Shown piece by piece: positions 1-64,000 of a DNA stretch of 64,000 nt. The stretch lies in NCBI RefSeq assembly GCF_039543825.1, contig NZ_BAABKM010000001.1, forward strand, positions 496,001 to 560,000, given 5' to 3'. Below the pieces are notes generated by a model. The model saw only the letters and a program-made list of their open reading frames with translations. It made no database searches and was not told the DNA's origin. Made by a program: the position numbers and the translations under genes. The stretch is from Nocardioides conyzicola (GTDB lineage Bacteria > Actinomycetota > Actinomycetes > Propionibacteriales > Nocardioidaceae). Position 1 is the stretch's first letter, and every line of letters begins with the position of its first letter.

Positions 1-178
1 CGTGCTGCTGCCGACCCTGGCGGTCGGCAGCCGTCGCCTGCACGACACGGGTCGGACCGGGTGGTGGCAGCTGCTCTTCCTCCTGCCGTGCATCGGTCCG
101 ATCATCCTGATCGTGCTGTTCTGCCAGGCCGGCGAGCGCCGCCCCAACAAGTACGGCGACGGAGCAGCGGCGTACTGA
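1..178 (+). CDS. DUF805 family membrane protein, C-terminal fragment
   Basis: The first 59 codons, read from base 2 to the TGA at 176-178, encode the end of a DUF805 integral membrane protein. The family's signature RRLHDTGRTGWW is followed by a hydrophobic helix (LLFLLPCIGPIILIVLFC) and a polar tail with PNKYG, the usual C-terminal pattern of the family. The N-terminus lies outside the window. DUF805 proteins are small inner-membrane proteins of unknown function. It converges on the SDR gene on the other strand, with only 6 bases between the two stop codons. Confidence 0.85.
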   Translation, partial: VLLPTLAVGSRRLHDTGRTGWWQLLFLLPCIGPIILIVLFCQAGERRPNKYGDGAAAY

Positions 179-184
179 GCCGCG

Positions 185-928
185 TCACCGACCGCCGGCG
201 ACCCGCAGCGTCGTGCCGGTGACGTACGACGCCTCGTCGCTCATCAGCCAGCCCACCGCGTCGGCGACCTCGTGCGGCTCGCCGGCCCGGCCGAGCGGCA
301 CCAGCGGACCGACCCGGTCGAGGCGGCCGGGCTCACCGGCATCGGCGTGGATGGTGGTGCGCACGATGCCGGGCGCGACCCCGACCACCCGGATGCCCTC
401 GGCCGCGACCTCCTGGGCGAGGCCGACGGTCAACGTGTCGACGCCGGCCTTCGCCGCGGCGTACTGGACGTACTCCCCCGCCGCGCCCAGCGTCGCCGCG
501 CCCGAGCTGATGTTCACGAGCACGCCGCCCTCGCCGCCGTACGACGTGCCGAGGGTGCGCACCGCGGCGCGGGCGACGAGAAGGGCGGAGGTCAGGTTGA
601 GGTCGACGGTCGCCGCGACGATTTCCGGCGGCGTCTCGGCGAGCGGGCCGATGTGCAGGGTGGCGCCCGCGTTGTTGACCACGCCGGTCAGGCGGCCGTG
701 GGTCGCCGCCGCCGCGAAGAGCCGGTCGACGCCCTCGGGGTCGGTCAGGTCGGCGCGGACGACGGCGCACCGCGCGCCCGCGTCCTCGACCGCGAGCCGC
801 GCCTCCTCGGCGGCGCCGTCGTCGCGCGCGTAGCCGAGCACCAGGTCGTGCCCGTCGCGGGCCAGGCGCATCGCGATCGCCGCCCCGATGCCGCGCGTGC
901 CGCCGGTGACCAGCGTCAGCCGGCTCAC
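185..928 (-). CDS. SDR family NAD(P)-dependent oxidoreductase
   Basis: A 247-residue classical short-chain dehydrogenase/reductase. It shows the cofactor motif TGGTRGIG near residue 8, NNAG around residue 86, the catalytic serine in NISSG and the YxxxK pair in QYAAAKAG, followed by the PG motif in GVAPGIVRT. The length is typical for the 3-oxoacyl-ACP reductase-like class, but the substrate cannot be read from the sequence. Its start overlaps the stop of the upstream cupin gene by four bases (ATGA), so the HTH, cupin and SDR genes are probably cotranscribed and translationally coupled. Confidence 0.9.
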   Translation of the reverse strand: MSRLTLVTGGTRGIGAAIAMRLARDGHDLVLGYARDDGAAEEARLAVEDAGARCAVVRADLTDPEGVDRLFAAAATHGRLTGVVNNAGATLHIGPLAETPPEIVAATVDLNLTSALLVARAAVRTLGTSYGGEGGVLVNISSGAATLGAAGEYVQYAAAKAGVDTLTVGLAQEVAAEGIRVVGVAPGIVRTTIHADAGEPGRLDRVGPLVPLGRAGEPHEVADAVGWLMSDEASYVTGTTLRVAGGR

Positions 929-1332
929 GGCTCGAGCTCGAAGTCATCGAAGTCGAAGCCCGGTGAGACCAGGCAGCTGACGAGCGCGTCGGCGTCGCCG
1001 GGGACCGTGCGCTGCCAGACCCCGGCGGGCACGTGCGCCTGCGGGTGGTCGGCGTCGACCACCGTGCTCGACCCGAGCTCCGGCGTCGCGCCGCCACCGC
1101 CGAGCTCGAGGGTGACGGCGCCCGTGTGCGCCATCCAGAGCTCGTCGGACGCGACCTTGTGCCAGGCCGACGACTCCCCCGCCGGCAGCAGGAAGTAGAT
1201 CAACGTCGCGGTCGGGCGCACCCGGCCGTCGGGCAGGGTCACGTCGACCGGGGACCGCCAGGTCTGGCGGTACCAGCCGCCCTCGGGGTGCGGCGCCAGG
1301 TCGAGCGCCCGCGCGAGCGATGGCTGAGGCAT
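925..1332 (-). CDS. Cupin-like DUF985 family protein
   Basis: A 135-residue single-domain protein of the DUF985 cupin family. The N-terminal LAPHPEGGWYRQTWRS, then ATLIYFLLPAGESSAWHKV and the C-terminal VSPGFDFDDFEL are typical of that family. It should fold as a small beta-barrel and be cytosolic. No ligand or reaction is established from the sequence, although RmlC-like cupins often bind sugars or metals. The ATG at 1330-1332 has GGAG just upstream. It overlaps the downstream SDR gene by four bases and lies 12 bases after the small HTH protein gene. Confidence 0.88.
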   Translation of the reverse strand: MPQPSLARALDLAPHPEGGWYRQTWRSPVDVTLPDGRVRPTATLIYFLLPAGESSAWHKVASDELWMAHTGAVTLELGGGGATPELGSSTVVDADHPQAHVPAGVWQRTVPGDADALVSCLVSPGFDFDDFELEP

Positions 1333-1344
1333 GCTCCGAGTCTG

Positions 1345-1608
1345 TCAGTCGGGGAGCCCCGCGCGCACCAGCACCGCCACCGCCGCCAGCGTGGACGAGA
1401 CGCCCAGCTTGCGCTTGATGTCGGCGAGCACCGAGACCGGCGCAGCCTCTGGGGCCAGCTCGCCCCTGCTCAGTCGTTCGAGCACGGCCATCTCGAGCTC
1501 CGTCAGCCGGCCGAGACGTTCGCAGAGCTGATGACGCACGCTCGGATCAGGATGTCCACTCGACAAGGCTCTCCTCCTCGGCACACCCCCCGGAACGCCG
1601 ATTCGCAT
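1345..1608 (-). CDS. Small LuxR-like helix-turn-helix protein
   Basis: About 87 residues. The C-terminal half (ERLGRLTELEMAVLERLSRGE, then KRKLGVSSTLAAVAVLVRAGLPD) resembles the DNA-binding helices of LuxR/FixJ regulators, where the ending is usually LGV-aa-AV-RAGL. No receiver or other sensor domain is present. The ATG at 1606-1608 was chosen because AGGAA lies a few bases upstream; the frame stays open to 1716. It probably heads the HTH-cupin-SDR operon. A helix-turn-helix role is inferred from a partial motif and the protein could instead be a degraded regulator. Confidence 0.55.
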   Translation of the reverse strand: MRIGVPGGVPRRRALSSGHPDPSVRHQLCERLGRLTELEMAVLERLSRGELAPEAAPVSVLADIKRKLGVSSTLAAVAVLVRAGLPD

Positions 1609-1759
1609 CGTTCCTGCCCGGTCATGACCACTTCCACACCTGGATCGTGACCCATGCCTCATTCCGGGCCGCGCCCGTGACGAAACGCCCGGCAGTCCGG
1701 TTGACCCATCGGGCAACGACCACGGCCCTCATCGCAAGGCCTTCAGAATTCAGGAGCCA

Positions 1760-1930
1760 ATGGCAGTCATCCACCGAGTTCTCACCGTGCATGCGGGGAC
1801 CAGCATGCCGGTCCAGCTCGCCCTGCTCGACGCGATCGAAGGCGCGCTGCAGGGCCAGGGCGTCTCACGGATCTGGATCGACGCCGGCACCAGACCCGAC
1901 CTGGTCGTCCTCGCCGAGTTCGACGACTGA
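1760..1930 (+). CDS. Small hypothetical protein (56 aa)
   Basis: A 56-codon frame from ATG 1760 to TGA 1928-1930, preceded by a clean AGGAG four bases before the ATG. The product begins MAVIHRVLTVHAGT and ends LVVLAEFDD; it is acidic, soluble and contains no cysteine. GC-rich wobble positions and the ribosome site support coding. I do not recognise the family. It stands alone between the divergent HTH operon and the TetR gene. Confidence 0.5.
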   Translation: MAVIHRVLTVHAGTSMPVQLALLDAIEGALQGQGVSRIWIDAGTRPDLVVLAEFDD

Positions 1931-2012
1931 GCCAGGTCAGGCCCGCCATGCAAGGCGTGCGGCGCCGAGGACATCAGCCGGAGACGCGGCCGGGTCTGTC
2001 ACCGTGGAGCGG

Positions 2013-2582
2013 CTACGCGGCGGCGAGCAGCTCCTGCACGAGACCCACGGCGGTCGTCGCCGCCTCCGTGCGGTCGCCGTACGGCGCGCTCGCGTACATC
2101 CCCTCGATCGCCAGCCAGATCCGCTCGGCCATCAGGTCCGGGTCGTCCACGCCCAGCCGCGCCACCAGCGCGTCGACCTGCCGCCGGAGGGCGCGGATCT
2201 CGGTCAGGGCGAACCGGCCCGGCACGTCGGCCGGGTCGCGCATCTCCCGCAGGTAGTTGCGGAACGGGCACCCACGGAAGCCACGCGCGGCGACCCGGTC
2301 GGCCACCTCGCGGGTGATCGCGACCAGGGCGGCGCTGGGGATCTTGTCCAGGCCCTCGACCGCGACCTCCATCGAGCCGTCGAGCTCCTCGGCGAAGCGC
2401 TGGAGGTAGGCCAGGACCAGGTCGTCCTTGCTGGGGAAGTGCCGGTAGAGGACGTTCTTGCCGCAGCCCGCGGCGGTCACGATCTCGGCCATGCCGACCG
2501 CCCGGATCCCGCGCGTGTAGAAGAGCGTGCTCGCGGCGGCGAGGATCCGGTCGCGGGTGGCGGGGTCGGCGGAGCGGGGCAT
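2013..2582 (-). CDS. TetR/AcrR family transcriptional regulator
   Basis: A 189-residue TetR repressor. The N-terminal DNA-binding domain (about residues 8-55) contains TRDRILAAASTLFYTRGIRAVGMAEIV and the recognition helix region AGCGKNVLYRHFPSKDDLV; the rest is the variable ligand-binding domain. ATG 2582 was chosen because the product then starts directly before the TetR domain (MPRSADPATRD); upstream extension would run through the operator-like palindromes. It is divergent from the thiolase-SDR pair and two identical palindromes lie between them, so autorepression and control of the thiolase operon is a straightforward inference. The inducer is unknown, possibly an acyl-CoA. Confidence 0.9.
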   Translation of the reverse strand: MPRSADPATRDRILAAASTLFYTRGIRAVGMAEIVTAAGCGKNVLYRHFPSKDDLVLAYLQRFAEELDGSMEVAVEGLDKIPSAALVAITREVADRVAARGFRGCPFRNYLREMRDPADVPGRFALTEIRALRRQVDALVARLGVDDPDLMAERIWLAIEGMYASAPYGDRTEAATTAVGLVQELLAAA

Positions 2583-2595
2583 GGGGCGATCGTAC

Positions 2596-2609
2596 GGACC
2601 GATCGGTCC
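2596..2609. promoter_or_regulatory. Palindromic operator, TetR-proximal
   Basis: A perfect 14-bp palindrome, GGACCGATCGGTCC, 14 bases upstream of the TetR start codon. The same sequence recurs as a 16-bp palindrome at 2662-2677. Repetition of a perfect dyad on both sides of a divergent promoter region next to a TetR gene fits a repressor-binding site; binding is inferred. Confidence 0.72.
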
Positions 2610-2661
2610 AATTCCAGGTCGCCGGGAATGAAAGCGTCGCGTCGGTGGCTGGGAGACGTGA

Positions 2662-2677
2662 CGGACCGATCGGTCCG
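2662..2677. promoter_or_regulatory. Palindromic operator, thiolase-proximal
   Basis: A perfect 16-bp palindrome, CGGACCGATCGGTCCG, sharing its 14-bp core with the site at 2596-2609; the two centres are 67 bp apart. It lies just upstream of the AGGAGG ribosome site and ATG of the thiolase gene, where a bound repressor would block transcription. Confidence 0.75.
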
Positions 2678-2700
2678 CATCACTCTCCCAGGAGGTAGCC

Positions 2701-3873
2701 ATGCGCGACGCCGTCATCGTGGACGCGGTCCGCACCCCGCTCGGCAGGGGCAAGCCCGGCGGTGCGTACGCCGACGTGCACCCGGTCGACCTGCACGCCC
2801 ACGCCCTGAAGAGCCTCGTCGAGCGGGTGGGTCTCGACCCCGCCGAGATCGACGACGTGATCGGCGGCGTCGTCGGCCAGGTCGGCGAGCAGAGCACCAA
2901 CACCACCCGGATGGCCGCGCTGGCCGCCGGCTTCCCCGAGTCGGTCCCCGGCGTCACCGTCGACCGTCAGTGCGGCAGCAGCCAGCAGGCGTTGAGCTTC
3001 GCCGCCCAGGGCGTCGTCGCCGGCGCGTACGACGTCGTCGTCGCCAGCGGCGTCGAGTCGATGAGCCGGGTGCCGATCGGCAGCTCCCAGCTCGGCCGCG
3101 ACTTCGCCGGGCCGTCGGTCGCGGCGCGCTACCCGGGCGGCCTCGTCCCCCAGGGCGTCAGCGCGGAGCTGATCGCCCAGAAGTGGGGCCTGTCCCGCGA
3201 GCAGCTCGACGAGTTCGCGTTCACCAGCCACCAGCGGGCCGCCGAGGCCTGGAGGCAGGGTTGGTTCGACGCCGAGGTCGCACCTCTGAACGACCTGCGC
3301 ACCGACGAGACGATCCGCCCCGAGACGACTATGGAGGCGCTCGCCGGGCTGCGCACGCCGTTCGCGGACCCGCACTGGGAGCAGCGGTTCGGGCACATCG
3401 ACTGGAAGGTCACGGCCGGCAGCAGCTCGCCGTACAACGACGGATCGGCGGCGCTGCTCGTCACCAGCAGCGAGGTCGCGGCCGCCCACGGCTGGACCCC
3501 GCGCGCCCGCATCCACACCGCGACCGTCGCGGCCGACGACCCGATCCTGATGCTGACCGGCATCATCCCGGCGACCGCGAAGGTCCTGCAGCGCGCGGGC
3601 CTGAGCATCGCCGACATCGACGCGTTCGAGGTCAACGAGGCCTTCTCGCCCGTCGTGCTCGCCTGGCAGGCCGAGACCGGCGCCGACCTCGCCAAGGTCA
3701 ACGTCCACGGTGGCGCGATCTCGATCGGCCACCCGCTCGGCGCCTCGGGCGCACGTCTCGCCACCACCCTGCTCGGCGTCCTCGACCGGACCGGCGGCCG
3801 CTACGGCCTCCAGACCATGTGCGAGGCCGGCGGCACCGCCAACGCCACCATCATCGAAAGGCTCGACTCATGA
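2701..3873 (+). CDS. Thiolase (acetyl-CoA C-acyltransferase)
   Basis: A 390-residue thiolase, usual length for the family. The nucleophilic cysteine is Cys91 in DRQCGSSQQA; His344 lies in GGAISIGHPLGASG and the second active-site cysteine is Cys374 in MCEAGGTANA. It should catalyse thiolytic cleavage or Claisen condensation of 3-oxoacyl-CoA. Chain-length preference cannot be read. The start is fixed by AGGAGGT five bases before ATG 2701. The following SDR overlaps its stop by four bases. Control by the divergent TetR through the palindrome just upstream is likely; fatty acid or steroid side-chain degradation are possible contexts. Confidence 0.93.
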   Translation: MRDAVIVDAVRTPLGRGKPGGAYADVHPVDLHAHALKSLVERVGLDPAEIDDVIGGVVGQVGEQSTNTTRMAALAAGFPESVPGVTVDRQCGSSQQALSFAAQGVVAGAYDVVVASGVESMSRVPIGSSQLGRDFAGPSVAARYPGGLVPQGVSAELIAQKWGLSREQLDEFAFTSHQRAAEAWRQGWFDAEVAPLNDLRTDETIRPETTMEALAGLRTPFADPHWEQRFGHIDWKVTAGSSSPYNDGSAALLVTSSEVAAAHGWTPRARIHTATVAADDPILMLTGIIPATAKVLQRAGLSIADIDAFEVNEAFSPVVLAWQAETGADLAKVNVHGGAISIGHPLGASGARLATTLLGVLDRTGGRYGLQTMCEAGGTANATIIERLDS

Positions 3874-4568
3874 CCATCTCCCTCGGCCAGTCCAACGTCC
3901 TCGTCACCGGCGCCAACCGCGGCCTCGGCAAGGCATTCGCCGAGGCGCTCGTGGCCGCCGGCGCGACCGTGTACGCCGGAGCCCGCGACCCGGAGTCCGT
4001 GACCACGCCGGGCGTGACCGCCGTCCGCCTCGACGTCACCGACCCGGCGTCCGTCGCCGCGGCGGCCGCCGAGCTGGGCGACGTCACCGTCGTGGTCAAC
4101 AACGCCGGCATCGGGCGCAGCGGCTCGCTGCTGACCGGCGAGTCGCTGGACGGCTTCCGCGAGGAGCTCGAGACCAACGTCATCGGGCCGCTCCACGTGA
4201 CCCGCGCCTTCGCCCCGGTCCTGGCGGCCAACGGCGGCGGCGCGATCGTCAACATCCACTCGGCGCTCTCCTGGATGACCAGCCCGCAGGTCGCCGGCTA
4301 CTCCGCGACCAAGGCGGCGCTCTGGTCCCTGACCAACGCGACCCGCGGCGAGCTGCGCGAGCAGGGCACGCTCGTCGTCGGTGTCCACGTCGGCTACATG
4401 GACACCGACATGACCGCCGACGTCACGGCGCCGAAGTCCGAGCCGGCCGACCTCGTGGTCCAGGTGCTCGACGCGCTCGAGAAGGGCGAGGAGGAGGTCC
4501 TCGGCGACGAGACCAGCCGCTTCGTGAAGTCCGTCCTGTCCGGACCACCTGCGCAGCTGGTCCTCTGA
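3870..4568 (+). CDS. SDR family oxidoreductase
   Basis: A 232-residue short-chain dehydrogenase. It has TGANRGLG near the N-terminus, NNAGIGRSG, the catalytic serine in NIHSALSW, YSATK as the YxxxK motif and a VHVGYMDTDM segment after it. The ATG overlaps the thiolase stop (ATGA), so the two are translationally coupled and probably act in the same acyl or ketone pathway. The C-terminal region resembles SDRs annotated for short-chain alcohols or ketones; the exact substrate is unknown. Confidence 0.9.
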   Translation: MTISLGQSNVLVTGANRGLGKAFAEALVAAGATVYAGARDPESVTTPGVTAVRLDVTDPASVAAAAAELGDVTVVVNNAGIGRSGSLLTGESLDGFREELETNVIGPLHVTRAFAPVLAANGGGAIVNIHSALSWMTSPQVAGYSATKAALWSLTNATRGELREQGTLVVGVHVGYMDTDMTADVTAPKSEPADLVVQVLDALEKGEEEVLGDETSRFVKSVLSGPPAQLVL

Positions 4569-4596
4569 TCGCGCGCGGGCGGCCTACTGTCGGTCC

Positions 4597-5274
4597 ATGC
4601 AGACCGAGATCCTCTACAGCCCGGCGTACGCCGCCGCCAAGCTCACCATGTCCGCAGGGGAGGTCGTCCGCGCCGAGTCCGGGGCCATGCTCGCCATGTC
4701 ACCCGGCATCGCCATGGAGACGACCACCCAGGGCGGCATCCTCAAGGGCCTCAAGCGATCGGTTCTGGGCGGTGAGTCGTTCTTCATGAACACCTTCACC
4801 GCCCAGTCCGACGGCGCCGAGCTCTACCTCGCGCCGACGCTCTCCGGCGACATCGTGCACTGGCCGCTCAACGGGACGCTCTTCGTGCAGTCCGGCTCCT
4901 ACCTCGCGTCGTCGAGCGGCATCGAGATCGACACCAAGTGGGGCGGCGGCAAGACCTTCTTCTCCAGCGAGGGCCTCTTCATGCTGCGCGTCGCGGGCCA
5001 GGGCGACTTGGTGCTGTCGAGCTACGGCGCGATCCACTCGATCGACCTGCAGCCCGGCCAGACCTACACGGTCGACACCGGCCACATGGTCGCGTGGACC
5101 GAGGGCATCCAGTACAACGTCCGCAAGGTCGGCAACTGGAAGTCGACCTTCTTCTCCGGCGAGGGACTGGTCTGCGACCTGACCGGCCCCGGGCGGATCT
5201 ACCTGCAGACCCGCAGCCAGGACGCGTTCCTGAGCTGGCTGATCCCGCAGCTGCCGACCCAGAGCAGCAGCTAG
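4597..5274 (+). CDS. AIM24 / TIGR00266 family protein
   Basis: A 225-residue AIM24-type protein (named after yeast Altered Inheritance of Mitochondria 24; bacterial members are TIGR00266). The beta-rich repeats are visible as LTMSAGEVVRAESGAMLAMS near the start, then GGESFFMNTFTA, VQSGSYLASSSGIEIDTKWGGGK, and the C-terminal MVAWTEGIQY and GEGLVCDLTGPGRIYLQTRS. The family is cytosolic with no agreed biochemical function. It begins 28 bases after the SDR and converges with the NmrA-like gene, their ends overlapping by four bases. Confidence 0.9.
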   Translation: MQTEILYSPAYAAAKLTMSAGEVVRAESGAMLAMSPGIAMETTTQGGILKGLKRSVLGGESFFMNTFTAQSDGAELYLAPTLSGDIVHWPLNGTLFVQSGSYLASSSGIEIDTKWGGGKTFFSSEGLFMLRVAGQGDLVLSSYGAIHSIDLQPGQTYTVDTGHMVAWTEGIQYNVRKVGNWKSTFFSGEGLVCDLTGPGRIYLQTRSQDAFLSWLIPQLPTQSSS

Positions 5275-5954
5275 GTCTCCTTCCCCAGCAAGGCGCTGAG
5301 CGGGAGCGTGCCGACCGGGAGCCCGTGCCGGTCGTAGTACGCGAACATCGCGCTCAGCCACGCGTGCGTGCCGGGGTCGTCCACCCGTTCGGCGGCGACC
5401 CCGGCCTCCGCCGCGAGCTCGGCGACGGTCGCCACCCGCGACGCCAGCTCGTACGTCGCGCCGACGTGGCCGTCGTCGAGCAGCACCGTCGCGGCGGCGG
5501 CGCCGAGGTCGGCGAGGTCGAGGAAGCCGAAGGTCGCGTGCACGTCGTACGGCACCCGCACCGGCCCGCTGAGGTCGAGGTTCTGCAGGTAGGCGCCCGG
5601 CTGGAGGATCGTCCACGCCAGCCCCGAGCGCCGTACGACGTCCTCCGCCGCGGCCTTGCCCAGGTGGTGCGGCATCGCGGGGACGTAGGGGGACGCGACG
5701 GAGTGGTAGACCATCCGGCCCACCCCCGCCTCCTGGGCCGCGACCACCACGTCGGCGACGTACTCCGGCTCGTCGGGATGCAGGTTGGGCGCGATCACGT
5801 ACGCCGCGGCACAGCCGGCCAGGGCACCCGCCAGGTCGGACCACTCGGCGCGACCGAGCGGCACGCCGACCACGCCCCGGTCCTCGAGGGCGGCCGTCAC
5901 CGCACGTCCGGTCTTGCCCCGGCCCCCGAGCACCCCGACCCGGCTAGTCGTCAT
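5271..5954 (-). CDS. NmrA-like NAD(P)-binding protein
   Basis: A 227-residue atypical SDR of the NmrA/HSCARG type. The N-terminal Rossmann motif is GVLGGRGKTGRAV, followed by YVIAPNLHPDEP and VGRMVYHSVASPYVPAMPHHLGKAAAED; the usual YxxxK is replaced by an HHLGK-like segment, as in NmrA-type proteins that bind NAD(P) without clear dehydrogenase activity. The C-terminal end carries HAWLSAMFAYYDRHGLP, common in this group. The start overlaps the end of the upstream methyltransferase gene by 11 bases. Function could be redox sensing or reduction of a small quinone-like substrate. Confidence 0.85.
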   Translation of the reverse strand: MTTSRVGVLGGRGKTGRAVTAALEDRGVVGVPLGRAEWSDLAGALAGCAAAYVIAPNLHPDEPEYVADVVVAAQEAGVGRMVYHSVASPYVPAMPHHLGKAAAEDVVRRSGLAWTILQPGAYLQNLDLSGPVRVPYDVHATFGFLDLADLGAAAATVLLDDGHVGATYELASRVATVAELAAEAGVAAERVDDPGTHAWLSAMFAYYDRHGLPVGTLPLSALLGKET

Positions 5955-6645
5955 CGCCGACGTACGTGCCCCGTCGCTTGCCGATGGACCGCCGGCCGGT
6001 CTTCTCGGCGTGCGGCGGCGCCACGGTGCCCCGCTCGAACACGATGATGCTGTCGTAGAAGTGCATGGACCGGGTGGTGCGGGTGAACTCGTCCACGACG
6101 AGGTCCGGATCGGTCGAGTGCCAGGCGTTCAGCTGGTCGGTGAGCCCCTTCGCGTACTCCACGAAGGTGCCCGGACGCCGGTAGCCGCCACCGAACGACT
6201 TCCAGTAGCTCGTGTGCAGGTCCTCGACCAGGTACACCCCGTCGGTGCTCATCTGCGGGTAGAAGACCTCGAACGTCGCGATCTGCTGACCCATCGTGTG
6301 GCCGCCGTCCTCGATCAGCACGTCCACCGGCCCGATCTCGTCGGCGATCGACTGGAGGAACGCGCGGTCCTCCTGGTCGCCGATGAAGATCGTCGCGTAC
6401 CGCCCACCGAGCCGTGCGCAGCGCGGGTCGATGTCGACGCCGTACAGCCGCACCTTGCGGCCGAAGTAGTTGCGCCACATCTGCAGCGAGCCGCCGTGGC
6501 TGACCCCGAACTCCAGGACCGTCACCGGCTTGCCCCGGAACCGCTCGAAGTGCCGGTGGTAGATGTCGAAGTAGTGGACCCACTTGTGGATCAGCCGCTT
6601 CTGGTTCGAGCGGAAGTACGTCTCGAGGGGGTTGTCGGCGGACAT
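5944..6645 (-). CDS. Class I SAM-dependent methyltransferase
   Basis: A 233-residue methyltransferase of the type related to macrolide O-methyltransferases and CmcI-like enzymes. Motif I is VLEFGVSHGGSL, followed by LYGVDIDPRC (acidic residue that binds the SAM ribose) and VLIEDGGHTMGQQ, whose DGGH segment is characteristic of these metal-dependent O-methyltransferases. ATG 6645 was chosen for the GGGAG upstream and because the product starts with MSADNPLETYF; an earlier ATG at 6684 gives a proline-rich unlikely leader. The acceptor is unknown and no biosynthetic cluster surrounds it. Confidence 0.86.
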   Translation of the reverse strand: MSADNPLETYFRSNQKRLIHKWVHYFDIYHRHFERFRGKPVTVLEFGVSHGGSLQMWRNYFGRKVRLYGVDIDPRCARLGGRYATIFIGDQEDRAFLQSIADEIGPVDVLIEDGGHTMGQQIATFEVFYPQMSTDGVYLVEDLHTSYWKSFGGGYRRPGTFVEYAKGLTDQLNAWHSTDPDLVVDEFTRTTRSMHFYDSIIVFERGTVAPPHAEKTGRRSIGKRRGTYVGDDD

Positions 6646-6690
6646 CGTGCTCCCGAGTGAGGGCGGTGGTGGACCCGGACGCACCGGAGC

Positions 6691-7371
6691 CTAGCGAGAG
6701 TCCGGCGCCTCCTCGTCGAATCGCGGGTCGGCCAGGAGGTACTGCCCCATCCGCCCGGGACGCTTCTTCGGCTCCGGGACGGGTCCGGGCACCATCCGGC
6801 CCTCGGCCGCGTCCCAGAACCCGTCGACCGCGTGCATCACGCGCCGGGCGACGGCGCCCAGCGCGCCGGTGTGCGGCGTGTACGGGTGCGGGCGGCTCGG
6901 CGCCGTGAGCTCCACGTCGACGAGCCGGTGGGCGAGCGCGTCGAGGTCGTCGTCGGGCAGCGTCGCGGTCAGCCGGCTCCCGAGCACCTGCTCGTGCCGA
7001 TGCTGGTCCGCCATCGCGGTCGCCACGTCGGCCCACACGTCCGTCCAGCCGTACGGCCGCTCGTAGACCGACCCGTACTCGTGCGCCTTCACGTGCACGA
7101 GCACGACCTCCAGCGCCTTGCTCGAGCGGAGGTAGTCGTGCACGAGGGACCCGCCGTCGACGACCTGCCGCCGGGTCGGTGGCAGCAGCACCGCGTCGAC
7201 CGCGTGCAGGTGCCTGCTCGTGATGGCCAGGAAGGCGTCGATCCGCTCGTGCCCGTCACGCGGCCGGTCGCGGGCGGCCCCCATCGACCGTGCGTCGGCG
7301 AGCCGGCCCCGGAGCCGTCCCTGCGTGTGCTGGATCGCGTCGTGGAGGACATCGGTCGTGCCCATCGGCAT
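6691..7371 (-). CDS. Hemerythrin-like HHE domain protein
   Basis: About 226 residues. Histidines and acidic residues spaced as in hemerythrin/HHE four-helix bundles are visible: HERIDAFLAITSRHLHAVD, then VHVKAHEYGSVYE, DQHRHEQVLG and TAPSRPHPYTPHTG, where the last resembles the RPHPxxPHTG ending of actinobacterial HHE proteins. A di-iron site and gas or redox sensing are family expectations only. The start is uncertain: ATGs at 7371 and 7365 share one AGAAGG ribosome site, and another ATG is at 7398. It lies 58 bases downstream of hydantoinase subunit B on the same strand, with no evident functional link. Confidence 0.72.
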   Translation of the reverse strand: MPMGTTDVLHDAIQHTQGRLRGRLADARSMGAARDRPRDGHERIDAFLAITSRHLHAVDAVLLPPTRRQVVDGGSLVHDYLRSSKALEVVLVHVKAHEYGSVYERPYGWTDVWADVATAMADQHRHEQVLGSRLTATLPDDDLDALAHRLVDVELTAPSRPHPYTPHTGALGAVARRVMHAVDGFWDAAEGRMVPGPVPEPKKRPGRMGQYLLADPRFDEEAPDSR

Positions 7372-7429
7372 CACCTTCTTCGTGCGCCGCGCCTCCATCG
7401 TGCGCCTGCGCAGGTGCCGACGACAAGGC

Positions 7430-9358
7430 TCAGACCAGGTCGACCTCGGCGTACGCCGCCCCGTCGGCCAGCGCCGCGTAGCCGGGACCACGGTCGAAGA
7501 AGGCCTCGGACCCGGCCGGGCGGGCGGCCCGCTCGGCGGTCGTCGCGGCCTCGTCGTACGACAGCGAGTCGTCCTCGAGCGAGCCGGTGAGGACCACGCC
7601 GTACGCCGTGAGCGCGGCCTGCGGCGAGACCTTCCGCCAGACGACGTCGCGGACGACCAGCGCGGGGTCGCGGTCGAGCGGGTTGCCCCAGCCGCCACCG
7701 CCGGTGGTGCGGATCCGGATCACCTCGCCGGCCGCGACCGGCTCGGCGTCGGCGAGGGCGTCGACCTCGCGCTCGTTCGGGCCGCCGGCGTCGATGACGA
7801 CCTGGAACGGCTGGCCCGCGAGCCCGCCCTTCACGCCCCAGCAGGCCAGGATCGACCGGTCCGCGATGGACATGAAGTGGCCGTCCTTGAGCATCCGGAT
7901 GTGCTTCTCGTAGCCGAGGCCGCCGCGGAACTGACCGGCTCCCCCGCTGTCCATGGCCAGCGACAGCGACTCCACCCGGAAGGGGAAGCGCGCCTCGGTG
8001 AACTCGGAGGGCAGGTTGCGCGAGTCGGGGACGACGTGGATCGTGTCCTCGCCGTCGGCGTAGTAGCGGCCGCCGGAGCCGCCACCGAGGACCTCGCGCA
8101 TCAGGTAGGGCCGGCCCTCGAGGTCGTCGCCGTAGACGCCGGTGTAGCGGATCGTCTCCTGGTCGGCGGGCATCCGGCCGTCGACGGCCTTGGCGACCAC
8201 GCCGGCGAGCACGCCGAGCAGCCGCAGGATCACGAAGGTGCGCGCGTTGGTCGGCGCCGGGAAGACCGGCGTGAGCAGGGTGCCGGGCGGCGGGAAGCGC
8301 ATCTCGATCAGCGGCACGATGCCCTCGTTGACGTCGAGCTCGGCCATCCGCTCGGGGTCCTTCGCGAGGTTGCGCAGGATCGGGGCGAGCCACTTCTTCA
8401 GGAAGACGCCGTCGCTGTAGTCGCCGCAGTGGTTGATCGGGCCCTTGGCCTGCGGCGAGGTGCCGCCGAAGTCGAGGATCAGCCGCTCGCCGTCGGGGTC
8501 GTCGGCGGGCGTCCGGGTGAGGGTGATCCGCTGGGTGTGCAGCATCGGCTCGTCGACGCCGTCGTGCTCGGCGTAGTCCTCCCAGACCCACTCCCCGACC
8601 GGGATCTGGCTGAGGATCTCGCGGCGGTAGGTCTCGGTGGTGCGCGAGATGATCGCGTCGAAGCACGACTCGACCGTGGCGACGCCGTACCGGTCGAAGA
8701 GCTCGCCGAGCCGTCTCGCTCCCATCAGGCAGGCCGAGCACTCGGCGTCGAGGTCGGCGGCCAGCGACTCGGGCATGCGCGAGTTGCGGGTCATGATGCT
8801 GAGCGCCGCCTTGTTGGGCACGCCCGCGTCCCAGAGCCGGATCGGCGGGACCATCAGGCCCTCCTCGAAGACGCTGGTGGCGTTGGAGGGCATCGAGCCG
8901 GGCACGGCGCCGCCGATGTCGTCGTGGTGCCCGAAGGCCTGGACGAACGCGACGACCCTGCCCTCGGAGAAGACCGGGACCGTGACGCAGAGGTCGGGCA
9001 GGTGGCCGATGCCGCCCTCGGAGCGGTAGACGTCGTTGTGGAAGAAGACGTCGCCGGGCTGCATCTCGTCGATCGGGAAGTCGCGGGCGACGGGGTGGAC
9101 GAGGGCGGAGTACGAGCGGCCGGTGAGCTTGCGCAGCAGCCGGTCGTGGATGCCCGCGCGGAAGTCGTGGGCGTCGCGGATCATCGGGCTGCGGCTGGTG
9201 CGCCCGATCGCGGTCTCGACCTCCATCTCGACGCTCGCCAGGGAGCCCTGGACGATCTCGACGAGGACCGGGTCGGCGCTCGCGCCCTGGTCGTCGGTGA
9301 GGTGGCCGAACGGGAAGTCGGTCGGTGCCCTGCGGCTCTCGCCGGTGGTCGCGCTCAT
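7430..9358 (-). CDS. hyuB: Hydantoinase B / oxoprolinase family subunit
   Basis: A 642-residue HyuB-type subunit. Recognisable stretches are DPVLVEIVQGSLASVEMEVE at the start, RSPMIRDAHDF, PGDVFFHNDVY, GHLPDLCVTVPVF, HHDDIGGAVPGSM and, near the end, RIRTTGGGGWGNPLDRD. HyuA and HyuB form ATP-dependent hydrolases or carboxylases (N-methylhydantoinase, 5-oxoprolinase, acetone or acetophenone carboxylase); the subclass cannot be settled by eye. The ATG overlaps the hyuA stop by four bases, so it is the second gene of the amidohydrolase-hyuA-hyuB operon. Cyclic amide (hydantoin-like) cleavage suits the neighbouring deaminase-like gene. Confidence 0.92.
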   Translation of the reverse strand: MSATTGESRRAPTDFPFGHLTDDQGASADPVLVEIVQGSLASVEMEVETAIGRTSRSPMIRDAHDFRAGIHDRLLRKLTGRSYSALVHPVARDFPIDEMQPGDVFFHNDVYRSEGGIGHLPDLCVTVPVFSEGRVVAFVQAFGHHDDIGGAVPGSMPSNATSVFEEGLMVPPIRLWDAGVPNKAALSIMTRNSRMPESLAADLDAECSACLMGARRLGELFDRYGVATVESCFDAIISRTTETYRREILSQIPVGEWVWEDYAEHDGVDEPMLHTQRITLTRTPADDPDGERLILDFGGTSPQAKGPINHCGDYSDGVFLKKWLAPILRNLAKDPERMAELDVNEGIVPLIEMRFPPPGTLLTPVFPAPTNARTFVILRLLGVLAGVVAKAVDGRMPADQETIRYTGVYGDDLEGRPYLMREVLGGGSGGRYYADGEDTIHVVPDSRNLPSEFTEARFPFRVESLSLAMDSGGAGQFRGGLGYEKHIRMLKDGHFMSIADRSILACWGVKGGLAGQPFQVVIDAGGPNEREVDALADAEPVAAGEVIRIRTTGGGGWGNPLDRDPALVVRDVVWRKVSPQAALTAYGVVLTGSLEDDSLSYDEAATTAERAARPAGSEAFFDRGPGYAALADGAAYAEVDLV

Positions 9359-11463
9359 GCGTCGCTCCTGGTCACGATGATGTTGAGGTACTCGTCGACG
9401 CGGGCGGTGAAGCCCGGGTGCAGCGGCACCGTGGACCCGAACTCCTCGATGATCGCCGGGCCGGTCACGACCGTGCCCGGTGGCAGGTCGGCTCGCCAGA
9501 GCACCGGCGCCTCGACGTACCCCTCTCCTGCGTCGAAGCACACACGTCTCGTCGAGTCGGGACCTGTGACGCTCGAGTCGGGACTTCTGTCCGCCGAAAC
9601 TCCGGACTCAACCGTCAGAAGTCCCGACTCGACCTTCTGGATCTCCGGGCGCTGGATCGGGCCGATGCCGGACACCCGGAGGTTGACCCACTCGACCTGC
9701 TGGGTGGGGTCGCCGGAGAAGTCGTAGCCGTACGTCGCGCGGTGCTCGGCGTGGAAGGCGTCCGCGACCGCGGTCGGGTCGAGCTCGCCCTCGCCGACGG
9801 GCACCCGCACCTCGAAGGCCTGGCCGAAGTAGCGCAGGTCGGCGGTGCGGACGAACTGGTGCTCCGCGGGTGCGAAGCCCTCCTTGGCCAGCGCCTCCGC
9901 TGCCTGGGCGGCGAGACCGTCGAAGATGCCGGTCACGGCGACCGGGTCGAGCTGCTCCGCCAGCGTCACGTGGGTCCGCACGTAGTCGTTCTTGACGTCG
10001 ACCGTCAGCAGGCCGAACGCCGAGACGTTGCCCGGGTTGGGCGGGACCAGCACGGCCGGCAGGCCGAGCACGTCGACGAGCCGGCACAGGAGCAGCGAGC
10101 CCGAGCCGCCGAAGGTGGTGAGCGTGAAGTCGCGTACGTCGAGCCCGCGCTTGACCGTGACCTGGCGCAGGGCGTTGGCCTGGTTCCACGCCGAGATCTC
10201 GAGGACGCCGGACGCGCACGCCTCGGGCGTCATCCCGAGCTCGCGCGCCAGGGCCTCGATGCCGGCGTGGGCCGCGTCGACGTCCAGCGGGATCTCACCG
10301 CCGAGCAGGTGCGGAGGGATCCGGCCGAGGAAGACGTGAGCGTCGGTGATGGTGACCTCGGTGCCGCCCTTGCCGTAGCAGATCGGGCCGGGGTCGGCGC
10401 CGGCCGACTGCGGGCCCACCTTGAGCGTGCCCTCGGGCGAGAGCCAGGCGATCGAGCCGCCTCCCGCGCCGACGGTGACGACGTCGATCATCGGGATCTT
10501 CGACGGGAACGCGCCGACGGAGCCCTCAGTCGTCAGCGTCGGCTCGCCGTCGATGACCACCGAAACGTCGGTCGACGTACCACCGCCGTCGGAGGTCAGC
10601 ACCTTGTCGAACCCGGCGACCTGCGCGATCAGCGCAGCCCCGAGCGCGCCGGCCGCGGGGCCGGAGAGCACGGTGGTGATCGGCTGGTGCACGACCTCGT
10701 CGGCGGAGAGCACGCCGCCGTTGGACTTCATCACGTAGAACGGGATGACCCGGTCGTCGAGCTGCTCGAGGCGCGTCTTGATGTTGGTGACGTACGCCGA
10801 GAGCCGCGGCTTGACGGCCGCGTCGACGAGGGTCGTCATCGCCCGCTCGTACTCGCGGTACTCGCGCAGCACCTGGCTCGACAGCGACACCACGGCGTCG
10901 GGGTGCTCCTCGGTGAGGATCGCGCGCATCCGCTCCTCGTGGACCGGGTTGGCGTAGGCGTGCAGGAAGCAGACACCGAGGGTGTTGACGTCCTGCGCCC
11001 TGAACCAGCGGGCGACCGCGCGCGCACCGTCCTCGTCGAACGGCCGCACCTCGTCGCCGTTGACGTCGAGGCGACCCTCGACGCCCTTGACCCGGTCACG
11101 GGGCACGATGCGCTCCGGCTTCACCCAGAAGTAGGAGTTGCCGTAGCCGTCGGGCACGGACTGCCGAGCGATCTCGAGCATCGCCTCGTAGCCGGTGTTG
11201 GTGATGAACCCGAGCCGGTCGACCTTGCCCTCGAGCAGCTGGTTGGTGGCGACCGTGGTGCCGTGGCTGACCGCGTCGATGTCGGCCCCGGTCGCGCCGA
11301 GCAGGCCGAGAACCTTGTCGATGCCCGCCAGGAAGCCGTCGGCCGGGTTGCTCGGCGTCGACGGCGTCTTCGTGGTCACCAGCTCGCCGCTGTCCTCGTC
11401 GAAGGCGACCACGTCGGTGAACGTGCCGCCCGTGTCGATGCCGATCCGGATCCGCCGGGTCAT
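9355..11463 (-). CDS. hyuA: Hydantoinase A / oxoprolinase family ATPase subunit
   Basis: A 702-residue HyuA subunit with the actin-like ATPase fold: IGIDTGGTFTDVVAFDED at the N-terminus, SHGTTVATNQLLEGKVDRLGF, LTSDGGGTSTDVSVV and VTVGAGGGSIAW. AGGAG precedes ATG 11463 and the start overlaps the amidohydrolase stop. Residues about 611-637, between RPEIQKVESG and CFDAGEGYVEAPV, are encoded by a palindromic insertion (separate entry) that keeps the reading frame. The residues it adds (VESG, VSADRSPDSS, TGPDSTRR) are low-complexity and polar, as expected of a surface-loop insertion near the C-terminal domain. The enzyme may therefore still work. Confidence 0.92.
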   Translation of the reverse strand: MTRRIRIGIDTGGTFTDVVAFDEDSGELVTTKTPSTPSNPADGFLAGIDKVLGLLGATGADIDAVSHGTTVATNQLLEGKVDRLGFITNTGYEAMLEIARQSVPDGYGNSYFWVKPERIVPRDRVKGVEGRLDVNGDEVRPFDEDGARAVARWFRAQDVNTLGVCFLHAYANPVHEERMRAILTEEHPDAVVSLSSQVLREYREYERAMTTLVDAAVKPRLSAYVTNIKTRLEQLDDRVIPFYVMKSNGGVLSADEVVHQPITTVLSGPAAGALGAALIAQVAGFDKVLTSDGGGTSTDVSVVIDGEPTLTTEGSVGAFPSKIPMIDVVTVGAGGGSIAWLSPEGTLKVGPQSAGADPGPICYGKGGTEVTITDAHVFLGRIPPHLLGGEIPLDVDAAHAGIEALARELGMTPEACASGVLEISAWNQANALRQVTVKRGLDVRDFTLTTFGGSGSLLLCRLVDVLGLPAVLVPPNPGNVSAFGLLTVDVKNDYVRTHVTLAEQLDPVAVTGIFDGLAAQAAEALAKEGFAPAEHQFVRTADLRYFGQAFEVRVPVGEGELDPTAVADAFHAEHRATYGYDFSGDPTQQVEWVNLRVSGIGPIQRPEIQKVESGLLTVESGVSADRSPDSSVTGPDSTRRVCFDAGEGYVEAPVLWRADLPPGTVVTGPAIIEEFGSTVPLHPGFTARVDEYLNIIVTRSDA
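9552..9632. repeat. In-frame palindromic insertion inside hyuA
   Basis: Two perfect 17-base arms, TCGAGTCGGGACTTCTG at 9573-9589 and its exact reverse complement at 9616-9632, flank a 26-base centre that contains a further 5-bp stem (GTCCG 9589-9593 with CGGAC 9603-9607). A third, direct copy of the arm's first 12 bases (TCGAGTCGGGAC) lies at 9552-9563, 21 bases before the left arm. The element is 81 bp or a little longer, a multiple of three, and contains no stop in the hyuA frame. This resembles protein-coding palindromic elements such as the Rickettsia RPE; whether it is repeated elsewhere in the genome cannot be seen here. Confidence 0.75.
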
Positions 11464-12710
11464 GAGTTCTCCTGCTCCAGGTGGGCCAAGTGGAAGGTGG
11501 TGCTGGACGTCGAGCTCGCGACCAGCCTGCCCGACGCGACGACGTACGCCGGCGCCTCGTGGTGCGTGAGCACGGCCCGCAGGCCGGCGTGGTGGTGGAC
11601 GACCAGGTCGGCGTTGCCGCCCTGCTCCAGGCGGTGGCCGACGATCCCGAGGACCCGGGCCGCGGTGGTGGTGACGGCGTCGTACACGAGGTCGATGCCA
11701 GCGGTGTCGACCGCCTCCAGGGCGTGGGCCGCGAGGAACGCCACCTCGACCATGTTGTGCCGGCCGAACGGGTAGTAGGCGTCCTCGATGTCGTCCTGGC
11801 CGAGCGCGACCGGCAGCCCCATCGCGGTCAGCTCGCGCACCGGCAGGTGCAGCGGGCCGGTGTGCGGGTCGCTGACGAAGCCCAGGCCGGCGCGCCGGGC
11901 GATCCCCGCGAGCCGTTCGAGGGAGGGCCGGGGGTAGAGGCCGACCGCGCGGGCGTGGTTGGCCACCCCGCGCCCGACGAGTCCGTGCTCGAGCATCGCG
12001 GCGGCCAGCATCTCCGTGGTCCGCAGGCCCGGGTCCCCGGCGTCGTCGACGAGCATCGCGACCCGGCGGTCGTGGGCGGCGGCGAGGGCGCACATCCGGC
12101 GGACGTGCTCGCGGGCCTCGGCGTCGGTGTGCTCGATCCAGGGGATGCCGCCGACGACGTCCGCGCCCAGGTCGACGGCCTCGCGCACGAGGTCCTCGGC
12201 GCCGGGGTCGCAGAGCAGGCCGTCCTGCGGGAACGCGACCACCTGCAGGTCGACCACGCCGCGGAGCTCGTCGCGCAGCGTCAGCAGCGGGATCACGCCC
12301 TCCAGCCCCGCCCGGGTGTCGACGTCGGCGAAGGCGAGCACGTGGCGGACGCCGTACCGCACCGCCTCCATGACCGCCCGACGGGCGTTGACCGCGATCC
12401 AGGTCCGGTCGTAGCCGGCCTTCACCGCCGACGCGAGCTCGATGGAGGTGCGGGCCGAGCCCATGTCGCCCGAGGTGTACGCCGTCAGCGCGGCGTCGCC
12501 GATCCGGTCCAGCGTGTGCACCTTGTCGAGGTGCATGTGCCCGTTGGCGAAGCTCTCGGTGACCAGGCCACCGGCGGCGTCCAGCTCCACGGCACCGCTG
12601 ACGCGGTCCTGGGTCACGGCGCTGATGCGGCCGTCGTCGACCGCGACGTGCCAGCGGCCGTCCCGTCCACGGAGCGTCGCGTCCGCGACGACGAGCTTAT
12701 GGGTGGGCAC
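11460..12710 (-). CDS. Amidohydrolase, cytosine deaminase-like
   Basis: About 416 residues of a metal-dependent amidohydrolase. The N-terminal zinc-binding HxH appears in FANGHMHLDKV; later motifs are IPWIEHTDAEAREHV, MLVDDAGDPGLRTTEM, GFVSDPHTGPLHLPV and VALGQDDIEDAYYPFGRHNM, the last being the cytosine deaminase-type signature with the catalytic Asp. It should hydrolyse the amidine or amide of a cyclic nitrogen compound, e.g. a pyrimidine or triazine. GTG 12710 was chosen (VPTHKLVVADATLRG); an ATG at 12770 is open but gives an atypical leader. It is the first gene of the operon with hyuA and hyuB, linked by a four-base overlap. Confidence 0.87.
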   Translation of the reverse strand: MPTHKLVVADATLRGRDGRWHVAVDDGRISAVTQDRVSGAVELDAAGGLVTESFANGHMHLDKVHTLDRIGDAALTAYTSGDMGSARTSIELASAVKAGYDRTWIAVNARRAVMEAVRYGVRHVLAFADVDTRAGLEGVIPLLTLRDELRGVVDLQVVAFPQDGLLCDPGAEDLVREAVDLGADVVGGIPWIEHTDAEAREHVRRMCALAAAHDRRVAMLVDDAGDPGLRTTEMLAAAMLEHGLVGRGVANHARAVGLYPRPSLERLAGIARRAGLGFVSDPHTGPLHLPVRELTAMGLPVALGQDDIEDAYYPFGRHNMVEVAFLAAHALEAVDTAGIDLVYDAVTTTAARVLGIVGHRLEQGGNADLVVHHHAGLRAVLTHHEAPAYVVASGRLVASSTSSTTFHLAHLEQENS

Positions 12711-12809
12711 GACTCGATTCAACCGGCCCCGGTGCGGCCCGGCCACGGCAGACCTTGCCGACGAACCCATCCCGGTCCGGCAACCTCTGCCAGCGGGCCA
12801 CCACCACCG

Positions 12810-13481
12810 TCAGGCGTCGGGCGCCCGTTCGTTGTAGATGCCCGCCTCTTCCTGGCCGGTCATCGCCTGGATCGCGCGCATGATCTCGTCGGTGACCTCG
12901 CGGCGGGCGCGGCCGAGCGGCACCCCGTCGTACCGTCCGGCGACCTCGATCGGCTTCCCGAAGGCGACGGTGACGGGGACGACCTTGGGGAAGCGGGCGC
13001 CGACGGGCTGCAGCTTCTCGGTGCCGGTGATCCCGACGGGGACGACCGGCACGCCGGCGGTCAGCGCCAGGTGGGCGACGCCGGTGCGGCCGCGGTAGAG
13101 GCGGCCGTCGCGCGACCGGGTGCCCTCGGGGTAGAGACCGAACGCGTCCCCGCGGCCGAGCACCTCGAGCGCGGTGTCGAGGCTGGCGATCGCGGCCCGC
13201 GGGTCGTCGCGGTCGACCGGCAGCATGCCCATGCCCTCGAACCACGCCTTCTGCAGCGTGCCCTTGATCCCGCCGCCGGCGAAGTAGTCGGACTTGGCCA
13301 GGAAGTGGACCTTGCGCGGCGCCACGATCGGGATCACCAGGGAGTCGGCGAAGCTCAGGTGGTTGCTCGCCAGGAGGACGGCCCCCGTGCGCGGCACGTT
13401 GTCGAGGCCGGTCACCGTCGGCCGCCAGACCAGCTTCGCGACGGGCGGGACGACCGCGTGCAGGACGGCGTACATGACCAC
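12810..13481 (-). CDS. Lysophospholipid acyltransferase (PlsC-like)
   Basis: A 223-residue acyltransferase that should transfer an acyl chain to lysophosphatidic acid or a related acceptor at the membrane. The HX4D motif is NHLSFAD, and later motifs are GMGMLPVDRDD and LYPEGTRSRDG, followed by GVPVVPVGITGTEKLQP. An N-terminal hydrophobic stretch is followed by VWRPTVTGLDNVP, typical of actinobacterial paralogues next to unrelated genes. GTG 13481 is the farthest start; ATG 13475 two codons later is equally possible. It stands alone. Confidence 0.9.
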   Translation of the reverse strand: MVMYAVLHAVVPPVAKLVWRPTVTGLDNVPRTGAVLLASNHLSFADSLVIPIVAPRKVHFLAKSDYFAGGGIKGTLQKAWFEGMGMLPVDRDDPRAAIASLDTALEVLGRGDAFGLYPEGTRSRDGRLYRGRTGVAHLALTAGVPVVPVGITGTEKLQPVGARFPKVVPVTVAFGKPIEVAGRYDGVPLGRARREVTDEIMRAIQAMTGQEEAGIYNERAPDA

Positions 13482-13581
13482 GCGTCCAGTGTCGTGGTTA
13501 CCCGTCGGTCAGCCGATTCTCCGTCTCACCCCTCGTGGGAGCACGGCCACCGGATCCCCGGAACCGGGAGATCCCTCGCGG

Positions 13582-14256
13582 TCAGCTGCGGGTGCCCGAG
13601 ACCCAGCGTGCGTTGACGACGACGTTGGACTGGTAGCCGCCCCGGCTCGAGTCGTAGGCGCCGCCGCAGGTCACCAGGTTGAGCTCGCGCCGACCCGTCC
13701 CGCCGTACACGAGCCGGGCCGGGAAGTCGGCGTTCGCGTAGGTGGTGATGGAGCGGACGGCGTACGTGACGCTGCTGCCGTCGTCGAGCCGGACCTGGAT
13801 CCGGTCGCCGGCCGCCAGCTGGGTGAGCCGGGCGAAGACCGCCGGCCCGTCGACCGAGTCGACGTGCCCCAGGATCACCGCGGTGCCGTGGGCGCCGGGA
13901 GGTGGGCCCAGGTGGTACCAGCCCGCCAGCGACGGGTCCGCCGGCACCTCGACCTCCCCGTCGGGCTGCAGCCCGAGCCGGAGCAGCCGCGAGCTGACCT
14001 CGATGCCGGGGATGCCGAGCCTGACGGGCTGCGGTGGCGGGGCGGCGTGCTTCCGCGGCCCCTGCTCCGCCGGCAGCTCCGGCTGCTGCGTGGACGCGAG
14101 CGGTGGCGCGGAGGTCTGCGAGACCTCCGCGCCCTCGGTCGGCGTCGAGCCGTCCGCCGCCCACATGACCAGGCACCCGGCGCCGATCAGCGCCAGCGCG
14201 GCCGCGGCCACGCGCCACGGGGTGCTCGACCCCCGGGCGCGGTGCGCGCGGCTCAC
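13582..14256 (-). CDS. Class F sortase
   Basis: A 224-residue extracytoplasmic cysteine transpeptidase. An N-terminal membrane anchor (VAAAALALIGAGCLVMWAA) is followed by a Thr/Pro/Ala-rich linker and a sortase barrel from VRLGIPGIEVSSRL. The catalytic His is in AVILGHVDSVDGPAVF, the Cys in LNLVTCGGAYD, and the Arg probably in SSRGGYQSNV. Class F sortases are the actinobacterial housekeeping type and join LPxTG-like substrates to the cell surface. It overlaps the upstream surface-protein gene by four bases (ATGA), so that protein is its probable dedicated substrate. Confidence 0.92.
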   Translation of the reverse strand: MSRAHRARGSSTPWRVAAAALALIGAGCLVMWAADGSTPTEGAEVSQTSAPPLASTQQPELPAEQGPRKHAAPPPQPVRLGIPGIEVSSRLLRLGLQPDGEVEVPADPSLAGWYHLGPPPGAHGTAVILGHVDSVDGPAVFARLTQLAAGDRIQVRLDDGSSVTYAVRSITTYANADFPARLVYGGTGRRELNLVTCGGAYDSSRGGYQSNVVVNARWVSGTRS

Positions 14257-15293
14257 GAGTCGGGCAGGTCGGTCCGTCGAGAGCCCCGTACGGCGGCGAC
14301 GCCCGCAGCGGCGAGCGCGACCAGGCCGAGCATCAGCCAGCCGGTCCCGCTGGGTCCGCCGGGGAGCTCACCCGTGCGCGGGTGCCCGGTCGGGATCGGG
14401 GTGTCGCCACCCGGGCCACCCGGGCCACCCGGACCGCCGGGACCGTTGGGGCCCGGTGCACCAGGGCTGCTGGACGTGGGAGTGCCGGGCGACGGAGACG
14501 CGGACGCCCCGGAGCCGGGTCCGCTGGTCGACGACGGCGAGGCGCTCGGCGTCGGTGACGCGCTCGGCGTGGCGGCGGGCGCGGCGCAGGTGGGCCGGGT
14601 GATCGTGTTGGAGTCGAGCGTGACCGCGCCGTTGCGGGCCAGCATCCGGCCCTCGACGGTGGCGCTGGTCTGCAGGGTGATGCTGGTGCGGGCCAGCACC
14701 GACCCGACGAACTGGGTCGTGGTCCCGATGGTGGCCGAGCTGCCGACCTGCCAGAACACCCGGCACGCCTGGGCACCTCCGACCAGCTGGACCCGGCTGC
14801 TCGTGGCGGTGATCAGCGTCGAGCCCGCCTGGAAGACGAAGACCGCGTCGGGGTCGCCCTGGGCGTCCAGCCGGACGGTCCCGGTCAGCGCCATCCCGCT
14901 GGCCGCGGAGTAGACGCCCGGGACCAGGGTCCGGCCGCCGAGGTTCTTGCTGCTCACGTCGACGACGGGGCCGCGACCGGCGGCGTCGTTGTACGCCGTC
15001 GTGAGGTCGTCCTTGGCCTGGAGGGCCGGCGCGTCGGCGGCGTGGATGGTCCCGGCGTTGACGATGCCGGGCGGGAAGCCGGTGACCGCGGTGCCCGGGC
15101 TGACCCCGACGCTGCCGCTGATGACGCTGGGACCCGTGTTGGTGACGGTCGTGCCGGCGAGCACGGCGTACGGTCCCGCCGTCCCGAGTCCCACGCGTGG
15201 CTGGGCGGCGACGGCAGCGCCGTCGAGCGAGAGGACCACGACCACGGCACTGGCCGTGGCGATGAACGGCAGCACAAGTTTTCGGTAGGACAT
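14253..15293 (-). CDS. DUF3494 ice-binding-like surface protein with sorting signal
   Basis: A 346-residue secreted protein. A signal peptide (residues about 1-30: MSYRKLVLPFIATASAVVVV) is followed by a DUF3494 beta-solenoid with GTAGPYAVLAGTTVTNTGPS, VSPGTAVTGFPPG, YNDAAGR and LVPGVYSA, as in ice-binding proteins and adhesins. A Ser/Pro/Gly linker with five GGP-type repeats leads to HPRTGE, a hydrophobic helix (WLMLGLVALAAAGVAAV) and RGSRR: a cell-wall sorting signal in which the Leu of LPxTG is His. It is coupled to the class F sortase. Adhesion or ice binding are the family roles; the sequence alone does not choose between them. Confidence 0.88.
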   Translation of the reverse strand: MSYRKLVLPFIATASAVVVVLSLDGAAVAAQPRVGLGTAGPYAVLAGTTVTNTGPSVISGSVGVSPGTAVTGFPPGIVNAGTIHAADAPALQAKDDLTTAYNDAAGRGPVVDVSSKNLGGRTLVPGVYSAASGMALTGTVRLDAQGDPDAVFVFQAGSTLITATSSRVQLVGGAQACRVFWQVGSSATIGTTTQFVGSVLARTSITLQTSATVEGRMLARNGAVTLDSNTITRPTCAAPAATPSASPTPSASPSSTSGPGSGASASPSPGTPTSSSPGAPGPNGPGGPGGPGGPGGDTPIPTGHPRTGELPGGPSGTGWLMLGLVALAAAGVAAVRGSRRTDLPDS

Positions 15294-15405
15294 GCCATCT
15301 CCGAGCGTTTGCCGGAAGGCAACACCTCGGGAGGTTCAAATGTCATCGAGTCCGGATATCTCGACCTTACGTCGAGATCACGCGAAATACTCACTCCAAA
15401 AGGGT
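15294..15405. other. Leader region upstream of the DUF3494 gene
   Basis: Noncoding and somewhat AT-richer than its surroundings. It holds the 5' region of the surface-protein gene (which reads leftward), including a purine-rich stretch just upstream of its start at 15293. No convincing gene is present. Confidence 0.4.
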
Positions 15406-15442
15406 GAAGGGCCCTCGAGAGTATGAGTCCCAAGGGCCCTTC
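15406..15442. terminator. GGGCCC hairpin, copy 1
   Basis: Stem GAAGGGCCCT (15406-15415) with AGGGCCCTTC (15433-15442), 10 perfect base pairs, the loop containing GTATGAG. No T-tract follows, so it could be a terminator of the actinobacterial type, a protein-binding dyad or an RNA structure. The equivalent hairpin in copy 2 is longer. Confidence 0.6.
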
Positions 15443-15681
15443 GGTTGATCGGTATCGATGACGCTCCCGATCGACTGCTCTTCTCCTCCGGCCCCGGCGG
15501 CGTCGTCATCTCGCCGTCGCGATCACTCCCCGGCAAGCCGGTTCGTTCACGTGTGGACCTTCGTCTCCGAGCTGTCCCGCCTCCCGTTGCCGGAGGACGT
15601 GAGAGAAGTTCTATGCCCTGCGGAACGGGCTGCGCAAGACCTTTCGGGAACATTCTCCTGGTTCCACCGAAAGTCACCGAC

Positions 15682-15733
15682 TTGTCCACAGAACCGACCG
15701 GGGTTGTCCACAGAAAACGCCCAGATCCCCACA
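15682..15733 (+). promoter_or_regulatory. DnaA-box-like cluster, copy 1
   Basis: Two exact TTGTCCACA nonamers (15682-15690 and 15704-15712), the DnaA-box consensus reported for high-GC actinobacteria, spaced 22 bp apart start to start (about two helical turns), plus a degenerate TCCCCACA at 15726-15733. DnaA binding is inferred from the motif only. The usual dnaA/dnaN neighbours of an origin are absent. Confidence 0.5.
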
Positions 15734-15777
15734 GTTGACCGGGATTGACCGCCACGGCAGATGGTCCGGAAATGGAC

Positions 15778-15814
15778 GAAGGGCCCTTGCGAGTATGAGT
15801 CGCAAGGGCCCTTC
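15778..15814. terminator. GGGCCC hairpin, copy 2
   Basis: A perfect 15-bp stem, GAAGGGCCCTTGCGA (15778-15792) with TCGCAAGGGCCCTTC (15800-15814), closed by the 7-base loop GTATGAG. The loop is identical in copy 1 although the adjacent stem bases differ, and in copy 2 the differing bases are still paired, which suggests the structure matters. Confidence 0.65.
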
Positions 15815-16053
15815 AGGTGACCGGTACCGGTGACGCTTCCGGTCGACACACTCGTCGTCTCCGGTCCCAGCGGCCTCGTCACCCAGCCGCCGCGATCACT
15901 CCCCGGCAAGCCGGTTCGTTCACGTGTGGACCCTCGTCTTCGAGCTGTCCCGCCTCCCGTTGCCGGAGGGCGTGGGAGAAGTTCTATGCCCTCCGGGAAT
16001 CGGCGCACAAGGGGTTCGCGCAACATTCTTCCGGTTCCACCGGAAATGGCCGG

Positions 16054-16130
16054 TTGCTCCACAGATCCGCCTCCGTGGTCCACAGACGGAGGCCCGATTC
16101 CCACAGGTTTTCCACCGGTGCTGTGGATAC
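16054..16130. promoter_or_regulatory. Degenerate DnaA-box-like cluster, copy 2
   Basis: Several TCCACA-type motifs: TTGCTCCACA from 16054, TGGTCCACA around 16077, TTCCCACA near 16098, TTTTCCACC near 16108 and the inverse of GTATCCACA at 16122-16130. None is a perfect actinobacterial consensus, so this copy looks like a weakened version of the cluster in copy 1. Confidence 0.4.
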
Positions 16131-16161
16131 CGCGGCGGGCTGGTCGTGCCGATCGTCGACG

Positions 16162-17547
16162 TCAGCCGACGGCCGCCTCGAACGCCGCGGCCACCTCGAG
16201 CAGGAACCGGTCGCGCCCGTGCGGGGCGACGATCTGGATGCCGACCGGCAGGCCCGAGGCGGTGTGGCCGAACGGCACCGAGATGGCGGGGCAGCCGGTG
16301 ACCGTGATGAAGTACGCCGCCCGCATCCAGTCGAGGTAGGTCTCCATCGGCCGGCCGTTGATCGACGTGGGGAACTCCTGGTCGGCCGGGAACGGCGGCA
16401 CCTGGGACACCGGCAGCACGAGGACGTCGTACGCCGTGAAGAACTCGCGCATGCGCTCGGAGAGGGCGGTGCGCTGGCTGTACGCGCGGGCCACGTCGGC
16501 GCCGGTCAGCGACTCACCGGCCCGGATGTTGTCGGCGAGCGACTGCTTGAAGTCGTCGGGCGAGGCGGCGAGCATCAGCCCGAACTTGGCCTGGAAGTGC
16601 CACGCACGCAGGGTGCGGAAGGTGTCGTCGGCCTCGGCGAGCAGTGGGTGGGCGTCCGACACCGTCGCACCGGCGGACGTGAGGACGGCCGCGGACGAGG
16701 CGACGACCTCGGCGACCTCGGTGTCGACCTCGAAGGCGCCACCGAGATCGGGAGAGACAGCGACGCGGAGCCCGGACAGCGAGCCGGCGAGCGGGGGTGC
16801 GAAGCCCGAGCCGGGATCGGTGAGCGCCTGCGGCGCCCGGGGATCGGGCCCGGCCATGACGGACAGCAGGAGCGCCAGGTCGCCGACGTTGCGCGCCATC
16901 GGACCGCCGACGGACGTCGTCTCCCACTGGTTGTAGAGCGGCCACTCCGGCACCCGGCCGAGCGACGGCCGCAGCCCGACCACGCCGCAGAACGACGCCG
17001 GGTTGCGCAGCGAGCCGCCCATGTCGGATCCGTCGGCGAGCGGGACCATCCCGGAGGCCAGCGCGCACGCGGCACCTCCGGACGAGCCGCCGGCGGACCG
17101 GGTCGGGTCGACCGGGTTGCGGGTGAGCCCGAAGACCCGGTTGAACGTGTGCGAGCCGGCCGCGAACTCCGGCACGTTGGTCTTGCCGATCACGACCACG
17201 CCGGCCCGGCGTACGCGCTCCACGATCAGGTCGTCGTGCTCGGCGACGTGGTCGGCGAAGAGCGGGGAACCGTACGTCGTGCGCCATCCCTCGACGCCGT
17301 GGGTGTCCTTGAAGGCGAACGGCAGCCCGTGCAGCGCGCCGACCTCGGCGCCGGACGCGAGTGCCTCGTCGGCGGCCGCGGCGCCCGCGCGGGCACGCTC
17401 CTCGTCGAGCGAGACGATCGCGTTGAGCTCGGGGTTGCGCGCGGCGATCCGCTCCAGGTGCAGGTCGAGCAGCTCGCGCGCCGAGATGTCGCGCCGGCGT
17501 ACGGCGTCGGCCTGGTCGCGCGCGGTCGACTCGACGGAGAGCGTCAC
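16162..17547 (-). CDS. Amidase (amidase signature family)
   Basis: A 461-residue amidase-signature hydrolase that should convert an amide to acid plus ammonia in the cytosol. The Ser-cisSer-Lys triad is visible: Lys near residue 80 in GLPFAFKDT, the glycine-rich AGGSSGGAACALASGMVPLA and the nucleophile region DGSDMGGSLRNPASFCG. TTYGSPLFADHVAEHDD and GKTNVPEFAAGSHTFN are further family landmarks. The GTG at 17545-17547 starts directly before the domain. It is the last gene of the permease-coxMSLG run on the same strand, 94 bases after coxG, which suggests it supplies ammonia from a ring-cleavage product. Confidence 0.92.
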   Translation of the reverse strand: MTLSVESTARDQADAVRRRDISARELLDLHLERIAARNPELNAIVSLDEERARAGAAAADEALASGAEVGALHGLPFAFKDTHGVEGWRTTYGSPLFADHVAEHDDLIVERVRRAGVVVIGKTNVPEFAAGSHTFNRVFGLTRNPVDPTRSAGGSSGGAACALASGMVPLADGSDMGGSLRNPASFCGVVGLRPSLGRVPEWPLYNQWETTSVGGPMARNVGDLALLLSVMAGPDPRAPQALTDPGSGFAPPLAGSLSGLRVAVSPDLGGAFEVDTEVAEVVASSAAVLTSAGATVSDAHPLLAEADDTFRTLRAWHFQAKFGLMLAASPDDFKQSLADNIRAGESLTGADVARAYSQRTALSERMREFFTAYDVLVLPVSQVPPFPADQEFPTSINGRPMETYLDWMRAAYFITVTGCPAISVPFGHTASGLPVGIQIVAPHGRDRFLLEVAAAFEAAVG

Positions 17548-17641
17548 CGGGGGTCACCGGGCAGCGGTGAGCAGGCAACCACAATGCGGCCGTCAGGGCT
17601 GGCGAACGGTTGCTGGCTCACCGCTCCCCGGGACGTCACGC

Positions 17642-18271
17642 TCATCGGCGACGGCGGCCGAAGAGCCCACCCGCGACGACGCCGAGCAGGACGAGGCCGG
17701 CGCCGACGGCGATGCCCTTGAGGAAGTCGTCCTGGGAGGAGACGCCCGCCGCCTTGGGCGGAGCCTTGAACACGGCGGGCGCACCGGCCGCGGGGGTCTC
17801 AGCAGCCTCGATCGCCGGAGCGTCGACCGCGGGAGACGCGATCGCGGAGGCGACGTTGCCGAAGAACTCGCCGGCCATCCGCTTGGAGACCGAGGTGAGC
17901 ATCCGCTGGCCGACCCCGCCGACCATGCCGCCGACGACCGCGTCGGCCTCGTAGTCGATCTTCGTGACGCCGGGCTCGGCCTCGCCGAAGAAGACCTGCA
18001 CGGTGGCGTCGATCGTGCCCGGGGCGCCGGCGCCGGACAGCCGCATCACCAGGGACTCGTGCGCCTTCAGGTCCGAGAGCGTGCACGAGCCCTGGTAGGT
18101 GCCCTTGATCGCGGCGACCCCGGCGGTGACCGTCATGTCGTAGGCGTTGTCCGCCGTCGCCGCGAGCTGCTCGCAGCCCGGGATCGTGGTGACCAGCACC
18201 CGCGGGTCGAGGATCGCGTCCCAGACCGTCTCGACCGGGAACGGGACGACGTTGGATCCGCTGATCTTCAT
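17642..18271 (-). CDS. coxG: CoxG-like SRPBCC protein
   Basis: A 209-residue protein with an N-terminal SRPBCC (CoxG) domain: MKISGSNVVPFPVETVWDAILDPRVLVTTIPGCEQL, then GTYQGSCTLSDLKAHESLVM and KIDYEADAVVGGMVGGVGQRML. After an Ala/Pro linker a hydrophobic helix (IAVGAGLVLLGVVAGGLFG) precedes RRRR, so it is probably tail-anchored. CoxG proteins anchor or help assemble molybdenum hydroxylases at the membrane. Its ATG overlaps the coxL stop. Confidence 0.88.
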   Translation of the reverse strand: MKISGSNVVPFPVETVWDAILDPRVLVTTIPGCEQLAATADNAYDMTVTAGVAAIKGTYQGSCTLSDLKAHESLVMRLSGAGAPGTIDATVQVFFGEAEPGVTKIDYEADAVVGGMVGGVGQRMLTSVSKRMAGEFFGNVASAIASPAVDAPAIEAAETPAAGAPAVFKAPPKAAGVSSQDDFLKGIAVGAGLVLLGVVAGGLFGRRRR

Positions 18272-20667
18272 GAGTTCTCCAGTCCCTGCGATTGGCGAAG
18301 CGCGTAGAGCTCGGACGGCGAGATCGGCATCGCCTTGATGGTGATGCCTTCCGCGTCCTCGATGGCGGCGGCGAAGACGGCGGCCGACGGGATCACCCCG
18401 GCCTCGCCGGCGCCCTTGATGCCGAGGGGGTTGAGCGGGGACGGCGTCTCGAGGTGGTCGATGTCGATGCCGTCGGGCACCTCGGTGACGTAGGGCATCA
18501 GGAAGTCCATGAACGACGCGTTGAGCAGCTGTCCCGACTCGTCGTACGCCATCCGCTCGTAGAGCGCTCCGCCGACCCCCTGCGCGACGCCGCCGTGGAT
18601 CTGGCCCTCGACGATCATCGGGTTGATCAGGTGACCGCAGTCGTGCACGACGGCGTACTTGAGGATGGTGATCTCGGCCGTCTCGGGGTCGGTCTCGACG
18701 ATGACCGCGTGCATGCCGGACGCGAACGTCGCGCGCTCGGGCGAGTAGAAGTCCTTACCCTCCAGGCCCGGCTCCTCGTCCTCCGCGACCGGCGGCTTGC
18801 CCGGGTCGCCGACGGTGAACTGGGTCGCCGCCTTGGACGCCTCGTCGAAGGCGTAGCGCAGCGGGTTGGACAGCACGGAGACCGTGCCGAGGTCGATGGA
18901 CGTGCCCGGTGAGCCCTTGACCGACACCACCCCGTCCACGATCTCGAGGTCGTCCTCGGACGCCTCCAGCGCCTCGGCGGCGATCTTGAGCACCTTCTCC
19001 TTGGCGCGCTTCGCCGCGAGGTGGATCGCGGAGCCGCTCATCACGGCCGCGCGCGAGGCGAACGTGCCGACGGCGTACGGCATCCGCCGAGTGTCGCCGG
19101 TGACGACCTCGACGTCCTCGAACTTCACGCCAAGCTCGTCGGCGACGAGCTGCGCGAAGACGGTCGCGTGCCCCTGCCCCTGCGTCGTCAGGCCGGTGGC
19201 CACCTTGACCTTGCCCGACGTCTCGATGTGCACGTGCGCGCCCTCGTAGGGCCCGACGCCGGTGCCCTCGACGTAGCAGGCGAGGCCGATGCCGACCTGG
19301 CGCCCCAGCGCCGCCATCTCGGCCTTGAAGGCCGGGAACTCGTCCCAGCCGACCAGCGCCTTCGTCTTCTCCAGCATCGCCGGGTAGTCCCCGGAGTCGT
19401 ACTCGAGCTCCCGGCCGTCCTGGAAGACCAGGCCCTGGTCGTAGGGGAACTCGTCGGGCTGGATGAAGTTGACGGCACGCACCTCGGTGCGGTCCTTGCC
19501 GAGGTACGCCGCGATCGCGTCCATCGTCCGCTCCATGGCGTAGCAACCCTGTGGCCGCCCGGCTCCGCGGTACGGCGTGACCATCACGGTGTTGGTGTAG
19601 AGCGACTCGAAGACGACCCGGTAGTTCTGCGGCTTGTAGGGCCCCAGCAGCTGGGTCGAGGTGATGATCGGGACGATCAGGCCGTACGGCGTGTAGGCGC
19701 CGTGGTCGTGCCAGAACTCCACGTCGAGCCCCAGCAGCCGGCCGTCGTCGTCGAAGCCGACCTCGATGTGCTGCACCTGGCCGCGCTCGTGCGCCGACGA
19801 GATGAAGTGCTCGCGCCGGTCCTCGGTGAACTTCACCGTCCGGCCGAGCGCCCTGGCCGCCATCGGGACGAGCAGCTCCTCGGGCCACGGGTGGTTGATC
19901 TTCACGCCGAAGCCGCCGCCCACGTCGGGGGTGATCACGTCGACCTGGCCGAGGTCGAGGCCCATCTTCACGGCGACCGCGGCGCGGACGCCGGTCGAGG
20001 TCTGCGTCGACGTCCACACCTGGAGGCGGTTGAGGTCGGGGTCCCAGCGGGCGACGGTGCCGCGGCCCTCGAGCGGCATGCACGCGCTCCGCTCGACCGT
20101 GAGGTCGAGCTCGAGCCGGTGCGGTGCCTTCGCGATGGCGGCCGGGGCGTCCCCGACGTTCTGCTCCAGCCGGGCGCCCACGTTGCCGGGCACGTCGTCG
20201 TGGACCAGCCGCGTCGCCGCGCGTGCGGCGTCGATGCCGACGACCGGCGGCAGGAACTCGTAGTCCACCCGGATCCGGCCGACCGCGTCCTCGGCGACGT
20301 AGCGGTCCTCGGCGACGACGAACGCGATCGCCTCGCCCACGTAGTTGACCTCGTCCTTGGCCAGCGCGTACTGGGTGCGTCCGTGGGTCAGGGCCGGGTG
20401 CGGGATCAGCAGCGGGAGTGGCTCGGCCATCTGCGGCGTGCAGGCCGCGAGGTCCTCCCACGTGTAGACCGCGTGCACGCCCTCGACGTCGAGCACGTCG
20501 GCGACGTCGATGTCGACGATCCGGGCGTGCGCGTGCGGCGAGCGGAGCACGGCGCAGTGCAGCACGTCCCGCTCGACCGCCACGTCGTCGACGTACCGCC
20601 CGAGCCCGCGCAGGAAGCGCTGGTCCTCGACCCGCTGGACCTTCTGGCCCATCAGCTTGGTCGTCAT
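18268..20667 (-). CDS. coxL: Molybdenum hydroxylase large subunit, CoxL form II type
   Basis: A 799-residue xanthine oxidase-family large subunit carrying the molybdopterin cofactor. GLGRYVDDV and HCAVLRSPHAHARI open the protein; GGGFGVKINHPWPEE and VATGLTTQGQGHATVFAQ are cofactor regions. The active-site loop reads PYRGAGRPQGCYAMER, matching the AYRGAGR of form II enzymes rather than the cysteine-bearing AYxCSFR of true carbon monoxide dehydrogenases, so hydroxylation of a purine or other N-heterocycle is more likely than CO oxidation. Coupled to coxG by four bases; a 67-bp spacer separates it from coxS. Confidence 0.92.
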   Translation of the reverse strand: MTTKLMGQKVQRVEDQRFLRGLGRYVDDVAVERDVLHCAVLRSPHAHARIVDIDVADVLDVEGVHAVYTWEDLAACTPQMAEPLPLLIPHPALTHGRTQYALAKDEVNYVGEAIAFVVAEDRYVAEDAVGRIRVDYEFLPPVVGIDAARAATRLVHDDVPGNVGARLEQNVGDAPAAIAKAPHRLELDLTVERSACMPLEGRGTVARWDPDLNRLQVWTSTQTSTGVRAAVAVKMGLDLGQVDVITPDVGGGFGVKINHPWPEELLVPMAARALGRTVKFTEDRREHFISSAHERGQVQHIEVGFDDDGRLLGLDVEFWHDHGAYTPYGLIVPIITSTQLLGPYKPQNYRVVFESLYTNTVMVTPYRGAGRPQGCYAMERTMDAIAAYLGKDRTEVRAVNFIQPDEFPYDQGLVFQDGRELEYDSGDYPAMLEKTKALVGWDEFPAFKAEMAALGRQVGIGLACYVEGTGVGPYEGAHVHIETSGKVKVATGLTTQGQGHATVFAQLVADELGVKFEDVEVVTGDTRRMPYAVGTFASRAAVMSGSAIHLAAKRAKEKVLKIAAEALEASEDDLEIVDGVVSVKGSPGTSIDLGTVSVLSNPLRYAFDEASKAATQFTVGDPGKPPVAEDEEPGLEGKDFYSPERATFASGMHAVIVETDPETAEITILKYAVVHDCGHLINPMIVEGQIHGGVAQGVGGALYERMAYDESGQLLNASFMDFLMPYVTEVPDGIDIDHLETPSPLNPLGIKGAGEAGVIPSAAVFAAAIEDAEGITIKAMPISPSELYALRQSQGLENS

Positions 20668-20734
20668 GCGGGGTCCCCGCGAAAGTGTGGGGTGGAGGAG
20701 CGAAGCGGGGGAAGCCCGCAGTTTCGTGGGGTGC
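20668..20734. other. Palindrome-bearing spacer between coxS and coxL
   Basis: The only long gap in an otherwise overlapping operon. It begins with the palindrome GCGGGGTCCCCGC (20668-20680) and contains two purine-rich segments, GCGAAAGTGTGGGGT and GCAGTTTCGTGGGGT, similar to each other at their ends. It may be a small inserted element or a processing site for differential expression; nothing here codes for protein convincingly. Confidence 0.45.
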
Positions 20735-21217
20735 TCATGTCGCTCCCAGCTCCGCGGCGCGCTCGACGGCCCTCACGATGTTCTGGTAGCCGGTGCAGCG
20801 GCAGAGGTTGCCGGCGATCATGTCGCGGGCCTCCTCGTGCGTGGGGGTCGGGTTGTCGCGCAGCCCGGCCGTGATCGTGGTGAGGAAGCCCGGGGTGCAG
20901 AAGCCGCACTGCAGCCCGTGGCACTCGACGAACGCCTGCTGCACGGGGCCCAGCGACCCGTCCGGGTTGGCCAGGCCCTCGACCGTGGTGATCTCGCTGC
21001 CCTCGGCGGCGACCGCGAACATCAGGCAGGACCGCATCGGCGCCCCGTCGACCAGGATCGTGCACGCGCCGCAGACACCGTGCTCGCAGCCGACGTGGGT
21101 ACCGGTGAGCCTGAGGTCGTGGCGCAGCGCGTCCGACAGCAGCCGCCGCGCGGGCACCCGGATCTCGTGGGCGTGGCCGTTGACGGTGAGGCGTACGTCG
21201 TGGAGCTCCTCGGTCAT
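20735..21217 (-). CDS. coxS: (2Fe-2S) small subunit, CoxS
   Basis: A 160-residue iron-sulfur subunit with two [2Fe-2S] domains. The plant-ferredoxin-like cluster is bound by CEHGVCGACTILVDG plus the Cys of MRSCLMF; the helical cluster is bound by CGFCTPG and CRCTGYQNI. It passes electrons from the molybdenum centre in CoxL to FAD in CoxM. Its start overlaps the coxM stop by four bases. Confidence 0.95.
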   Translation of the reverse strand: MTEELHDVRLTVNGHAHEIRVPARRLLSDALRHDLRLTGTHVGCEHGVCGACTILVDGAPMRSCLMFAVAAEGSEITTVEGLANPDGSLGPVQQAFVECHGLQCGFCTPGFLTTITAGLRDNPTPTHEEARDMIAGNLCRCTGYQNIVRAVERAAELGAT

Positions 21218-22038
21218 CGCACTCCCTCCGCAAACGTGTGTGCCGATCGAACCACGCGCCCGGTGAGCACCCGGACCAGCTGGGCGCGGTAGGCGGCGGT
21301 CGCGTGGATGTCCTCTGCGGGGTCGAGCTGCGCGAGCGCGGCCTCCCCCAGGTCGTCGTCGGCGACACCGCTCAGGTCGACGACGGTCGGCACGTCGCTC
21401 ACCGACAGGTAGCCGACCCGCACCGTGTCACCGTCGACCAGCGCGGCCGCGCCGACCAGCGCGTAGTCGCCGTGCCGGCGCGCGATCTCCTCGAAGGCGA
21501 CGCCCGCACCGGCCGCCAGCCCCGGAAAGTAGGCCGAGACCGCGATCTCGTCGTGGGCCACCGACGACTCCAACGGCCCGAGGTAGAGCTCGGACGCCGG
21601 GATCGTACGGCGTCCTCGCGGCCCCTCGACGTCGAGCGAGCCCCCGAGCAGCGAGAGCACGACGGGCATCTCGGCCGCCGCGTCGGCGTGCACGATCGAG
21701 CCGACCGTCGTGCCCCGGTTGCGGATCGTGGCGTGAGCGACGTTGGCCAGCGCCAACGAGACGAGCGGCTGCACCCGGCGTACGTCGGGCGAGGCGAGGA
21801 CGGCGGCGTGCCGGGCGAGCGCACCTACCCGGACGCCCCCGTCCTCCACCGTGACCTCGTCCAGGCCCGGGATCCCGTTGATGTCGACGAGCATCGCGGG
21901 TGCCGCGAGCCGCATCGACAGCAACGGGACGAGGCTCTGGCCACCGGCCAGCACCTTGGCGTTCGGCTCGCCGGCCAGGGCCTCGACAGCTTCGGCGATG
22001 GTCCCCGGCCGGCGATAGGCGAACGGTGCTGGCTTCAC
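21214..22038 (-). CDS. coxM: FAD-binding medium subunit, CoxM
   Basis: A 274-residue FAD subunit of the molybdenum hydroxylase. The flavin-binding signature AGGQSLVPLLSMRLA and the second site ATIRNRGTTVGSIVHADAAAE are clear, followed by the CODH flavoprotein C-terminal domain. Translation starts at GTG 22038 (VKPAPFAYRRP). It lies 21 bases after the permease gene on the same strand, making the order permease, coxM, coxS, coxL, coxG, amidase. Confidence 0.95.
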   Translation of the reverse strand: MKPAPFAYRRPGTIAEAVEALAGEPNAKVLAGGQSLVPLLSMRLAAPAMLVDINGIPGLDEVTVEDGGVRVGALARHAAVLASPDVRRVQPLVSLALANVAHATIRNRGTTVGSIVHADAAAEMPVVLSLLGGSLDVEGPRGRRTIPASELYLGPLESSVAHDEIAVSAYFPGLAAGAGVAFEEIARRHGDYALVGAAALVDGDTVRVGYLSVSDVPTVVDLSGVADDDLGEAALAQLDPAEDIHATAAYRAQLVRVLTGRVVRSAHTFAEGVR

Positions 22039-22059
22039 TCAGTCATCCCTGGGTCGGTC

Positions 22060-23529
22060 CTAGTGCTTGTGGTCATGGGTGTGCGGCGGCGCGTGGTCCT
22101 CGACGTGAGCGCCCGTGGTGCCGACCGCGATGATCGCTCCGTCGTCGACGCCCTTCGGACCGACGAAGCGGGCCAGGTGGTAGCCGAGCACGACCACCAG
22201 GGTGCCGAGCGCGATGCCGGTGAGATGGAAGTCGTCGGTGAACTTCAGGTCGGCGTTGCCGATGGCCAGGATGATGCCCGCGCCGATCGGGACCAGGTTG
22301 ACGGGGTTGGCGAAGTTGACCCCGTTCTCCTTCCAGATCTTGGCGCCGAGCAGGCCGATCATGCCGTAGAGCACCAGCGTGATCCCGCCCAGGACGGCCG
22401 GCGGGGTCGCGTTGACGATCGCCCCGAACTTGGGGACCAGACCGAGCAGCACCGCGACGATCGCCGCCACGAAGTACGCGGCGGTCGAGTAGACGCGCGT
22501 CGCGGCCATGACGCCGATGTTCTCGGCGTACGTCGTGGTCGGCGAGCCACCCACGGCGCTGGCGATGACGGTGCCGACACCGTCGGCGGCGACCGCACGA
22601 CCCATGTACGGGTCGAGGTCGGCGCCGGTCATCTCGCCGACGGCCTTGACGTGGCCGACGTTCTCCGCGATCAGCGCGATCACGGCGGGGAGCACGAGCA
22701 GGATGAAGGTGATCGAGAACGCCGGCGCGTGCCAGCCGACCGCTCCCAGGTTGCCGGCCAGCGTCTGGTTGCCGACGAGGCCGTCCGCGGTGTGCTTCGG
22801 GAAGCCGAACCAGTCGGCGTCCTTGACCGTGGTCCAGTCGACCCGGTGGTGCGGACCCGGGTCGGCGTTGCCGGGCAGCGGCAGCGAGGTCTTGCCGAAG
22901 AGCCCGTCGAAGAGCCAGGACACCAGGTAGCCGAAGATCAGGCCGAGGAAGATCGCGATCCGGCCCAGGAAGCCCCGGAAGCCGACCGCCATCAGGATCA
23001 CCGCGGTCATGGTGATGATCGCGACCCACGGGTCCGAGGGCATGTACGTGCCGGTGGCGACCGGGGCGAGGTTGAACCCGATCAGCATGACGACGGCGCC
23101 GGTCACGATCGGCGGCAGGACGGCGTTGACGACGCCGGCGCCGAGGAAGTGGATGATCACGCCGACGATCGCCAGCACGACGCCGGCGACGAGGATCGCG
23201 CCGGTCACGTCCGCGGGTCCACCGGGACCGCCCGAGCCGGTGTAGGTGTAGATCGCGGTGGCACCGCCGACGAAGGAGGCCGACGTGCCGAGGTAGCTCG
23301 GCACCTTGCCCTTCACGATCAGCAGGAAGCAGATGGTCGCGATACCGCTCATCATGATCGCGAGGTTGGCGTTCAGGCCCATGACGATCGGGAAGACGAA
23401 GGTCGCCCCGAACATCGCTACGACGTGCTGGGCGCCGAGGCCCACCGTCTTGCCCCAGGCGAGTCTCTGGTGCGGCGCTACGGCCTCACCGGGCCCGGGA
23501 TTGACTACGTCCCACTTGAACATCGACAT
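22060..23529 (-). CDS. NCS2 family nucleobase:cation symporter
   Basis: A 489-residue transporter with about 12-14 hydrophobic helices. The nucleobase-ascorbate transporter signature occurs as GSPTTTYAENIGVMAATRV, preceded by LIAENVGHVKAVGEM, and the N-terminal LAWGKTVGLGAQHVVAMFGATFVFP is typical of uracil/xanthine permeases. A His-rich tail (HDHKH) ends the protein. It should import uracil, xanthine or a related base across the membrane. As first gene of the cox run and next to a PucR regulator it feeds the neighbouring hydroxylase. Confidence 0.92.
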   Translation of the reverse strand: MSMFKWDVVNPGPGEAVAPHQRLAWGKTVGLGAQHVVAMFGATFVFPIVMGLNANLAIMMSGIATICFLLIVKGKVPSYLGTSASFVGGATAIYTYTGSGGPGGPADVTGAILVAGVVLAIVGVIIHFLGAGVVNAVLPPIVTGAVVMLIGFNLAPVATGTYMPSDPWVAIITMTAVILMAVGFRGFLGRIAIFLGLIFGYLVSWLFDGLFGKTSLPLPGNADPGPHHRVDWTTVKDADWFGFPKHTADGLVGNQTLAGNLGAVGWHAPAFSITFILLVLPAVIALIAENVGHVKAVGEMTGADLDPYMGRAVAADGVGTVIASAVGGSPTTTYAENIGVMAATRVYSTAAYFVAAIVAVLLGLVPKFGAIVNATPPAVLGGITLVLYGMIGLLGAKIWKENGVNFANPVNLVPIGAGIILAIGNADLKFTDDFHLTGIALGTLVVVLGYHLARFVGPKGVDDGAIIAVGTTGAHVEDHAPPHTHDHKH

Positions 23530-23658
23530 GTGAGCACCCTTTCGGTGTCAGGACGGATCCCGAGTTCCGCTCAACCTAGTGAGGCCCATGACACACCCAC
23601 GACGGCGACACATGCCGAAGGAACGCCGCGACGGCTGTCATCTGTTGTCGGCGCGTGA

Positions 23659-24918
23659 TCAGGCGGTGATCTCCAGGACGCGCAGCGCGACCGCGACGTC
23701 GAGGCGCAGGTGCGGGTCCGTCGAGAGCGGGCCGAGCAGCCGCTCGAGCTTGGAGACCCGGTAGCGCATCGTGTTGTAGTGGAAGAACTGCAGGCGGGCC
23801 GCCTCGGCCACGTTGAAGTTGGTGTCGAGCAGCACCTGCAGGGTCACCCGCAGGTCGGCCGCCTCGGTGGTCGCCTCGGCCAGCGGTCCGAGGACGTCGT
23901 CGACGAACGCACCCAGCTCCGCCGAGCCCGCCGGGGTGTCCGGGATCAGGGCGATCAGGCGGTGCACGCCGAGCTGGTCGAAGAACGTCGTCGACCCGCC
24001 GCCGCGGATCCGCCGCCCGACCTCGACGGCCCGGCGTGCCTGGGCGTACGCCGTCGGCAGGTCCTCGATGCCGCCGGCGATCCGGCTGACGCCGACCGAG
24101 AACGGGCGCCGGCCGCCGCCCTTGTCGCCGGCGACGGCGGTCACGGCCCGGCGTACGACGTCGTGGCCCGCCAGGGGCTCCAGGTCGCCGTCACCGAGCG
24201 GGAGCAGGGTGACGACCTCCGACGAGAAGTCGACGGTGGCGATGTCCGGCGCGAAGGTCGCGGCCACCTGCCGCCAGGCCGCCGAGAAGCGCTGCTGCCA
24301 CTGCCGGCGCCGGGCGCCCGACGCGAGGTCGTCGCTCGGGTCGATCTCGGCCACCACGACGACCATCGGCCGGGACAGGTCCCAGCCGAACGTCTCGGCG
24401 TGCTCGGCGACGTAGGCCTGGTCCGCGGTGCGGCGCAGCAGCAGGTCGCGCAGGAAGTCGCCCTGGTACTTGGTCTCGACGGCGGTGACCGCCTCCTCGC
24501 GGGTGATCAGCAGCGCGGCCACGGCCGCGGCGCGTTCGAGGGCGTGCACGTCGTCGGCGGAGATCGGCTCGCGGCGCACCGCCACCAGGCGGGCGAGCTC
24601 GACGCCGCCGGCGGCCACCCGGGACACGTGGACGTCGCCGCCGCCGATCCGCTCGACCCGCACCCGGCCGGTCGGGTCGACCAGGTCCTGCTCGGTGAGC
24701 AGGGCCTGGTGGTCGTCGTCGAGGGCCGCGGCCCGGATCCGGCCGTCGGTCGACGTGAACGCCACGCCGACCCCGAGCACCCGGCTCACCTCCGCGGCGA
24801 TCCCGCCGAGGTTGCCGCCCTCCAGCACGATCTGCGTCAGCCCGGTGTGCAGGGCGTCGACCCGGGCCAGCGCGGCGCTGGCGAGCTCCTCGCGGTCATC
24901 GCTTATCAACACTTGCAC
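23659..24918 (-). CDS. PucR family transcriptional regulator
   Basis: A 419-residue regulator. The N-terminal part is a sensor region; a central GGDEF-like CdaR domain is followed by the C-terminal PucR helix-turn-helix LDTNFNVAEAARLQFFHYNTMRYRVSKLERLLG, with the conserved NTxRYRxxxxE pattern. PucR proteins control purine catabolism and transport. Translation starts at GTG 24918. Only 69 bases separate it from the divergent allH gene, and the permease-cox operon begins 129 bases downstream on its own strand, so it probably controls both sides. Confidence 0.92.
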   Translation of the reverse strand: MQVLISDDREELASAALARVDALHTGLTQIVLEGGNLGGIAAEVSRVLGVGVAFTSTDGRIRAAALDDDHQALLTEQDLVDPTGRVRVERIGGGDVHVSRVAAGGVELARLVAVRREPISADDVHALERAAAVAALLITREEAVTAVETKYQGDFLRDLLLRRTADQAYVAEHAETFGWDLSRPMVVVVAEIDPSDDLASGARRRQWQQRFSAAWRQVAATFAPDIATVDFSSEVVTLLPLGDGDLEPLAGHDVVRRAVTAVAGDKGGGRRPFSVGVSRIAGGIEDLPTAYAQARRAVEVGRRIRGGGSTTFFDQLGVHRLIALIPDTPAGSAELGAFVDDVLGPLAEATTEAADLRVTLQVLLDTNFNVAEAARLQFFHYNTMRYRVSKLERLLGPLSTDPHLRLDVAVALRVLEITA

Positions 24919-24987
24919 TCCCTTGGCGTAGGCGTTGGCACAACCTCACATCCCCAAACCGTAACCGCCCCCGATAGCGTCGGTGCA

Positions 24988-25659
24988 GTGATCCCCGTCA
25001 GCGCACCCCCGCGAGTGCGGGCGCTGCTGCGGTCGGCCCCCGACGGACCGGTGCCCGTGCTGCACCGCGGTCGCGACGCGGTCTACGTCGAGATCGCCGG
25101 TCGGTGCGTCGGCGTCGTCTCCCGCCGGGCCACCGCCGTGCCGTGCGCCCTGCGGGCCGCGGCCGACGCGCTGCCCGACGTCCGCTGGGCCCGGATCGAC
25201 CAGGGCGTGCTGCACCTCGACGACGAGGCGCTGCCGGTCGGTCGGGTCGTCGAGGTCCGGGTCCCGACCCTCCGGGCGCTCGCCACCAGCCCGGCGCCCC
25301 CACCCGGCGACGTCGCGTCGATGGTCGGGCGCGGCGACGGTCTCACGCCGTACGACGACGACGTGCTGTGCGGCTGGCTGGCCACGCACCGCGCGGCCGG
25401 GATCGCGACCGACGAGGTCGACGCCGACGTACGCCGGTGCCTCGACCGGACCACGCTGCTCTCCGCAACCCTGCTCGAGTGCGCGATGCACGGCGAGGTG
25501 ATCCCGGAGTTCGCCCGGTGGCTCGCCGCGGTCGGCAGCGAGGCCGAGGCCGAGCTCGCGGACCGGCTGGCCGCCGTCGGCCACACCTCCGGACGCGGGC
25601 TGCTCCAGGGCGCCCGCACCGCCCTCGACCACCTCAGGCCTCTCGAAGGAGCCGCATGA
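24988..25659 (+). CDS. allH: Oxamate carbamoyltransferase subunit AllH (DUF2877)
   Basis: A 223-residue DUF2877/AllH protein starting at GTG 24988. The family motif appears as MVGRGDGLTPYDDDVLCGWL; the C-terminal TLLSATLLECAMHGEVIPEFARWLAA and GHTSGRGLLQGARTAL also match. In E. coli AllH, AllG and FdrA together form oxamate carbamoyltransferase of allantoin breakdown, which splits oxalurate into oxamate and carbamoyl phosphate. All three subunits are here in a row with four-base overlaps. It is somewhat shorter than the E. coli protein. Divergence from PucR implies induction by a purine-type signal. Confidence 0.85.
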   Translation: MIPVSAPPRVRALLRSAPDGPVPVLHRGRDAVYVEIAGRCVGVVSRRATAVPCALRAAADALPDVRWARIDQGVLHLDDEALPVGRVVEVRVPTLRALATSPAPPPGDVASMVGRGDGLTPYDDDVLCGWLATHRAAGIATDEVDADVRRCLDRTTLLSATLLECAMHGEVIPEFARWLAAVGSEAEAELADRLAAVGHTSGRGLLQGARTALDHLRPLEGAA

Positions 25660-27041
25660 CGAACCACGTCGAGCTACGACCCGGCGCGTACGCCGACTCG
25701 GTCACCCTGCTCCAGGTCAGCCGCGCGGTGCAGGGCCTCGACGGCGTGCTCGCCGCCCAGGTCGCGATGGCGACCGCCCTCAACATCGAGGTGCTGGTGG
25801 AGATGGGCTTCGACGTCCCCGCCGAGGCGACCACCAACGACCTGGTCGTGGCGCTGCGGCTCGCCGACGCCGATGCCCTCCCGGTCGCGCTGGCCGGCGT
25901 CGACCAGGCGCTGCGCGACGCCAACCGACGGCCCGAGGGGTCGAGCGAGATCGCCGCGCCCCGCACCACGGCGAGCGCCTTGCGGCGTACGCCCGAAGCC
26001 GCCGTCGTGGTCGTGTCCGTGCCCGGCCCCAGCGCGCTGGTCGAGGCGATGGACGCCGTCGACGCCGGGCGCGACGTGCTCATCTTCAGCGACAACGTCC
26101 CCGTCGAGCAGGAGGTCGCCCTCAAGCGCGCGGCCGCCGAGCGCGGCGTCCTGGTGATGGGACCGGACTGCGGCACCGCGGTGGTCGGCGGGCTCGGGCT
26201 CGGGTTCGCCAACGTCGTCTCCCCCGGGCCGGTCGGCATCGTCGCCGCGTCCGGCACCGGCTGCCAGCAGCTGCTGGCCCTCCTCGACCACGCCGGCGTC
26301 GGGGTCACCTCGGCCCTGGGCGTCGGCGGCCGCGACCTCTCCGCGGAGGTGCGCGGCGTCTCCACCCGCGAGGCGCTGCGCCGCCTCGACTCGGACCCCG
26401 CCGTCGAGCTGATCGTGGTGATCTCCAAGCCGCCGGCGCCCGACGTCGCCGCCGAGATCGAGGAGTACGCCGGCACGCTCGCCACCCCGGTCGAGTTCGC
26501 CCTCCTGGGTGCCGGGAAGCCCGACCTCACCGCCGCCACCGAGGCGGTGCTGCGCCGGCTCGGCCGCGACGTGCCGGCCTGGCCCGTGGTCGGATCGGCC
26601 TCGCCCGGGAGTGGCGCGATCCGCGGCCTCTTCGTCGGCGGGACCCTCAAGAGCGAGGCCCAGCTGATCGCCGGCACCGATGCCGGGCACACCTTCGTCG
26701 ACTTCGGCGACGACGAGTACACGACCGGTCGCGCCCACCCGATGATCGACCCGAGCCTCCGGCTCGACCACCTGGGGCGGGCCGCGGCCGACCCGGCCAC
26801 CGGCGTGCTCCTCCTCGACGTCGTGCTGGGCCACGGCGCCGAGCCCGACCCGGCCGCGCTGCTCGCGCCGGCGATCGCGGCCGCCACTCAACCCGTGGTG
26901 GTCGCCGTCGTCGGCACCGACGGCGACCCGCAGGGCCGCGACCGTCAGGTCCGGGCGCTGGTCGACGCCGGGGCCGAGGTCCACCTGTCCAACGCCGGCG
27001 CCACCCGCCGCGCCCTCGAGCTGCTGGGAGCCTCGTCGTGA
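25656..27041 (+). CDS. fdrA: Oxamate carbamoyltransferase subunit FdrA
   Basis: A 461-residue FdrA protein, related to succinyl-CoA synthetase alpha and beta halves. VELRPGAYADSVTLLQVSRAVQGLDGVLAAQVAMAT gives the FdrA N-terminal; the CoA-ligase-like region has VLVMGPDCGTAVVGG, GIVAASGTGCQQLL and GVGGRDLSAEV, and the C-terminal FVGGTLKSEAQLI and ARAHPMIDPSLR follow. The usual GHAGA phosphohistidine loop of the true CoA ligases is not evident, as is normal for FdrA. It overlaps allH (ATGA) and allG (GTGA). Confidence 0.92.
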   Translation: MTNHVELRPGAYADSVTLLQVSRAVQGLDGVLAAQVAMATALNIEVLVEMGFDVPAEATTNDLVVALRLADADALPVALAGVDQALRDANRRPEGSSEIAAPRTTASALRRTPEAAVVVVSVPGPSALVEAMDAVDAGRDVLIFSDNVPVEQEVALKRAAAERGVLVMGPDCGTAVVGGLGLGFANVVSPGPVGIVAASGTGCQQLLALLDHAGVGVTSALGVGGRDLSAEVRGVSTREALRRLDSDPAVELIVVISKPPAPDVAAEIEEYAGTLATPVEFALLGAGKPDLTAATEAVLRRLGRDVPAWPVVGSASPGSGAIRGLFVGGTLKSEAQLIAGTDAGHTFVDFGDDEYTTGRAHPMIDPSLRLDHLGRAAADPATGVLLLDVVLGHGAEPDPAALLAPAIAAATQPVVVAVVGTDGDPQGRDRQVRALVDAGAEVHLSNAGATRRALELLGASS

Positions 27042-28438
27042 CCACCCCGGAAGCCGTCGTCAACGTCGGCGCCGACCTGCTCGCCGACGCCGTGGCCGAT
27101 CAGGCCACGCCCGTCACCCGGGTCGACTGGCGGCCACCGATGACCGGCACCGAGGCCGACCTCGCGACGGTCGCCGCCGACCCCCTCCGTCGTACGGCGA
27201 ACGAGCGGGCTCTCGTGGCGATGCTCGGCGTGACCGCCACCCTGGTCGACGTCGCTCCGGCGTCCGAGGTGCTCGGCCTGCAGCGCGGCGAGTTCCTGCA
27301 CGCGGGCCCGCCGATCGCGTGGGACCGCGCGTCCGGCCCGCTCCGCGGTGGGCTGATGGCCGGCGCCGCGCTCGAGGGTCTCGTCGACGACCCCGAGGAC
27401 GCGGTCGCGCTCTTCGAGGCGGGCGACAGCGTCTCGCTCGAGCCCTGCCACCACCGCTCGACCGTCGGCCCGATGGCCGGCGTCGTCACGCCGAGCATGT
27501 GGATGTTCGTGCTCGAGGACGCGGCCAGCGGCCGGCGTACGTACTGCTCCCTCAACGAGGGCCTCGGCAAGGTGCTCCGCTACGGCGCCTACGGCCCCGA
27601 GGTGCTGACCCGGCTGCGCTGGATGGGCGACGTGCTCGGGCCGCTGCTCCAGAAGGCCGTCCGCGCGACCGACCCGGTCGACGTCACCGGCATCCTCACC
27701 CAGATGCTGCAGATGGGCGACGAGGCCCACAACCGCAACCGCGCCGGCACGCTGATGCTGCTGCGTGACCTCTCCCCCGCGATGGTGACGAGCGGCATGG
27801 ACAGCGCGGACGTCGCGGACGGGTTGCGCTTCATCGGCGGCAACGACCACTTCTTCCTCAACCTGGCCATGCCCGCCTGCAAGCTCGCGCTCGACGCCGC
27901 CCGCGGCACCGAGGGCTCGACGATGGTCGTCGCGATGGCCCGCAACGGCACCGACTTCGGCATCCAGACGGCGGGCACCGGCGACGAGTGGTTCACGGGG
28001 CCGGCCCAGCTCGCCGACGGCCTCTTCCTCGGCTCCTACGGTCCCGACGACGCCAACCCCGACATCGGCGACTCGGCGATCACCGAGACCGCCGGCATCG
28101 GCGGGTTCGCGATGGCGACCGCGCCGGCGATCGTCCGCCTCGTCGGCGGCTCGGTGCCGGACGCGCTGGCGACCACCCGCCGGATGCACGAGATCACGCT
28201 CGGGGAGAACCCGCGCTGGACGGTGCCGGTGCTGGAGTTCCAGGGCACGCCCACCGGCATCGACGTGTCGAAGGTCTGCCGCACCGGGATCCTGCCGCAG
28301 ATCAACACCGGCATGGCCGGCCGGCTCGCCGGCGTCGGACAGGTCGGCGCCGGCCTGGTCACGCCCCCTGCCGAGATCTTCCCCCAGGCGCTGGCCCGGC
28401 TGGCGGGGCTGGCGCGCGAGCGGCAGGATCGGCTGTAA
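27038..28438 (+). CDS. allG: Oxamate carbamoyltransferase subunit AllG (DUF1116)
   Basis: A 466-residue DUF1116/AllG protein starting at GTG 27038. Characteristic stretches are MTGTEADLATVAADPLRRTANERALVAML near the start, GPPIAWDRASGPLRGGLMAGA, CHHRSTVGPMAGVVTPSMWMF, LRDLSPAMV, GGNDHFFLNLAMPACKLALDAA and VARNGTDFGIQTAGT-like ARNGTDFGIQTAGTGDEWFTGPA. It completes the AllH-FdrA-AllG complex. No carbamate kinase (AllK) follows; a long hairpin starts within its last codons. Without AllK the carbamoyl phosphate could feed arginine or pyrimidine synthesis, or a distant kinase could make ATP. Confidence 0.9.
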   Translation: MTTPEAVVNVGADLLADAVADQATPVTRVDWRPPMTGTEADLATVAADPLRRTANERALVAMLGVTATLVDVAPASEVLGLQRGEFLHAGPPIAWDRASGPLRGGLMAGAALEGLVDDPEDAVALFEAGDSVSLEPCHHRSTVGPMAGVVTPSMWMFVLEDAASGRRTYCSLNEGLGKVLRYGAYGPEVLTRLRWMGDVLGPLLQKAVRATDPVDVTGILTQMLQMGDEAHNRNRAGTLMLLRDLSPAMVTSGMDSADVADGLRFIGGNDHFFLNLAMPACKLALDAARGTEGSTMVVAMARNGTDFGIQTAGTGDEWFTGPAQLADGLFLGSYGPDDANPDIGDSAITETAGIGGFAMATAPAIVRLVGGSVPDALATTRRMHEITLGENPRWTVPVLEFQGTPTGIDVSKVCRTGILPQINTGMAGRLAGVGQVGAGLVTPPAEIFPQALARLAGLARERQDRL

Positions 28439-28506
28439 CGCCGGGTTAATGGCTGTACCCAGGGGGTTGCAGCACCGTGGGTACAGGCAGTAACCCGGCG
28501 TTACAG
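28433..28506. terminator. Nested double hairpin after allG
   Basis: A perfect 16-bp outer stem (CTGTAACGCCGGGTTA 28433-28448 with its complement at 28491-28506) encloses a perfect 9-bp inner stem (CTGTACCCA 28453-28461 with TGGGTACAG 28478-28486). It starts inside the allG stop region. The position suits a strong terminator, but no T-tract follows and the two left arms begin alike (CTGTAAC, CTGTACC), so a mobile palindromic element is another possibility. Confidence 0.7.
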
Positions 28507-28550
28507 GTGCCGTCGGCCTGCCGCGAGCCGCTTGCCTGGGGGCGAACGGG

Positions 28551-29156
28551 TCAGTAGCGCAGCCAGCCGCGCAGCCCGATCACGGCGCCGCGCTCACGGC
28601 TGGCGTCGAGGAACACGTAGAGCGGTCCGCCGGGCACGTGCTCGCGCTGGGCGAGGTTCCCGTTGCTCGGGTGCACGGCGTGCAGGTACCCGTCGTACCC
28701 GCGGATCTTGCCGCCGGTGACGATCATCGTGTGCCAGCCGCGGTCCACCCACCCGCACAGCCAGCTGTCCTGACCGGTGCCCATGTGCGCGGCGTAGACG
28801 TAGACCTCGTGGCGCCACACGGCGGGGTCACGGCCGCCCGGGACGTCGGGGCAGCGGGTCGGCGCGGCGGCCCACCTGATGAAGGTGGTGCTGAAGAAGG
28901 GATAGCTCTCGTGCCAGGTACGTCGCTCGCCGGTGCCCTGGCAGGAGCCCGCGTCGTCACGCCAGCTGCCCTCGCAGCTGGCGGCGGCCCCTCCCCCGTA
29001 CGCATTGATGTGGAAGTGGACCTGGTGCCACGACCCCGGGGCAGCGCCGGCGTCCTCCTCGTTGGCGACGGCCGTCCCGGCCGGGACCAGCAGGCTCGCC
29101 AGGAGGCCGACGAGGGTGAGGAAGCCGGCCGCGGCGGCCCGGGTCGAAGTGGTCAT
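28551..29156 (-). CDS. Secreted protein of unknown function
   Basis: A 201-residue exported protein. ATG 29156 gives a clear signal peptide (residues 1-30: MTTSTRAAAAGFLTLVGLLAS, then LLVPAGTAVA) before NEEDAGAAPGSWHQVHFHINAYGGG. The mature part has several cysteines (CEGSW, SCQGT, TRCPD, WLCGW) likely forming disulfides, and aromatic motifs SYPFFSTTFIRW and VYVYAAHMGTGQDSW. I do not recognise the family. It lies alone between the allG hairpin and the alkyltransferase-like gene. Confidence 0.8.
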   Translation of the reverse strand: MTTSTRAAAAGFLTLVGLLASLLVPAGTAVANEEDAGAAPGSWHQVHFHINAYGGGAAASCEGSWRDDAGSCQGTGERRTWHESYPFFSTTFIRWAAAPTRCPDVPGGRDPAVWRHEVYVYAAHMGTGQDSWLCGWVDRGWHTMIVTGGKIRGYDGYLHAVHPSNGNLAQREHVPGGPLYVFLDASRERGAVIGLRGWLRY

Positions 29157-29193
29157 GCCCCGGACCGTAGGCCCGGCGGCGGGTCCTGCTCTG

Positions 29194-29529
29194 TCAGCGA
29201 CCTGACACAACGGACGCCGGCGGTCGCCACAGGGCGCGCTTGATGTCGACGCTCCCCGACGGGCGCAGCGGCGTGCCCTCCTCGAGGTAGGCCTGGCGGG
29301 CCTCGTCGTGGTGGCTCGGCGGCAGCGACCCGTCGGCGCGGACCACGCGCCACCACGGCATCCCGGCTCCGTGGGACGCCATCACGTTGCCCACGATGCG
29401 CGGACCACCACCGCCGACGACGGCGCCGACCACCTCGGCGATGGTGCCGTACGTCGTGACCCGGCCGCGCGGGACCGACTCGACGCAGCGCAGCACCAGC
29501 TCGACGTACTCCTCGTGGTCCAACGTCAT
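29194..29529 (-). CDS. Alkyltransferase-like protein (MGMT-fold, no catalytic Cys)
   Basis: A 111-residue protein with only the DNA-binding half of O6-methylguanine-DNA methyltransferases. RCVESVPRGRVTTYGTIAEVVG and GGGPRIVGNVMASHG are typical, and the active-site PCHRV is replaced by PWWRVV. Such Trp-bearing proteins (ATL) bind alkylated guanine, flip it out and hand the lesion to nucleotide excision repair without repairing it themselves. It overlaps the upstream membrane-protein gene by four bases and so ends the MoxR-DUF58 operon. Confidence 0.92.
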   Translation of the reverse strand: MTLDHEEYVELVLRCVESVPRGRVTTYGTIAEVVGAVVGGGGPRIVGNVMASHGAGMPWWRVVRADGSLPPSHHDEARQAYLEEGTPLRPSGSVDIKRALWRPPASVVSGR

Positions 29530-30068
29530 GGCAGGTCCTCGCGTGGCGAGCCGGCGGTCAGCGCGACCGCCGCCGCGACCGTGGCGACGAGGCCGGCGCC
29601 GACGCCGACGACCCAGATGCCGGGCTGCTCGGGCTCGCCGTCGAGCAGCAGCGCCAGCCCCCAGACGAGAGGTACGCCGAGGAGCAGCACCGCGCCGCGG
29701 CGTACCCACAACCGCACCAGCGCGGGGTCGAGCGGCATCTCGCCGGGGCCGTAGCCGGCCAGCACCGCGGCGACGTGCGCGACCAGCAGGGCGGTCGCCG
29801 CGACGAGCACGGCCGGGTGCAGCCCGTCGTCGAGGGCGCCCGCCCACCAAGCCAGCACGGCAAGCAGGACGCCCGCCCCGACCGGCGACTCGGGCAGCGC
29901 GGCGAACGCCCCGGACAGGACGACGATCCCGACCGCGACCCACCACGTGGGCCACCGGCCGGCCGGCCCGGCCGCGAGGACGGCGACGATCGGCGCGACG
30001 AAGATGATCGCCCGCAGCACCAGCTGGCTGCGGGAGAGCGCGGTGGCCGCGGCCAGCACCCCGTTCAC
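29526..30068 (-). CDS. Hypothetical membrane protein of the MoxR-DUF58 operon
   Basis: A 180-residue protein, GTG start overlapping the DUF58 stop (GTGA), with five to six hydrophobic segments such as LRAIIFVAPIVAVLAAGPAG, WVAVGIVVLSGAFAALP, GAGVLLAVLAWWAGAL, VAATALLVAHVAAVLAG and a final GIWVVGVGAGLVATVAAAVAL. No soluble domain is present. It probably works with the MoxR/DUF58/DUF4129 proteins at the membrane. No family assignment is possible by eye. Confidence 0.8.
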   Translation of the reverse strand: MNGVLAAATALSRSQLVLRAIIFVAPIVAVLAAGPAGRWPTWWVAVGIVVLSGAFAALPESPVGAGVLLAVLAWWAGALDDGLHPAVLVAATALLVAHVAAVLAGYGPGEMPLDPALVRLWVRRGAVLLLGVPLVWGLALLLDGEPEQPGIWVVGVGAGLVATVAAAVALTAGSPREDLP

Positions 30069-31390
30069 CGGACCACCACCCGGGGCTGGCCGGCCCGCCG
30101 GGCCAGGCGCCGCAGCACGTCGTCGATGGTGCCCGGCCCGCGCCACGCCACGACCGGGCAGCCGAGGGCGGCCAGCCGCTGCAGCACGACCGTCCGCTCG
30201 AGGCTGCGCATCCGCCAGGCGTACGCCGCCAGCTCCGGGTCGGTGCCCTCGGCGACGCCGGGGCGTACGTCGGCGGGCAGGGTGTCGACGACGAGCACGG
30301 GCACGCCCCGCTTGGTCAGGGTCGCGGCCACCGCGCCGATCGACTCGGCCAGCATCGGCGACAGCAGGATCACGACGGTGCCGCCGGTGACGCCGAGCTG
30401 CAGGACGCCCGCCTCGGCCTCGGTGACCTCGCCGGGCCGGATGCCGGCCAGGGTGTGCTGCAGCCGTCGCAGGTGCCGCGAGCCGGTGCCGTAGCCGACC
30501 AGCTCGCGACCGCGACCGACCACCCGCAGCGCCACCCGGTCGCCCGACCGGACATGGTGCTCGGCGACGGCGGACGCCGCCCGCACCGACAGGTCGAGGC
30601 TGCTCGCGGCGCCGTCGACGCCGTCCGACGCGCCGTGGTCGGCGAGCGCGTCGACCACGAGCAGCACGCCGGTGTCCTCCTCGGCGCGGGTGCTGACCAC
30701 GTGGAGCTCCCGCGACCGCAGCGACACCCGCCAGTTGATCCGGCGCAGCCGGTCGCCCGGTGCGAAGGGCCGGATGCCGGCCAGCTCGGTGCCGCTGCCC
30801 GGCCGCTGCGAGCGGTGCGCGCCGACCAGGCCGACCGGCTGCGGCGCGTCCGCGCGCGAGTCGTACGGCGCCGTCGCCGGCAGCACCCGCATCTCCTGGC
30901 CGCCCAGGGTGACGGGGCCGAACCGGTAGCCCGCCCACGGCGACAGCAGCGCCACCCGCTCCGTGCCGACGTGCCGCCGACCCCACCGCCGCGGGCTGAT
31001 CTCGGTGGTAGGCGCGGGACCGTCGGCCCCCTCGAGCAGCGCGCCGACGTACCCGCCGTGCGGCCGCGCGACGACGTACGGCGGGTGGCCGGTCGCCCGG
31101 ACGAGGTACTCGGCGTGGTCGGCGCCGGCGAGCGTCAGCCGCGACGTCGTCCCCTGGCCCTCGTGGAGCGTCGTGTGGTCGAGCCGGGACTCGAGCCGCG
31201 GGACGGCGGTCGGCCGGCGCAGCAGCCCGACCGTCGCCAGCCCGATGAACGGCACCGCCAGCACCACCAGCGACGGGTCGCCCAGCAGCAGCGCGCCGCC
31301 GACGGCGACCGCCGCGGTGACGACCGCCCGGCCGAGCGCCGCCGTCGGCCGCCAGCGGGCGTCCGCCGAGGTCAGGGGGCTGAGCGTCAT
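30065..31390 (-). CDS. DUF58 domain-containing protein
   Basis: A 441-residue protein. Two N-terminal membrane helices (AVVTAAVAVGGALLLGDPSL, VVLAVPFIGLATVGLL) are followed by a beta-rich region and the DUF58 core IRPFAPGDRLRRINWRVSLRSRELHVVSTR, then a von Willebrand A-like fold (GVLLVVDALADHG, GGTVVILLSPML). DUF58 proteins are the usual partners of MoxR ATPases. Its ATG overlaps the moxR stop by four bases. Proposed roles are assembly or maturation of cell-envelope complexes. Confidence 0.93.
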   Translation of the reverse strand: MTLSPLTSADARWRPTAALGRAVVTAAVAVGGALLLGDPSLVVLAVPFIGLATVGLLRRPTAVPRLESRLDHTTLHEGQGTTSRLTLAGADHAEYLVRATGHPPYVVARPHGGYVGALLEGADGPAPTTEISPRRWGRRHVGTERVALLSPWAGYRFGPVTLGGQEMRVLPATAPYDSRADAPQPVGLVGAHRSQRPGSGTELAGIRPFAPGDRLRRINWRVSLRSRELHVVSTRAEEDTGVLLVVDALADHGASDGVDGAASSLDLSVRAASAVAEHHVRSGDRVALRVVGRGRELVGYGTGSRHLRRLQHTLAGIRPGEVTEAEAGVLQLGVTGGTVVILLSPMLAESIGAVAATLTKRGVPVLVVDTLPADVRPGVAEGTDPELAAYAWRMRSLERTVVLQRLAALGCPVVAWRGPGTIDDVLRRLARRAGQPRVVVR

Positions 31391-32382
31391 CGCCGCTCGA
31401 GGGTGGCCGGGGTCGGGACCTTGGCGAGCACGGCGTCCACCACGCTCCGGCCGCTCGCGTCGGTCATCCAGAGCTCCGGCCGCACGGTGACCCGGTGGCC
31501 GAGGACCGAGCGGGCGACCGCCTTGACGTCCTCGGGGATCACGTAGTCCCGCCTCCGGATCAGCGCGAACGCGCGGGCGGCCAGGACCAGGCCGAGCGAG
31601 CCGCGCGGCGAGGCGCCGGTCAGCACGTCGGAGTGGGTGCGGGTGGCGGTCGCGAGGTCGACGCAGTAGCGGCCGACGCTCTCGTCGACGGTCACGGTCT
31701 CGACGGCCGCCTGCATGGCCAGCAGTCCCTCGGCGTCGGTGATGCGCTGGAGGTCGACCTCCTCCTGGCGCCGCTCGAGGCGTCGTGCGAGCACGTCGTA
31801 CTCCTCGCCCGGTGAGGGGTACCCGAAGCTGACGCGGAGCAGGAACCGGTCCAGCTGCGCCTCGGGCAGCGGGTAGGTGCCTTCGTACTCGATCGGGTTG
31901 GCGGTCGCGAGGACGTGGAACGGCGCGGCCAGCGGGAAGGTCTCGCCCTCGACGGTGACCTGCCGCTCCTGCATCGCCTCCAGCAGCGCGGACTGGGTCT
32001 TGGGCGGGGTCCGGTTGATCTCGTCGGCCAGCAGGAGGCCGGTGAAGATCGGCCCGGGCCGGAAGTCGAAGCGAGCCTCGCGCTGGTCGTAGACGAACGA
32101 GCCGGTGAGGTCGGCCGGCAGCAGGTCGGGGGTGAACTGGGCTCGCCGGAAGTCCAGGCCGAGCGCCTGGGCGAACGACCGGGCCGCGAGCGTCTTGCCG
32201 AGTCCCGGGTAGTCCTCGAGCAGCACGTGCCCCTTCGCCAGCACGGCGGCGAGCACCTGGAGCAGCGCCTCCCGCTTGCCGACGACGGCCTTCTCGACCT
32301 CCGCGATCACCCGCTCGGCCAGGTCGGCGGCCTGGTCGACGGACATGGGCTCGGTCCCGGTTCCGGGCCTGCCTTCAGACAT
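31387..32382 (-). CDS. MoxR family AAA+ ATPase
   Basis: A 331-residue chaperone-like ATPase. Walker A is EDYPGLGKTLAARSF, Walker B LLLADEINRTPPKTQSALLEAMQE, sensor 1 VLATANPIEYEGTYPLPEAQLDRF, with an arginine finger region RFLLRVSFGYP. ATG 32382 was chosen for GAGGAG eight bases upstream. The preceding gene stops two bases away. MoxR ATPases act with DUF58 and DUF4129 proteins in metal insertion or envelope-complex assembly. Confidence 0.95.
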   Translation of the reverse strand: MSEGRPGTGTEPMSVDQAADLAERVIAEVEKAVVGKREALLQVLAAVLAKGHVLLEDYPGLGKTLAARSFAQALGLDFRRAQFTPDLLPADLTGSFVYDQREARFDFRPGPIFTGLLLADEINRTPPKTQSALLEAMQERQVTVEGETFPLAAPFHVLATANPIEYEGTYPLPEAQLDRFLLRVSFGYPSPGEEYDVLARRLERRQEEVDLQRITDAEGLLAMQAAVETVTVDESVGRYCVDLATATRTHSDVLTGASPRGSLGLVLAARAFALIRRRDYVIPEDVKAVARSVLGHRVTVRPELWMTDASGRSVVDAVLAKVPTPATLERR

Positions 32383-32384
32383 GG

Positions 32385-32855
32385 TCACAGCTCCTCGATG
32401 ATGGTCAGGCAACGGTCGATCTCTGCGCGGCTCAGCCAGCGGGCCGGTCCGGACAGTACGGCGCTCAGCTCCGGCCCCAGGACGGCGGCCGCGCCCGGGT
32501 CACCCCGGTGCAGCCCGTGCCGCTGCCGGAGCACCTGGTCGGTGAGCACCCCCAGCCGGTCGCGGAGGGTGTGGTCGGGCGTGCGTGAGGACAGGTGGGC
32601 CTCCATCAGGCCCACGTTGCGCAGCAGCCGGGGGTCGCCGCTGTCGCGCACGGAAGGGCGCTCGACGTCGACCTGCCACGACGGCTCGCCGAGGTTGAGC
32701 GCGTCGCGGAGCAGGCCGAGCAGCGCCGTGCAGATCGCGACCAGGAGGGCGAGCCGGACCGGGTCGGGGTCGGCATCGATGAGCACGAGCAGCAGCCCGA
32801 GCCCGACGTACGCCGCAAGCCCGCCGGCGACCCGCGGCCACCACCGCCCGATCAC
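32385..32855 (-). CDS. Hypothetical membrane-associated protein of the MoxR operon
   Basis: A 156-residue protein, GTG start overlapping the DUF4129 stop (GTGA). Two N-terminal membrane helices (VAGGLAAYVGLGLLLVLI and VRLALLVAICTALLGLL) are followed by a soluble helical tail with LRDRLGVLTDQVLRQRHGL and WLSRAEIDRCLTIIEEL. Position between DUF4129 and MoxR genes is constant in related operons, but I know no function. Confidence 0.82.
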   Translation of the reverse strand: MIGRWWPRVAGGLAAYVGLGLLLVLIDADPDPVRLALLVAICTALLGLLRDALNLGEPSWQVDVERPSVRDSGDPRLLRNVGLMEAHLSSRTPDHTLRDRLGVLTDQVLRQRHGLHRGDPGAAAVLGPELSAVLSGPARWLSRAEIDRCLTIIEEL

Positions 32856-33577
32856 GCGGTCACCGGGCCGTGGACCGTGCGGTGGATCCGGTCGAGCGCC
32901 TCGAGCGCCGCGGTCCGATCGTCCTCGGTGAGCTCGTGCTGGGAGAAGCGCGCCTCGCGGTAGAGGCCGGCGAGCCGGGACACCGCCGCCGGGTCGGCGT
33001 CGACCAGGTCCAGGACCCGGATGGTGTGCTCGGAGGAGGTCTCCCAGGCACGGCGCTCGACGCCCGCGGCCGCGGCGGCGAGCTCGAACCGGTGCCAGCA
33101 GGCCACCACCGCGTTGCGGGGGCTCCCCCCGGTGAGCGCCGCACGCTGGGCGTCGATGCCGGCGAGCAGCTCGCGCGCCACCGCAGCACCCGGGTCGACC
33201 ACGTCGAACGCGGACTCGAGCCGCACGCTGCGACTCGCCCGGTCCCGGCGGACCCGGCGTACGGCGAGCAGCCAGCGCACGAGCCAGACGAGCAGCGCGA
33301 CCACCAGCACGACGGCCGCCACGTTGAGCAGGACGGCGATCACCCGGATCCACCCGGCGTGCGCGCCAGCGTCGTGCGGACGCGGCACCGGATCGGTGTC
33401 GCCCTGCGGCGTCGCGGACTGGCTCGGCTGGTCGGTCGGCGTCGCCAGGCTGGGCCCATCGCCGCGGATCACGTCGTTGGGCCCGATCGAGGCGGCCCAG
33501 GTCACCAGCACCACGCCGAGCAGCACTCCCACGGCCACCAACGCCACGGCCAGGGTGCCGGAGCGCCGAGCGGTCAT
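32852..33577 (-). CDS. DUF4129 domain-containing membrane protein
   Basis: About 241 residues. An N-terminal membrane helix (ALVAVGVLLGVVLVTWAAS), a Pro/Ser/Thr-rich external loop (TDQPSQSATPQGDTDPVP), a second helix (VIAVLLNVAAVVLVVALLVWLVRWLL) and a cytosolic DUF4129 domain ending WETSSEHTIRVLDLVDADPAAVSRLAGLYREARFS, the family pattern. ATG 33577 was preferred; TTG 33586 three codons earlier is possible. It heads the DUF4129, hypothetical, MoxR, DUF58, membrane protein, ATL operon. Confidence 0.88.
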   Translation of the reverse strand: MTARRSGTLAVALVAVGVLLGVVLVTWAASIGPNDVIRGDGPSLATPTDQPSQSATPQGDTDPVPRPHDAGAHAGWIRVIAVLLNVAAVVLVVALLVWLVRWLLAVRRVRRDRASRSVRLESAFDVVDPGAAVARELLAGIDAQRAALTGGSPRNAVVACWHRFELAAAAAGVERRAWETSSEHTIRVLDLVDADPAAVSRLAGLYREARFSQHELTEDDRTAALEALDRIHRTVHGPVTA

Positions 33578-33633
33578 GCTCGGCAACCTACCGGGACACC
33601 CTGGCCGGGGCCACGCGATCTACGTGAGGTGCA

Positions 33634-34512
33634 TCAGAGGATCGGGTCGAACGCCTCCGTGCCGTTGACCAGCTGCAGGCCGGAGATGCCGGAGTGCTGC
33701 TGGGCGAAGGCGAGCTCCTTGCCGAGGTCGCCGATGTTGTTCGACGCCGGGAGCGGGGCCAGGCCGAGCGTGGACAGGACGCCGATGGCCTTGCCGTCGG
33801 CGCTCACGAACGCCGAGCCGGAGTCGCCGGGGACGCCCGGGGACACGGTGTAGAGCGGGTGCGACCAGCCGCCGTCGGCGGCGTCGTCACCGAGGCTGAC
33901 GCCGGTGTGCGGCGAGAGCAGCGCGATGCCGGCGCGGAGGCTGGAGTTGCCGTAGGTGTAGACGCGGTCGCCGGCGGCGGTGCCGTCGGTGTCGATGCCG
34001 GTCGGGCCGCCCCAGAAGGGGATCGACGGGTTCACCTTGGAGACGTCGGCGGCGGACACCTTGACCAGCGCGAGGTCGTTGTAGGCGCAGGTGTTGGCGT
34101 CGGTCGTCCCGAGCTCCTTCTCCTTGAGCCAGGACGAGTACACGAGGGTGCCGGTGCCGACCTGGGTGCCCTCGCTGACCAGGCTCCCGCCCTCGTTGAA
34201 GGTCACGGGGGTGCCCAGCGGGAGGGACTCGGCCTGGCAGCCGTTGGTGTCGGTCGCCTCACCGAGGCCGGCGCAGTGCGCCGCGTAGCCGACGTACACG
34301 TTGGAGGAGGCGTCGGTGTAGACGAAGTTGGCGGTGCACTGGGCACCCTCCGTGTACATCATCGTGCCGGGGTGGATCGCGGCCGTGTCGGCGGGCGCCC
34401 ACACCGGCGCGCTCTCCGCGCGGCTCGGGCTCAGCGCCAGCAGCGCGGCGGTCAGGATCGTGATGGTCACGGCCGCGAGGACCGCGGCCACCTGGGATCG
34501 AGAGAGGCTCAT
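33634..34512 (-). CDS. Secreted trypsin-like serine protease
   Basis: A 292-residue chymotrypsin-fold protease. Signal peptide at residues 1-33 (MSLSRSQVAAVLAAVTITIL, then TAALLALSPSRAESA). The catalytic His is in VYVGYAAHCAGLG, the Asp in CAYNDLALVKVS and the Ser in SPGVPGDSGSAFVSADG. Conserved cysteines flank the His loop. It is monocistronic; a strong hairpin lies between its 5' end and moeZ. Substrate is unknown. Confidence 0.9.
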   Translation of the reverse strand: MSLSRSQVAAVLAAVTITILTAALLALSPSRAESAPVWAPADTAAIHPGTMMYTEGAQCTANFVYTDASSNVYVGYAAHCAGLGEATDTNGCQAESLPLGTPVTFNEGGSLVSEGTQVGTGTLVYSSWLKEKELGTTDANTCAYNDLALVKVSAADVSKVNPSIPFWGGPTGIDTDGTAAGDRVYTYGNSSLRAGIALLSPHTGVSLGDDAADGGWSHPLYTVSPGVPGDSGSAFVSADGKAIGVLSTLGLAPLPASNNIGDLGKELAFAQQHSGISGLQLVNGTEAFDPIL

Positions 34513-34527
34513 GCCCCGGTCAACGAC

Positions 34528-34571
34528 GACGCTCCCGGCCGGTTACGCGGTGGTAACCGACCGGGAGCGTC
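34528..34571. terminator. Strong hairpin between moeZ and the protease gene
   Basis: A 19-bp stem with a single mismatch: GACGCTCCCGGCCGGTTAC (34528-34546) with GTAACCGACCGGGAGCGTC (34553-34571), loop GCGGTG. It begins 10 bases past the moeZ stop (reading leftward), the expected place for a moeZ terminator; the T-run lies between the stop and the stem rather than after it. Confidence 0.75.
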
Positions 34572-34581
34572 GCAAAAAGCG

Positions 34582-35781
34582 TCAGTACGTGGGCTGCGAG
34601 GGGTCGATCTGGTTGACCCAGGCGACCACGCCGCCGCCGACGTGGACGGCGTCGGCGTACCCGGCACCCTTCACGATGGCGAGGGTCTCGGCCGAGCGGA
34701 CGCCCGACTTGCAGTGCATGACGATCTGCTTGTCCGACGGCAGCTGCTCCAGCGCCGAGCCGTTGAGGAAGTCGCCCTTCGGGATCAGCACGGAGCCCGG
34801 GATCCTGTTGATCTCGTACTCGTTGGGCTCGCGCACGTCGATGAGCACGAAGTCACGGGTGCCCTCCGAGCGCTCCTTGAGCATGTGCTCGAGCGTGGTG
34901 ACCGAGATCGTCGACCCGGCGGCGGCGTCGGCGGCCTCGTCGGAGATCGCACCGCAGAAGGCCTCGTAGTCGATCAGGCCGGTGACCGTCGGGTGCTCGC
35001 CGCACAGCGCGCAGTTGGGGTCCTTGCGGACCTTCAGCTTGCGGTACTCCATCTCCAGGGCGTCGTAGATCATCAGCTTGCCGATCAGCGGCTCACCGAT
35101 GCCGGTGAGCAGCTTGATGGCCTCGTTGACCTGGATCGAGCCGATCGACGCGCAGAGCACGCCGAGCACGCCGCCCTCGGCGCAGCTCGGGACCATGCCC
35201 GGCGGCGGCGGCTCGGGGTAGAGGCAGCGGTAGCAGGGCGCGTCGTCCGACATCGACGGCGCGAAGACGGAGGCCTGGCCGTCGAAGCGGTAGATCGAGC
35301 CCCAGACGTAGGGGATCCCGAGGAAGTACGCCGCGTCGTTGACCATGTAGCGGGTCGCGAAGTTGTCCGTGCCGTCGACGATCAGGTCGTAGCCCTGGAA
35401 CACCTCCATGACGTTGTCGTTGTCGAGGCGCTGCTCGTGCAGGATCACGTTGACGTACGGGTTGGTCTCGGCGATCGACTCCTTGGCCGACACCGCCTTC
35501 GACTTCCCGATGTCGGACTGGCCGTGGATGATCTGGCGCTGCAGGTTGGACTCGTCGACCTCGTCGAACTCCGCGATGCCGAGCGTGTGCACGCCGGCCG
35601 CGGCCAGGTAGAGCAGGGCGGGGCTGCCCAGACCGCCGGCACCGATGACCAGCACCTTGGCGTTCTTCAGGCGCTTCTGACCGGTCATGCCGACGTCGGG
35701 GATGATCAGGTGGCGGCTGTAGCGACGCACCTCGTCGATGGTCAGCTCGTCCGCGGGCTCCACGAGCGCGGGAAAGGACAC
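34582..35781 (-). CDS. moeZ: Adenylyltransferase/sulfurtransferase MoeZ
   Basis: A 399-residue two-domain protein. The N-terminal ThiF/MoeB domain has VLVIGAGGLGSPALLYLAAAG, DESNLQRQIIHG and DGTDNFATRYMVND, with zinc cysteines CYRCLYP and CALCGEHP. The C-terminal rhodanese domain has FVLIDVREPNEYEINRIPG and the sulfur-carrying Cys in VMHCKSGVRSAETL. It activates small sulfur-carrier proteins (MoaD, CysO, ThiS-like) by adenylation and sulfur transfer. GTG 35781 follows GAGGAG. Gene order with the following TetR and DUF3107 genes resembles mycobacteria. Confidence 0.95.
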   Translation of the reverse strand: MSFPALVEPADELTIDEVRRYSRHLIIPDVGMTGQKRLKNAKVLVIGAGGLGSPALLYLAAAGVHTLGIAEFDEVDESNLQRQIIHGQSDIGKSKAVSAKESIAETNPYVNVILHEQRLDNDNVMEVFQGYDLIVDGTDNFATRYMVNDAAYFLGIPYVWGSIYRFDGQASVFAPSMSDDAPCYRCLYPEPPPPGMVPSCAEGGVLGVLCASIGSIQVNEAIKLLTGIGEPLIGKLMIYDALEMEYRKLKVRKDPNCALCGEHPTVTGLIDYEAFCGAISDEAADAAAGSTISVTTLEHMLKERSEGTRDFVLIDVREPNEYEINRIPGSVLIPKGDFLNGSALEQLPSDKQIVMHCKSGVRSAETLAIVKGAGYADAVHVGGGVVAWVNQIDPSQPTY

Positions 35782-35923
35782 GGCGTACTCCTCAGTCTTG
35801 CAGCGAGATTGTCTTCCACCGGGCGAACAACCTCCGGTGCTGCCATGTTCCCCGTGGGACACCGGCCCGGATCGCCGCGTCCCGTCATCCGGACGGCCGT
35901 GACCCACCGGTAGTGTTCACCGC

Positions 35924-36559
35924 GTGACGGCAGAGCAGTACGACGCACCGGCGCGGCCCCGCGGCGGCCGGATGCCCCGGCGGGAGCGCCGCGCCCAGCT
36001 GATGGAGTCCGCCCTCGAGGTGTTCGTGGCCCAGGGCTACCACGCGGCGGCGATGGACGACATCGCCGAGCGCGCGGGCGTCTCGAAGCCGGTGCTCTAC
36101 CAGCACTTCCCGGGCAAGCTCGACCTCTACCTCGCGCTGCTCGACCGCTCCTGCGACACGATCATCGACAACACGCGCGTCGCGCTCGAGTCGACGCCGG
36201 ACAACAAGCTGCGCGTCGCGGCGACGATGGACGTCTTCTTCGAGTACGTCGCCAGCGACACCGGCGCGTTCCGCCTGGTCTTCGAGTCCGACCTCACCAA
36301 CGAGCCCGCCGTGCGCGAGCACGTCGACCGGGTGACCACCGAGTGCGCCGCGATGATCGCCCACGTGATCCACGACGACACCGGCCTGCCCGGCGACGCC
36401 TCGCGGCTCCTCGCCGTCTCCCTCGTGGGAATGGCGCAGGTCAGCGCTCGGTTCTGGCTCTCGGACCCCGGTGACATCAGCCGTAAGGACGCGGCCGCGC
36501 TGGTCGCGGGCCTGGCCTGGCGCGGCATCCGCGGCTTCCCGCTCACCGACGAGCACTGA
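35924..36559 (+). CDS. TetR/AcrR family regulator
   Basis: A 211-residue TetR regulator starting at GTG 35924. The DNA-binding domain covers about residues 20-65: RRAQLMESALEVFVAQGYHAAAMDDIAERAGVSKPVLYQHFPGKLDLYLALLD. The C-terminal part matches the mycobacterial Rv3208 type (FRLVFESDLTNEPAVREHVDRV). It is divergent from moeZ and lies 45 bases before the DUF3107 gene on the same strand. Target genes are not visible from sequence. Confidence 0.92.
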   Translation: MTAEQYDAPARPRGGRMPRRERRAQLMESALEVFVAQGYHAAAMDDIAERAGVSKPVLYQHFPGKLDLYLALLDRSCDTIIDNTRVALESTPDNKLRVAATMDVFFEYVASDTGAFRLVFESDLTNEPAVREHVDRVTTECAAMIAHVIHDDTGLPGDASRLLAVSLVGMAQVSARFWLSDPGDISRKDAAALVAGLAWRGIRGFPLTDEH

Positions 36560-36604
36560 CCCATCGCACGCCCCGCACAACGAAGCGCTAACAAGGAGGA
36601 CCTC

Positions 36605-36826
36605 GTGGAGGTCAAGATCGGCGTCCAGAACGCCGCCCGTGAGCTGACGATCGACGTCGAGGAGACCCCGGAGGCGATCGAGCAGCTCGTCGCCGACGCC
36701 GTGTCCGGCGACGGAGTCCTCAACCTGAAGGACAGCAAGGGCCGTCGGGTCATCGTGCCCGTCGCGAAGCTCGCGTACGTCGAGCTCGGCCACGGCACCG
36801 CGGGCCAGGTCGGCTTCCGCGGCTGA
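36605..36826 (+). CDS. DUF3107 family protein
   Basis: A 73-residue protein starting at GTG 36605 after AAGGAGGA. VEVKIGVQNAARELTIDVEETPE opens it and GRRVIVPVAKLAYVELG is the typical ending of DUF3107 (TB9.4 in mycobacteria). Cytosolic; function unknown. The preceding TetR gene is its constant neighbour across actinobacteria. Confidence 0.93.
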   Translation: MEVKIGVQNAARELTIDVEETPEAIEQLVADAVSGDGVLNLKDSKGRRVIVPVAKLAYVELGHGTAGQVGFRG

Positions 36827-36851
36827 CCCCACCTAGGAGCTTGATCCGACC

Positions 36852-37121
36852 ATGATCTCCGCGCTGCTGTGGGCCGTGATCGGTGGCACGGTCATCGGCC
36901 TGCTCGGCAAGCTGGTCGCCCCGGGCGACCGCGACGACGTACCCCTGTGGCTGACGGTGCTGTGCGGCATCGGCGGATGCCTGATCGGCGACTACCTCTA
37001 CGGGCTGTTCTTCAACCCGCGCACCCTCGGCGTCGACTGGTGGAGGCACGGATGGCAGGTCGTCGCCGCCGCCGTGCTCGTGATGATCGCGGCCAGCCTG
37101 ACGGGGCGCCGGCGGGCCTAG
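36852..37121 (+). CDS. GlsB/YeaQ/YmgE-type small membrane protein
   Basis: An 89-residue protein with three hydrophobic helices: LLWAVIGGTVIGLLGKLVAPG, LTVLCGIGGCLIGDYLYGLFF and VVAAAVLVMIAASLTG. The glycine-rich GGTVIG...GKLVAPG pattern and length fit the transglycosylase-associated/stress membrane family, without enzymatic residues. AGGAG precedes the ATG; 25 bases after DUF3107, probably cotranscribed. Confidence 0.82.
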   Translation: MISALLWAVIGGTVIGLLGKLVAPGDRDDVPLWLTVLCGIGGCLIGDYLYGLFFNPRTLGVDWWRHGWQVVAAAVLVMIAASLTGRRRA

Positions 37122-37132
37122 CCGCACCGGTG

Positions 37133-37846
37133 CTAGCTGTCGAGCCCGAGCTCGGCCATCCGCTCGGCGTGCCGCTCCGTGATCCGGGTGAACATCCGCC
37201 CCAGCGCAGCGAGGTCGAGCCCCGGCCGGTCGATGCCGCCGGCGAGCAGCGCGGTGAGGGCGTCGCGGTCGGCGGCGACGCGCTGGGCCTGGGTGAGCGC
37301 CTCCCCCATCAGCCGGCGACCCCACAGGGCGAGCCGGCCACCGAGGCGCGGGTCGGCGGCGATCGCGGCCCGCACCCGGTCGACCACGAAGGCCGAGTGC
37401 CCGGAGTCCTCGAGCGACGCCACGATCAGGTCGCGGGTGTCGGCATCGAGGTAGGCCGCGATCTCGCGGTAGAAGTCGTTGGCCATGCCGTCGCCGACGT
37501 ACGCCTTGATCAGTCCCTCGAACCAGTCGGCGGGCGCGGTGTACTCGTGGAACTTGTCGATCGGCGCGCGGAACGGCGCCATCGCCTCGAACGGGTCCGC
37601 GCCCAGCTCGGAGAGCCGCTCGCGCAGCCGCGCGACGTGGCCGAACTCGGCCGACGCCATCGAGGCGATCGCGACCTTGTCCTCCAGCGTCGGCGCCAGC
37701 TTGGCGTCCTCCGCGAGGCGCTCGAACGCCGAGATCTCGCCGTACGCGATCGCCGCCAGGAGGTCGATGACCGCCTCGCGGTACTGCGGGTCCTGGAACG
37801 CCACGGGACTCTCGTCGTGGGCGGGCGGCGGCGCGGATGGGGGCAC
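37133..37846 (-). CDS. Ferritin-like fold protein
   Basis: A 237-residue helical protein. IDLLAAIAYGEISAFERLAEDAKLAPTLEDKVAIASMASAEFGHVARLRERLSELG shows the E...ExxH pair of a ferritin-like di-iron site, and later YREIAAYLDADTRDLIVASLEDSGHSAF gives the second helix pair. It resembles tRNA hydroxylase (MiaE-like) and mycobacterial Rv3210c-type proteins located beside rhlE. Substrate unknown; convergent with the GlsB-like gene. Confidence 0.82.
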   Translation of the reverse strand: MPPSAPPPAHDESPVAFQDPQYREAVIDLLAAIAYGEISAFERLAEDAKLAPTLEDKVAIASMASAEFGHVARLRERLSELGADPFEAMAPFRAPIDKFHEYTAPADWFEGLIKAYVGDGMANDFYREIAAYLDADTRDLIVASLEDSGHSAFVVDRVRAAIAADPRLGGRLALWGRRLMGEALTQAQRVAADRDALTALLAGGIDRPGLDLAALGRMFTRITERHAERMAELGLDS

Positions 37847-37986
37847 GTGCGCACCCTACCGATAGACTCGAGGTGACCGAGGTCGTCTCTGCGACCTCGC
37901 CGCATGTGCGCGGCAGACCACTCTGAGTCCGCCGCATCCGACGTTCAATCGGTTGATACCCGGCTGACTCACGAAAGCAGAAGACA

Positions 37987-39483
37987 CTGACCACGTTCCG
38001 AGAGCTCGGGGTCCTGCCCGAGATTTGCGACGCGCTCGACCGCCACGGCATCACGACCCCCTTCGCCATCCAGGAGATGACCCTCTCGGTCGCCCTGATG
38101 GGCACGGACCTCATCGGCCAGGCCCGCACCGGCACCGGCAAGACCCTCGCGTTCGGCATCCCGGTGCTGCAGCGCAGCGTCTCGCCGACCGACCCGGCGT
38201 ACGCCGACCTGCCGCAGGGCAAGCCGCAGGCGCTCATCGTCGCCCCGACCCGTGAGCTCGCGCTCCAGGTCTCCAGCGACCTGTCCATCGCGAGCAAGGA
38301 CACCGGCCTCCGGGTCCTCACCGTCTACGGCGGCGTGGGCTACGACACCCAGCTCGACGCCCTGCAGACCGGCGTCGACATCGTCGTCGGCACGCCCGGC
38401 CGCCTGATCGACCTCGCCAACCGCCGCGCCCTCGACCTCTCGCACGTGCACGCGCTCGTGCTCGACGAGGCCGACGAGATGCTGGACCTGGGCTTCCTGC
38501 CCGACGTCGAGCGGATCCTGCGGATGACGCCCGAGACCCGCCAGACGATGCTGTTCTCGGCCACCATGCCGTCGGCGATCGTCTCGCTGGCCCGCATCCA
38601 CATGCGGCACCCGATGAACATCCGCGCCGAGTCGTCGTACGACACCTCGATGGTGCCCGCGACCGCGCAGTTCATCTACCAGGCCCACGACCTCGACAAG
38701 CCGGAGATCATCGGCCGGATCCTGCAGGCCGAGGACGCCGAGAAGATCATCGTCTTCACCCGCACCAAGCGGCAGTCGCAGCGGATCGCCGACGACCTCG
38801 CCGAGCGCGGCTTCAGCGCCAGCCCCCTGCACGGCGACATGGCGCAGGTCGCGCGTGAGAAGGCGCTGACCAAGTTCCGTGAGGACAAGATCCGGGTCCT
38901 GGTCGCGACCGACGTCGCCGCCCGCGGCATCGACGTCCGCGGCGTCTCCCACGTCATCAACTACACCTGCCCCGAGGACGACAAGACCTACGTCCACCGT
39001 ATCGGCCGCACCGGCCGCGCCGGCGCCTCGGGCATCGCGATCACCTTCGTCGACTGGGCGGACCTGCACCGCTGGAAGATGATCAACAAGGCGCTCGACC
39101 TGCCGTTCGACGAGCCGCAGGAGACCTACTCGACCTCCGAGCACCTCTTCCACGACCAGGGCATCCCCGCGGGCACGAAGGGCCGGATCGTCGACCCCGC
39201 CCCCGTGGAGCGCAAGCCCCGCGAGGACCGTGGCGGCGACCGTGGTGGTCGCTCCGGTGGCGACCGCTCCGGCGGTGGCGACCGTCCCGCCCGCAACCGG
39301 GACCGCAACCGCACGCGCACCCGCAGCGGTGAGGCCGTCGCCGGCGACGCTCCGGCAGCTGCCTCCGCCGCTCCGGCGGCCGACGGCGAGTCGCGTCCCA
39401 GCGGCAGCCGCAACCGCAACCGTCGTCGCCGCTCCGGCGGCTCCGGTGGCGGTGCCGCCGAGAAGGCTCCTGCCGCGGAGTGA
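37987..39483 (+). CDS. rhlE: DEAD-box RNA helicase, RhlE-like, CTG start
   Basis: About 498 residues if translation starts at CTG 37987. The Q motif (FRELGV...HGITTPFAIQEM) lies upstream of the first ATG at 38077, so an ATG-started protein would lack it; the frame is closed by TGA at 37954-37956 and has no ATG, GTG or TTG before the Q motif. Then come ARTGTGKT (Walker A), PTRELA, TPGRLID, DEAD, SAT, ATDVAARGIDV and HRIGRTGRAG, followed by a basic Gly/Arg/Ser-rich tail for RNA binding. It unwinds RNA duplexes with ATP, e.g. in ribosome assembly or mRNA decay. Confidence 0.93.
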   Translation: MTTFRELGVLPEICDALDRHGITTPFAIQEMTLSVALMGTDLIGQARTGTGKTLAFGIPVLQRSVSPTDPAYADLPQGKPQALIVAPTRELALQVSSDLSIASKDTGLRVLTVYGGVGYDTQLDALQTGVDIVVGTPGRLIDLANRRALDLSHVHALVLDEADEMLDLGFLPDVERILRMTPETRQTMLFSATMPSAIVSLARIHMRHPMNIRAESSYDTSMVPATAQFIYQAHDLDKPEIIGRILQAEDAEKIIVFTRTKRQSQRIADDLAERGFSASPLHGDMAQVAREKALTKFREDKIRVLVATDVAARGIDVRGVSHVINYTCPEDDKTYVHRIGRTGRAGASGIAITFVDWADLHRWKMINKALDLPFDEPQETYSTSEHLFHDQGIPAGTKGRIVDPAPVERKPREDRGGDRGGRSGGDRSGGGDRPARNRDRNRTRTRSGEAVAGDAPAAASAAPAADGESRPSGSRNRNRRRRSGGSGGGAAEKAPAAE

Positions 39484-39490
39484 ACGGCGT

Positions 39491-39520
39491 CAGGGATACC
39501 CGGTCAACCGGGTATCCCTG
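39491..39520. terminator. Hairpin terminator after rhlE
   Basis: A perfect 14-bp stem, CAGGGATACCCGGT with ACCGGGTATCCCTG, and a two-base centre (effectively a 13-bp stem with a TCAA loop), starting 8 bases after the rhlE stop. No T-tract follows, as common in actinobacteria. Confidence 0.8.
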
Positions 39521-39582
39521 AACTCCTGGGCCTCTGCATAGCCCAAGAAGTTGGCGAAGTGCCTGAGGAGTACGCCGTCGGC

Positions 39583-40425
39583 TCAGGGAGCGCCGTGGAC
39601 CCAGCCCTGGTTGTCGTCGAAGTCGACGTAGCCACTGAGGGTGCGTCCGGCATCGACGAAGGCGGCCGGCAGGGCGTCGCCCCACATCGGGAGCGTCGCG
39701 ATCGCCGTCAGGTCGTCGACGTCCAGGGGAGGCATCGGCCGGGTCCGGTCCCAGGCACCGCCGTCGATGTTGACCTCGAAGCCGTTGGTCGCGATGGCGA
39801 CGACGCGGATCCGGTCGGGCCGCAGCAGGTCCGCGACCAGGCGGATCCCGGGGCCTCCGGGCACGTCCGTGCGCTGTTCGTACGTCGTGAGCTGCGACCC
39901 GTCGGCCAGCCGGGTCACCTCGCAGCGCAGCTCGGCGGGGTCGTCGCAGGTGGCGTGCATGCCGCGACCGTGCTGCACGTTCAGCCCGATCTCGGAGCCG
40001 CCGACGTCGTCGGCGTCCTCCCACCGGATCTGGGCGTAGTAGTCGCCACTGGTCTCCGAGTGCTGGCCCTTGAGGTCGAAAGCCGACCCGGCTCGCTGCT
40101 GGCCGACCGCCCAGTGCAGCGCGAGCACAGCCGCTTGCCCGGTGGTCGGAGCGGTGGGCCCGGCGAGATCCGGGGTGACCATCGCGGCCGGGACCGGCCC
40201 GTCGCTCGCGACGTCGGCACCGGTGCCACCCGGGCCACCGACGGCGGCCAGCACGCTGCCGGTCAGGGCGAAGGCGGCGACGCTCGCCGCGACAGCGATC
40301 CCCGCCGTACGCCGGCGGCGCAGGCTGGTCCCCCGGCGGCGGGCGACGGTGGTCATCAGGCCCAGGTCGGGACCGGTCTCGTCGACGCGGTCGAGGGTGT
40401 CGGTCAGGTGCTCGTGCAGGTTCAT
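39583..40425 (-). CDS. Membrane-anchored protein paired with the sigma factor
   Basis: A 280-residue protein. A short basic cytosolic N-terminus (MNLHEHLTDTLDRVD, RRRGTSLRRRRT) is followed by one membrane helix (AGIAVAASVAAFALTGSVLAAV) and an extracytoplasmic domain with a likely disulfide (CDDPAELRCEV). This topology and the one-base overlap (TGATG) with the sigma-factor gene are those of anti-sigma or sigma-associated proteins of SigE-type ECF factors, although no zinc-binding anti-sigma motif is present. Regulation of the sigma factor is inferred. Confidence 0.78.
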   Translation of the reverse strand: MNLHEHLTDTLDRVDETGPDLGLMTTVARRRGTSLRRRRTAGIAVAASVAAFALTGSVLAAVGGPGGTGADVASDGPVPAAMVTPDLAGPTAPTTGQAAVLALHWAVGQQRAGSAFDLKGQHSETSGDYYAQIRWEDADDVGGSEIGLNVQHGRGMHATCDDPAELRCEVTRLADGSQLTTYEQRTDVPGGPGIRLVADLLRPDRIRVVAIATNGFEVNIDGGAWDRTRPMPPLDVDDLTAIATLPMWGDALPAAFVDAGRTLSGYVDFDDNQGWVHGAP

Positions 40426-40961
40426 CAGGACTCCTCGTCCAGGTCGGTGAGGTGGAGACGGAGGCGCGCGAGGGCGCGCCGGGAGCGGGTGCGCACGGCG
40501 GTCTCGCTCAGCCCCAGATCGGCAGCCGTCTCTGCGACGCTGCGGTCGAGCCAGTAGCGGAGCACGACGACCACCCGGTCGCTGGGCGAGAGGGCGCGCA
40601 ACGCCGCCATCAGGTCGAGGTGGAGCGCCGGGTCGGCGGGATCGGCCGGGTGGTCGGGCAGGTCGTCGCTCGGGCGCTCGGAGGAACGACGCAGCCGGCG
40701 GTGCGACACGTAGGTCCTGGTCAGCACGGTCCGGGTGTAGGCGACCGGATCGTCCGCCCGGCTCACCCGCGACCAGGCGGCGTACACCTTGGCGTAGGTC
40801 GTCTGGAGGAGGTCCTCGGCCAGGTGGTGGTCCCCGCCCGTGAGGAGCAGGGAGGCACGGTAGAACTGGCGCCCCGTAGCGGATACCAGCTCGTCGAAGC
40901 TCCGTACGTCGGGCACCGAGAGCCGCTCCGTCGGGCTGAGGTCAGTCGTCGAGATGGTCAC
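40425..40961 (-). CDS. SigE family ECF RNA polymerase sigma factor
   Basis: A 178-residue sigma-70 ECF factor. Region 2 is FDELVSATGRQFYRASLLLTGGDHHLAEDLLQTTYAKVYAAWSRV; region 4 is LSPSDRVVVVLRYWLDRSVAETAADLGLSETAVRTRSRRALARLR. Both match the SigE family of streptomycetes and nocardioids. It starts at GTG 40961 and is followed by the membrane-anchored partner gene, so an envelope signal probably controls it. Confidence 0.93.
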   Translation of the reverse strand: MTISTTDLSPTERLSVPDVRSFDELVSATGRQFYRASLLLTGGDHHLAEDLLQTTYAKVYAAWSRVSRADDPVAYTRTVLTRTYVSHRRLRRSSERPSDDLPDHPADPADPALHLDLMAALRALSPSDRVVVVLRYWLDRSVAETAADLGLSETAVRTRSRRALARLRLHLTDLDEES

Positions 40962-41010
40962 ACCCCCCTGACGCCTCGACCCGGCGTCCGCGTGACACCC
41001 CGATCGCCGG

Positions 41011-41706
41011 TCAGGCGGTGACGACGACGTCCGTGCCGAGGGGCGCGAACTTCCAGAGGGCGACGGCGTCGGCCTCCTTCTGGCGGATGCAGCCGTGCGA
41101 GAGCGGCGTGCCGAGCTGGGCGACGGTCTGGACGGGCTTGCCGTCGTCGACGGGGATGTCGTGGAAGCCGATCGCGGCGTGGTCGCCCTGGGCGAAGCGC
41201 ACGAAGTACTTCATCGTCCCGGAGTCGTCGACGCCCCAGGCCTGCTCCGAGCGGGAGTAGACCTGGTAGCTGCCGGGGTCGAGGTTGTCGTAGGCGCTGC
41301 CCGAGACCAGGTAGGTGCGCTTCACCTTCTCGTGGTCGCCGATCAGCCACACCCGCTGGCGGCTCTGGCTGAAGACCACGCGCCGGCCGTCGCCCGAGTC
41401 GGCCGGGACCGTGGTGTCGTCGGCGGGATCGACCATCGGCTCGACGTCGGCGGCCGAGGTCGAGGCCGGCTCGGACGTGCTCGGCGACGCCGCGTCCGAG
41501 GCGAGGTGAGCGGTCGCGCCGAGGTCCGCCGCGGCGTTGTCGGTAGGCGACTTCTGGGCCGCCGCACCGCCGTCGGAGAAGGGCAGCGCGCCGAACGAGC
41601 CGAGCAGCGCGATCGTCGTGACCGCGAGCGACACCCCGAGCGCCGTGAGCCGGCCGTAGCGCGGCCGGACCGGTACGGCGCGGTGGGCGCCGCGAGGCTC
41701 GGTCAC
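41011..41706 (-). CDS. L,D-transpeptidase (YkuD domain)
   Basis: A 231-residue cell-wall enzyme. A cytosolic basic start, one membrane helix (LGVSLAVTTIALLGSFGALPF), an Ala/Ser/Thr linker and a YkuD domain from RRVVFSQSRQRVWLIG. The catalytic motif is IGFHDIP...GTPLSHGCIRQKEADA with His and Cys. It forms 3-3 peptidoglycan crosslinks or attaches proteins to peptidoglycan outside the membrane. GTG 41706 overlaps the parA stop (GTGA). Confidence 0.92.
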   Translation of the reverse strand: MTEPRGAHRAVPVRPRYGRLTALGVSLAVTTIALLGSFGALPFSDGGAAAQKSPTDNAAADLGATAHLASDAASPSTSEPASTSAADVEPMVDPADDTTVPADSGDGRRVVFSQSRQRVWLIGDHEKVKRTYLVSGSAYDNLDPGSYQVYSRSEQAWGVDDSGTMKYFVRFAQGDHAAIGFHDIPVDDGKPVQTVAQLGTPLSHGCIRQKEADAVALWKFAPLGTDVVVTA

Positions 41707-42512
41707 GACGCCTTGCCCGCCTTCTTCTTCCGAGACTTCGGGCGCTTCGAGCGCGCGACCAGGTTCTCGGCGGCCTCGCGGTAGGCACGCGCGCCCTTGC
41801 TGCTGCGGCTCGTCGCGAGGATCGAGCGGCCGGCGGCCGGGGCCTCGGCGAACTTGATCGTCTTGGGGATCGGCGGCTCGATGACCTCGAGGTCGTAGGT
41901 CTCCGAGATCGTCTCGAGCACCGTGCGGGCGTGGTTGGTGCGCCCGTCGTACAGCGTCGGCAGCACGCCCCAGACCTCGAGCTTGCGGTTGGTGAAGCGG
42001 CGTACGTCGTGGACCGTGTCGAGGAGCTGGCCCACGCCACGGTGCGAGAGCGTCTCGCACTGCAGCGGGATCAGGACACCGTCGGCGGCGGTCAGCGCCG
42101 CCACCGTCATCACCCCCAGGGAGGGCGGGCAGTCGAGCAGGACCCAGTCGTACTCGTGACCGTCCTCCTCGAGCGTCTCGATCATCGTCTTGATGACGTG
42201 CTCGCGACCGGTGCGCGTGAGCAGCTCGGCCTCGGCGCGCGCGAGCTCGATGGTCGCCGGGACCAGGTCGACCCCGTCGTCGGTCGTGATGATGACCTCG
42301 GAGGGGTCGAGGCCCTTGGTCAGCACGTGGTGGACCGAGAGCTCGAGGTCCTCCGGGTCGATGCCGAGCGAGAACGTCAGGCACGCCTGCGCGTCCAGGT
42401 CGACCAGGAGCACGGAGTGGCCGAGCTCGGCGAGCGCGGCACCGATGGACGCGACGGTCGTGGTCTTGGCGACGCCGCCCTTCTGGTTGGCGATCGCGAG
42501 TGTCGTGGTCAT
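41703..42512 (-). CDS. ParA/Soj-like ATPase
   Basis: A 269-residue deviant-Walker ATPase: IANQKGGVAKTTTVASIGAALA, LLVDLDAQACLTFSLG and YDWVLLDCPPSLGVMT. The C-terminus is very basic (RSKRPKSRKKKAGK), suggesting DNA or membrane binding. No parB lies nearby, so it is one of the orphan ParA proteins rather than the chromosome-partition pair. Coupled with the L,D-transpeptidase, which suggests a role at the cell pole or septum (inference). Confidence 0.92.
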   Translation of the reverse strand: MTTTLAIANQKGGVAKTTTVASIGAALAELGHSVLLVDLDAQACLTFSLGIDPEDLELSVHHVLTKGLDPSEVIITTDDGVDLVPATIELARAEAELLTRTGREHVIKTMIETLEEDGHEYDWVLLDCPPSLGVMTVAALTAADGVLIPLQCETLSHRGVGQLLDTVHDVRRFTNRKLEVWGVLPTLYDGRTNHARTVLETISETYDLEVIEPPIPKTIKFAEAPAAGRSILATSRSSKGARAYREAAENLVARSKRPKSRKKKAGKAS

Positions 42513-42574
42513 TGCTGTCCATCATGCCCGACCGCCCTCGCGGGATCCCGCAGGCACCTGCTTGACTCACGCAC

Positions 42575-43336
42575 ATGTCGAAGACCGCACTCGTGACCGG
42601 CCCCACCGCGGGCATCGGGAAGTCCTTCGCCCACCAGCTCGCCGACCAGGGCTACGACCTCGTCCTGGTGGCCCGCGACCGCACCCGCCTCGAGGCCGAG
42701 GCCGCCGAGCTGACCTCGACGTACGACGTCGCGGTGGAGGTGCTGCCGGCCGACCTGGTCGACCGCGAGCAGCTCGCCCTCGTCGAGGCCCGACTCGCCG
42801 ACCGGGACCGCCCGATCGACCTGCTGGTCAACAACGCCGGCTTCGGCCTGAAGAAGCGCTTCCTCGACAACCCCGTCGACGCCGAGCAGGCGATGCTCGA
42901 CGTGCTGGTCACCGCCGTCATGCGGCTCAGCCACGCGGCGCTCGCGCCGATGGCGGAGCGCGGCTCCGGCGGGATCATCAACGTCTCGAGCGTCGCGTCC
43001 TTCCTGCCGCGCGGCAGCTACAGCGCGGCCAAGGCCTGGGTGAACTCGTTCTCGGAGTGGGCCGCCTACGAGTACCGCGACCAGGGCGTCACGATCACCT
43101 GCCTGTGCCCCGGCTTCACCAAGACCGAGTTCCACGAGCGGATGGACGTCTCGCGCGGCTCCGCGCCCGACTTCCTGTGGCTGGACGCCGACGAGCTGGT
43201 GGCCACGGCGCTCAAGGACCACGCGAAGGGGAAGGTCTACTCGATCCCGGGCGGCCAGTACAAGGTGATCACGACCGCCGCCCGGCTGGTCCCGACGCCG
43301 GTGCTCAAGCGCTTCCAGTCGCTGGGCCGTAAGTAA
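42575..43336 (+). CDS. SDR family oxidoreductase
   Basis: A 253-residue classical SDR: TGPTAGIGKSFAHQLA, NNAGFGLKK, NVSSVASFLPRGSYSAAKAWVNS (Ser, YxxxK) and CPGFTKTEFHERM. The C-terminal PGGQYKVITTAARLVPTPVLKRF is that of DltE-like/fatty-acyl reductase-type actinobacterial SDRs. Substrate unknown. It is divergent from parA and its 3' end overlaps the PHP gene by 32 bases. Confidence 0.9.
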   Translation: MSKTALVTGPTAGIGKSFAHQLADQGYDLVLVARDRTRLEAEAAELTSTYDVAVEVLPADLVDREQLALVEARLADRDRPIDLLVNNAGFGLKKRFLDNPVDAEQAMLDVLVTAVMRLSHAALAPMAERGSGGIINVSSVASFLPRGSYSAAKAWVNSFSEWAAYEYRDQGVTITCLCPGFTKTEFHERMDVSRGSAPDFLWLDADELVATALKDHAKGKVYSIPGGQYKVITTAARLVPTPVLKRFQSLGRK

Positions 43337-44201
43337 CGACCGGCGGCACCCGGTCGCTGCGTACGCCGGCGTCGGCAGCCAGCGCCATCAGCCGCTCGTA
43401 CTCCCCCGGGTCCGTGGTGTTGCAGCCCAGGTCGTGGTCGACCTTGCCGTCGCCGTGGTAGTCGCTGGAGCCGGTGGCGACCAGCCCGATGTCCCGTGCC
43501 AACGCACGCAGCCGCGAGCGGGCCGCGGCGTCGTGGTCCTGGTGGTCGACCTCGATGCCGGCGAGCCCGACGGCGTGCAGGTGGGTGAGGGTTGCCTCGT
43601 CGGGCCGGCCCAGGCCGCCCCGCCCCCACGGGTGCGCGATCACCGAGACGCCGCCGGCCTCGGTCACCGCGCGGATCGTGCCCTCCAGCGGCGCGGCATA
43701 GCGGTTGACGTACGCCGACCGGCCGGCCCCGAGGTAGCGGTCGAACGCCTCCGTCCGGTCCCCGACCACGCCCAGGGTGACCAGGGCGTCGGCCACGTGC
43801 GGCCGCCCCGTCGCCGCCGCACCGTGCGACGCCGCTCGTACGTCGTCCGCGCTGATGTCGATCCCGAGCCGGCGCAGCCGGTCCAGCATCTCCGGCACCC
43901 GCGACTCGCGGCCGGCGAGCACCTGCGTCAGCTCGGCGGCCAACGCCGGCGAGGTGGGGTCGGGCAGGTAGGCGAGCAGGTGCACGCTGCGGCCGTGGTG
44001 GATGGTGCTGATCTCCATCCCGGGGACCAGCGTGATGCCGACCTCCTCCGCCGCGGCCGCGGCCTCCGCCCACCCGTCGGCGGTGTCGTGGTCGGTGATC
44101 GCCACGACGTCGAGCCCGGCCCGCGCCGCGGCGCGCACCAGCCCGGCCGGGGTGTCGGTCCCGTCGCTGGCACGCGAGTGCGTGTGCAGGTCGATGCGCA
44201 C
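43305..44201 (-). CDS. PHP domain phosphoesterase
   Basis: A 298-residue PHP-family metal hydrolase: RIDLHTHSRASDGTDTP (first metal site), VAITDHDT, GMEIST, VIAHPWGRGG and GSSDYHGD. It resembles 3',5'-nucleoside bisphosphate phosphatases (RNase AM/YciV type), which act on pAp-like substrates and RNA 5' ends; that subclass assignment is by resemblance. GTG 44201 directly precedes the domain. Confidence 0.88.
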   Translation of the reverse strand: MRIDLHTHSRASDGTDTPAGLVRAAARAGLDVVAITDHDTADGWAEAAAAAEEVGITLVPGMEISTIHHGRSVHLLAYLPDPTSPALAAELTQVLAGRESRVPEMLDRLRRLGIDISADDVRAASHGAAATGRPHVADALVTLGVVGDRTEAFDRYLGAGRSAYVNRYAAPLEGTIRAVTEAGGVSVIAHPWGRGGLGRPDEATLTHLHAVGLAGIEVDHQDHDAAARSRLRALARDIGLVATGSSDYHGDGKVDHDLGCNTTDPGEYERLMALAADAGVRSDRVPPVVTYGPATGSA

Positions 44202-44227
44202 GGCACAACCGTAGGGCGTGCCGGGCG

Positions 44228-44863
44228 TCACCAGCCCGGCCGGTGCCCCCCGAAGGGCAGCTCGACCAGCTGCGGCCCCGCGCTCGAGACGTCGCGCAGG
44301 ATCCAGTCGTCGCGGAAGAGCAGCAGCGCGGAGGCGGGCCGGAGCACGATCCACAGCCAGCGCCCGGAGGCCTCGCCGGCGAGCACCGATCGGTCGAACT
44401 CCCCGTCGTCGCTGCTGGTCGAGATGTCCCAGAGGTTGACCGCCTGGCTCCCGATCCGCACCCGCGCCGACGGCGGTCGCTCGCCGATCTCGAAGCCGGG
44501 GTCCGTGTAGCGGGTGCCCGCGCACCGGGCGCCGAGGCCGGTGCCGGCCTCCTCGGCGACCACCAGCACGTCCACCGGACCGTCCAGCTCGCTGGTGCCC
44601 GAGGTGCACGTCAGCACCGCCGTCGCGCTCCCCGGAGCCGGCGCGACCGCGGCGAAGTCGGTCATCGTCCAGCCCGGGCTCATCGGCCACGGCACGTAGG
44701 TCGGGAAGCCCGCCGAGGTGCGGAGGTGCTCCACGAACCCGTCGTACGACGGCTCCGGCGCGAGCCACAGCGGAGCGGTGACGCCGTGGTCCGGGCACGC
44801 CCACGTGCCGTCGGGCGCCTCGAGGACCGGCGCCGGGCAGCGCACGCAGGTCGCCGTCAGCAT
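44228..44863 (-). CDS. Conserved actinobacterial protein with zinc ribbon (DUF6758-like)
   Basis: A 211-residue protein. The N-terminus forms a zinc ribbon (CVRCPAPVLEAPDGTWACPDHG), followed by PSYDGFVEHLRTSAGFPTYVPWPM and a core with SVLAGEASGRWLWIVLRPASA near the end. It matches a family conserved beside PHP genes in actinobacteria, with no known function. Only 26 bases separate it from the PHP gene on the same strand. Confidence 0.75.
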   Translation of the reverse strand: MLTATCVRCPAPVLEAPDGTWACPDHGVTAPLWLAPEPSYDGFVEHLRTSAGFPTYVPWPMSPGWTMTDFAAVAPAPGSATAVLTCTSGTSELDGPVDVLVVAEEAGTGLGARCAGTRYTDPGFEIGERPPSARVRIGSQAVNLWDISTSSDDGEFDRSVLAGEASGRWLWIVLRPASALLLFRDDWILRDVSSAGPQLVELPFGGHRPGW

Positions 44864-44911
44864 GGGACAACGGTGCGGACGACCGCCCCGGTCGTCAAGG
44901 GTGGGGCCGGC

Positions 44912-45439
44912 CTAGAACCCGATGCGGGGGCCAGCCGACTCGCTGCGCACGACCTGGCCCTTCTTCTCGGCACTGGTGCGGAGCTCGGCCTGGAAGGTCC
45001 GCATCCGGGCCTGCAGCACGAGGTCGCCGACCGCCAGGATGCGGACGGCGAGCAGGCCGGCGTTGCGCGCACCGCCGATGGCGACCGTGGCGACGGGCAC
45101 GCCGGCCGGCATCTGCACGATCGAGAGCAGCGAGTCCATGCCGTCGAGGTACTTGAGCGGCACTGGTACGCCGATCACCGGCAGCGGGGTCACCGACGCG
45201 AGCATCCCGGGCAGGTGGGCCGCACCGCCGGCACCGGCGATGATCACCGACAGCCCGCGGTCCGCGGCCGAGCGGCCGTACTCGAGCATCTCCTCGGGCA
45301 TCCGGTGCGCAGACGTCACGTCGGCCTCGAAGGCGACGTCGAACTCCGCCAACGCCTCGGCGGCCAGCTTCATCACCGGCCAGTCCGAGTCCGAGCCCAT
45401 CACGATGCCCACACGAGCGGCTGCCTCAGGCATGGTCAC
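44912..45439 (-). CDS. purE: N5-carboxyaminoimidazole ribonucleotide mutase PurE
   Basis: A 175-residue Pur[35 protein letters not shown] with the active-site His, and [18 protein letters not shown]. It converts N5-CAIR to CAIR in purine synthesis. The C-terminal tail is slightly longer than usual. Start GTG 45439 overlaps the purK stop; ATG 45433 is two codons later. Confidence 0.96.
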
Positions 45440-46608
45440 TCACTCTCGTTTCCCAGGTCGCCCCGGAACCACGCGGCCGCGTGCCGGGCTCGTTCGAGAC
45501 ACTCGTCCAGGTCGTCGCCGTAGGCGTTGACGTGGCCGACCTTGCGTCCCGGACGGAGGTCCTTGCCGTACAGGTGCACCCGGAGGTGCGGGTCGCGCGC
45601 CAGGGCGTGCGGGTAGCCGTCGTACAGGCGCCCGACGCTCGCGTCGGGACCGCCGAGGATGTTGACCATCACGGTCCAGCGCGCCCGCGGCGCCGGGGAG
45701 CCGAGCGGCAGGTCGAGCACGGCGCGCAGGTGGTTCTCGAACTGCGACGTCACCGCGCCGTCCTGGGTCCAGTGCCCGGTGTTGTGCGGGCGCATCGCGA
45801 GCTCGTTGACGAGCACCCGGCCGTCGTTGGTCTCGAACAGCTCGACGGCCAGCACGCCGGTGACGTCGAGCTCGCCGGCGACCCGCAGCGCGATCTCCTG
45901 CGCCTGGCCGGCGAGCGCGGGGTCGAGGTCGGGCGCGGGCGCGACGACCTCGTGGCAGATGCCGTCCTTCTGGGTCGAGGCGACGACGGGGTACGCCGCG
46001 GCCTGGCCGCTCGGCGACCGCACGACCAGGGCGGACAGCTCGCGCCGGAAGTCGACCAGCTCCTCCGCGAGCAGGCGTACGCCGGTCGCGTCGGCCGCGG
46101 CGAAGGCGTCCGCGCAGTCCTCGACCGAGCGGACGAACCACACGCCCTTGCCGTCGTACCCGCCCCGCGTCGTCTTGACCACGCACGGGAAGCCGAACGC
46201 CTCGACGTCGGCGAGCGTCGCGACGATGGCGTTGCGGGGACAGGGGACGCCGAGCTCGGCCAGCCGCTCGCGCATCACGCCCTTGTCCTGGGCGTGCACG
46301 AGGGCGTCCGGACCCGGGCGTACGGCGACGCCGTCGGCCTCCAGCGCGTGCAGGTGCTCGGTCGGGACGTGCTCGTGGTCGAAGGTGACCACCGGGCAGC
46401 CGGCGGTCACGGCGCGCAGGGTGGCGAGGTCGCGGTAGTCACCGACCTGGTGGTCCGGGATGACCTGGGCCGCCGAGACCCCCTCGGCCTCGGCCAGCAA
46501 CCGGAGCGGCAGCCCCATCGCGGCGGCCGGCTCGGCCATCATCCGGGCCAGCTGGCCGCCGCCGATGACGGCGAGCGTGGGCGCGTGGGTGGGGTCGGGC
46601 GCAGGCAC
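45436..46608 (-). CDS. purK: 5-(carboxyamino)imidazole ribonucleotide synthase PurK
   Basis: A 390-residue ATP-grasp ligase making N5-CAIR from AIR, bicarbonate and [21 protein letters not shown] starts it; [17 protein letters not shown] binds ATP and [36 protein letters not shown] form the metal and substrate site. It feeds PurE, encoded next with a four-base overlap. Confidence 0.96.
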
Positions 46609-46629
46609 GCGCCCACAGTAGTGGGGCTG

Positions 46630-46950
46630 CTACGACTGGCGGCTGCGCAGGTCCTCGGTCTCGAACCGGAGGCCCTGGCCGCGGATGGTCGTGATCAGGT
46701 GCGGCTGCCGGCTGTCGTCACCGAGCTTGCGGCGCACCCACCCCAGGTGCACGTCGATGGTCTTCGACGAGGTCCAGAACGTCGTGTGCCAGACCTCGCG
46801 CATCAGGTCGTCCCGGCTGACGATCCGCCCCGCCTGGGTCATCAGGGCGTGCACCAGGTCGAACTCCTTGCGCGACAGCACGATCTCCTCGTCCCCGCGC
46901 CACGCACGACGTTCCTCGGGATCGAGCTTGATCTCCTGCACCTCGATCAT
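46630..46950 (-). CDS. Stand-alone OmpR/PhoB-type winged-helix protein
   Basis: A 106-residue DNA-binding domain: IVLSRKEFDLVHALMTQAGRIVSRDDLMREVW followed by SSKTIDVHLGWVRRKLGDD and TIRGQGLRFE, the full winged helix of response regulators. No receiver domain precedes it; the frame starts at ATG 46950 with the domain. It may act constitutively or be controlled by another protein. It lies just downstream of a divergent-looking spacer before purK. Confidence 0.88.
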   Translation of the reverse strand: MIEVQEIKLDPEERRAWRGDEEIVLSRKEFDLVHALMTQAGRIVSRDDLMREVWHTTFWTSSKTIDVHLGWVRRKLGDDSRQPHLITTIRGQGLRFETEDLRSRQS

Positions 46951-47030
46951 CCGCCCACCGTAAGAAGGTGACGCGTGTCACGTGGGCAAATGCGAGAAAA
47001 ATCTAGGCCCGACCCCGACGGCCCAGGGCT

Positions 47031-48050
47031 CTAGGCCCGGCGCACGGTCAGCGGCTCCACGATGCCGAACCCGCGCACCGGCCGGGCAGGCAGCCGCCGG
47101 GTCTCGAACTCGTCGTCGGGCAGCAGCTCCGCGGTGGCCGCGTCGATGATGATCCGGTTGCGACGGGCGACCGCGGTCAGCCGGGCGGCGAGGTTGACAG
47201 GCGGCCCGAAGACGTCACCGAGCCGCATCACGACCGGACCGCTGGCGAGGCCGAGCCGGACGTCGGGCATCCGGGCATCGCGGCCGACGACGTTGATGAT
47301 CCCCTCGGCGATGTCGTAGGCGCGGATCGGGTCGTCGCTGACGAAGAGCACCGAGTCGCCGATGCTCTTGATGATGCGGCCGCCCTGGGTGGTGACGACA
47401 TCGGCGCACCGGGACTCGAAGAGCTCGACCAGGTCGCCGATCTTCTCCTCGGTCATCCGGTTGGACAGGGCCGTGAAGCTGACGATGTCGGCGAAACCCA
47501 CCGTCAGCTGGACGGTGTTGAGGTCCTCCTCGTTGGACCGCATCGCCTCGACGCGGGCCACCGCGGCCGCGAGGTGCCGGCGCCACACGTAGATCAGCAG
47601 GTCCTCGAAGGGGCCCTTGATCTGCTCGATCAGGTGCAGGGCGGAGCCGGTCCGGCCGTTGTCGTTGGCGGGGTCGGCGGCGAGCTCGTCCACCCGCGAG
47701 ACCAGCGTCGACACCTCCCAGTCGGCGAGCCGGGCCATGGTCTGGCCGACCGCCCGGGTCAGGTTGACCGCCAGGTCGAAGTCGATCAGGTCCGCGCGGA
47801 CGGCGCTGATCATCGTGGTCAGCGCCTCGGTGTCGGCGTCCGTGTAAGCGTTCTCGAGGCCGTGCTCGGGGAAGCCGAGCGCACGCCAGAGCCGACGAGC
47901 CTCCTCCAGCGTCACGCCGGTGGCCGCGGCGACCTGCTTGGCGTTGAACTCGGGCGTCTCCCCGAGGATCGCCCGCTCGAGGTCTCCCGGACCCGGCTGG
48001 GGGTCGGGCAGAGGATCAGGCTCCGTCGTCATGTCCTGCCGCGGGGTCAT
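47031..48050 (-). CDS. Adenylate/guanylate cyclase domain protein
   Basis: A 339-residue protein with a helical N-terminal domain (EFNAKQVAAATGVTLEEARRLWRALGFPE, MerR-like) and a class III cyclase domain from about residue 175: VGFADIVSFTALSNRMTEEKI, GRIIKSIGDSVLFV and VRLGLASGPVVMRLGDVFGPPVNLAARL. The two metal Asp positions are present (FADIVSF, IGDSVLF). It may make cAMP. ATG 48050 has AGAAG upstream; ATG 48032 is an alternative. Its start overlaps the end of the PH-domain gene. Confidence 0.9.
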   Translation of the reverse strand: MTPRQDMTTEPDPLPDPQPGPGDLERAILGETPEFNAKQVAAATGVTLEEARRLWRALGFPEHGLENAYTDADTEALTTMISAVRADLIDFDLAVNLTRAVGQTMARLADWEVSTLVSRVDELAADPANDNGRTGSALHLIEQIKGPFEDLLIYVWRRHLAAAVARVEAMRSNEEDLNTVQLTVGFADIVSFTALSNRMTEEKIGDLVELFESRCADVVTTQGGRIIKSIGDSVLFVSDDPIRAYDIAEGIINVVGRDARMPDVRLGLASGPVVMRLGDVFGPPVNLAARLTAVARRNRIIIDAATAELLPDDEFETRRLPARPVRGFGIVEPLTVRRA

Positions 48051-48537
48051 GGATCTTCTGCAGCATCAGGTTGAGCGTCCGCTGGGTCTCCTCGACGCGC
48101 GGGATGTCGTGCAGCTTGATCGTGCCGTGCGTGCTCGCGTCGGAGATCAGCAGCGTCCCGCAGCCGAGCAGCCGGTCGATCGGCCCGAACTCGTACGCGA
48201 TGTCGCTGATCCGGGCCAGCGGCATGTCGTGCCCGCGGCGGACGATGACGCCGGTGCGGGTGATCAGGCGGCGGTCCGTGAACGTGTACGTCGCGGTCGC
48301 CCAGATGATCAGCGGCCGCAGCACGAACCAGATGATCCCGACGGCGACCAGCACCCAGAGCGCGAGGGTCGTGATGTGCTGGGCGTCGGAGTCCTGGTCG
48401 AGCTTCACCTGCCCGAAGGTCCCGATCGCGAGCAGCAGGACCAGCGCGAAGATCGGGAGGATCAGTGCCTTGACGTGTGTGCGCGTGTCGACGACGACTT
48501 TCTCGCCCTCGTTCAGCAGCTTCGGTGAGATGGCCAC
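48016..48537 (-). CDS. PH domain-containing membrane protein
   Basis: A 173-residue protein with two membrane helices (ALILPIFALVLLLAIGTFG and ITTLALWVLVAVGIIWFVLRP) followed by a bacterial PH-like (DUF304) domain: YTFTDRRLITRTGVIVRRGHDMPLARISDIAYEFGPIDRLLGCGTLLI. Homologues sit beside birA and accD5 in mycobacteria. Function unknown, possibly membrane assembly. Confidence 0.9.
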   Translation of the reverse strand: MAISPKLLNEGEKVVVDTRTHVKALILPIFALVLLLAIGTFGQVKLDQDSDAQHITTLALWVLVAVGIIWFVLRPLIIWATATYTFTDRRLITRTGVIVRRGHDMPLARISDIAYEFGPIDRLLGCGTLLISDASTHGTIKLHDIPRVEETQRTLNLMLQKIHDPAAGHDDGA

Positions 48538-48549
48538 GAAGGGATCATG

Positions 48550-49356
48550 TCACCGATCGACGGCGCGCACGTGGACAACGTCACCCGCGCCGACGACGGT
48601 GTCGCCGCCGGGTCCGGCGACCACCAGCCGGCCGCCGGGGTCCACTCCGGTCGCCCGGCCGGTCAGCACGGCGTCGCCCGGCAGCTCGACCCGCACGTCG
48701 CGCCCGACCGTCACGCAGGCCGCGGCGTACGCCGTCCGCAGCTCGTCGGTCGCCCGGTCCCCGCCGGCCTGCCAGGCGTCGTACGCCTCCCGCAGCGCGC
48801 GGAGCAGCACGACGAGCAGGGCGGTCCGGTCCGGCTCGGCCCCGGACTCGATCGCCAGCGAGGTCGCGGTCGGCACAGGCAGGTCCGCCACGGTCAGGCT
48901 GACGTTGATGCCGATGCCGACAATCGCGGCCGGACCGTCGGGGGTCTCGACACGCTCGACCAGGATGCCGACGAGCTTGCGGTCGCCGATCAGCACGTCG
49001 TTGGGCCACTTCACGCCCGCGTCGTACCCCTCGGCGCGCAGCGTGCTGGCGACCGTCAGGCCGGTGAGCAGCGGCAGCCACGGCCAGTGGGCGAGCGGGA
49101 CCGTCGGCCGCAGCACCAGCGAGAACACCAGCGAGGAGCGCGGGGGCGCCTCCCAGGTCCGGTCGAGCCGGCCGCGTGCGGCGGTCTGGTGCTCGGCCAC
49201 GACGACCAGGCCCTCGGCCGCGCCCGCCCGCGCTCGCTCCGCGCCGACCGCGTTGGTGGAGGTGGTCGTCTCGAGCAGCTCCACGACCAGGTCGGGGGCC
49301 AGCGCGGCGAGCGGCGCGGGATCGAGTGAGATGCGTCGCATCGACGGGGAGGTCAC
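48550..49356 (-). CDS. birA: Biotin--[acetyl-CoA-carboxylase] ligase BirA
   Basis: About 268 residues of a biotin protein ligase without the N-terminal DNA-binding domain. The catalytic motif is [23 protein letters not shown], then [20 protein letters not shown] and GIGINVSL; the C-terminal SH3-like part has [16 protein letters not shown]. It attaches biotin to the carboxyl-carrier subunit of acyl-CoA carboxylases. GTG 49356 was chosen; ATG 49341 is five codons later. It is divergent from the acyl-CoA carboxylase beta gene, its expected partner pathway. Confidence 0.93.
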
Positions 49357-49407
49357 GGGCACTACATTGACCCACGGTCCCAACCGCACGCGAACGAGGA
49401 GCCCCAG

Positions 49408-51027
<1,620 letters not shown>

Positions 51028-51098
51028 CCAGCAACAGCAACCCCGGGGGAAGTGCGCCGAAGCGGACCGTAGGACGAAAGGAAAGGGCGAGCGAAGAG

Positions 51099-51353
51099 AT
51101 GCCACAGACCACCGCAGGTGAAGAGGCAGCGACAACCGCTGAGACCAGTCCCACTCCCCCCGCCCTCCGCATCATCAACGCGGACGCGACCCCGGAGGAG
51201 GTGGCGGCGATCGTGGCGGTGTTCAGCGCCCTGCAGTCGGCACCGGCACCGGAGCCCCGCCGTACGCCGGAGTGGTCGGCGCCCCACCGCACGATGCGCC
51301 GTACGCTCCCGCACGGCCCGGGCGGATGGCGCTCCAGCAGCCTCCCGCGGTGA
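51099..51353 (+). CDS. Acyl-CoA carboxylase epsilon subunit
   Basis: An 84-residue AccE-type protein. After a short acidic start, LRIINADATPEEVAAIVAVFSALQS and W.SAPHRTMR..LPHGPGGWRSSSLPR match the small actinobacterial epsilon subunits that hold the alpha-beta complex together. It follows the beta gene by 71 bases, the fixed gene order in the class. Confidence 0.88.
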   Translation: MPQTTAGEEAATTAETSPTPPALRIINADATPEEVAAIVAVFSALQSAPAPEPRRTPEWSAPHRTMRRTLPHGPGGWRSSSLPR

Positions 51354-51507
51354 GGAAGCCTCGCTGATCGTGACCGGGAGCACACTCCTGGCACATACTT
51401 AGGGAGATCTTTGAGGTTTTCGGTGGGGCGACTTGAGACGCGGTCCCCAGACTGGAAGCACACGGGGTAGCCGCATCGGGCGGCACCTCCAGCGCGAAGG
51501 GGACACG

Positions 51508-52986
51508 GTGGACGTCAACGACATGGGGACGCAGTACGGAGCTGCTCCGGCTGCTCCCGCCGATCCGTACCTCCGCGTGGCCGACCCGGACCTGGCCGCC
51601 TACGAGCACCAGTACCAGGAGGAGGTCGACGAGCTCCCCACCTACCGGCCCACCGTCGGGTGCATCATCCCTGCGTACAACGAGGCCGAGACGATCGCCG
51701 GCGTGCTGGACTCGCTGCTCCAGCAGACCCGGCTCCCCGACGTCATCCACCTCGTCGTCAACAACACCTCCGACGACTCCGTCGAGATCGCCAGCCACTA
51801 CGCCGGCCCGCACAAGCGGATGACGGCCAAGGGCGAGCAGGAGACGGTGATCTACGTCCACGACATCGGGAAGAACCCCGAGAAGAAGGTCGGGGCGCTC
51901 AACTACGGCTACTCGCTCGTCGAGCACATGGACTACCTGCTCGGCGTCGACGGCGACACCACGCCCGAGCCGGACGCCATCGAGTGGCTCGTCGACGAGA
52001 TCTCCAGCGACGACCGGATCGGCGGCATCTCCGCGATCTACTCCATCGACGACAGCGCCCTCGACGGCTGGATGGCGAAGTTCCTGATCGCCGGCCAGCG
52101 CGCGCAGTTCTCGGCGTTCAACATGCAGAACCTGCTCAAGGGCCGCAACATGGCGGTCCTCGGCGGGCAGTTCTCGATGTTCTCGACCCAGGCCCTGCGC
52201 GACGTCCTCCGCGACAGCCACCAGCGCACCCCGTGGGTCAGCGACAGCGAGGTCGAGGACTCGCTCCTGTCGCTCCAGATCAAGAGCGCCGGCTACCTCA
52301 CCAAGATCAGCGCCCGGGCCCGCGCCCACGTGGGCGGCATGGACACGCTCCGCTCGCTGGACGCCCAGCAGGTCAAGTGGAACTTCGGCGCCATCGACCT
52401 GATGTGGCCCGGCCAGCGCGGCGACACGAAGGGCCAGCCCTTCCACCCCAACCTGCGGCTGCGCTGGTTCGAGCACCTGTCGATGGTCATCAACATCACC
52501 TCCCGGGTGCTGTTCGTGCTGCTGCTCGCCGGCTCCCTCAACATCCACGCGTTCGTCTTCAGCGCCTGGTGGGTGATCCCGCCGCTGGCCTCGATCTGGC
52601 TGAACTTCCGGGTCGCGCGCTCCATGGAGTTCGCCAACAGACGTGACTATCTGTTCTCGCTGCTGCTCATCCCGGCGGAGACCTACATGGTCATCCGGAT
52701 GGGCCACTTCATCCGCGCGTGGCTGAAGTTCTTCAGCCGCCAGCAGACCGACAACTGGGCGGCGCAGGCCAAGGCCGAGCGTGGCAAGGGCATCGCCTGG
52801 CTCTACCCGTTCGTCGCGTTCTTCTTCATCCTGGTCGTCTTCATGGCCGTCTGGGTGCAGCTCCCGATCGGCCTCCGCTCCGACATCCTGGCCGTCAGCT
52901 GGCCGATCCTCGGCGTCATCACCGTGCTCCAGACCGCGTGGATGTTCGTCAAGGCCATGAAGCGCTACCGCGGCTTCAAGGCATGA
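51508..52986 (+). CDS. Family 2 glycosyltransferase with C-terminal membrane domain
   Basis: A 492-residue processive-type GT2. The GT-A domain has TVGCIIPAYNEAETIAGVLDSLLQQ, LLGVDGDTTPEPDAIEWL (DxD) and VSDSEVEDSLLSLQIKSAG (catalytic ED), with QVKWNFGA in place of the QxxRW motif. Four membrane helices follow (RVLFVLLLAGSLN, WWVIPPLASIWLN, FAFFFILVVFMAVW-like VAFFFILVVFMAVW, VITVLQTAWMFVK). It should extend or export a polysaccharide at the membrane. GTG 51508 is preceded by GAAGGGG. The next gene, a lipoprotein, follows closely. Confidence 0.85.
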   Translation: MDVNDMGTQYGAAPAAPADPYLRVADPDLAAYEHQYQEEVDELPTYRPTVGCIIPAYNEAETIAGVLDSLLQQTRLPDVIHLVVNNTSDDSVEIASHYAGPHKRMTAKGEQETVIYVHDIGKNPEKKVGALNYGYSLVEHMDYLLGVDGDTTPEPDAIEWLVDEISSDDRIGGISAIYSIDDSALDGWMAKFLIAGQRAQFSAFNMQNLLKGRNMAVLGGQFSMFSTQALRDVLRDSHQRTPWVSDSEVEDSLLSLQIKSAGYLTKISARARAHVGGMDTLRSLDAQQVKWNFGAIDLMWPGQRGDTKGQPFHPNLRLRWFEHLSMVINITSRVLFVLLLAGSLNIHAFVFSAWWVIPPLASIWLNFRVARSMEFANRRDYLFSLLLIPAETYMVIRMGHFIRAWLKFFSRQQTDNWAAQAKAERGKGIAWLYPFVAFFFILVVFMAVWVQLPIGLRSDILAVSWPILGVITVLQTAWMFVKAMKRYRGFKA

Positions 52987-53036
52987 CCCGCCGCCGTACG
53001 ACGTCCGCCCCCACCACCGACTCCCAGGAGACCCCC

Positions 53037-53768
53037 ATGACCCGCACCCGACCGCGCCTCCGCGGCCTCGCCGGCGTCCTGAGCGCCGCGCTGGTCCTCA
53101 CGGCGCTCTCCGGCTGCTCGGTCATCGACGGCCTCACCGGCAACGACGCCGACCCCGCCACGACACCCACCGCCTCGCCGACGGCCTCCGAGACGCCGTA
53201 CGACTCGGAGTTCACCCGCGACGGGACGTTCCAGTCGCACATCGAGATGAACGGCGTCGACTTCGTCTACACGCTCTACCCGACCAAGGCGACCCCGCGG
53301 ACCAACGAGTGGTACCCGAAGGGCAAGAAGTACTTCACCTTCACGTTCCAGGCCTACGACCTCGACCGTGACCTCCGCGACCCGTTCAAGACCAAGCGCA
53401 AGGTCTACCTCGACCGCATCAAGGTCACCTCGACGGTCAAGACCTCCGACGGCACGAACGACGAGACGCCGTACGAGCTCAACGAGATCGCGAAGGAGGT
53501 CACCTTCGACCCGCAGCCGCTGTCGACCTCGCGCGGCATGCTCATCACCTCGCCGAAGGGCGCCTTCGAGCTCCGCAACCAGGTCATCCAGCCGACCGCC
53601 GCCGACACCGTCGGCATCGACCTGACCTTCAGCGCGACGGTGTACGTCGAGCGCCGGGCCGGGTCGGGCACCTTCGAGAAGAAGACCATCCGGCAGCGGG
53701 TCCCGATCGCGATCTTCGCGTCGGACAAGACCACCGAGGCCCAGGACATCCCGATCGACGCCAACTGA
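53037..53768 (+). CDS. Lipoprotein of unknown function
   Basis: A 243-residue predicted lipoprotein. The signal peptide (MTRTRPRLRGLAGVLSAALV, then LTALSGC) ends with the lipobox Leu-Ser-Gly-Cys; the mature protein begins after a Thr/Ser/Pro-rich linker and is beta-rich. An AGGAG six bases before ATG 53037 fixes the start; an in-frame ATG at 52983 overlaps the glycosyltransferase stop but has no ribosome site. Cotranscribed with the glycosyltransferase, so a role in the same surface polymer is likely. Confidence 0.85.
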   Translation: MTRTRPRLRGLAGVLSAALVLTALSGCSVIDGLTGNDADPATTPTASPTASETPYDSEFTRDGTFQSHIEMNGVDFVYTLYPTKATPRTNEWYPKGKKYFTFTFQAYDLDRDLRDPFKTKRKVYLDRIKVTSTVKTSDGTNDETPYELNEIAKEVTFDPQPLSTSRGMLITSPKGAFELRNQVIQPTAADTVGIDLTFSATVYVERRAGSGTFEKKTIRQRVPIAIFASDKTTEAQDIPIDAN

Positions 53769-53784
53769 CCCGGCGAACGCCCAC

Positions 53785-54633
53785 TCAGCGTCGGGCGTCG
53801 GTGATCGGCTCCAGCTTGTAGTGGAGGCGCACAGCGGTGCTGCTCCAGAGCTTGAGCACGTGATCGGTGCGCAGCACGCCGACGGGATCGACGTAGACCC
53901 GGAAGGTCTCGTGCACGGGCACGCGGGCCGCGTAGGCGTCGCCGCCGTCCTCCACGACGACGTACGCGCCGTCACCTGCGAAGGGGGCTCGCGGAGATCT
54001 CAGGACGAGCGCGCCGTCCTCGGCGTACGGACGCAGGAACACCTGCACGTTGCCGGACTCCAGGGGGAAGGCGACGTGGACGCTCGGGCGGTCTGCGCCC
54101 GGCAGCGACCTCACGGAGTAGCAGCCGCTGAAGACGTAGCTGCCGGTCGCACGAAGCGTCCGAAGCCACGCCGCGGCGAGCTGGGTGCCCTCGGCGTCCG
54201 CGATCACCGACACCCTGCTGTCGATCCCGTGCGCGACGTCGAGAGGGCGCATCGGGAGGGCGAGCTACTGGACCCTTCTGCCGAACAGTCGCGAGACGAG
54301 CTCGCCGCCCGGCCAGAAGGCCGGCGACCAGCCGGCCCAGGCCTCCATGCGCCACCGTGAGGTGTGCTCGTAGAAGTCCCGGATGCGCGGATCGAGGTCG
54401 CCCGCGGAGAAGCTGGGGCCGTCGAGTGCCGACATCGACGCGAGCAGGCCCGCTCCCGGATCATCCGTGACCAGGCGACCGTTCAGCCGAGCGGCCTCGG
54501 CGGACAACCAGCTGTCACCGACCTCCGGTCCGGCGCTGGTCGGAGCGCTCAGCCAGGACTCAGCACCGTCGAGGTCCACCCGGCGTCCGCTGACACGCCA
54601 GAACTTGCGGGTCGCGAGGTCGAGTGCGTGCAC
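53785..54633 (-). pseudogene. Hypothetical gene interrupted by one nonsense codon
   Basis: Two adjacent same-frame open segments form one 282-codon unit: the upstream half (54633-54265, 122 codons, MHALDLATRKFWRVSG to SRLFGRRVQ) ends with TAG, then four sense codons (L-A-L-P) and the downstream half (54252-53785, MRPLDVAHGIDSRVSVIADAEG to LHYKLEPITDARR) continues in the same frame. The halves make a coherent protein (FWPGGELVSRLFGRR joined to MRPLDVAHG), so a single point mutation, probably CAG to TAG, broke it. Reading through or reinitiation at the internal ATG are alternatives. Confidence 0.75.
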
Positions 54634-54676
54634 GCCGCGACGCTACGACACCGTGGCCGGGCCACCAGCGGCGGGA

Positions 54677-54709
54677 CCGAGCGGATCGCGGCATGTGAGT
54701 GCGTTTCGA
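54677..54709 (+). repeat. Array repeat R1 (right half only, left border)
   Basis: Carries only the right half of the element (CCGAGCGGATCGCGGCATGT then GAGTGCGTTTCG). The left arm is missing; the preceding 40 bases belong to the flanking chromosome. It marks the left edge of the array. Confidence 0.7.
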
Positions 54710-54739
54710 TCGATAGGCCCGGCGGCGGTGGGAGCATCG

Positions 54740-54997
54740 TTGGCTGTGGACGCATGGGAACACGATGGCCGCAAGTTCGAGGTTGTGATGGCCTCGGATG
54801 TCATCAACGATGGGATGGGCCTCGAACTCACAGACCTCGACTCATCCGAGAGTGGCCCCGCCCTTGTCGCGTTCTGGCATGCCGACGGCAGCGGCTTTGA
54901 CTTCGTCGCGCATCACACGGGCACCCTTCCGTTCGCCGTCGTCGAGCGCTTCGTGGCAGCAGCCAGGAAGCGCCTCCCACCCTCTACCGAGTCCTGA
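54740..54997 (+). CDS. Array gene 1: small hypothetical protein
   Basis: 85 residues; the start is TTG 54740 after GGGAG, or GTG 54746 two codons on. The product contains WEHDGRKFEVVMASDVINDGMGLELTD and ends VERFVAAARKRLPPSTES. It is acidic, soluble, without cysteines. No family is recognised. A/T-ending codons (e.g. GAT, ACT, GTT) are more common than in upstream genes. Followed 16 bases later by repeat R2. Confidence 0.6.
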   Translation: MAVDAWEHDGRKFEVVMASDVINDGMGLELTDLDSSESGPALVAFWHADGSGFDFVAHHTGTLPFAVVERFVAAARKRLPPSTES

Positions 54998-55013
54998 GAC
55001 CGCCAGCAGACGA

Positions 55014-55062
55014 CCGCTCATCGGTAGTGCCGAGCAGATCGTGGCAGGGCGAATGTTTCGGG
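55014..55062 (+). repeat. Array repeat R2
   Basis: CCGCTCATCGGTAGTGCCGA followed by GCAGATCGTGGCAGGGCG and ATGTTTCGG. Left arm perfect to consensus in the first 11 bases; the right arm has diverged so that the stem is lost. It lies 16 bases after array gene 1. Confidence 0.75.
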
Positions 55063-55096
55063 GAATCGTGATCGGGCTGGATGCGATTGCGGGAGC

Positions 55097-55501
55097 ATGA
55101 CGCTCATGAGCGAGCCATGCGCCCCGGCATCGTCCACGCACCGTGGGGCGACCCTGGTTTGCAGCCTCCTCACCCTCGGACTGATGAGTTGTGGCACCTC
55201 TGGTCAAGACAGCGGCGAGTCGGACGGCAGCACGGGACTGGTCGCGTTCTGCAGCGTCTATACCGAGCCTCCGGAGGGTGGCGAACGACGGGCGTGGGGC
55301 GAGGCACTCGGCCGCGTTGCGCCACCTACTGAAATGACTAAGGCAGAACGGAACGGCCTGAGCGTCCGGGCGCGGTGGCTGGTGGATGGGCCGACCCTGT
55401 CGTCGCTCCGAGCGAGTCGGTCCGACGTCCAAGCCTTCGACACGTTCGCAGAAGAATCGTGCGGAGACTCAGCGTTCAAACTGGTCGGCGACCAAGGCTA
55501 A
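55097..55501 (+). CDS. Array gene 2: small lipoprotein
   Basis: 134 residues. ATG 55097 follows GGGAGC. The N-terminus MTLMSEPCAPASSTHRGATLV has a signal-like hydrophobic core CSLLTLGLMSCGTSGQ with lipobox LMSC, so it is probably a lipoprotein. The mature part holds two further cysteines (FCSVYTEP, ESCGDSAF) and an acidic composition. Function unknown. Repeat R3 starts seven bases after its stop. Confidence 0.68.
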   Translation: MTLMSEPCAPASSTHRGATLVCSLLTLGLMSCGTSGQDSGESDGSTGLVAFCSVYTEPPEGGERRAWGEALGRVAPPTEMTKAERNGLSVRARWLVDGPTLSSLRASRSDVQAFDTFAEESCGDSAFKLVGDQG

Positions 55502-55508
55502 TCGCCAT

Positions 55509-55557
55509 CCGCACATCGGTAGAACCGCGCACCGTCTGCGGCATGAGCGGACGTTCC
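55509..55557 (+). repeat. Array repeat R3
   Basis: CCGCACATCGGTAGAACCGC, CACCGTCTG, then CGGCATGAGCGGACGTTCC. Arms CCGCACAT and ATGAGCGG pair with one mismatch. Aligns without gaps to R22. Confidence 0.85.
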
Positions 55558-55574
55558 TCCGGCAGCATGACTGC

Positions 55575-55811
55575 ATGACTGAGGGCGGCAATGTGACTAT
55601 CTCTCTGACCTCTGATGAGGCGCTGGTGCTCTTCGATCTGCTGCACCGTTGGGAGGACGCCGGTCGATTGAGTGCGCCGCAGCACAAGGGCGAGCAAGTG
55701 GCCCTGTGGAATCTGTCCACCCTGTTGGACCAGGAACTCGGAGAGCCCTTTGGTTCCGAGTACGGCGACCTCGTCGCAGTGGCAAGAGACCGACTCATAC
55801 CCTCCGAGTAA
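55575..55811 (+). CDS. Array gene 3: small soluble protein
   Basis: 78 residues from ATG 55575: MTEGGNVTISLTSDEALVLF, then DLLHRWEDAGRL and LWNLSTLLDQELGEPFGSEY. The LTSDEALVLFDLLHRWED start resembles small actinobacterial proteins found near immunity or toxin genes, unassigned. Codon use has many A/T third positions. Repeat R4 begins five bases after the stop. Confidence 0.7.
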   Translation: MTEGGNVTISLTSDEALVLFDLLHRWEDAGRLSAPQHKGEQVALWNLSTLLDQELGEPFGSEYGDLVAVARDRLIPSE

Positions 55812-55815
55812 CTAC

Positions 55816-55864
55816 CGTCCATCGGCACGATCGAGCGGATCGCGGCAGATGAGCCTGTTCCGGT
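55816..55864 (+). repeat. Array repeat R4
   Basis: CCGTCCATCGGCACGATCGA, then GCGGATCGCGGCAGATGAGC and CTGTTCCGG, 49 bp, beginning five bases after the stop of array gene 3. Closest of all copies to the consensus in the central GATCGAGCGGATCGCGGCAG. Confidence 0.85.
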
Positions 55865-55918
55865 GCGGGCGGAGTCCGCCCTGGCGTGGTGCAGAAAAGG
55901 ACGGCGGCGACGGCCAGG

Positions 55919-56299
55919 CTAGATGCGGTTTCGTCTCAGGGACCCGCAGAGACGCAGTTGGTATGTGCCGATGAACCCCACCAGCGCGCGCGCTGCCAGA
56001 GCGTTCCCCCAAGCAGTCATCATCCAGACAAAGGTGAAGGTAGTACCTACGAGCCAGGACCCAGAGTCGGGATCAGCACCGGACAGGACGGCCACCAGGA
56101 CGGGAAGTACGTACGCGGGCGCGATGGCAACAACGCCGAGGGGAAAGGTCAGAATAGGCAGGCCAAGAAATGCGCCGGCGTTGGTGTTCGAGACGGGCGA
56201 GGCGTAGGCAGTGACGGCGACAGCGGCCACGACGGCGACGTAGCACCAGCCGAGCCACGCGAGCCTCCACCACGGGCGGACCTTCTCCGACTTCGTCAC
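55919..56299 (-). CDS. Array gene 4: small membrane protein
   Basis: 126 residues with four hydrophobic segments (LAWLGWCYVAVVAAVAVTA, FLGLPILTFPLGVVAIAPAY, VLPVLVAVLSGA, TTFTFVWMMTAWGNALAARALV). Starts at GTG 56299 (VTKSEKVRPWW). Integral membrane protein, unknown role. Opposite to the preceding array gene, with R4 and the 3' end of this gene close together. Confidence 0.7.
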   Translation of the reverse strand: MTKSEKVRPWWRLAWLGWCYVAVVAAVAVTAYASPVSNTNAGAFLGLPILTFPLGVVAIAPAYVLPVLVAVLSGADPDSGSWLVGTTFTFVWMMTAWGNALAARALVGFIGTYQLRLCGSLRRNRI

Positions 56300-56367
56300 A
56301 ACGACGATCTTCGCGCAGAGCGCCCGCCGTTGGCCGTCGAAAGAGCGCGGCGGTGCAAACCGACCAG

Positions 56368-56422
56368 TTCGCTACGCGCCAGATCCGGGCGAGCGTAGCG
56401 GCCTCGACGCGGCAGGTTCGGT
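56368..56422 (+). repeat. Array repeat R5 (diverged)
   Basis: A strongly diverged copy: stem CGCTACGC (56370-56377) with GCGTAGCG (56393-56400) around GCCAGATCCGGGCGA, then GACGCGGCAGGTTCGG. The sequence has moved away from consensus but an 8-bp perfect stem is retained with new bases. Confidence 0.5.
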
Positions 56423-56432
56423 CGTCAGAATG

Positions 56433-56657
56433 TCATCGACGTCGCGGCTCGCGGTGGTAGTAGACGGTCATCGTGAGGTCGTCCTCGCCGTCGGTCACCG
56501 CAGAACTGAACGTCAGGTCTTGTACCTGCACATCTCCGAGGTCATCCAAACTGTTGGCCATATGGCGTAGCAGCGCAGCCACATCGCCCTGCCCTTCACC
56601 AGTCGGGTTCGACTGCGAGAAGTGCAGGACGGTCCATTCGCGGGCCTCATCGTTCAC
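56433..56657 (-). CDS. Array gene 5: conserved small protein
   Basis: 74 residues from GTG 56657: VNDEAREWTVLHFSQSNPTG, EGQGDVAALLRHMANSLDDLGDVQVQDLTF and a C-terminal DGEDDLTMTVYYHREPRRR. The pattern hFSQSNPTGEGQGDVxALLRxxAxxIDxLGDVxVxDITF is one I recognise from small conserved actinobacterial proteins, without known function. Soluble. Confidence 0.78.
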   Translation of the reverse strand: MNDEAREWTVLHFSQSNPTGEGQGDVAALLRHMANSLDDLGDVQVQDLTFSSAVTDGEDDLTMTVYYHREPRRR

Positions 56658-56690
56658 GTCAGCAGCCTCTCAGGCGGATCGCTGACCTGT

Positions 56691-56739
56691 GCGCTCATCG
56701 ATAGGTCTGCGCATCGGATCGCGGCGTGAGCGGACGTTT
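56691..56739 (+). repeat. Array repeat R6
   Basis: GCGCTCATCGATAGGTCTGC, GCATCGGATCGCGGC, then GTGAGCGGACGTTTG. CGCTCA pairs with TGAGCG. It separates array gene 5 (leftward) from array gene 6 (rightward). Confidence 0.82.
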
Positions 56740-56746
56740 GTCGTGC

Positions 56747-56973
56747 ATGATCAGTGCCGTGATCGGCTCGATCCGGCGGTGGCTGCGACGTTCAGATGCC
56801 CGTCTGTCGCCGCGCCCGCACAACTGTCCCGCGTGTGGTCACAACTGGGGCGAGCACGGCTTAGACAACGACGTAGACGGCGTTTGCGGGAGTGCGCGTA
56901 TGAGATCGAGCACGGCCTTCGTTCCAATGAGGAGCCCGGCTGTCGGCTATCACCTCATGCCCGTCGCGACTGA
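56747..56973 (+). pseudogene. Array gene 6: zinc-ribbon protein with a frameshift
   Basis: The first frame from ATG 56747 encodes MISAVIGSIRRWLRRSDARL then NCPACGHNWGEHGLDNDVDGVCG, and at that point the other frame continues as ECAYEIEHGLRSNEEPGCRL and stops at 56973. Joined, CPACG...GVCGECAYEIEHG is a four-cysteine zinc ribbon with the usual tail. One G is missing in the run GGGAG (near 56888), so the gene is frameshifted, or the sequence has an error. The uncorrected first frame runs to 57019. Confidence 0.65.
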
Positions 56974-56984
56974 GCGAAGCGGCT

Positions 56985-57033
56985 CCGCTCTTCGGCAGAA
57001 CGCACTATCAGCGGCATAAGAGTGCGTTTCGGA
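56985..57033 (+). repeat. Array repeat R7
   Basis: CCGCTCTTCGGCAGAACGCA, CTATCAGCGG, then CATAAGAGTGCGTTTCGG. Both arms carry a T:A exchange relative to the consensus (TCTT and AAGA instead of TCAT and ATGA), keeping the pair. Confidence 0.85.
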
Positions 57034-57071
57034 TGGGCCTGTGGTTCGGGTAGACCTGACACAGTTTGGCT

Positions 57072-57515
57072 ATGACCGCCGAGTTCCGCATGGGTTCGAA
57101 TGACACCGAGCATCTGTCCATCACGGTGCAAGGTCGAGAGCATGCTGGCGCGGACGACTACTGGGATGGCAACTGGGTCGTCTCCACCATCTCCGTGGCA
57201 GCTGGTGGCTTCACTGGTCAAGTTCGGGCGTCGCTCCGTATGGACGAGATCCACCGCTTCAACGAGGGACTGAAGTTCCTCAACCAGAACCTCTTCGGTG
57301 CAGCAGTGCTCGAAAGCATGGAGCACTGGATCACCCTCACGGTGAAGGCAGAATCCCGAGGTCAGATCGAGGTCGTGGGTGAACTGACGGACGGAGCGGG
57401 CGGCGGCAACGTCCTGACGTTTGAGTTGGCTGAGGTGGACCAGACCTATCTGGCGAGTTGGATCAGCAGCCTGGACGACATCGAAAAGGCCTTCCCGGTG
57501 ATCGGCAAGCCCTGA
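57072..57515 (+). CDS. Array gene 7: WapI-like immunity protein
   Basis: 147 residues from ATG 57072 (TTG 57066 possible). The sequence FRMGSNDTEHLSITVQGREH then DDYWDGNWVVSTISVAAGGFTG, LRMDEIHRFNEGLKFL and ESMEHWITLTVKAESRGQIEV resembles WapI-type immunity proteins with the WDGNWLxxxxxxxAGxFxG core. Those protect against polymorphic tRNase toxins; no toxin gene is in the window, so this is an orphan. Assignment by resemblance. Confidence 0.7.
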   Translation: MTAEFRMGSNDTEHLSITVQGREHAGADDYWDGNWVVSTISVAAGGFTGQVRASLRMDEIHRFNEGLKFLNQNLFGAAVLESMEHWITLTVKAESRGQIEVVGELTDGAGGGNVLTFELAEVDQTYLASWISSLDDIEKAFPVIGKP

Positions 57516-57518
57516 GCC

Positions 57519-57570
57519 CCGCTCGCTCTTCGGCAGTTCCGCGCGCTGTCAGCGGCAAGAGCGAGCGTTC
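57519..57570 (+). repeat. Array repeat R8
   Basis: The strongest stem in the array: CGCTCGCTCTT (57520-57530) with AAGAGCGAGCG (57557-57567), 11 perfect base pairs around CGGCAGTTCCGCGCGCTGTC AGCGGC. Starts three bases after the stop of array gene 7. As in R7, TCTT/AAGA replaces TCAT/ATGA. Confidence 0.88.
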
Positions 57571-57829
57571 ACTCGTAGCCCGTGGCGGCCACGATCATCT
57601 CGCCGAACAGTCGCCAGGTGGGTCGCTCCTGGTCGCCGCCGCCAACGATGCGAGCATCCGCGAACGCCGCGAGGCCGTCGAGGAAGCGATCGAGGGTGCC
57701 GTTCTCCCACTCGGCTTCGCCGCCTGTGCGGAAGTCCTCCAAGGCGGCCTGGACGAGGTCGGCGAAGTCATCGCGGCTGACGACATCGGCACTCTCAGCG
57801 TCGGCGGCCCTACCCGTTTCGTGCGTCAC
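57569..57829 (-). CDS. Array gene 8: DUF7660-like small protein
   Basis: 86 residues from GTG 57829: VSRDDFADLVQAALEDFRTGGEAEWENGTLDRFLDGLAAFADARI, then ERPTWRLFGEMIVAATGYE. The pattern SRxDFxxFVxxLxxDL...EWENxTLxxFLExLxAW and WRLFAxxLxAAxxYE is that of a small family I associate with DUF7660, often beside toxin-immunity loci. Its stop lies at the end of R8. Confidence 0.7.
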   Translation of the reverse strand: MTHETGRAADAESADVVSRDDFADLVQAALEDFRTGGEAEWENGTLDRFLDGLAAFADARIVGGGDQERPTWRLFGEMIVAATGYE

Positions 57830-57860
57830 CCGCGCATCGTGTCATTGCAAGTACTCGGGC

Positions 57861-57913
57861 GCCCTCACATCGGCATGAGCGGATACACACCTCGCGGTAG
57901 AAGCGGACGTTGT
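57861..57913 (+). repeat. Array repeat R9
   Basis: CCCTCACATCGGCATGAGCG, GATACACACCTCGCGG, then TAGAAGCGGACGTTG. Contains both a left GGCATGAGCGG and a right GAAGCGGACG element. Between array genes 8 and 9, both leftward. Confidence 0.72.
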
Positions 57914-57934
57914 AAAGGGACCAGCAGCGTGCGG

Positions 57935-58426
57935 TCAGGCGGGGTCGTCTGCGGTTGGGACATTGATCTCGCGGAGGATCTCGGCAGCCGCAGCCGCGAT
58001 CGTGGGATTCTCGTCCGTCACGCGGGCCTTCAACTCATGCAGGCCGTTCTCCGGCGTGATCCAGTCGTAGCGGAGGGCGTTCTCGATCGTCTCGATCATG
58101 CGCTCACGGGTGTAACCATCAGGTGCGGTCGCGAAAGCTTCCACAATCAGACGCCAGCCGACACCATCTGCGCGCTTTGCGAGTGCATCGACGGCGGCGA
58201 TGAAGAAGGCGATGTACGGATCAACCGGGTCATGTGCCAGCAAGACCAGACCTCGGTCAACGTCCTCGATCCCGGCGAACAGGGCTAAGCAACGCGCGGC
58301 GATGCAACGGTCGGAGTAGGACTCGCTGGTGGCGAGCGCGAGGAGCGCCCGACGGGCATCGTGCTGTAAAGCCTCCGGTGTCCCGGCTGGCGGCGCGTCT
58401 GCAGTCACTGGGCGATTATCGTGCAC
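57935..58426 (-). CDS. Array gene 9: HEAT-like helical protein
   Basis: 163 residues from GTG 58426 (VHDNRPVTADAPPAG). Repeated helical pairs are visible: HDARRALLALATSESYSDRCIAARCLALFAG, VDPYIAFFIAAVDALAKRADG, GWRLIVEAFATAPDGYTRERMIETIENALRYD and LHELKARVTDENPTIAAAAAEIL, the periodicity of HEAT/armadillo repeats. No specific family. The start codon is three bases from repeat R10. Confidence 0.68.
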   Translation of the reverse strand: MHDNRPVTADAPPAGTPEALQHDARRALLALATSESYSDRCIAARCLALFAGIEDVDRGLVLLAHDPVDPYIAFFIAAVDALAKRADGVGWRLIVEAFATAPDGYTRERMIETIENALRYDWITPENGLHELKARVTDENPTIAAAAAEILREINVPTADDPA

Positions 58427-58428
58427 AT

Positions 58429-58473
58429 CCGCTCATCGGCATGACCGACCGGAGTGCGGCAGATGAGTGCGCG
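58429..58473 (+). repeat. Array repeat R10
   Basis: CCGCTCATCGGCATGACCGA, CCGGAGTGCGGCAGA, then TGAGTGCGCGGG. Left arm perfect; the right arm pairs with a two-base bulge. Touches the start of array gene 9. Confidence 0.82.
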
Positions 58474-58613
58474 GGCTGAGTTGAGCCCACCCTGGCCCGG
58501 CTCGAACGGGCTGCCTCCCTCTCCGTGTTGCAGGACGGGCGGTCGGGGTGAACCGACCCGCCTAGGGCAGGGTCGTCGCCGAGAGTAAGCCCAGGAGTGC
58601 GCTGTTCACCTCT
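58474..58613. other. Noncoding stretch in the array
   Basis: 140 bases without a plausible gene; short GC-rich hairpins (for example GGTCGG with CCGACC) occur but no recognisable RNA. Confidence 0.4.
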
Positions 58614-58645
58614 CGGTTTCACGGACTGCGGCAGATGAGTGCGTC
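58614..58645 (+). repeat. Array repeat R11 (partial)
   Basis: Right part only: CTCGGTTTCACGGACTGCGG then CAGATGAGTGCGTCGAGC. Left arm diverged or lost. Confidence 0.6.
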
Positions 58646-58656
58646 GAGCTGGGCTC

Positions 58657-59067
58657 TCAACGCGGGAGACTTGTTTCGACCTTGCACCACGTTTCGTCGC
58701 CTTCAGGACGAAGCCAGATCTCCCGAGTTGAGCCGTCGTCGTGGTCGCCGAGTAGGGCGAAGGCCTGACCAACTGGCTCGCCGAGACCTATGTTGACCGT
58801 GGCGATCGGCAACTCGAAGCCCCGCCATGACACCTGCCAGTCCCGAGCCGGGTCGTCGTAGATGAGTACCTGCGCTGTGACGAGGTCGGAGGATCTGCCG
58901 GGTCCGGTGTCGAGGGTGGCCCGAACGGACGCCCCTCGGCACGTGCTCTCGCCTGTGTTCGGTCGGTCAGCAGTTGGACTTCTGAGATCGAGTACCCCGC
59001 CGATCAGGCCGACGACGAGGACGCACCCCACGAGGAGTCCCAACCGGAGTCGTCCACGGTTCGTCAC
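58657..59067 (-). CDS. Array gene 10: membrane-anchored or secreted protein
   Basis: 136 residues. An N-terminal helix (LRLGLLVGCVLVVGLIGGVL) precedes an extracytoplasmic domain with cysteines STCRGASVRATLD and WCKVETSLPR, and VLIYDDPARDWQVSWRGFELPIATVNIG. Unknown family. On the opposite strand to its left neighbour repeat. Confidence 0.66.
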   Translation of the reverse strand: MTNRGRLRLGLLVGCVLVVGLIGGVLDLRSPTADRPNTGESTCRGASVRATLDTGPGRSSDLVTAQVLIYDDPARDWQVSWRGFELPIATVNIGLGEPVGQAFALLGDHDDGSTREIWLRPEGDETWCKVETSLPR

Positions 59068-59100
59068 GCTCGAAGACTAAGTGAGGGCCCGGTTCGCGTC

Positions 59101-59148
59101 GTTCGGAACTCAGCAGATCAGCTCGCTCAACGCGGCAGATCCGGTCGC
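59101..59148 (+). repeat. Array repeat R12
   Basis: GTTCGGAACTCAGCAGATCA, GCTCGCTCAACGCGGCAGAT, CCGGTCGC. Same orientation as the other copies although both flanking genes are leftward. Ends four bases before the stop of array gene 11. Confidence 0.72.
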
Positions 59149-59151
59149 TAG

Positions 59152-59418
59152 CTACGGGTTGATATTGCCGATCGGGTAGTTCCGGTCCTCGGGGGAGTGC
59201 GCACACGCCCCGGCATAAAACGTAGCCCGTGCCGAAGCGTTCTCGCGCTCGACTCCCGCCTTCTGCATCACGGCCTCCCGCTGCGTGGACGTCATGTCCA
59301 GCAGGTCGCCGCAAGTGGTGTCCCAGCCCTGATTCGGACTCGGATCCCAGTTCACGAACCAGACGCCTATCGACACGGCGATGAGCAAAACAACCGCGCC
59401 GATCACCACACGCTTCAC
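59152..59418 (-). CDS. Array gene 11: small membrane-anchored protein
   Basis: 88 residues from GTG 59418 (VKRVVIGAVVLLIAVSIGVW), a single N-terminal helix, then an outside part with CGDLLDMTSTQREAVMQKAG and CAHSPEDRNYPIGNINP. The pair of cysteines suggests a disulfide. TTG 59433 five codons earlier is a possible start. Unknown function. Confidence 0.66.
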   Translation of the reverse strand: MKRVVIGAVVLLIAVSIGVWFVNWDPSPNQGWDTTCGDLLDMTSTQREAVMQKAGVERENASARATFYAGACAHSPEDRNYPIGNINP

Positions 59419-59483
59419 TATTCCGCCGTCCAATAGACACCACAGCCCAAGCGATCGAATCGTGCCACGTACCCGGCTGATGC

Positions 59484-59528
59484 ACGCTCACTGACACGAG
59501 CGCACCGCGGCATGAGCGGACGTCCGCC
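59484..59528 (+). repeat. Array repeat R13
   Basis: CGCTCACTGACACGAGCGCA, CCGCGGCATGAGCGGACG, TCCGCCGA. CGCTCA pairs with TGAGCG. Between divergent array genes 11 and 12. Confidence 0.82.
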
Positions 59529-59559
59529 GACCGCACGCCCAGGCCCGTAGCCTCACTGC

Positions 59560-60033
59560 ATGCTCCCGGATCGGCACACCGATGAACTCACGATTGACGA
59601 CCTCGGACCTGGCTGGGAAGAAACAAAACGAGCCCTGGACGCCGTCCAAGCGGACCTGTCCCGGACCGTCCCAGGCGCGCCGAGACTTCTCCTGCTCTGG
59701 CGCAACGCAGACCCGACCCGAGCCTCCAACGAGGCTGACGTGCCGGACGGACGCTGGGCGTACATCGGCAAGGCACGCGATTGGTACTTCGGCGCAAATG
59801 GCGGCTTCGCTCTGCCGCGCGAGTACGCCAACGCAGTACAGGCGATCGCGTCTGACGTGTCCGACGCGGTCGTGGATACCCTGCTCGGCTATTACGCCTA
59901 CTGGCCGCATTGCCCGGACGACGACTGCGCACTCGAGGTCCGCCTCGACGCGGAGCGACGGTGCTGGTGGTCATGCCGTGCAGGCGACCACAACGTCGGC
60001 GAGGTCGGGCACCTGCCCACACCAGCGAGTTGA
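59560..60033 (+). CDS. Array gene 12: hypothetical protein
   Basis: 157 residues from ATG 59560 (MLPDRHTDELTIDDLGPGWE), acidic, soluble, with APRLLLLWRNADP and GRWAYIGKARDWYFGANGGFALPREYA and a C-terminal CPDDDCALEVRLDAERRCWW. The cysteines may bind metal. I do not recognise the family. More A/T at third positions than in core genes. Confidence 0.68.
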   Translation: MLPDRHTDELTIDDLGPGWEETKRALDAVQADLSRTVPGAPRLLLLWRNADPTRASNEADVPDGRWAYIGKARDWYFGANGGFALPREYANAVQAIASDVSDAVVDTLLGYYAYWPHCPDDDCALEVRLDAERRCWWSCRAGDHNVGEVGHLPTPAS

Positions 60034-60044
60034 CCGCCCACGTC

Positions 60045-60098
60045 CGTCCAGACATCGGCAGATCGGAGAACCATCAGCGGCATGAGAGTGCGTGGTTC
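60045..60098 (+). repeat. Array repeat R14
   Basis: CGTCCAGACATCGGCAGATC, GGAGAACCATCAGCGG, CATGAGAGTGCGTGG. Begins 11 bases after the stop of array gene 12 and ends just before the start region of array gene 13. Confidence 0.8.
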
Positions 60099-60122
60099 GT
60101 TCCGGCGATGCATCCTTGTTTC

Positions 60123-60524
60123 ATGGCAGCAGGAGTGTTGCGTCCGGAGGACATCAACAGCGCTGAGGTGCAGCTCGGCGGCGTCCCGTTCCCGGGTGAA
60201 TATCGCGACTGGCTGCTCGCGACCAACGGCCATGAGGCCTGGTTCGGCGAAGTCTTCGTGATGTTCTACTCGCTGGATGATGTCGTCGCGGTCACGCAGG
60301 CCGCCGAGCCAGACGAGCGATTGCCTGGCCTGTTGGCGTTCGGTTCCGATGGATGTGGGGAGCTACTTGCCTTCGACCTCCGCAGGACACCAGCACCCGT
60401 CATCTTGGTCAACACCGTCTCGGCTGGTTGGCACGAAGGCCTGTTCCAAGCGCCCTCGTTCAGTGCCTTCATGGCCCAGAGAGACGCATCCGAGCCCTTC
60501 CGTTGGGAGGAGCCGTACGTCTGA
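60123..60524 (+). CDS. Array gene 13: SMI1/KNR4-like (SUKH) protein
   Basis: 133 residues from ATG 60123 (ATG 60108 possible). VQLGGVPFPGEYRDWLLATNGHEAWFGEVF, FYSLDDVVAVTQAAEPDE, LPGLLAFGSDGCGELLAFDLR and SFSAFMAQ are the order of motifs in SUKH (SMI1/KNR4) proteins, many of which are immunity proteins of toxin systems. No partner toxin nearby. Repeat R15 begins right after its stop. Confidence 0.78.
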   Translation: MAAGVLRPEDINSAEVQLGGVPFPGEYRDWLLATNGHEAWFGEVFVMFYSLDDVVAVTQAAEPDERLPGLLAFGSDGCGELLAFDLRRTPAPVILVNTVSAGWHEGLFQAPSFSAFMAQRDASEPFRWEEPYV

Positions 60525-60569
60525 TCCGGGCGCGAGCGAGCGCGAACAGCGGCAGATGCGGACGATCTC
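60524..60569 (+). repeat. Array repeat R15
   Basis: TCCGGGCGCGAGCGAGCGCG, AACAGCGGCAGATGCGGACG, ATCTCG. Directly abuts the stop codon of array gene 13. Right arm consensus-like, left arm diverged to a GCGAGCG-rich sequence. Confidence 0.72.
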
Positions 60570-60603
60570 GTGCTCGATGCGAGCAGGACGAGGACCTCGC
60601 GTG

Positions 60604-60650
60604 GTCGGTAATTCGACTTCGAGGCAGACAATCTCGATGAGCGGCTACGT
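60604..60650 (+). repeat. Array repeat R16 (weak)
   Basis: GGTCGGTAATTCGACTTCGA, GGCAGACAATCTCGATGAGC, GGCTACG. Resembles the consensus mainly in GGCAG and ATGAGCGG. It follows R15 after only about 35 bases with no gene between. Confidence 0.45.
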
Positions 60651-60658
60651 CGGGGCGC

Positions 60659-61225
60659 CTAGGACAGATCCTGGCCGGCGTGGCTCCGCTCCCTTGCTGG
60701 CGGCCGCGCGGGAAGGCTCGGCCCACGAGCTGCCCACCAGATGCACGCCACTGCAGCTGCAGCAAAGACGACCGACGCGGCGACCAGGTGCCACATCATG
60801 TCCCGCACCCAGTGGGGCGAGGATGAATTCGGAAACTCGAAGTAGAACGATGCCGGAGACAGCGCGTTCGCCCCGATGACGGCCACGCATGCGAGCACTT
60901 GGGCAAAGGCGTCGGGGCGCGCGCCCAAATGACCTGATCGCACCGCGAGCACAGCAAGCACCGTCACGGCCAAGAGCACGCAACCCCGCTCCAGGAGGAA
61001 TTCAGGGGGAAGGAGGAGTGGGTCGGCTAGTTGTGCATCCCAGTACGGGGCGAGGCGGACTGCCTGGCGTGCCCAGATCCAGGCATTCGTGAAGCACGCT
61101 AGGGCCGCGATACTGGTGAGGATCCGCACGGCAAGCCCTTGTGGACTTCGTCTCTGCACCTCGTCACCGTAAGGCACTGCCGACGGCTCGGTTCCAGACT
61201 TCCGGCAAGTGCGAGGCCCCGTCAC
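60659..61225 (-). CDS. Array gene 14: membrane protein
   Basis: 188 residues with four hydrophobic helices (ILTSIAALACFTNAWIWA, GCVLLAVTVLAVLAV, VLACVAVIGANALSPASFYF, LVAASVVFAAAAVACIWWAA). The first ~30 residues are polar; a later start is possible. Unknown family. Confidence 0.66.
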   Translation of the reverse strand: MTGPRTCRKSGTEPSAVPYGDEVQRRSPQGLAVRILTSIAALACFTNAWIWARQAVRLAPYWDAQLADPLLLPPEFLLERGCVLLAVTVLAVLAVRSGHLGARPDAFAQVLACVAVIGANALSPASFYFEFPNSSSPHWVRDMMWHLVAASVVFAAAAVACIWWAARGPSLPARPPARERSHAGQDLS

Positions 61226-61238
61226 GCCCGCAGACTAG

Positions 61239-61267
61239 CCGCCCGATCATCGGCAGATCCGGACGTT
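61239..61267 (+). repeat. Array repeat R17 (short form)
   Basis: CCGCCCGATCATCGGCAGAT then CCGGACGTT. The middle of the element is missing so that the left ATCGGCAGATCC joins directly to GGACGTT. Ends at the stop of array gene 15. Confidence 0.72.
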
Positions 61268-61486
61268 CTAGGTTCGGCGGTGGTATCCGTACTTCTCCGG
61301 ATTCGCCAAGACCGAGTCCACGGTGGCAGCGGCGCTCTCGTCGCTCATCGCGACGCGTGTGAGTAGCTGCACCGCGTGATCCCTGTTGCCTGCGTGGATC
61401 GCGGCGTCGAACTGCGCGGCCAAGCCCGCAGTGGAGAGGCGTTCGTTGACGGTCATGCCGCCGAAGTTCGGCTGTTGTCCACTCAC
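61268..61486 (-). CDS. Array gene 15: small helical protein
   Basis: 72 residues from GTG 61486 (VSGQQPNFGGMTVNERLSTA), then GLAAQFDAAIHAGNRDHAVQLLTRVAMSDESAAATVDSVLANPEKYGYHRR. Helical, soluble. The pattern FDAAIxxGDRxxAVxLLxxVxLxxxxAxxTVDAILANPxKYG is one I associate with small immunity-like proteins. Stop abuts R17. Confidence 0.66.
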   Translation of the reverse strand: MSGQQPNFGGMTVNERLSTAGLAAQFDAAIHAGNRDHAVQLLTRVAMSDESAAATVDSVLANPEKYGYHRRT

Positions 61487-61661
61487 GAATTCACACTAGT
61501 GGCGCAGGTCGGAGCTCACGCCGAAATCAAGGCCCACACGCGACCGTGTCATCGGGAGGAGCGGCCACCAGGCGCGTCCAGCAGACGGCAGAGGGATTCA
61601 CCCTCACCGCAGCAGATCAGGATGTCTATGCGGAAACGTGCAAACGAGCCCCGAGCCGCAC

Positions 61662-62309
61662 TCAGGACCGAATAGAGGCAAGAAAATCGGGTGTGAACCC
61701 CTGCCCTGTCTGCGGCTCGTACCCCACCACAGCAGTGACCACACGCCGAACGAACTCGATCTCCCGTTGGACTTCGCCCCATCGCTCGTCCTGCTCGACA
61801 TCACCTTCATATTTGAGGTCGATTGCCTCGAAAATCTGTGAAACGGCCGTGACTGCGAAGTCGACTCCCCAAGCGACCGCGGCGAGTGCAGCTGAGTACG
61901 CAGCTACGGTCTGAGGACGGTCGAAGTCATCGGGTCCGTCTTCTCCTTCGTTGTGGTTGAGCGGGCTGAGGAGGTACTCGGCGATAGCTTGAGAGAGCGC
62001 GTAATGCTGCGATCGGTCACCGGCGAGGAACTTCCACACGTGCTGCAGGTGGATCTGCCACTTCCTGCTGGGCTCGTTCTGCCATTCGGTCAAGTGGTCC
62101 GTGACCCGATAAGTCTCCGCTGCCGCGCTCGCGGCGACGGCGATGGTCGCGTCGGCTCGCCGTCCGCCCGCTCGAACCCGGGTCAGCTCGGCGCGGACCC
62201 ATTCCTCCAGTTCAGCAACTACGCGAATCTCGCGCTGCAGCCGGGATTCCCCCGTACGTCCGAACATGGCTCCGAGCGTGCCAGACCGACCTGGCTTGCG
62301 CGCGCTCAT
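61662..62309 (-). CDS. Array gene 16: hypothetical protein
   Basis: About 215 residues from ATG 62309 (MSARKPGRSGTLGAMFGRTG); ATG 62267 (MFGRTGESRLQRE) has GGAG close by and may be the true start. Helical, with LQREIRVVAELEEWVRAELTRVRAGGRR, WQNEPSRKWQIHLQHVWKFLAGDRSQHYALSQ and AVAWGVDFAVTAVSQIFEAIDLKYEGD. No family recognised. Its upstream end overlaps repeat R20. Confidence 0.66.
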   Translation of the reverse strand: MSARKPGRSGTLGAMFGRTGESRLQREIRVVAELEEWVRAELTRVRAGGRRADATIAVAASAAAETYRVTDHLTEWQNEPSRKWQIHLQHVWKFLAGDRSQHYALSQAIAEYLLSPLNHNEGEDGPDDFDRPQTVAAYSAALAAVAWGVDFAVTAVSQIFEAIDLKYEGDVEQDERWGEVQREIEFVRRVVTAVVGYEPQTGQGFTPDFLASIRS

Positions 62310-62349
62310 CAGTAGTTCCGCACCGTCAGCTGCAGATCCGGATGAATGG
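62301..62349 (+). repeat. Array repeat R20
   Basis: GCGCTCATCAGTAGTTCCGC, ACCGTCAGCTGCAGATCCGG, ATGAATGG. Between divergent array genes 16 and 17, overlapping the first codons of gene 16 if ATG 62309 is used. Confidence 0.78.
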
Positions 62350-62378
62350 GTGTCGAGTGGCGTGGGCACGACTCACGC

Positions 62379-62576
62379 ATGGGTTGGCGTAGAGACTTGA
62401 ACGGGCCGGCGGCCCTGATCCAGTTCGTCATTCTCGGACTTGCCGTGATGTTGGTCGGGCTGGCCGGAGTGTCTGGCTCTTGGGGCGACGCGCCGGGGAC
62501 TCTCCCCTTCTCAGCACTGTTGAGCGTGGTCGGCCTGCTGATGAGCCTCCTCGGTCTGCGGCGGCTCCGGCGCTAA
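62379..62576 (+). CDS. Array gene 17: small membrane protein
   Basis: 65 residues from ATG 62379 (MGWRRDLNGPAALIQFVILG) with two helices (IQFVILGLAVMLVGLAGV and LPFSALLSVVGLLMSLLGL) and a basic tail RRLRR. Unknown role. R21 begins five bases after its stop. Confidence 0.66.
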   Translation: MGWRRDLNGPAALIQFVILGLAVMLVGLAGVSGSWGDAPGTLPFSALLSVVGLLMSLLGLRRLRR

Positions 62577-62580
62577 GGCA

Positions 62581-62629
62581 CTTCGCGCATCGGCAGATCC
62601 GAGCTGATCGCGGCAGATGCAGATGCATC
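62581..62629 (+). repeat. Array repeat R21
   Basis: CTTCGCGCATCGGCAGATCC, GAGCTGATCGCGGCAGATGC, AGATGCATCC. Very close to the consensus in its centre. Begins five bases after the stop of array gene 17. Confidence 0.85.
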
Positions 62630-62644
62630 CGACGTGACTGCAGA

Positions 62645-62923
62645 ATGGCGTCCGTGACCGAGCACCTGGCTGACCGTGGCATCCCGTCGAACCTGCAGTC
62701 GTATGTCTGTCTCGAGGTATTTCGCGGCGAGCGCCCCGTGCTTCTCGTCAGTCGCGAGGACGGCGACTGGTGTTTCATTTGTGGTGAAGGGCATCCCGAC
62801 GACCCTGCCTTCTACCGCGTTGCCGGGATCGGCCATCCGGTCGGCGACGATCTCACGCTTGCCGAGGTGCTTGACCTCGATGCCGACGAGGAGGCCGAGC
62901 GCGCGTTCGTCGGTGGACCTTAG
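62645..62923 (+). CDS. Array gene 18: small hypothetical protein
   Basis: 92 residues from ATG 62645 (GTG 62654 possible). SNLQSYVCLEVFRGERPVLLVSREDGDWCFICGEGHPDDPAFYRVAGIGH includes CxxCGxGH-like WCFICGEGHPDD, then DLTLAEVLDLDADEEAERAFVGGP. A recurrent conserved family in actinobacterial accessory regions, function unknown. Confidence 0.72.
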   Translation: MASVTEHLADRGIPSNLQSYVCLEVFRGERPVLLVSREDGDWCFICGEGHPDDPAFYRVAGIGHPVGDDLTLAEVLDLDADEEAERAFVGGP

Positions 62924-62982
62924 GTCCGTTCGCGCTTGTAGGGGTCTTGGCGAAGAAGCGCTTTTCTCTGGCCGGCACGCCC

Positions 62983-63031
62983 CCGCTCATCGGCAGTTGC
63001 GCTCACCATCAACGGCATGAGCGGACGGGGC
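62983..63031 (+). repeat. Array repeat R22
   Basis: CCGCTCATCGGCAGTTGCGC, TCACCATCAA, then CGGCATGAGCGGACGGGGC. Arms CCGCTCAT (62983-62990) and ATGAGCGG (63017-63024) pair perfectly over 8 bp. Confidence 0.88.
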
Positions 63032-63035
63032 TGCT

Positions 63036-63221
63036 TCAGCCGGTCGGCGTCTTCCACATAAACGCCCCGATGAGGCTCGCGATTGATCCCGCGAACGCCG
63101 CCACAGCACCTGCTCTTCCCGCAGCGCTTCCCGTGTCTACCGCAAGAACCACCACTGAGCCGAACGCCAAGAGCAGCCCTCCACCGAGGAACAACATTCT
63201 TCCCAGTGGCCACGGGCTCAT
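63036..63221 (-). CDS. Array gene 19: small membrane protein
   Basis: 61 residues from ATG 63221 (MSPWPLGRMLFLGGGLLLAF) with two helices (FLGGGLLLAFGSVVVLAV and AVAAFAGSIASLIGAFMW). Ends WKTPTG. Unknown function. Flanked by R22 and R23. Confidence 0.66.
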   Translation of the reverse strand: MSPWPLGRMLFLGGGLLLAFGSVVVLAVDTGSAAGRAGAVAAFAGSIASLIGAFMWKTPTG

Positions 63222-63243
63222 GGCAGCAGGCTATCCAATCGCC

Positions 63244-63276
63244 CGTCCGCTCATCGGCATGTGAGTGCGTCGGGAC
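63244..63276 (+). repeat. Array repeat R23 (short form, right border)
   Basis: CGTCCGCTCATCGGCATGTG then AGTGCGTCGGGAC. Left arm joins directly to the right ATGTGAGTGCG; the middle is missing, as in R17. Last copy before the HNH gene. Confidence 0.78.
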
Positions 63277-63283
63277 AGTCGGC

Positions 63284-64000
63284 CTAGCACCGGCGGTGGA
63301 AGTTGATCCTGCCGTCGGCTTGATGGGTGGTCTCGTACGTCGGGTCGTGGGCTCGGGCGTGGTGGCGGGGGCAGAGCAGTCCGCCGTTGGCGAGGTCAGT
63401 GTTGCCGTCGTCGGCCCAGCGGATCCAGTGATGTCCGTGGCACATCCAGGGTGGCCAGTCGCACCCGTCGGTGACGCAGCCGCCGTCTCTGATGCCCAGG
63501 GCGGTGAGCTGGGCCTTGGTGAAGAACCGTCTGGCACGGCCGACGTCGAGGACCTCGCTCTTGCCGTTGAGGACGACGGGCAGGATCCGGGCGGTGCACG
63601 CGAGACGTCTTACCTGGCTCGGGCTGATCTTCTCGCCGGTGTCGAGGACACCTGCCTTCTCGAGTCTTCCGGTCAACACGTCGAGATCGATGTGGACCAC
63701 GATGGTGGCGTCGGCGCCGCCGACCTTGGGCAGGTCCTTCGCACTGATGCGTTCGATGAGCTCGGCGAACGCTCTGCCCATCCTCTCGGGACCCGGGCGG
63801 CGTTCGATCCCGGCGCCGTGGGTGGCGGCCTGGTGCTTGGGTGCGGCAATCGCCAGGAGCATCTTCTTGAGCATCGCGGCCTGCACGGTCGGGAGGGTGA
63901 ACCGGGCGTGGGTCTTGCCGTGGCCGTCGTCGGTCATCGTCAGCCGCATCGCTTGGGCGGCTTTGGCCTCTTCCTTCTCGAGGAGGTCAGCCTCGTGCTG
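63284..64000 (-). CDS. DUF222-HNH endonuclease, 5' end beyond the window
   Basis: C-terminal 238 residues of a DUF222/HNH protein; the frame stays open to the window edge. The DUF222 part has HARFTLPTVQAAMLKKMLLAIAAPKHQ and ARILPVVLNGKSEVLDVGRARRFFTKAQLTAL; the HNH nuclease motif is CVTDGCDWPPWMCHGHHWIRWADDGNTDLANGGLLCPRHHARAH. Such proteins are numerous in nocardioids and are the coding part of the mycobacterial 13E12 repeats, which serve as phage integration targets. Adjacent to the array's right border. Confidence 0.92.
   Translation of the reverse strand, partial: QHEADLLEKEEAKAAQAMRLTMTDDGHGKTHARFTLPTVQAAMLKKMLLAIAAPKHQAATHGAGIERRPGPERMGRAFAELIERISAKDLPKVGGADATIVVHIDLDVLTGRLEKAGVLDTGEKISPSQVRRLACTARILPVVLNGKSEVLDVGRARRFFTKAQLTALGIRDGGCVTDGCDWPPWMCHGHHWIRWADDGNTDLANGGLLCPRHHARAHDPTYETTHQADGRINFHRRC

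Follow-up and report, generated by a model that had tools for sequence, protein, structure and literature searches.

A putative array of mobile gene cassettes in Nocardioides conyzicola and a XerC/D-like tyrosine recombinase linked to related arrays

Integrons consist of one-gene cassettes, each with one uniformly oriented, foldable attC site, and possess a primary site, attI, beside the integrase. The cassettes have a fixed break point, so that part of attC precedes the cassette gene and the larger share follows it; attC carries the R box (GTTRRRY/RYYYAAC) at the crossover and is recombined as a folded single strand, its structure being conserved over its sequence. Integron cassette genes are promoterless, mostly run in one direction and share a common promoter, Pc. 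REP and BIME repeats are dispersed genome-wide and unrelated to mobile units. IntI-type integrases are set apart by an insertion specific to them within their catalytic domain (PMC8138268), and the dif modules of Acinetobacter are genes moved by Xer-type enzymes through a 6-bp crossover between two arms (PMC13141974). Here, we analysed a stretch of 64,000 nucleotides from N. conyzicola (the window), which likely contains an array of mobile gene cassettes that would be moved by a dedicated XerC/D-like tyrosine recombinase via crossover in a GCGGCA box.

Between positions 54661 and 63271 of the window, 19 sites, all on the forward strand, separate about 19 small and unrelated genes (Table 1), in agreement with a preliminary description of some twenty related elements in one orientation between small genes unrelated to one another. 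The element length of about 49 bp given there holds for the full sites, which usually span 43-49 bp, but not for two short forms of 25 bp (61243 and 63247) and three partial or degenerate sites. About half of the genes had been described as leftward, and among the genes, hand-picked from the list of open reading frames, 10 are leftward and 9 rightward.

Table 1. Sites and genes of the array in window coordinates; genes are cassette genes unless stated otherwise.
Feature	Position	Strand	Remarks
Site 1	54661..54705	+	Left end of array; GCGGCA box at 54688
Gene, 83 aa	54746..54997	+	No Pfam match
Site 2	55014..55058	+	
Gene, 134 aa	55097..55501	+	Lipoprotein-like
Site 3	55509..55555	+	
Gene, 78 aa	55575..55811	+	59% homologue within N. 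psychrotolerans array (L196)
Site 4	55815..55859	+	
Gene, 126 aa	55919..56299	-	Membrane-like by eye
Gene, 74 aa	56433..56657	-	67% homologue between two sites, array of another family (L301)
Site 5	56691..56738	+	
Gene, 90 aa	56747..57019	+	No Pfam match
Site 6	56985..57028	+	
Gene, 147 aa	57072..57515	+	WapI-like immunity family (PF24716)
Site 7	57523..57569	+	
Gene, 86 aa	57569..57829	-	DUF7660 (PF24693)
Site 8	57863..57911	+	
Gene, 163 aa	57935..58426	-	HEAT-like (25.3 bits, below Pfam cut-off 27.7)
Site 9	58429..58473	+	
Site 10	58622..58644	+	Right half only
Gene, 136 aa	58657..59067	-	33% homologue in Pimelobacter simplex array (L098)
Site 11	59110..59151	+	Degenerate
Gene, 93 aa	59152..59433	-	
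Site 12	59485..59524	+	
Gene, 157 aa	59560..60033	+	
Site 13	60048..60094	+	
Gene, 133 aa	60123..60524	+	SMI1/KNR4 (SUKH-1, PF09346)
Site 14	60530..60570	+	Left arm weak
Gene, 188 aa	60659..61225	-	Membrane-like by eye
Site 15	61243..61267	+	Short form CCGATCA-TCGGCA-GATCCGGACGTT
Gene, 72 aa	61268..61486	-	66% homologue between two sites, genome G118 (L094)
Gene, 202 aa	61662..62270	-	
Site 16	62302..62344	+	
Gene, 65 aa	62379..62576	+	Membrane-like by eye
Site 17	62583..62627	+	
Gene, 92 aa	62645..62923	+	
Site 18	62983..63029	+	
Gene, 61 aa	63036..63221	-	Membrane-like by eye
Site 19	63247..63271	+	Short terminal form CCGCTCA-TCGGCA-TGTGAGTGCGTC, just past DUF222-HNH 3' end
DUF222-HNH gene (not a cassette gene)	63284..64000	-	Right border of array, role uncertain; runs past window

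A first site model, built from 14 sites and kept sequence-only because their consensus fold gave no base pair, was run unfiltered on the whole 64-kb window. It returned 19 matches at E<=0.1, all on the forward strand from 54665 to 63266 and 14 of them training sequences; the rest of the window gave no match at this level. With a profile trained on 103 sites, the array stretch again had 19 matches (E<1), all forward, and one weak match lay outside it (9.4 bits, at 49821). The window genome as a whole holds 27 matches at E<=0.1, 15 of them in the window array; the other 12 comprise 10 at six further positions, which we regard as array loci, and two isolated ones (about 17 bits). Within the genus, 81 of 147 genomes contain such sites, which also occur in further families of actinobacteria. 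A scan of 97 fetched loci (1.64 Mb), chosen mostly for their sites, gave 408 places of at least 14 bits, compared to none in the reversed sequences. Loci with at least four sites of at least 16 bits were strictly one-stranded in 26 of 30 cases, and one-gene cassettes with uniformly oriented sites, as in integrons, were found here as well. Relative to the site, 81 genes ran forward and 110 in reverse (191 clear open reading frames in 246 cassettes, rough caller).

Full sites contain two boxes. The GCGGCA box is conserved to 97-99% per position, as determined on 367-377 matches not selected on the box, whereas spacer counts and covariation were obtained from 177 full sites chosen for near-intact boxes. 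The spacer length was even in 162 of these 177, and the arms paired best in the symmetric register, displaying dyad symmetry. Covariation of the arms was found neither for arms of the same site or the same cassette (z -0.3 and -0.2) nor within spacer-length classes (z 0.7 to 1.0), and the site sequence is strongly conserved. The tails often end in CGTT without a consistent RRRY thereafter, and GTTRRRY/RYYYAAC boxes were absent from the aligned sites, both as judged by eye; attC core boxes had already been noted as not consistently present.

Eleven pairs of near-identical cassettes (at least 85% identity over at least 150 nt) provided 22 homology ends; for 13 of these, both copies had a site no more than 40 nt away. 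Five ends reached a site in one copy only and four fell within both cassettes with no detected site nearby; such ends, exemplified by the pair L108/L297 (98% over 1206 nt), possibly reflect undetected sites or other processes. A stricter filter left seven ends to be scored, and all seven share sequence up to the GCGGCA box and diverge there. At the right ends (4/4), the 27 nt preceding the box had an identity of 0.89-1.00, as against 0.39 for random site pairs, and the tail after it one of 0.25-0.67 (random 0.54), while at the left ends (3/3) identity was 0.21-0.71 in the spacer before the box (random 0.46) and 0.83-1.00 in the tail. The border was blurred in less similar pairs (70-85%). A crossover at the centre of the site was also considered, but comparing the copies column by column placed it in the GCGGCA box instead. 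Because near-identical cassettes diverge at this box, single gene-plus-site units appear, by sequence comparison, to move by crossover within it.

For the window cassettes, evidence of past movement comes mainly from one pair: a 90%-identical copy (506 bp) of the cassette with the gene at 55097 adjoins a DUF222-HNH gene elsewhere in the window genome (L028). For five of the 19 window cassettes, the fetched loci contain homologues, in all five cases with a site to either side, and the homologue of the 58657 gene in P. simplex lies in the opposite direction relative to the sites. Genus searches located homologues of the 61268 gene between sites in two of three cases, and neither of two distant homologues of the 55575 gene. 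The right-flank gene is kept in 12 relatives; the 10 of these that were fetched contained neither the array nor any of the 11 cassettes tested, and two of them had one isolated site at that place. As left-flank genes did not occur within about 16 kb in these 10 relatives, left-flank synteny could not be used.

An all-against-all comparison of open reading frames from 28 loci identified, as the most widely shared cluster (5 loci in 5 genomes), one containing a tyrosine recombinase, and arrays of relatives hold such a XerC/D-like enzyme of about 305 aa. The recombinase cassette is itself shared as such a gene-plus-site unit by the locus pairs L105/L144 and L180/L207. Sites at E<=0.1 occurred in the flanks (about 1.5 kb) of 11 of 14 near-full-length clade members, compared to 2 of 15 next-nearest recombinases, which are at most 49% identical (Fisher p=0.0007). 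The remaining three of the 14 clade loci lacked a near-flank site at this threshold, and at the clade locus of G032 only a 10-bit candidate was detected in 20 kb. Starting from the enzyme, a profile trained on same-genus loci only found a site of at least 12 bits at 40 of 47 named loci and at none of the 47 reversed ones. Outside Nocardioides and Pimelobacter, the independent part of this set, 29 of 36 enzyme loci had sites, and 58 of 64 sites were oriented opposite to the enzyme; within the two genera the orientation was mixed (73 opposite, 23 same).

In 40 aligned clade members, R160, K186, H250, R253 and H276 were invariant and Y285 was nearly so; we take these six to be the catalytic residues. 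A tree of the recombinases was left out of account because at least two of its rows stood in a wrong frame. XerC/XerD models, PDB XerD, archaeal Xer and Gp33/Brujita were the best sequence and fold relatives, the fold neighbours having been obtained with an AlphaFold model of moderate quality (mean pLDDT 72.7, pTM 0.51) that was used for this purpose only. Among known systems, XerC/XerD and the simple tyrosine recombinases of phage Brujita type are close to the clade enzyme, which nevertheless differs from the housekeeping copies in being linked to arrays and in scoring 104-128 bits against the XerC/XerD models, far under the equivalog cut-offs (about 330 bits). In the window genome, PF00589 was matched three times (154, 151 and 28 bits; E<=1e-5), and the first two matches were taken as the host Xer pair; none lies near any of its arrays, and the preliminary description had likewise seen no integrase. 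Of the 81 genomes with sites, 67 have no clade recombinase, and none is present in G118, the genome richest in sites (24). The window genome does not encode a clade recombinase either, so that its array is an orphan; we infer that the enzyme was lost or is supplied in trans, or that the array is no longer mobile.

In the proposed mechanism, a cassette would comprise GCGGCA with a tail of about 12 nt, the gene, and then an L-arm (CCGCTCA), a TCGGCA box and a spacer of mostly 14, 16 or 18 nt, one site being made jointly by two neighbouring cassettes. The recombinase encoded inside related arrays would catalyse crossover between a pair of sites, at the 6-bp GCGGCA box; recombination of two sites in one array would excise a one-gene circle, which could be inserted by recombination with any site. 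The uniform orientation would be due to the asymmetry of the site. As the genes may lie in either direction, they probably carry their own promoters. Gene capture through a site other than attC was originally suggested, with breakpoints inside the repeat and a linked tyrosine recombinase or other enzyme named as possible support; it is supported by the gene-plus-site units that relatives share and that break in the site, and by the enzyme at their arrays.

Several other explanations have to be weighed. As in integrons, including sedentary chromosomal ones, and in CALINs, one-gene cassettes each have one oriented site here, the break is fixed with the site split between cassette front (part) and back (most), and some genomes have a tyrosine recombinase in cis whereas others have orphan arrays; the dyad symmetry would likewise suit a true integron remnant (CALIN) with degenerate attC sites moved by IntI. 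However, none of 20 genomes searched encoded an IntI over the cut-off (best 83.5 bits, cut-off 265), and five linked recombinases reached 48-54 bits against integrase_gron (TIGR02249, same cut-off), best over the C-terminal part, the sequence alignment to PDB IntI4 being restricted to query residues 218-294. The attC boxes and the arm covariation expected of a folded site were not found, the break lies in GCGGCA, gene direction is free and, unlike in integrons, the recombinase gene is itself placed inside the array like a cassette. The array is integron-like in its layout and apparent working, without IntI, attC boxes or a common gene direction, and a true remnant is highly improbable. Hardly more credible are dispersed REP-like or terminator-like repeats that mark the ends of genes which have not moved: the sites are indeed intergenic, palindromic and multi-copy, yet they keep to one strand whatever the gene direction, homology breaks in their box, and they are linked to a recombinase in other genera. 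Genome-wide dispersal and an identical gene content in all relatives, which would have spoken against a cassette array, were not observed, as most good matches in the window genome lie in arrays or small clusters and the right-flank relatives lack the array.

DUF222-HNH nucleases were initially suspected of moving the cassettes, as drivers of the arrays either by cutting short sites, with units then copied or shuffled through homologous repair, or by their copies serving as recombination hot spots. In the window genome, with 33 DUF222-HNH matches in 4.96 Mb, five of seven array loci adjoin such a gene with its 3' end facing the array. They were demoted because most arrays in other genomes lack them: only 5 of 20 loci there adjoin a gene of DUF222 or HNH type, and its orientation varies. 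Moreover, G138, a genome that encodes the recombinase, gave no DUF222 match, and under homologous repair breaks would not be expected to fall only within a 6-bp box, which makes this role unlikely. We judge it similarly unlikely that the sites are chromosomal attachment sites of phage-type integrases of a sister family and the arrays debris of successive integrations. Temperate Arthrobacter phages do contribute integrases to the next-nearest proteins (44-46% identical among the matches listed), as do 60 Gordonia phage records, and two sites adjoin one sister-type recombinase in G114 (L142); but sites were found at only 2 of 15 sister-type loci, the units hold about one small gene, and the clade enzyme lies inside many-site arrays in many genera.

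A dedicated cassette system also differs from the dif modules, with which it shares a Xer-type enzyme and a 6-bp crossover region. Each pdif is a lone XerC-6bp-XerD site that may have either of two orientations; pdif sites lie on plasmids and are attributed to host XerCD in place of a dedicated recombinase, whereas the sites described here are chromosomal, have two boxes in 43-49 bp and as a rule one orientation, and are linked to their own recombinase. In the open-access literature searched, preprints excluded, we found no description of such a system. Actinomycetota probably have a gene-capture platform of their own, a second one that evolved independently and occupies the niche held by integrons in Proteobacteria, with its own recombinase clade, a two-box site, GCGGCA crossover, genes in either direction, the recombinase as a cassette and many orphan arrays, spread across families by horizontal transfer. 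If separate, the system would mean that the cassette strategy evolved more than once; it could explain the origin of many small unknown actinobacterial genes and would supply a new recombinase-site pair.

The relatives of the recombinase amount to 7352 proteins at E<=1e-40 among 7999 candidates scored, probably including sister families; two distant ones lie on viral contigs and one, at 42.5%, on plasmids. A phage-labelled contig (MT837522.1, L334) with a 93% identical recombinase fragment was set aside, as its best site scored an unconvincing 2.6 bits; it had no exact terminal repeat of 20-199 nt. At some loci, e.g., in G021, G012 and G096, a short one-box site lies past the 3' end of the recombinase gene.

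According to the preliminary description, about twenty related elements at 54677-63276 lie, all on one strand, between small and mutually unrelated genes; a model search bore this out with 19 matches. The model was sequence-only and built from 14 elements; with filters switched off for the 64-kb window, all 19 matches (E ≤ 0.1) were on the + strand and within 54665-63266, while by our own gene calling nine window genes read rightward and ten leftward. When the best 150 candidates in the 4.96-Mb genome were scored, 27 matches at E ≤ 0.1 were obtained, 15 in the window array and 12 elsewhere, the majority of the latter in small clusters.

The sites are composed, in order, of an L-arm (CCGCTCA), box 1 (TCGGCA), a spacer, box 2 (GCGGCA) and a tail of four variable positions followed by approximately CGGACGTT. 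Per-position conservation across 406 aligned hits of at least 14 bits was 92-98% in box 1 and 97-99% in box 2. Among 177 full sites, which were selected for near-intact boxes, the box-to-box spacer was of even length in 162, and 152 had one of 14, 16 or 18 nt, all loci considered. The even length possibly reflects a symmetric inner stem, and the sites may recombine either in duplex form or as a folded strand; dyad symmetry accompanies the even spacer, and covariation of the arms was looked for in the sites and was absent. A short one-box form (L-arm, TCGGCA, tail) also occurs, but its count of 168 was set aside because the short-site scan also catches many full sites. Tandem half-sites spaced by about 34 bp are present within the Nocardioides psychrotolerans array.

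A profile derived from 103 sites, run over 97 fetched loci totalling 1.64 Mb, scored at least 14 bits at 408 places, against none in the reversed sequences; as these loci were mostly picked for holding sites, training sites included, the number describes form and orientation and not genome frequency. Of the 30 loci where four or more sites reached 16 bits, 26 used a single strand, and neighbouring sites across the 30 were spaced by a median of 521 bp. Matches at E ≤ 0.001 were found in 81 of the 147 same-genus genomes; of 296 genomes sampled class-wide, 8 matched at E ≤ 1e-4, four of these outside the genus and one being the window genome.

An all-against-all comparison of the ORFs of 28 loci yielded, as the cluster common to most loci (seven), one that included a tyrosine recombinase of about 305 aa. 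The recombinase was located within arrays at five loci, each in a different genome, and the remaining cluster members were unrelated ORFs joined by chaining. Across the 147 genomes the enzyme forms a sharp clade of 14 near-full-length members (identity at least 73%; one with an internal stop), with a few fragments and one decayed copy in addition, and the nearest distinct family begins at 49% identity. Sites at E ≤ 0.1, at the clade loci partly weak (as low as 12 bits), occurred in the flanks of about 1.5 kb at 11 of the 14 clade loci versus 2 of 15 next-nearest recombinases. Among the three misses, many sites are found up to about 9 kb away in genome G116 and a single one about 4 kb away in G067; G032 offers a 10-bit candidate only. 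Of the 16 genomes with the enzyme or a fragment of it, 14 had sites, as did 67 of the 131 lacking it (Fisher p = 0.007). G118, the genome richest in sites (24), has no enzyme of the clade; its arrays have other tyrosine recombinases at distances of about 3 and 9 kb.

Scanning named genomes for the enzyme alone gave at least 79 loci, of which 47 were hand-picked as near full length, the 32 omitted being mostly fragments or distant. A site of at least 12 bits was found in the fetched DNA of 40 of the 47, and in none after reversal: 11 of 11 in Nocardioides and Pimelobacter, which overlap with the training genomes, and 29 of 36 outside these genera. Site and enzyme directions were opposite in 58 of 64 cases outside this group, and inside it 73 were opposite and 23 the same. 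Hosts include Micropruina, Tessaracoccus, Knoellia, Terrabacter, Humibacillus and Serinicoccus, and further Nocardia, Actinoplanes, Actinomadura and Planotetraspora.

The closest NCBIfam models in five members were XerC, XerD and general Xer (104-128 bits, far below the cut-offs); the integron integrase model integrase_gron scored 48-54 bits in five clade members against a cut-off of 265. R160, K186, H250, R253 and H276 are invariant in 40 aligned members and Y285 nearly so, and we take these to be the catalytic positions. Among solved structures, XerD leads by sequence, and an archaeal Xer and the Brujita phage integrase lead by the fold of a moderate predicted model. The sister family takes in Arthrobacter phage integrases (44-46% identity among the matches listed); of the 108 phage records, 60 are from Gordonia. 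At locus L142 (G114) two array-type sites lie next to a 43%-identical recombinase of this family; phages perhaps use array sites as targets. A 92.7% identical recombinase fragment lies on MT837522.1, an unverified phage-labelled contig of 52.6% GC, on which no convincing site was found.

Movement of cassettes was analyzed in 11 pairs that shared 85% identity or more over 150 nt or longer. Thirteen of the 22 homology ends had a site no more than 40 nt away in both copies, five in one copy only and four in neither. The strongest pairs were a 334-bp unit present in two arrays of G012 (99.7% identical) and pairs in G118 (94%) and P. simplex (96%); the recombinase cassette itself was paired between G064 and G096 (98%) and between Humibacillus and Terrabacter (93%). 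Seven ends passed a stricter filter (homology reaching to within 12 nt of the cassette edge on the left or to within 3 nt on the right): with random site pairs as baseline, identity stopped at box 2 at four of four right ends and started at box 2 at three of three left ends. The right-hand sites of the G012 pair are of the short form, and the breakpoint box there is thus TCGGCA. As identity breaks at box 2, the tail moves together with the gene after it, and the L-arm, box 1 and spacer with the gene before them. The cassettes at 11799 of L108 and at 4598 of L297 (both in G117) share a 1206-nt stretch of 98% identity, one border of which falls within both cassettes and not near a detected site. 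Homology ends reaching no site may stem from decayed sites or from other processes.

We favour a mechanism in which the clade recombinase, acting in GCGGCA, would excise and insert one-gene circles. That the sites are merely REP-like repeats is very improbable, as this fits poorly with orientation, breakpoints and enzyme, and the same poor fit leaves hardly any probability for a CALIN, an integron-type array without integrase, as explanation. The window array is an orphan, analogous to a CALIN, since PF00589 matches number only three in the window genome and none of them is close to an array. A role of DUF222-HNH genes in driving the arrays is somewhat less improbable and still unlikely: in the window genome they adjoin five of seven array loci with the 3' end facing the array, and three of these genes (window, L028, L029) have a short site directly after the stop codon, but elsewhere a DUF222- or HNH-type neighbour was found at only 5 of 20 loci. 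The genome holds 33 DUF222-HNH matches, 16 with a 431-aa frame. At L032 an HNH gene without DUF222 match adjoins the array by its 5' end.

With recombination by the clade enzyme as the favoured reading, the system resembles integrons in outline of working, yet lacks those of their defining parts that were tested; Acinetobacter dif modules are another related known system. We hold it to be a gene-cassette platform in the general sense, not an integron. No account of it appeared among the listed titles and abstract openings of published open-access papers on cassette arrays, DUF222 and dif modules.

Twelve relatives keep the right-hand neighbour gene of the window array. In the ten fetched, neither an array nor any of the 11 tested cassettes nor a DUF222 gene of this kind lay within about 16 kb; an isolated single site occurs at this locus in G141 (20.2 bits) and G030 (12.8 bits). 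Five of the 19 window genes had homologues in 306 fetched loci, all five flanked by sites on both sides. As these loci are array-rich, two genus-wide homologue searches were made: the 61268 gene had three homologues in other genomes, two between sites, one of them weakly (14 and 12 bits), and the 55575 gene had two distant homologues, neither near a site. Two window cassette genes are WapI-like and SUKH-1, families having immunity-type members, suggesting that arrays may hold stocks of immunity genes.

Features of the arrays and their surroundings (L, fetched locus; G, genome of the same-genus set)
Feature	Locus	Position	Remark
Window-gene homologue	L028, same genome		one flanking site of short form
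Window-gene homologue	L196, N. psychrotolerans		sites on both sides
Window-gene homologue	L301, another family		sites on both sides
Window-gene homologue	L098, P. simplex		33%, opposite direction; sites on both sides
Window-gene homologue	L094, G118		sites on both sides
DUF222-HNH array border	window	63284-64000	
DUF222-HNH array border	L028		
DUF222-HNH array border	L029		
DUF222-HNH array border	L030		
DUF222-HNH array border	L035		
HNH gene	L032	7336-8607	
Short site	window	61243	
Short site	window	63247	
WapI-like gene	window	57072-57515	
SUKH-1 gene	window	60123-60524	
Tandem half-sites	L196	13646-13776	
Tandem half-sites	L196	17095-17258	
Region of other tyrosine recombinase	G118, C1	1402938	
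Region of other tyrosine recombinase	G118, C1	3918237	
Recombinase fragment	L334 (MT837522.1)	6021-6593
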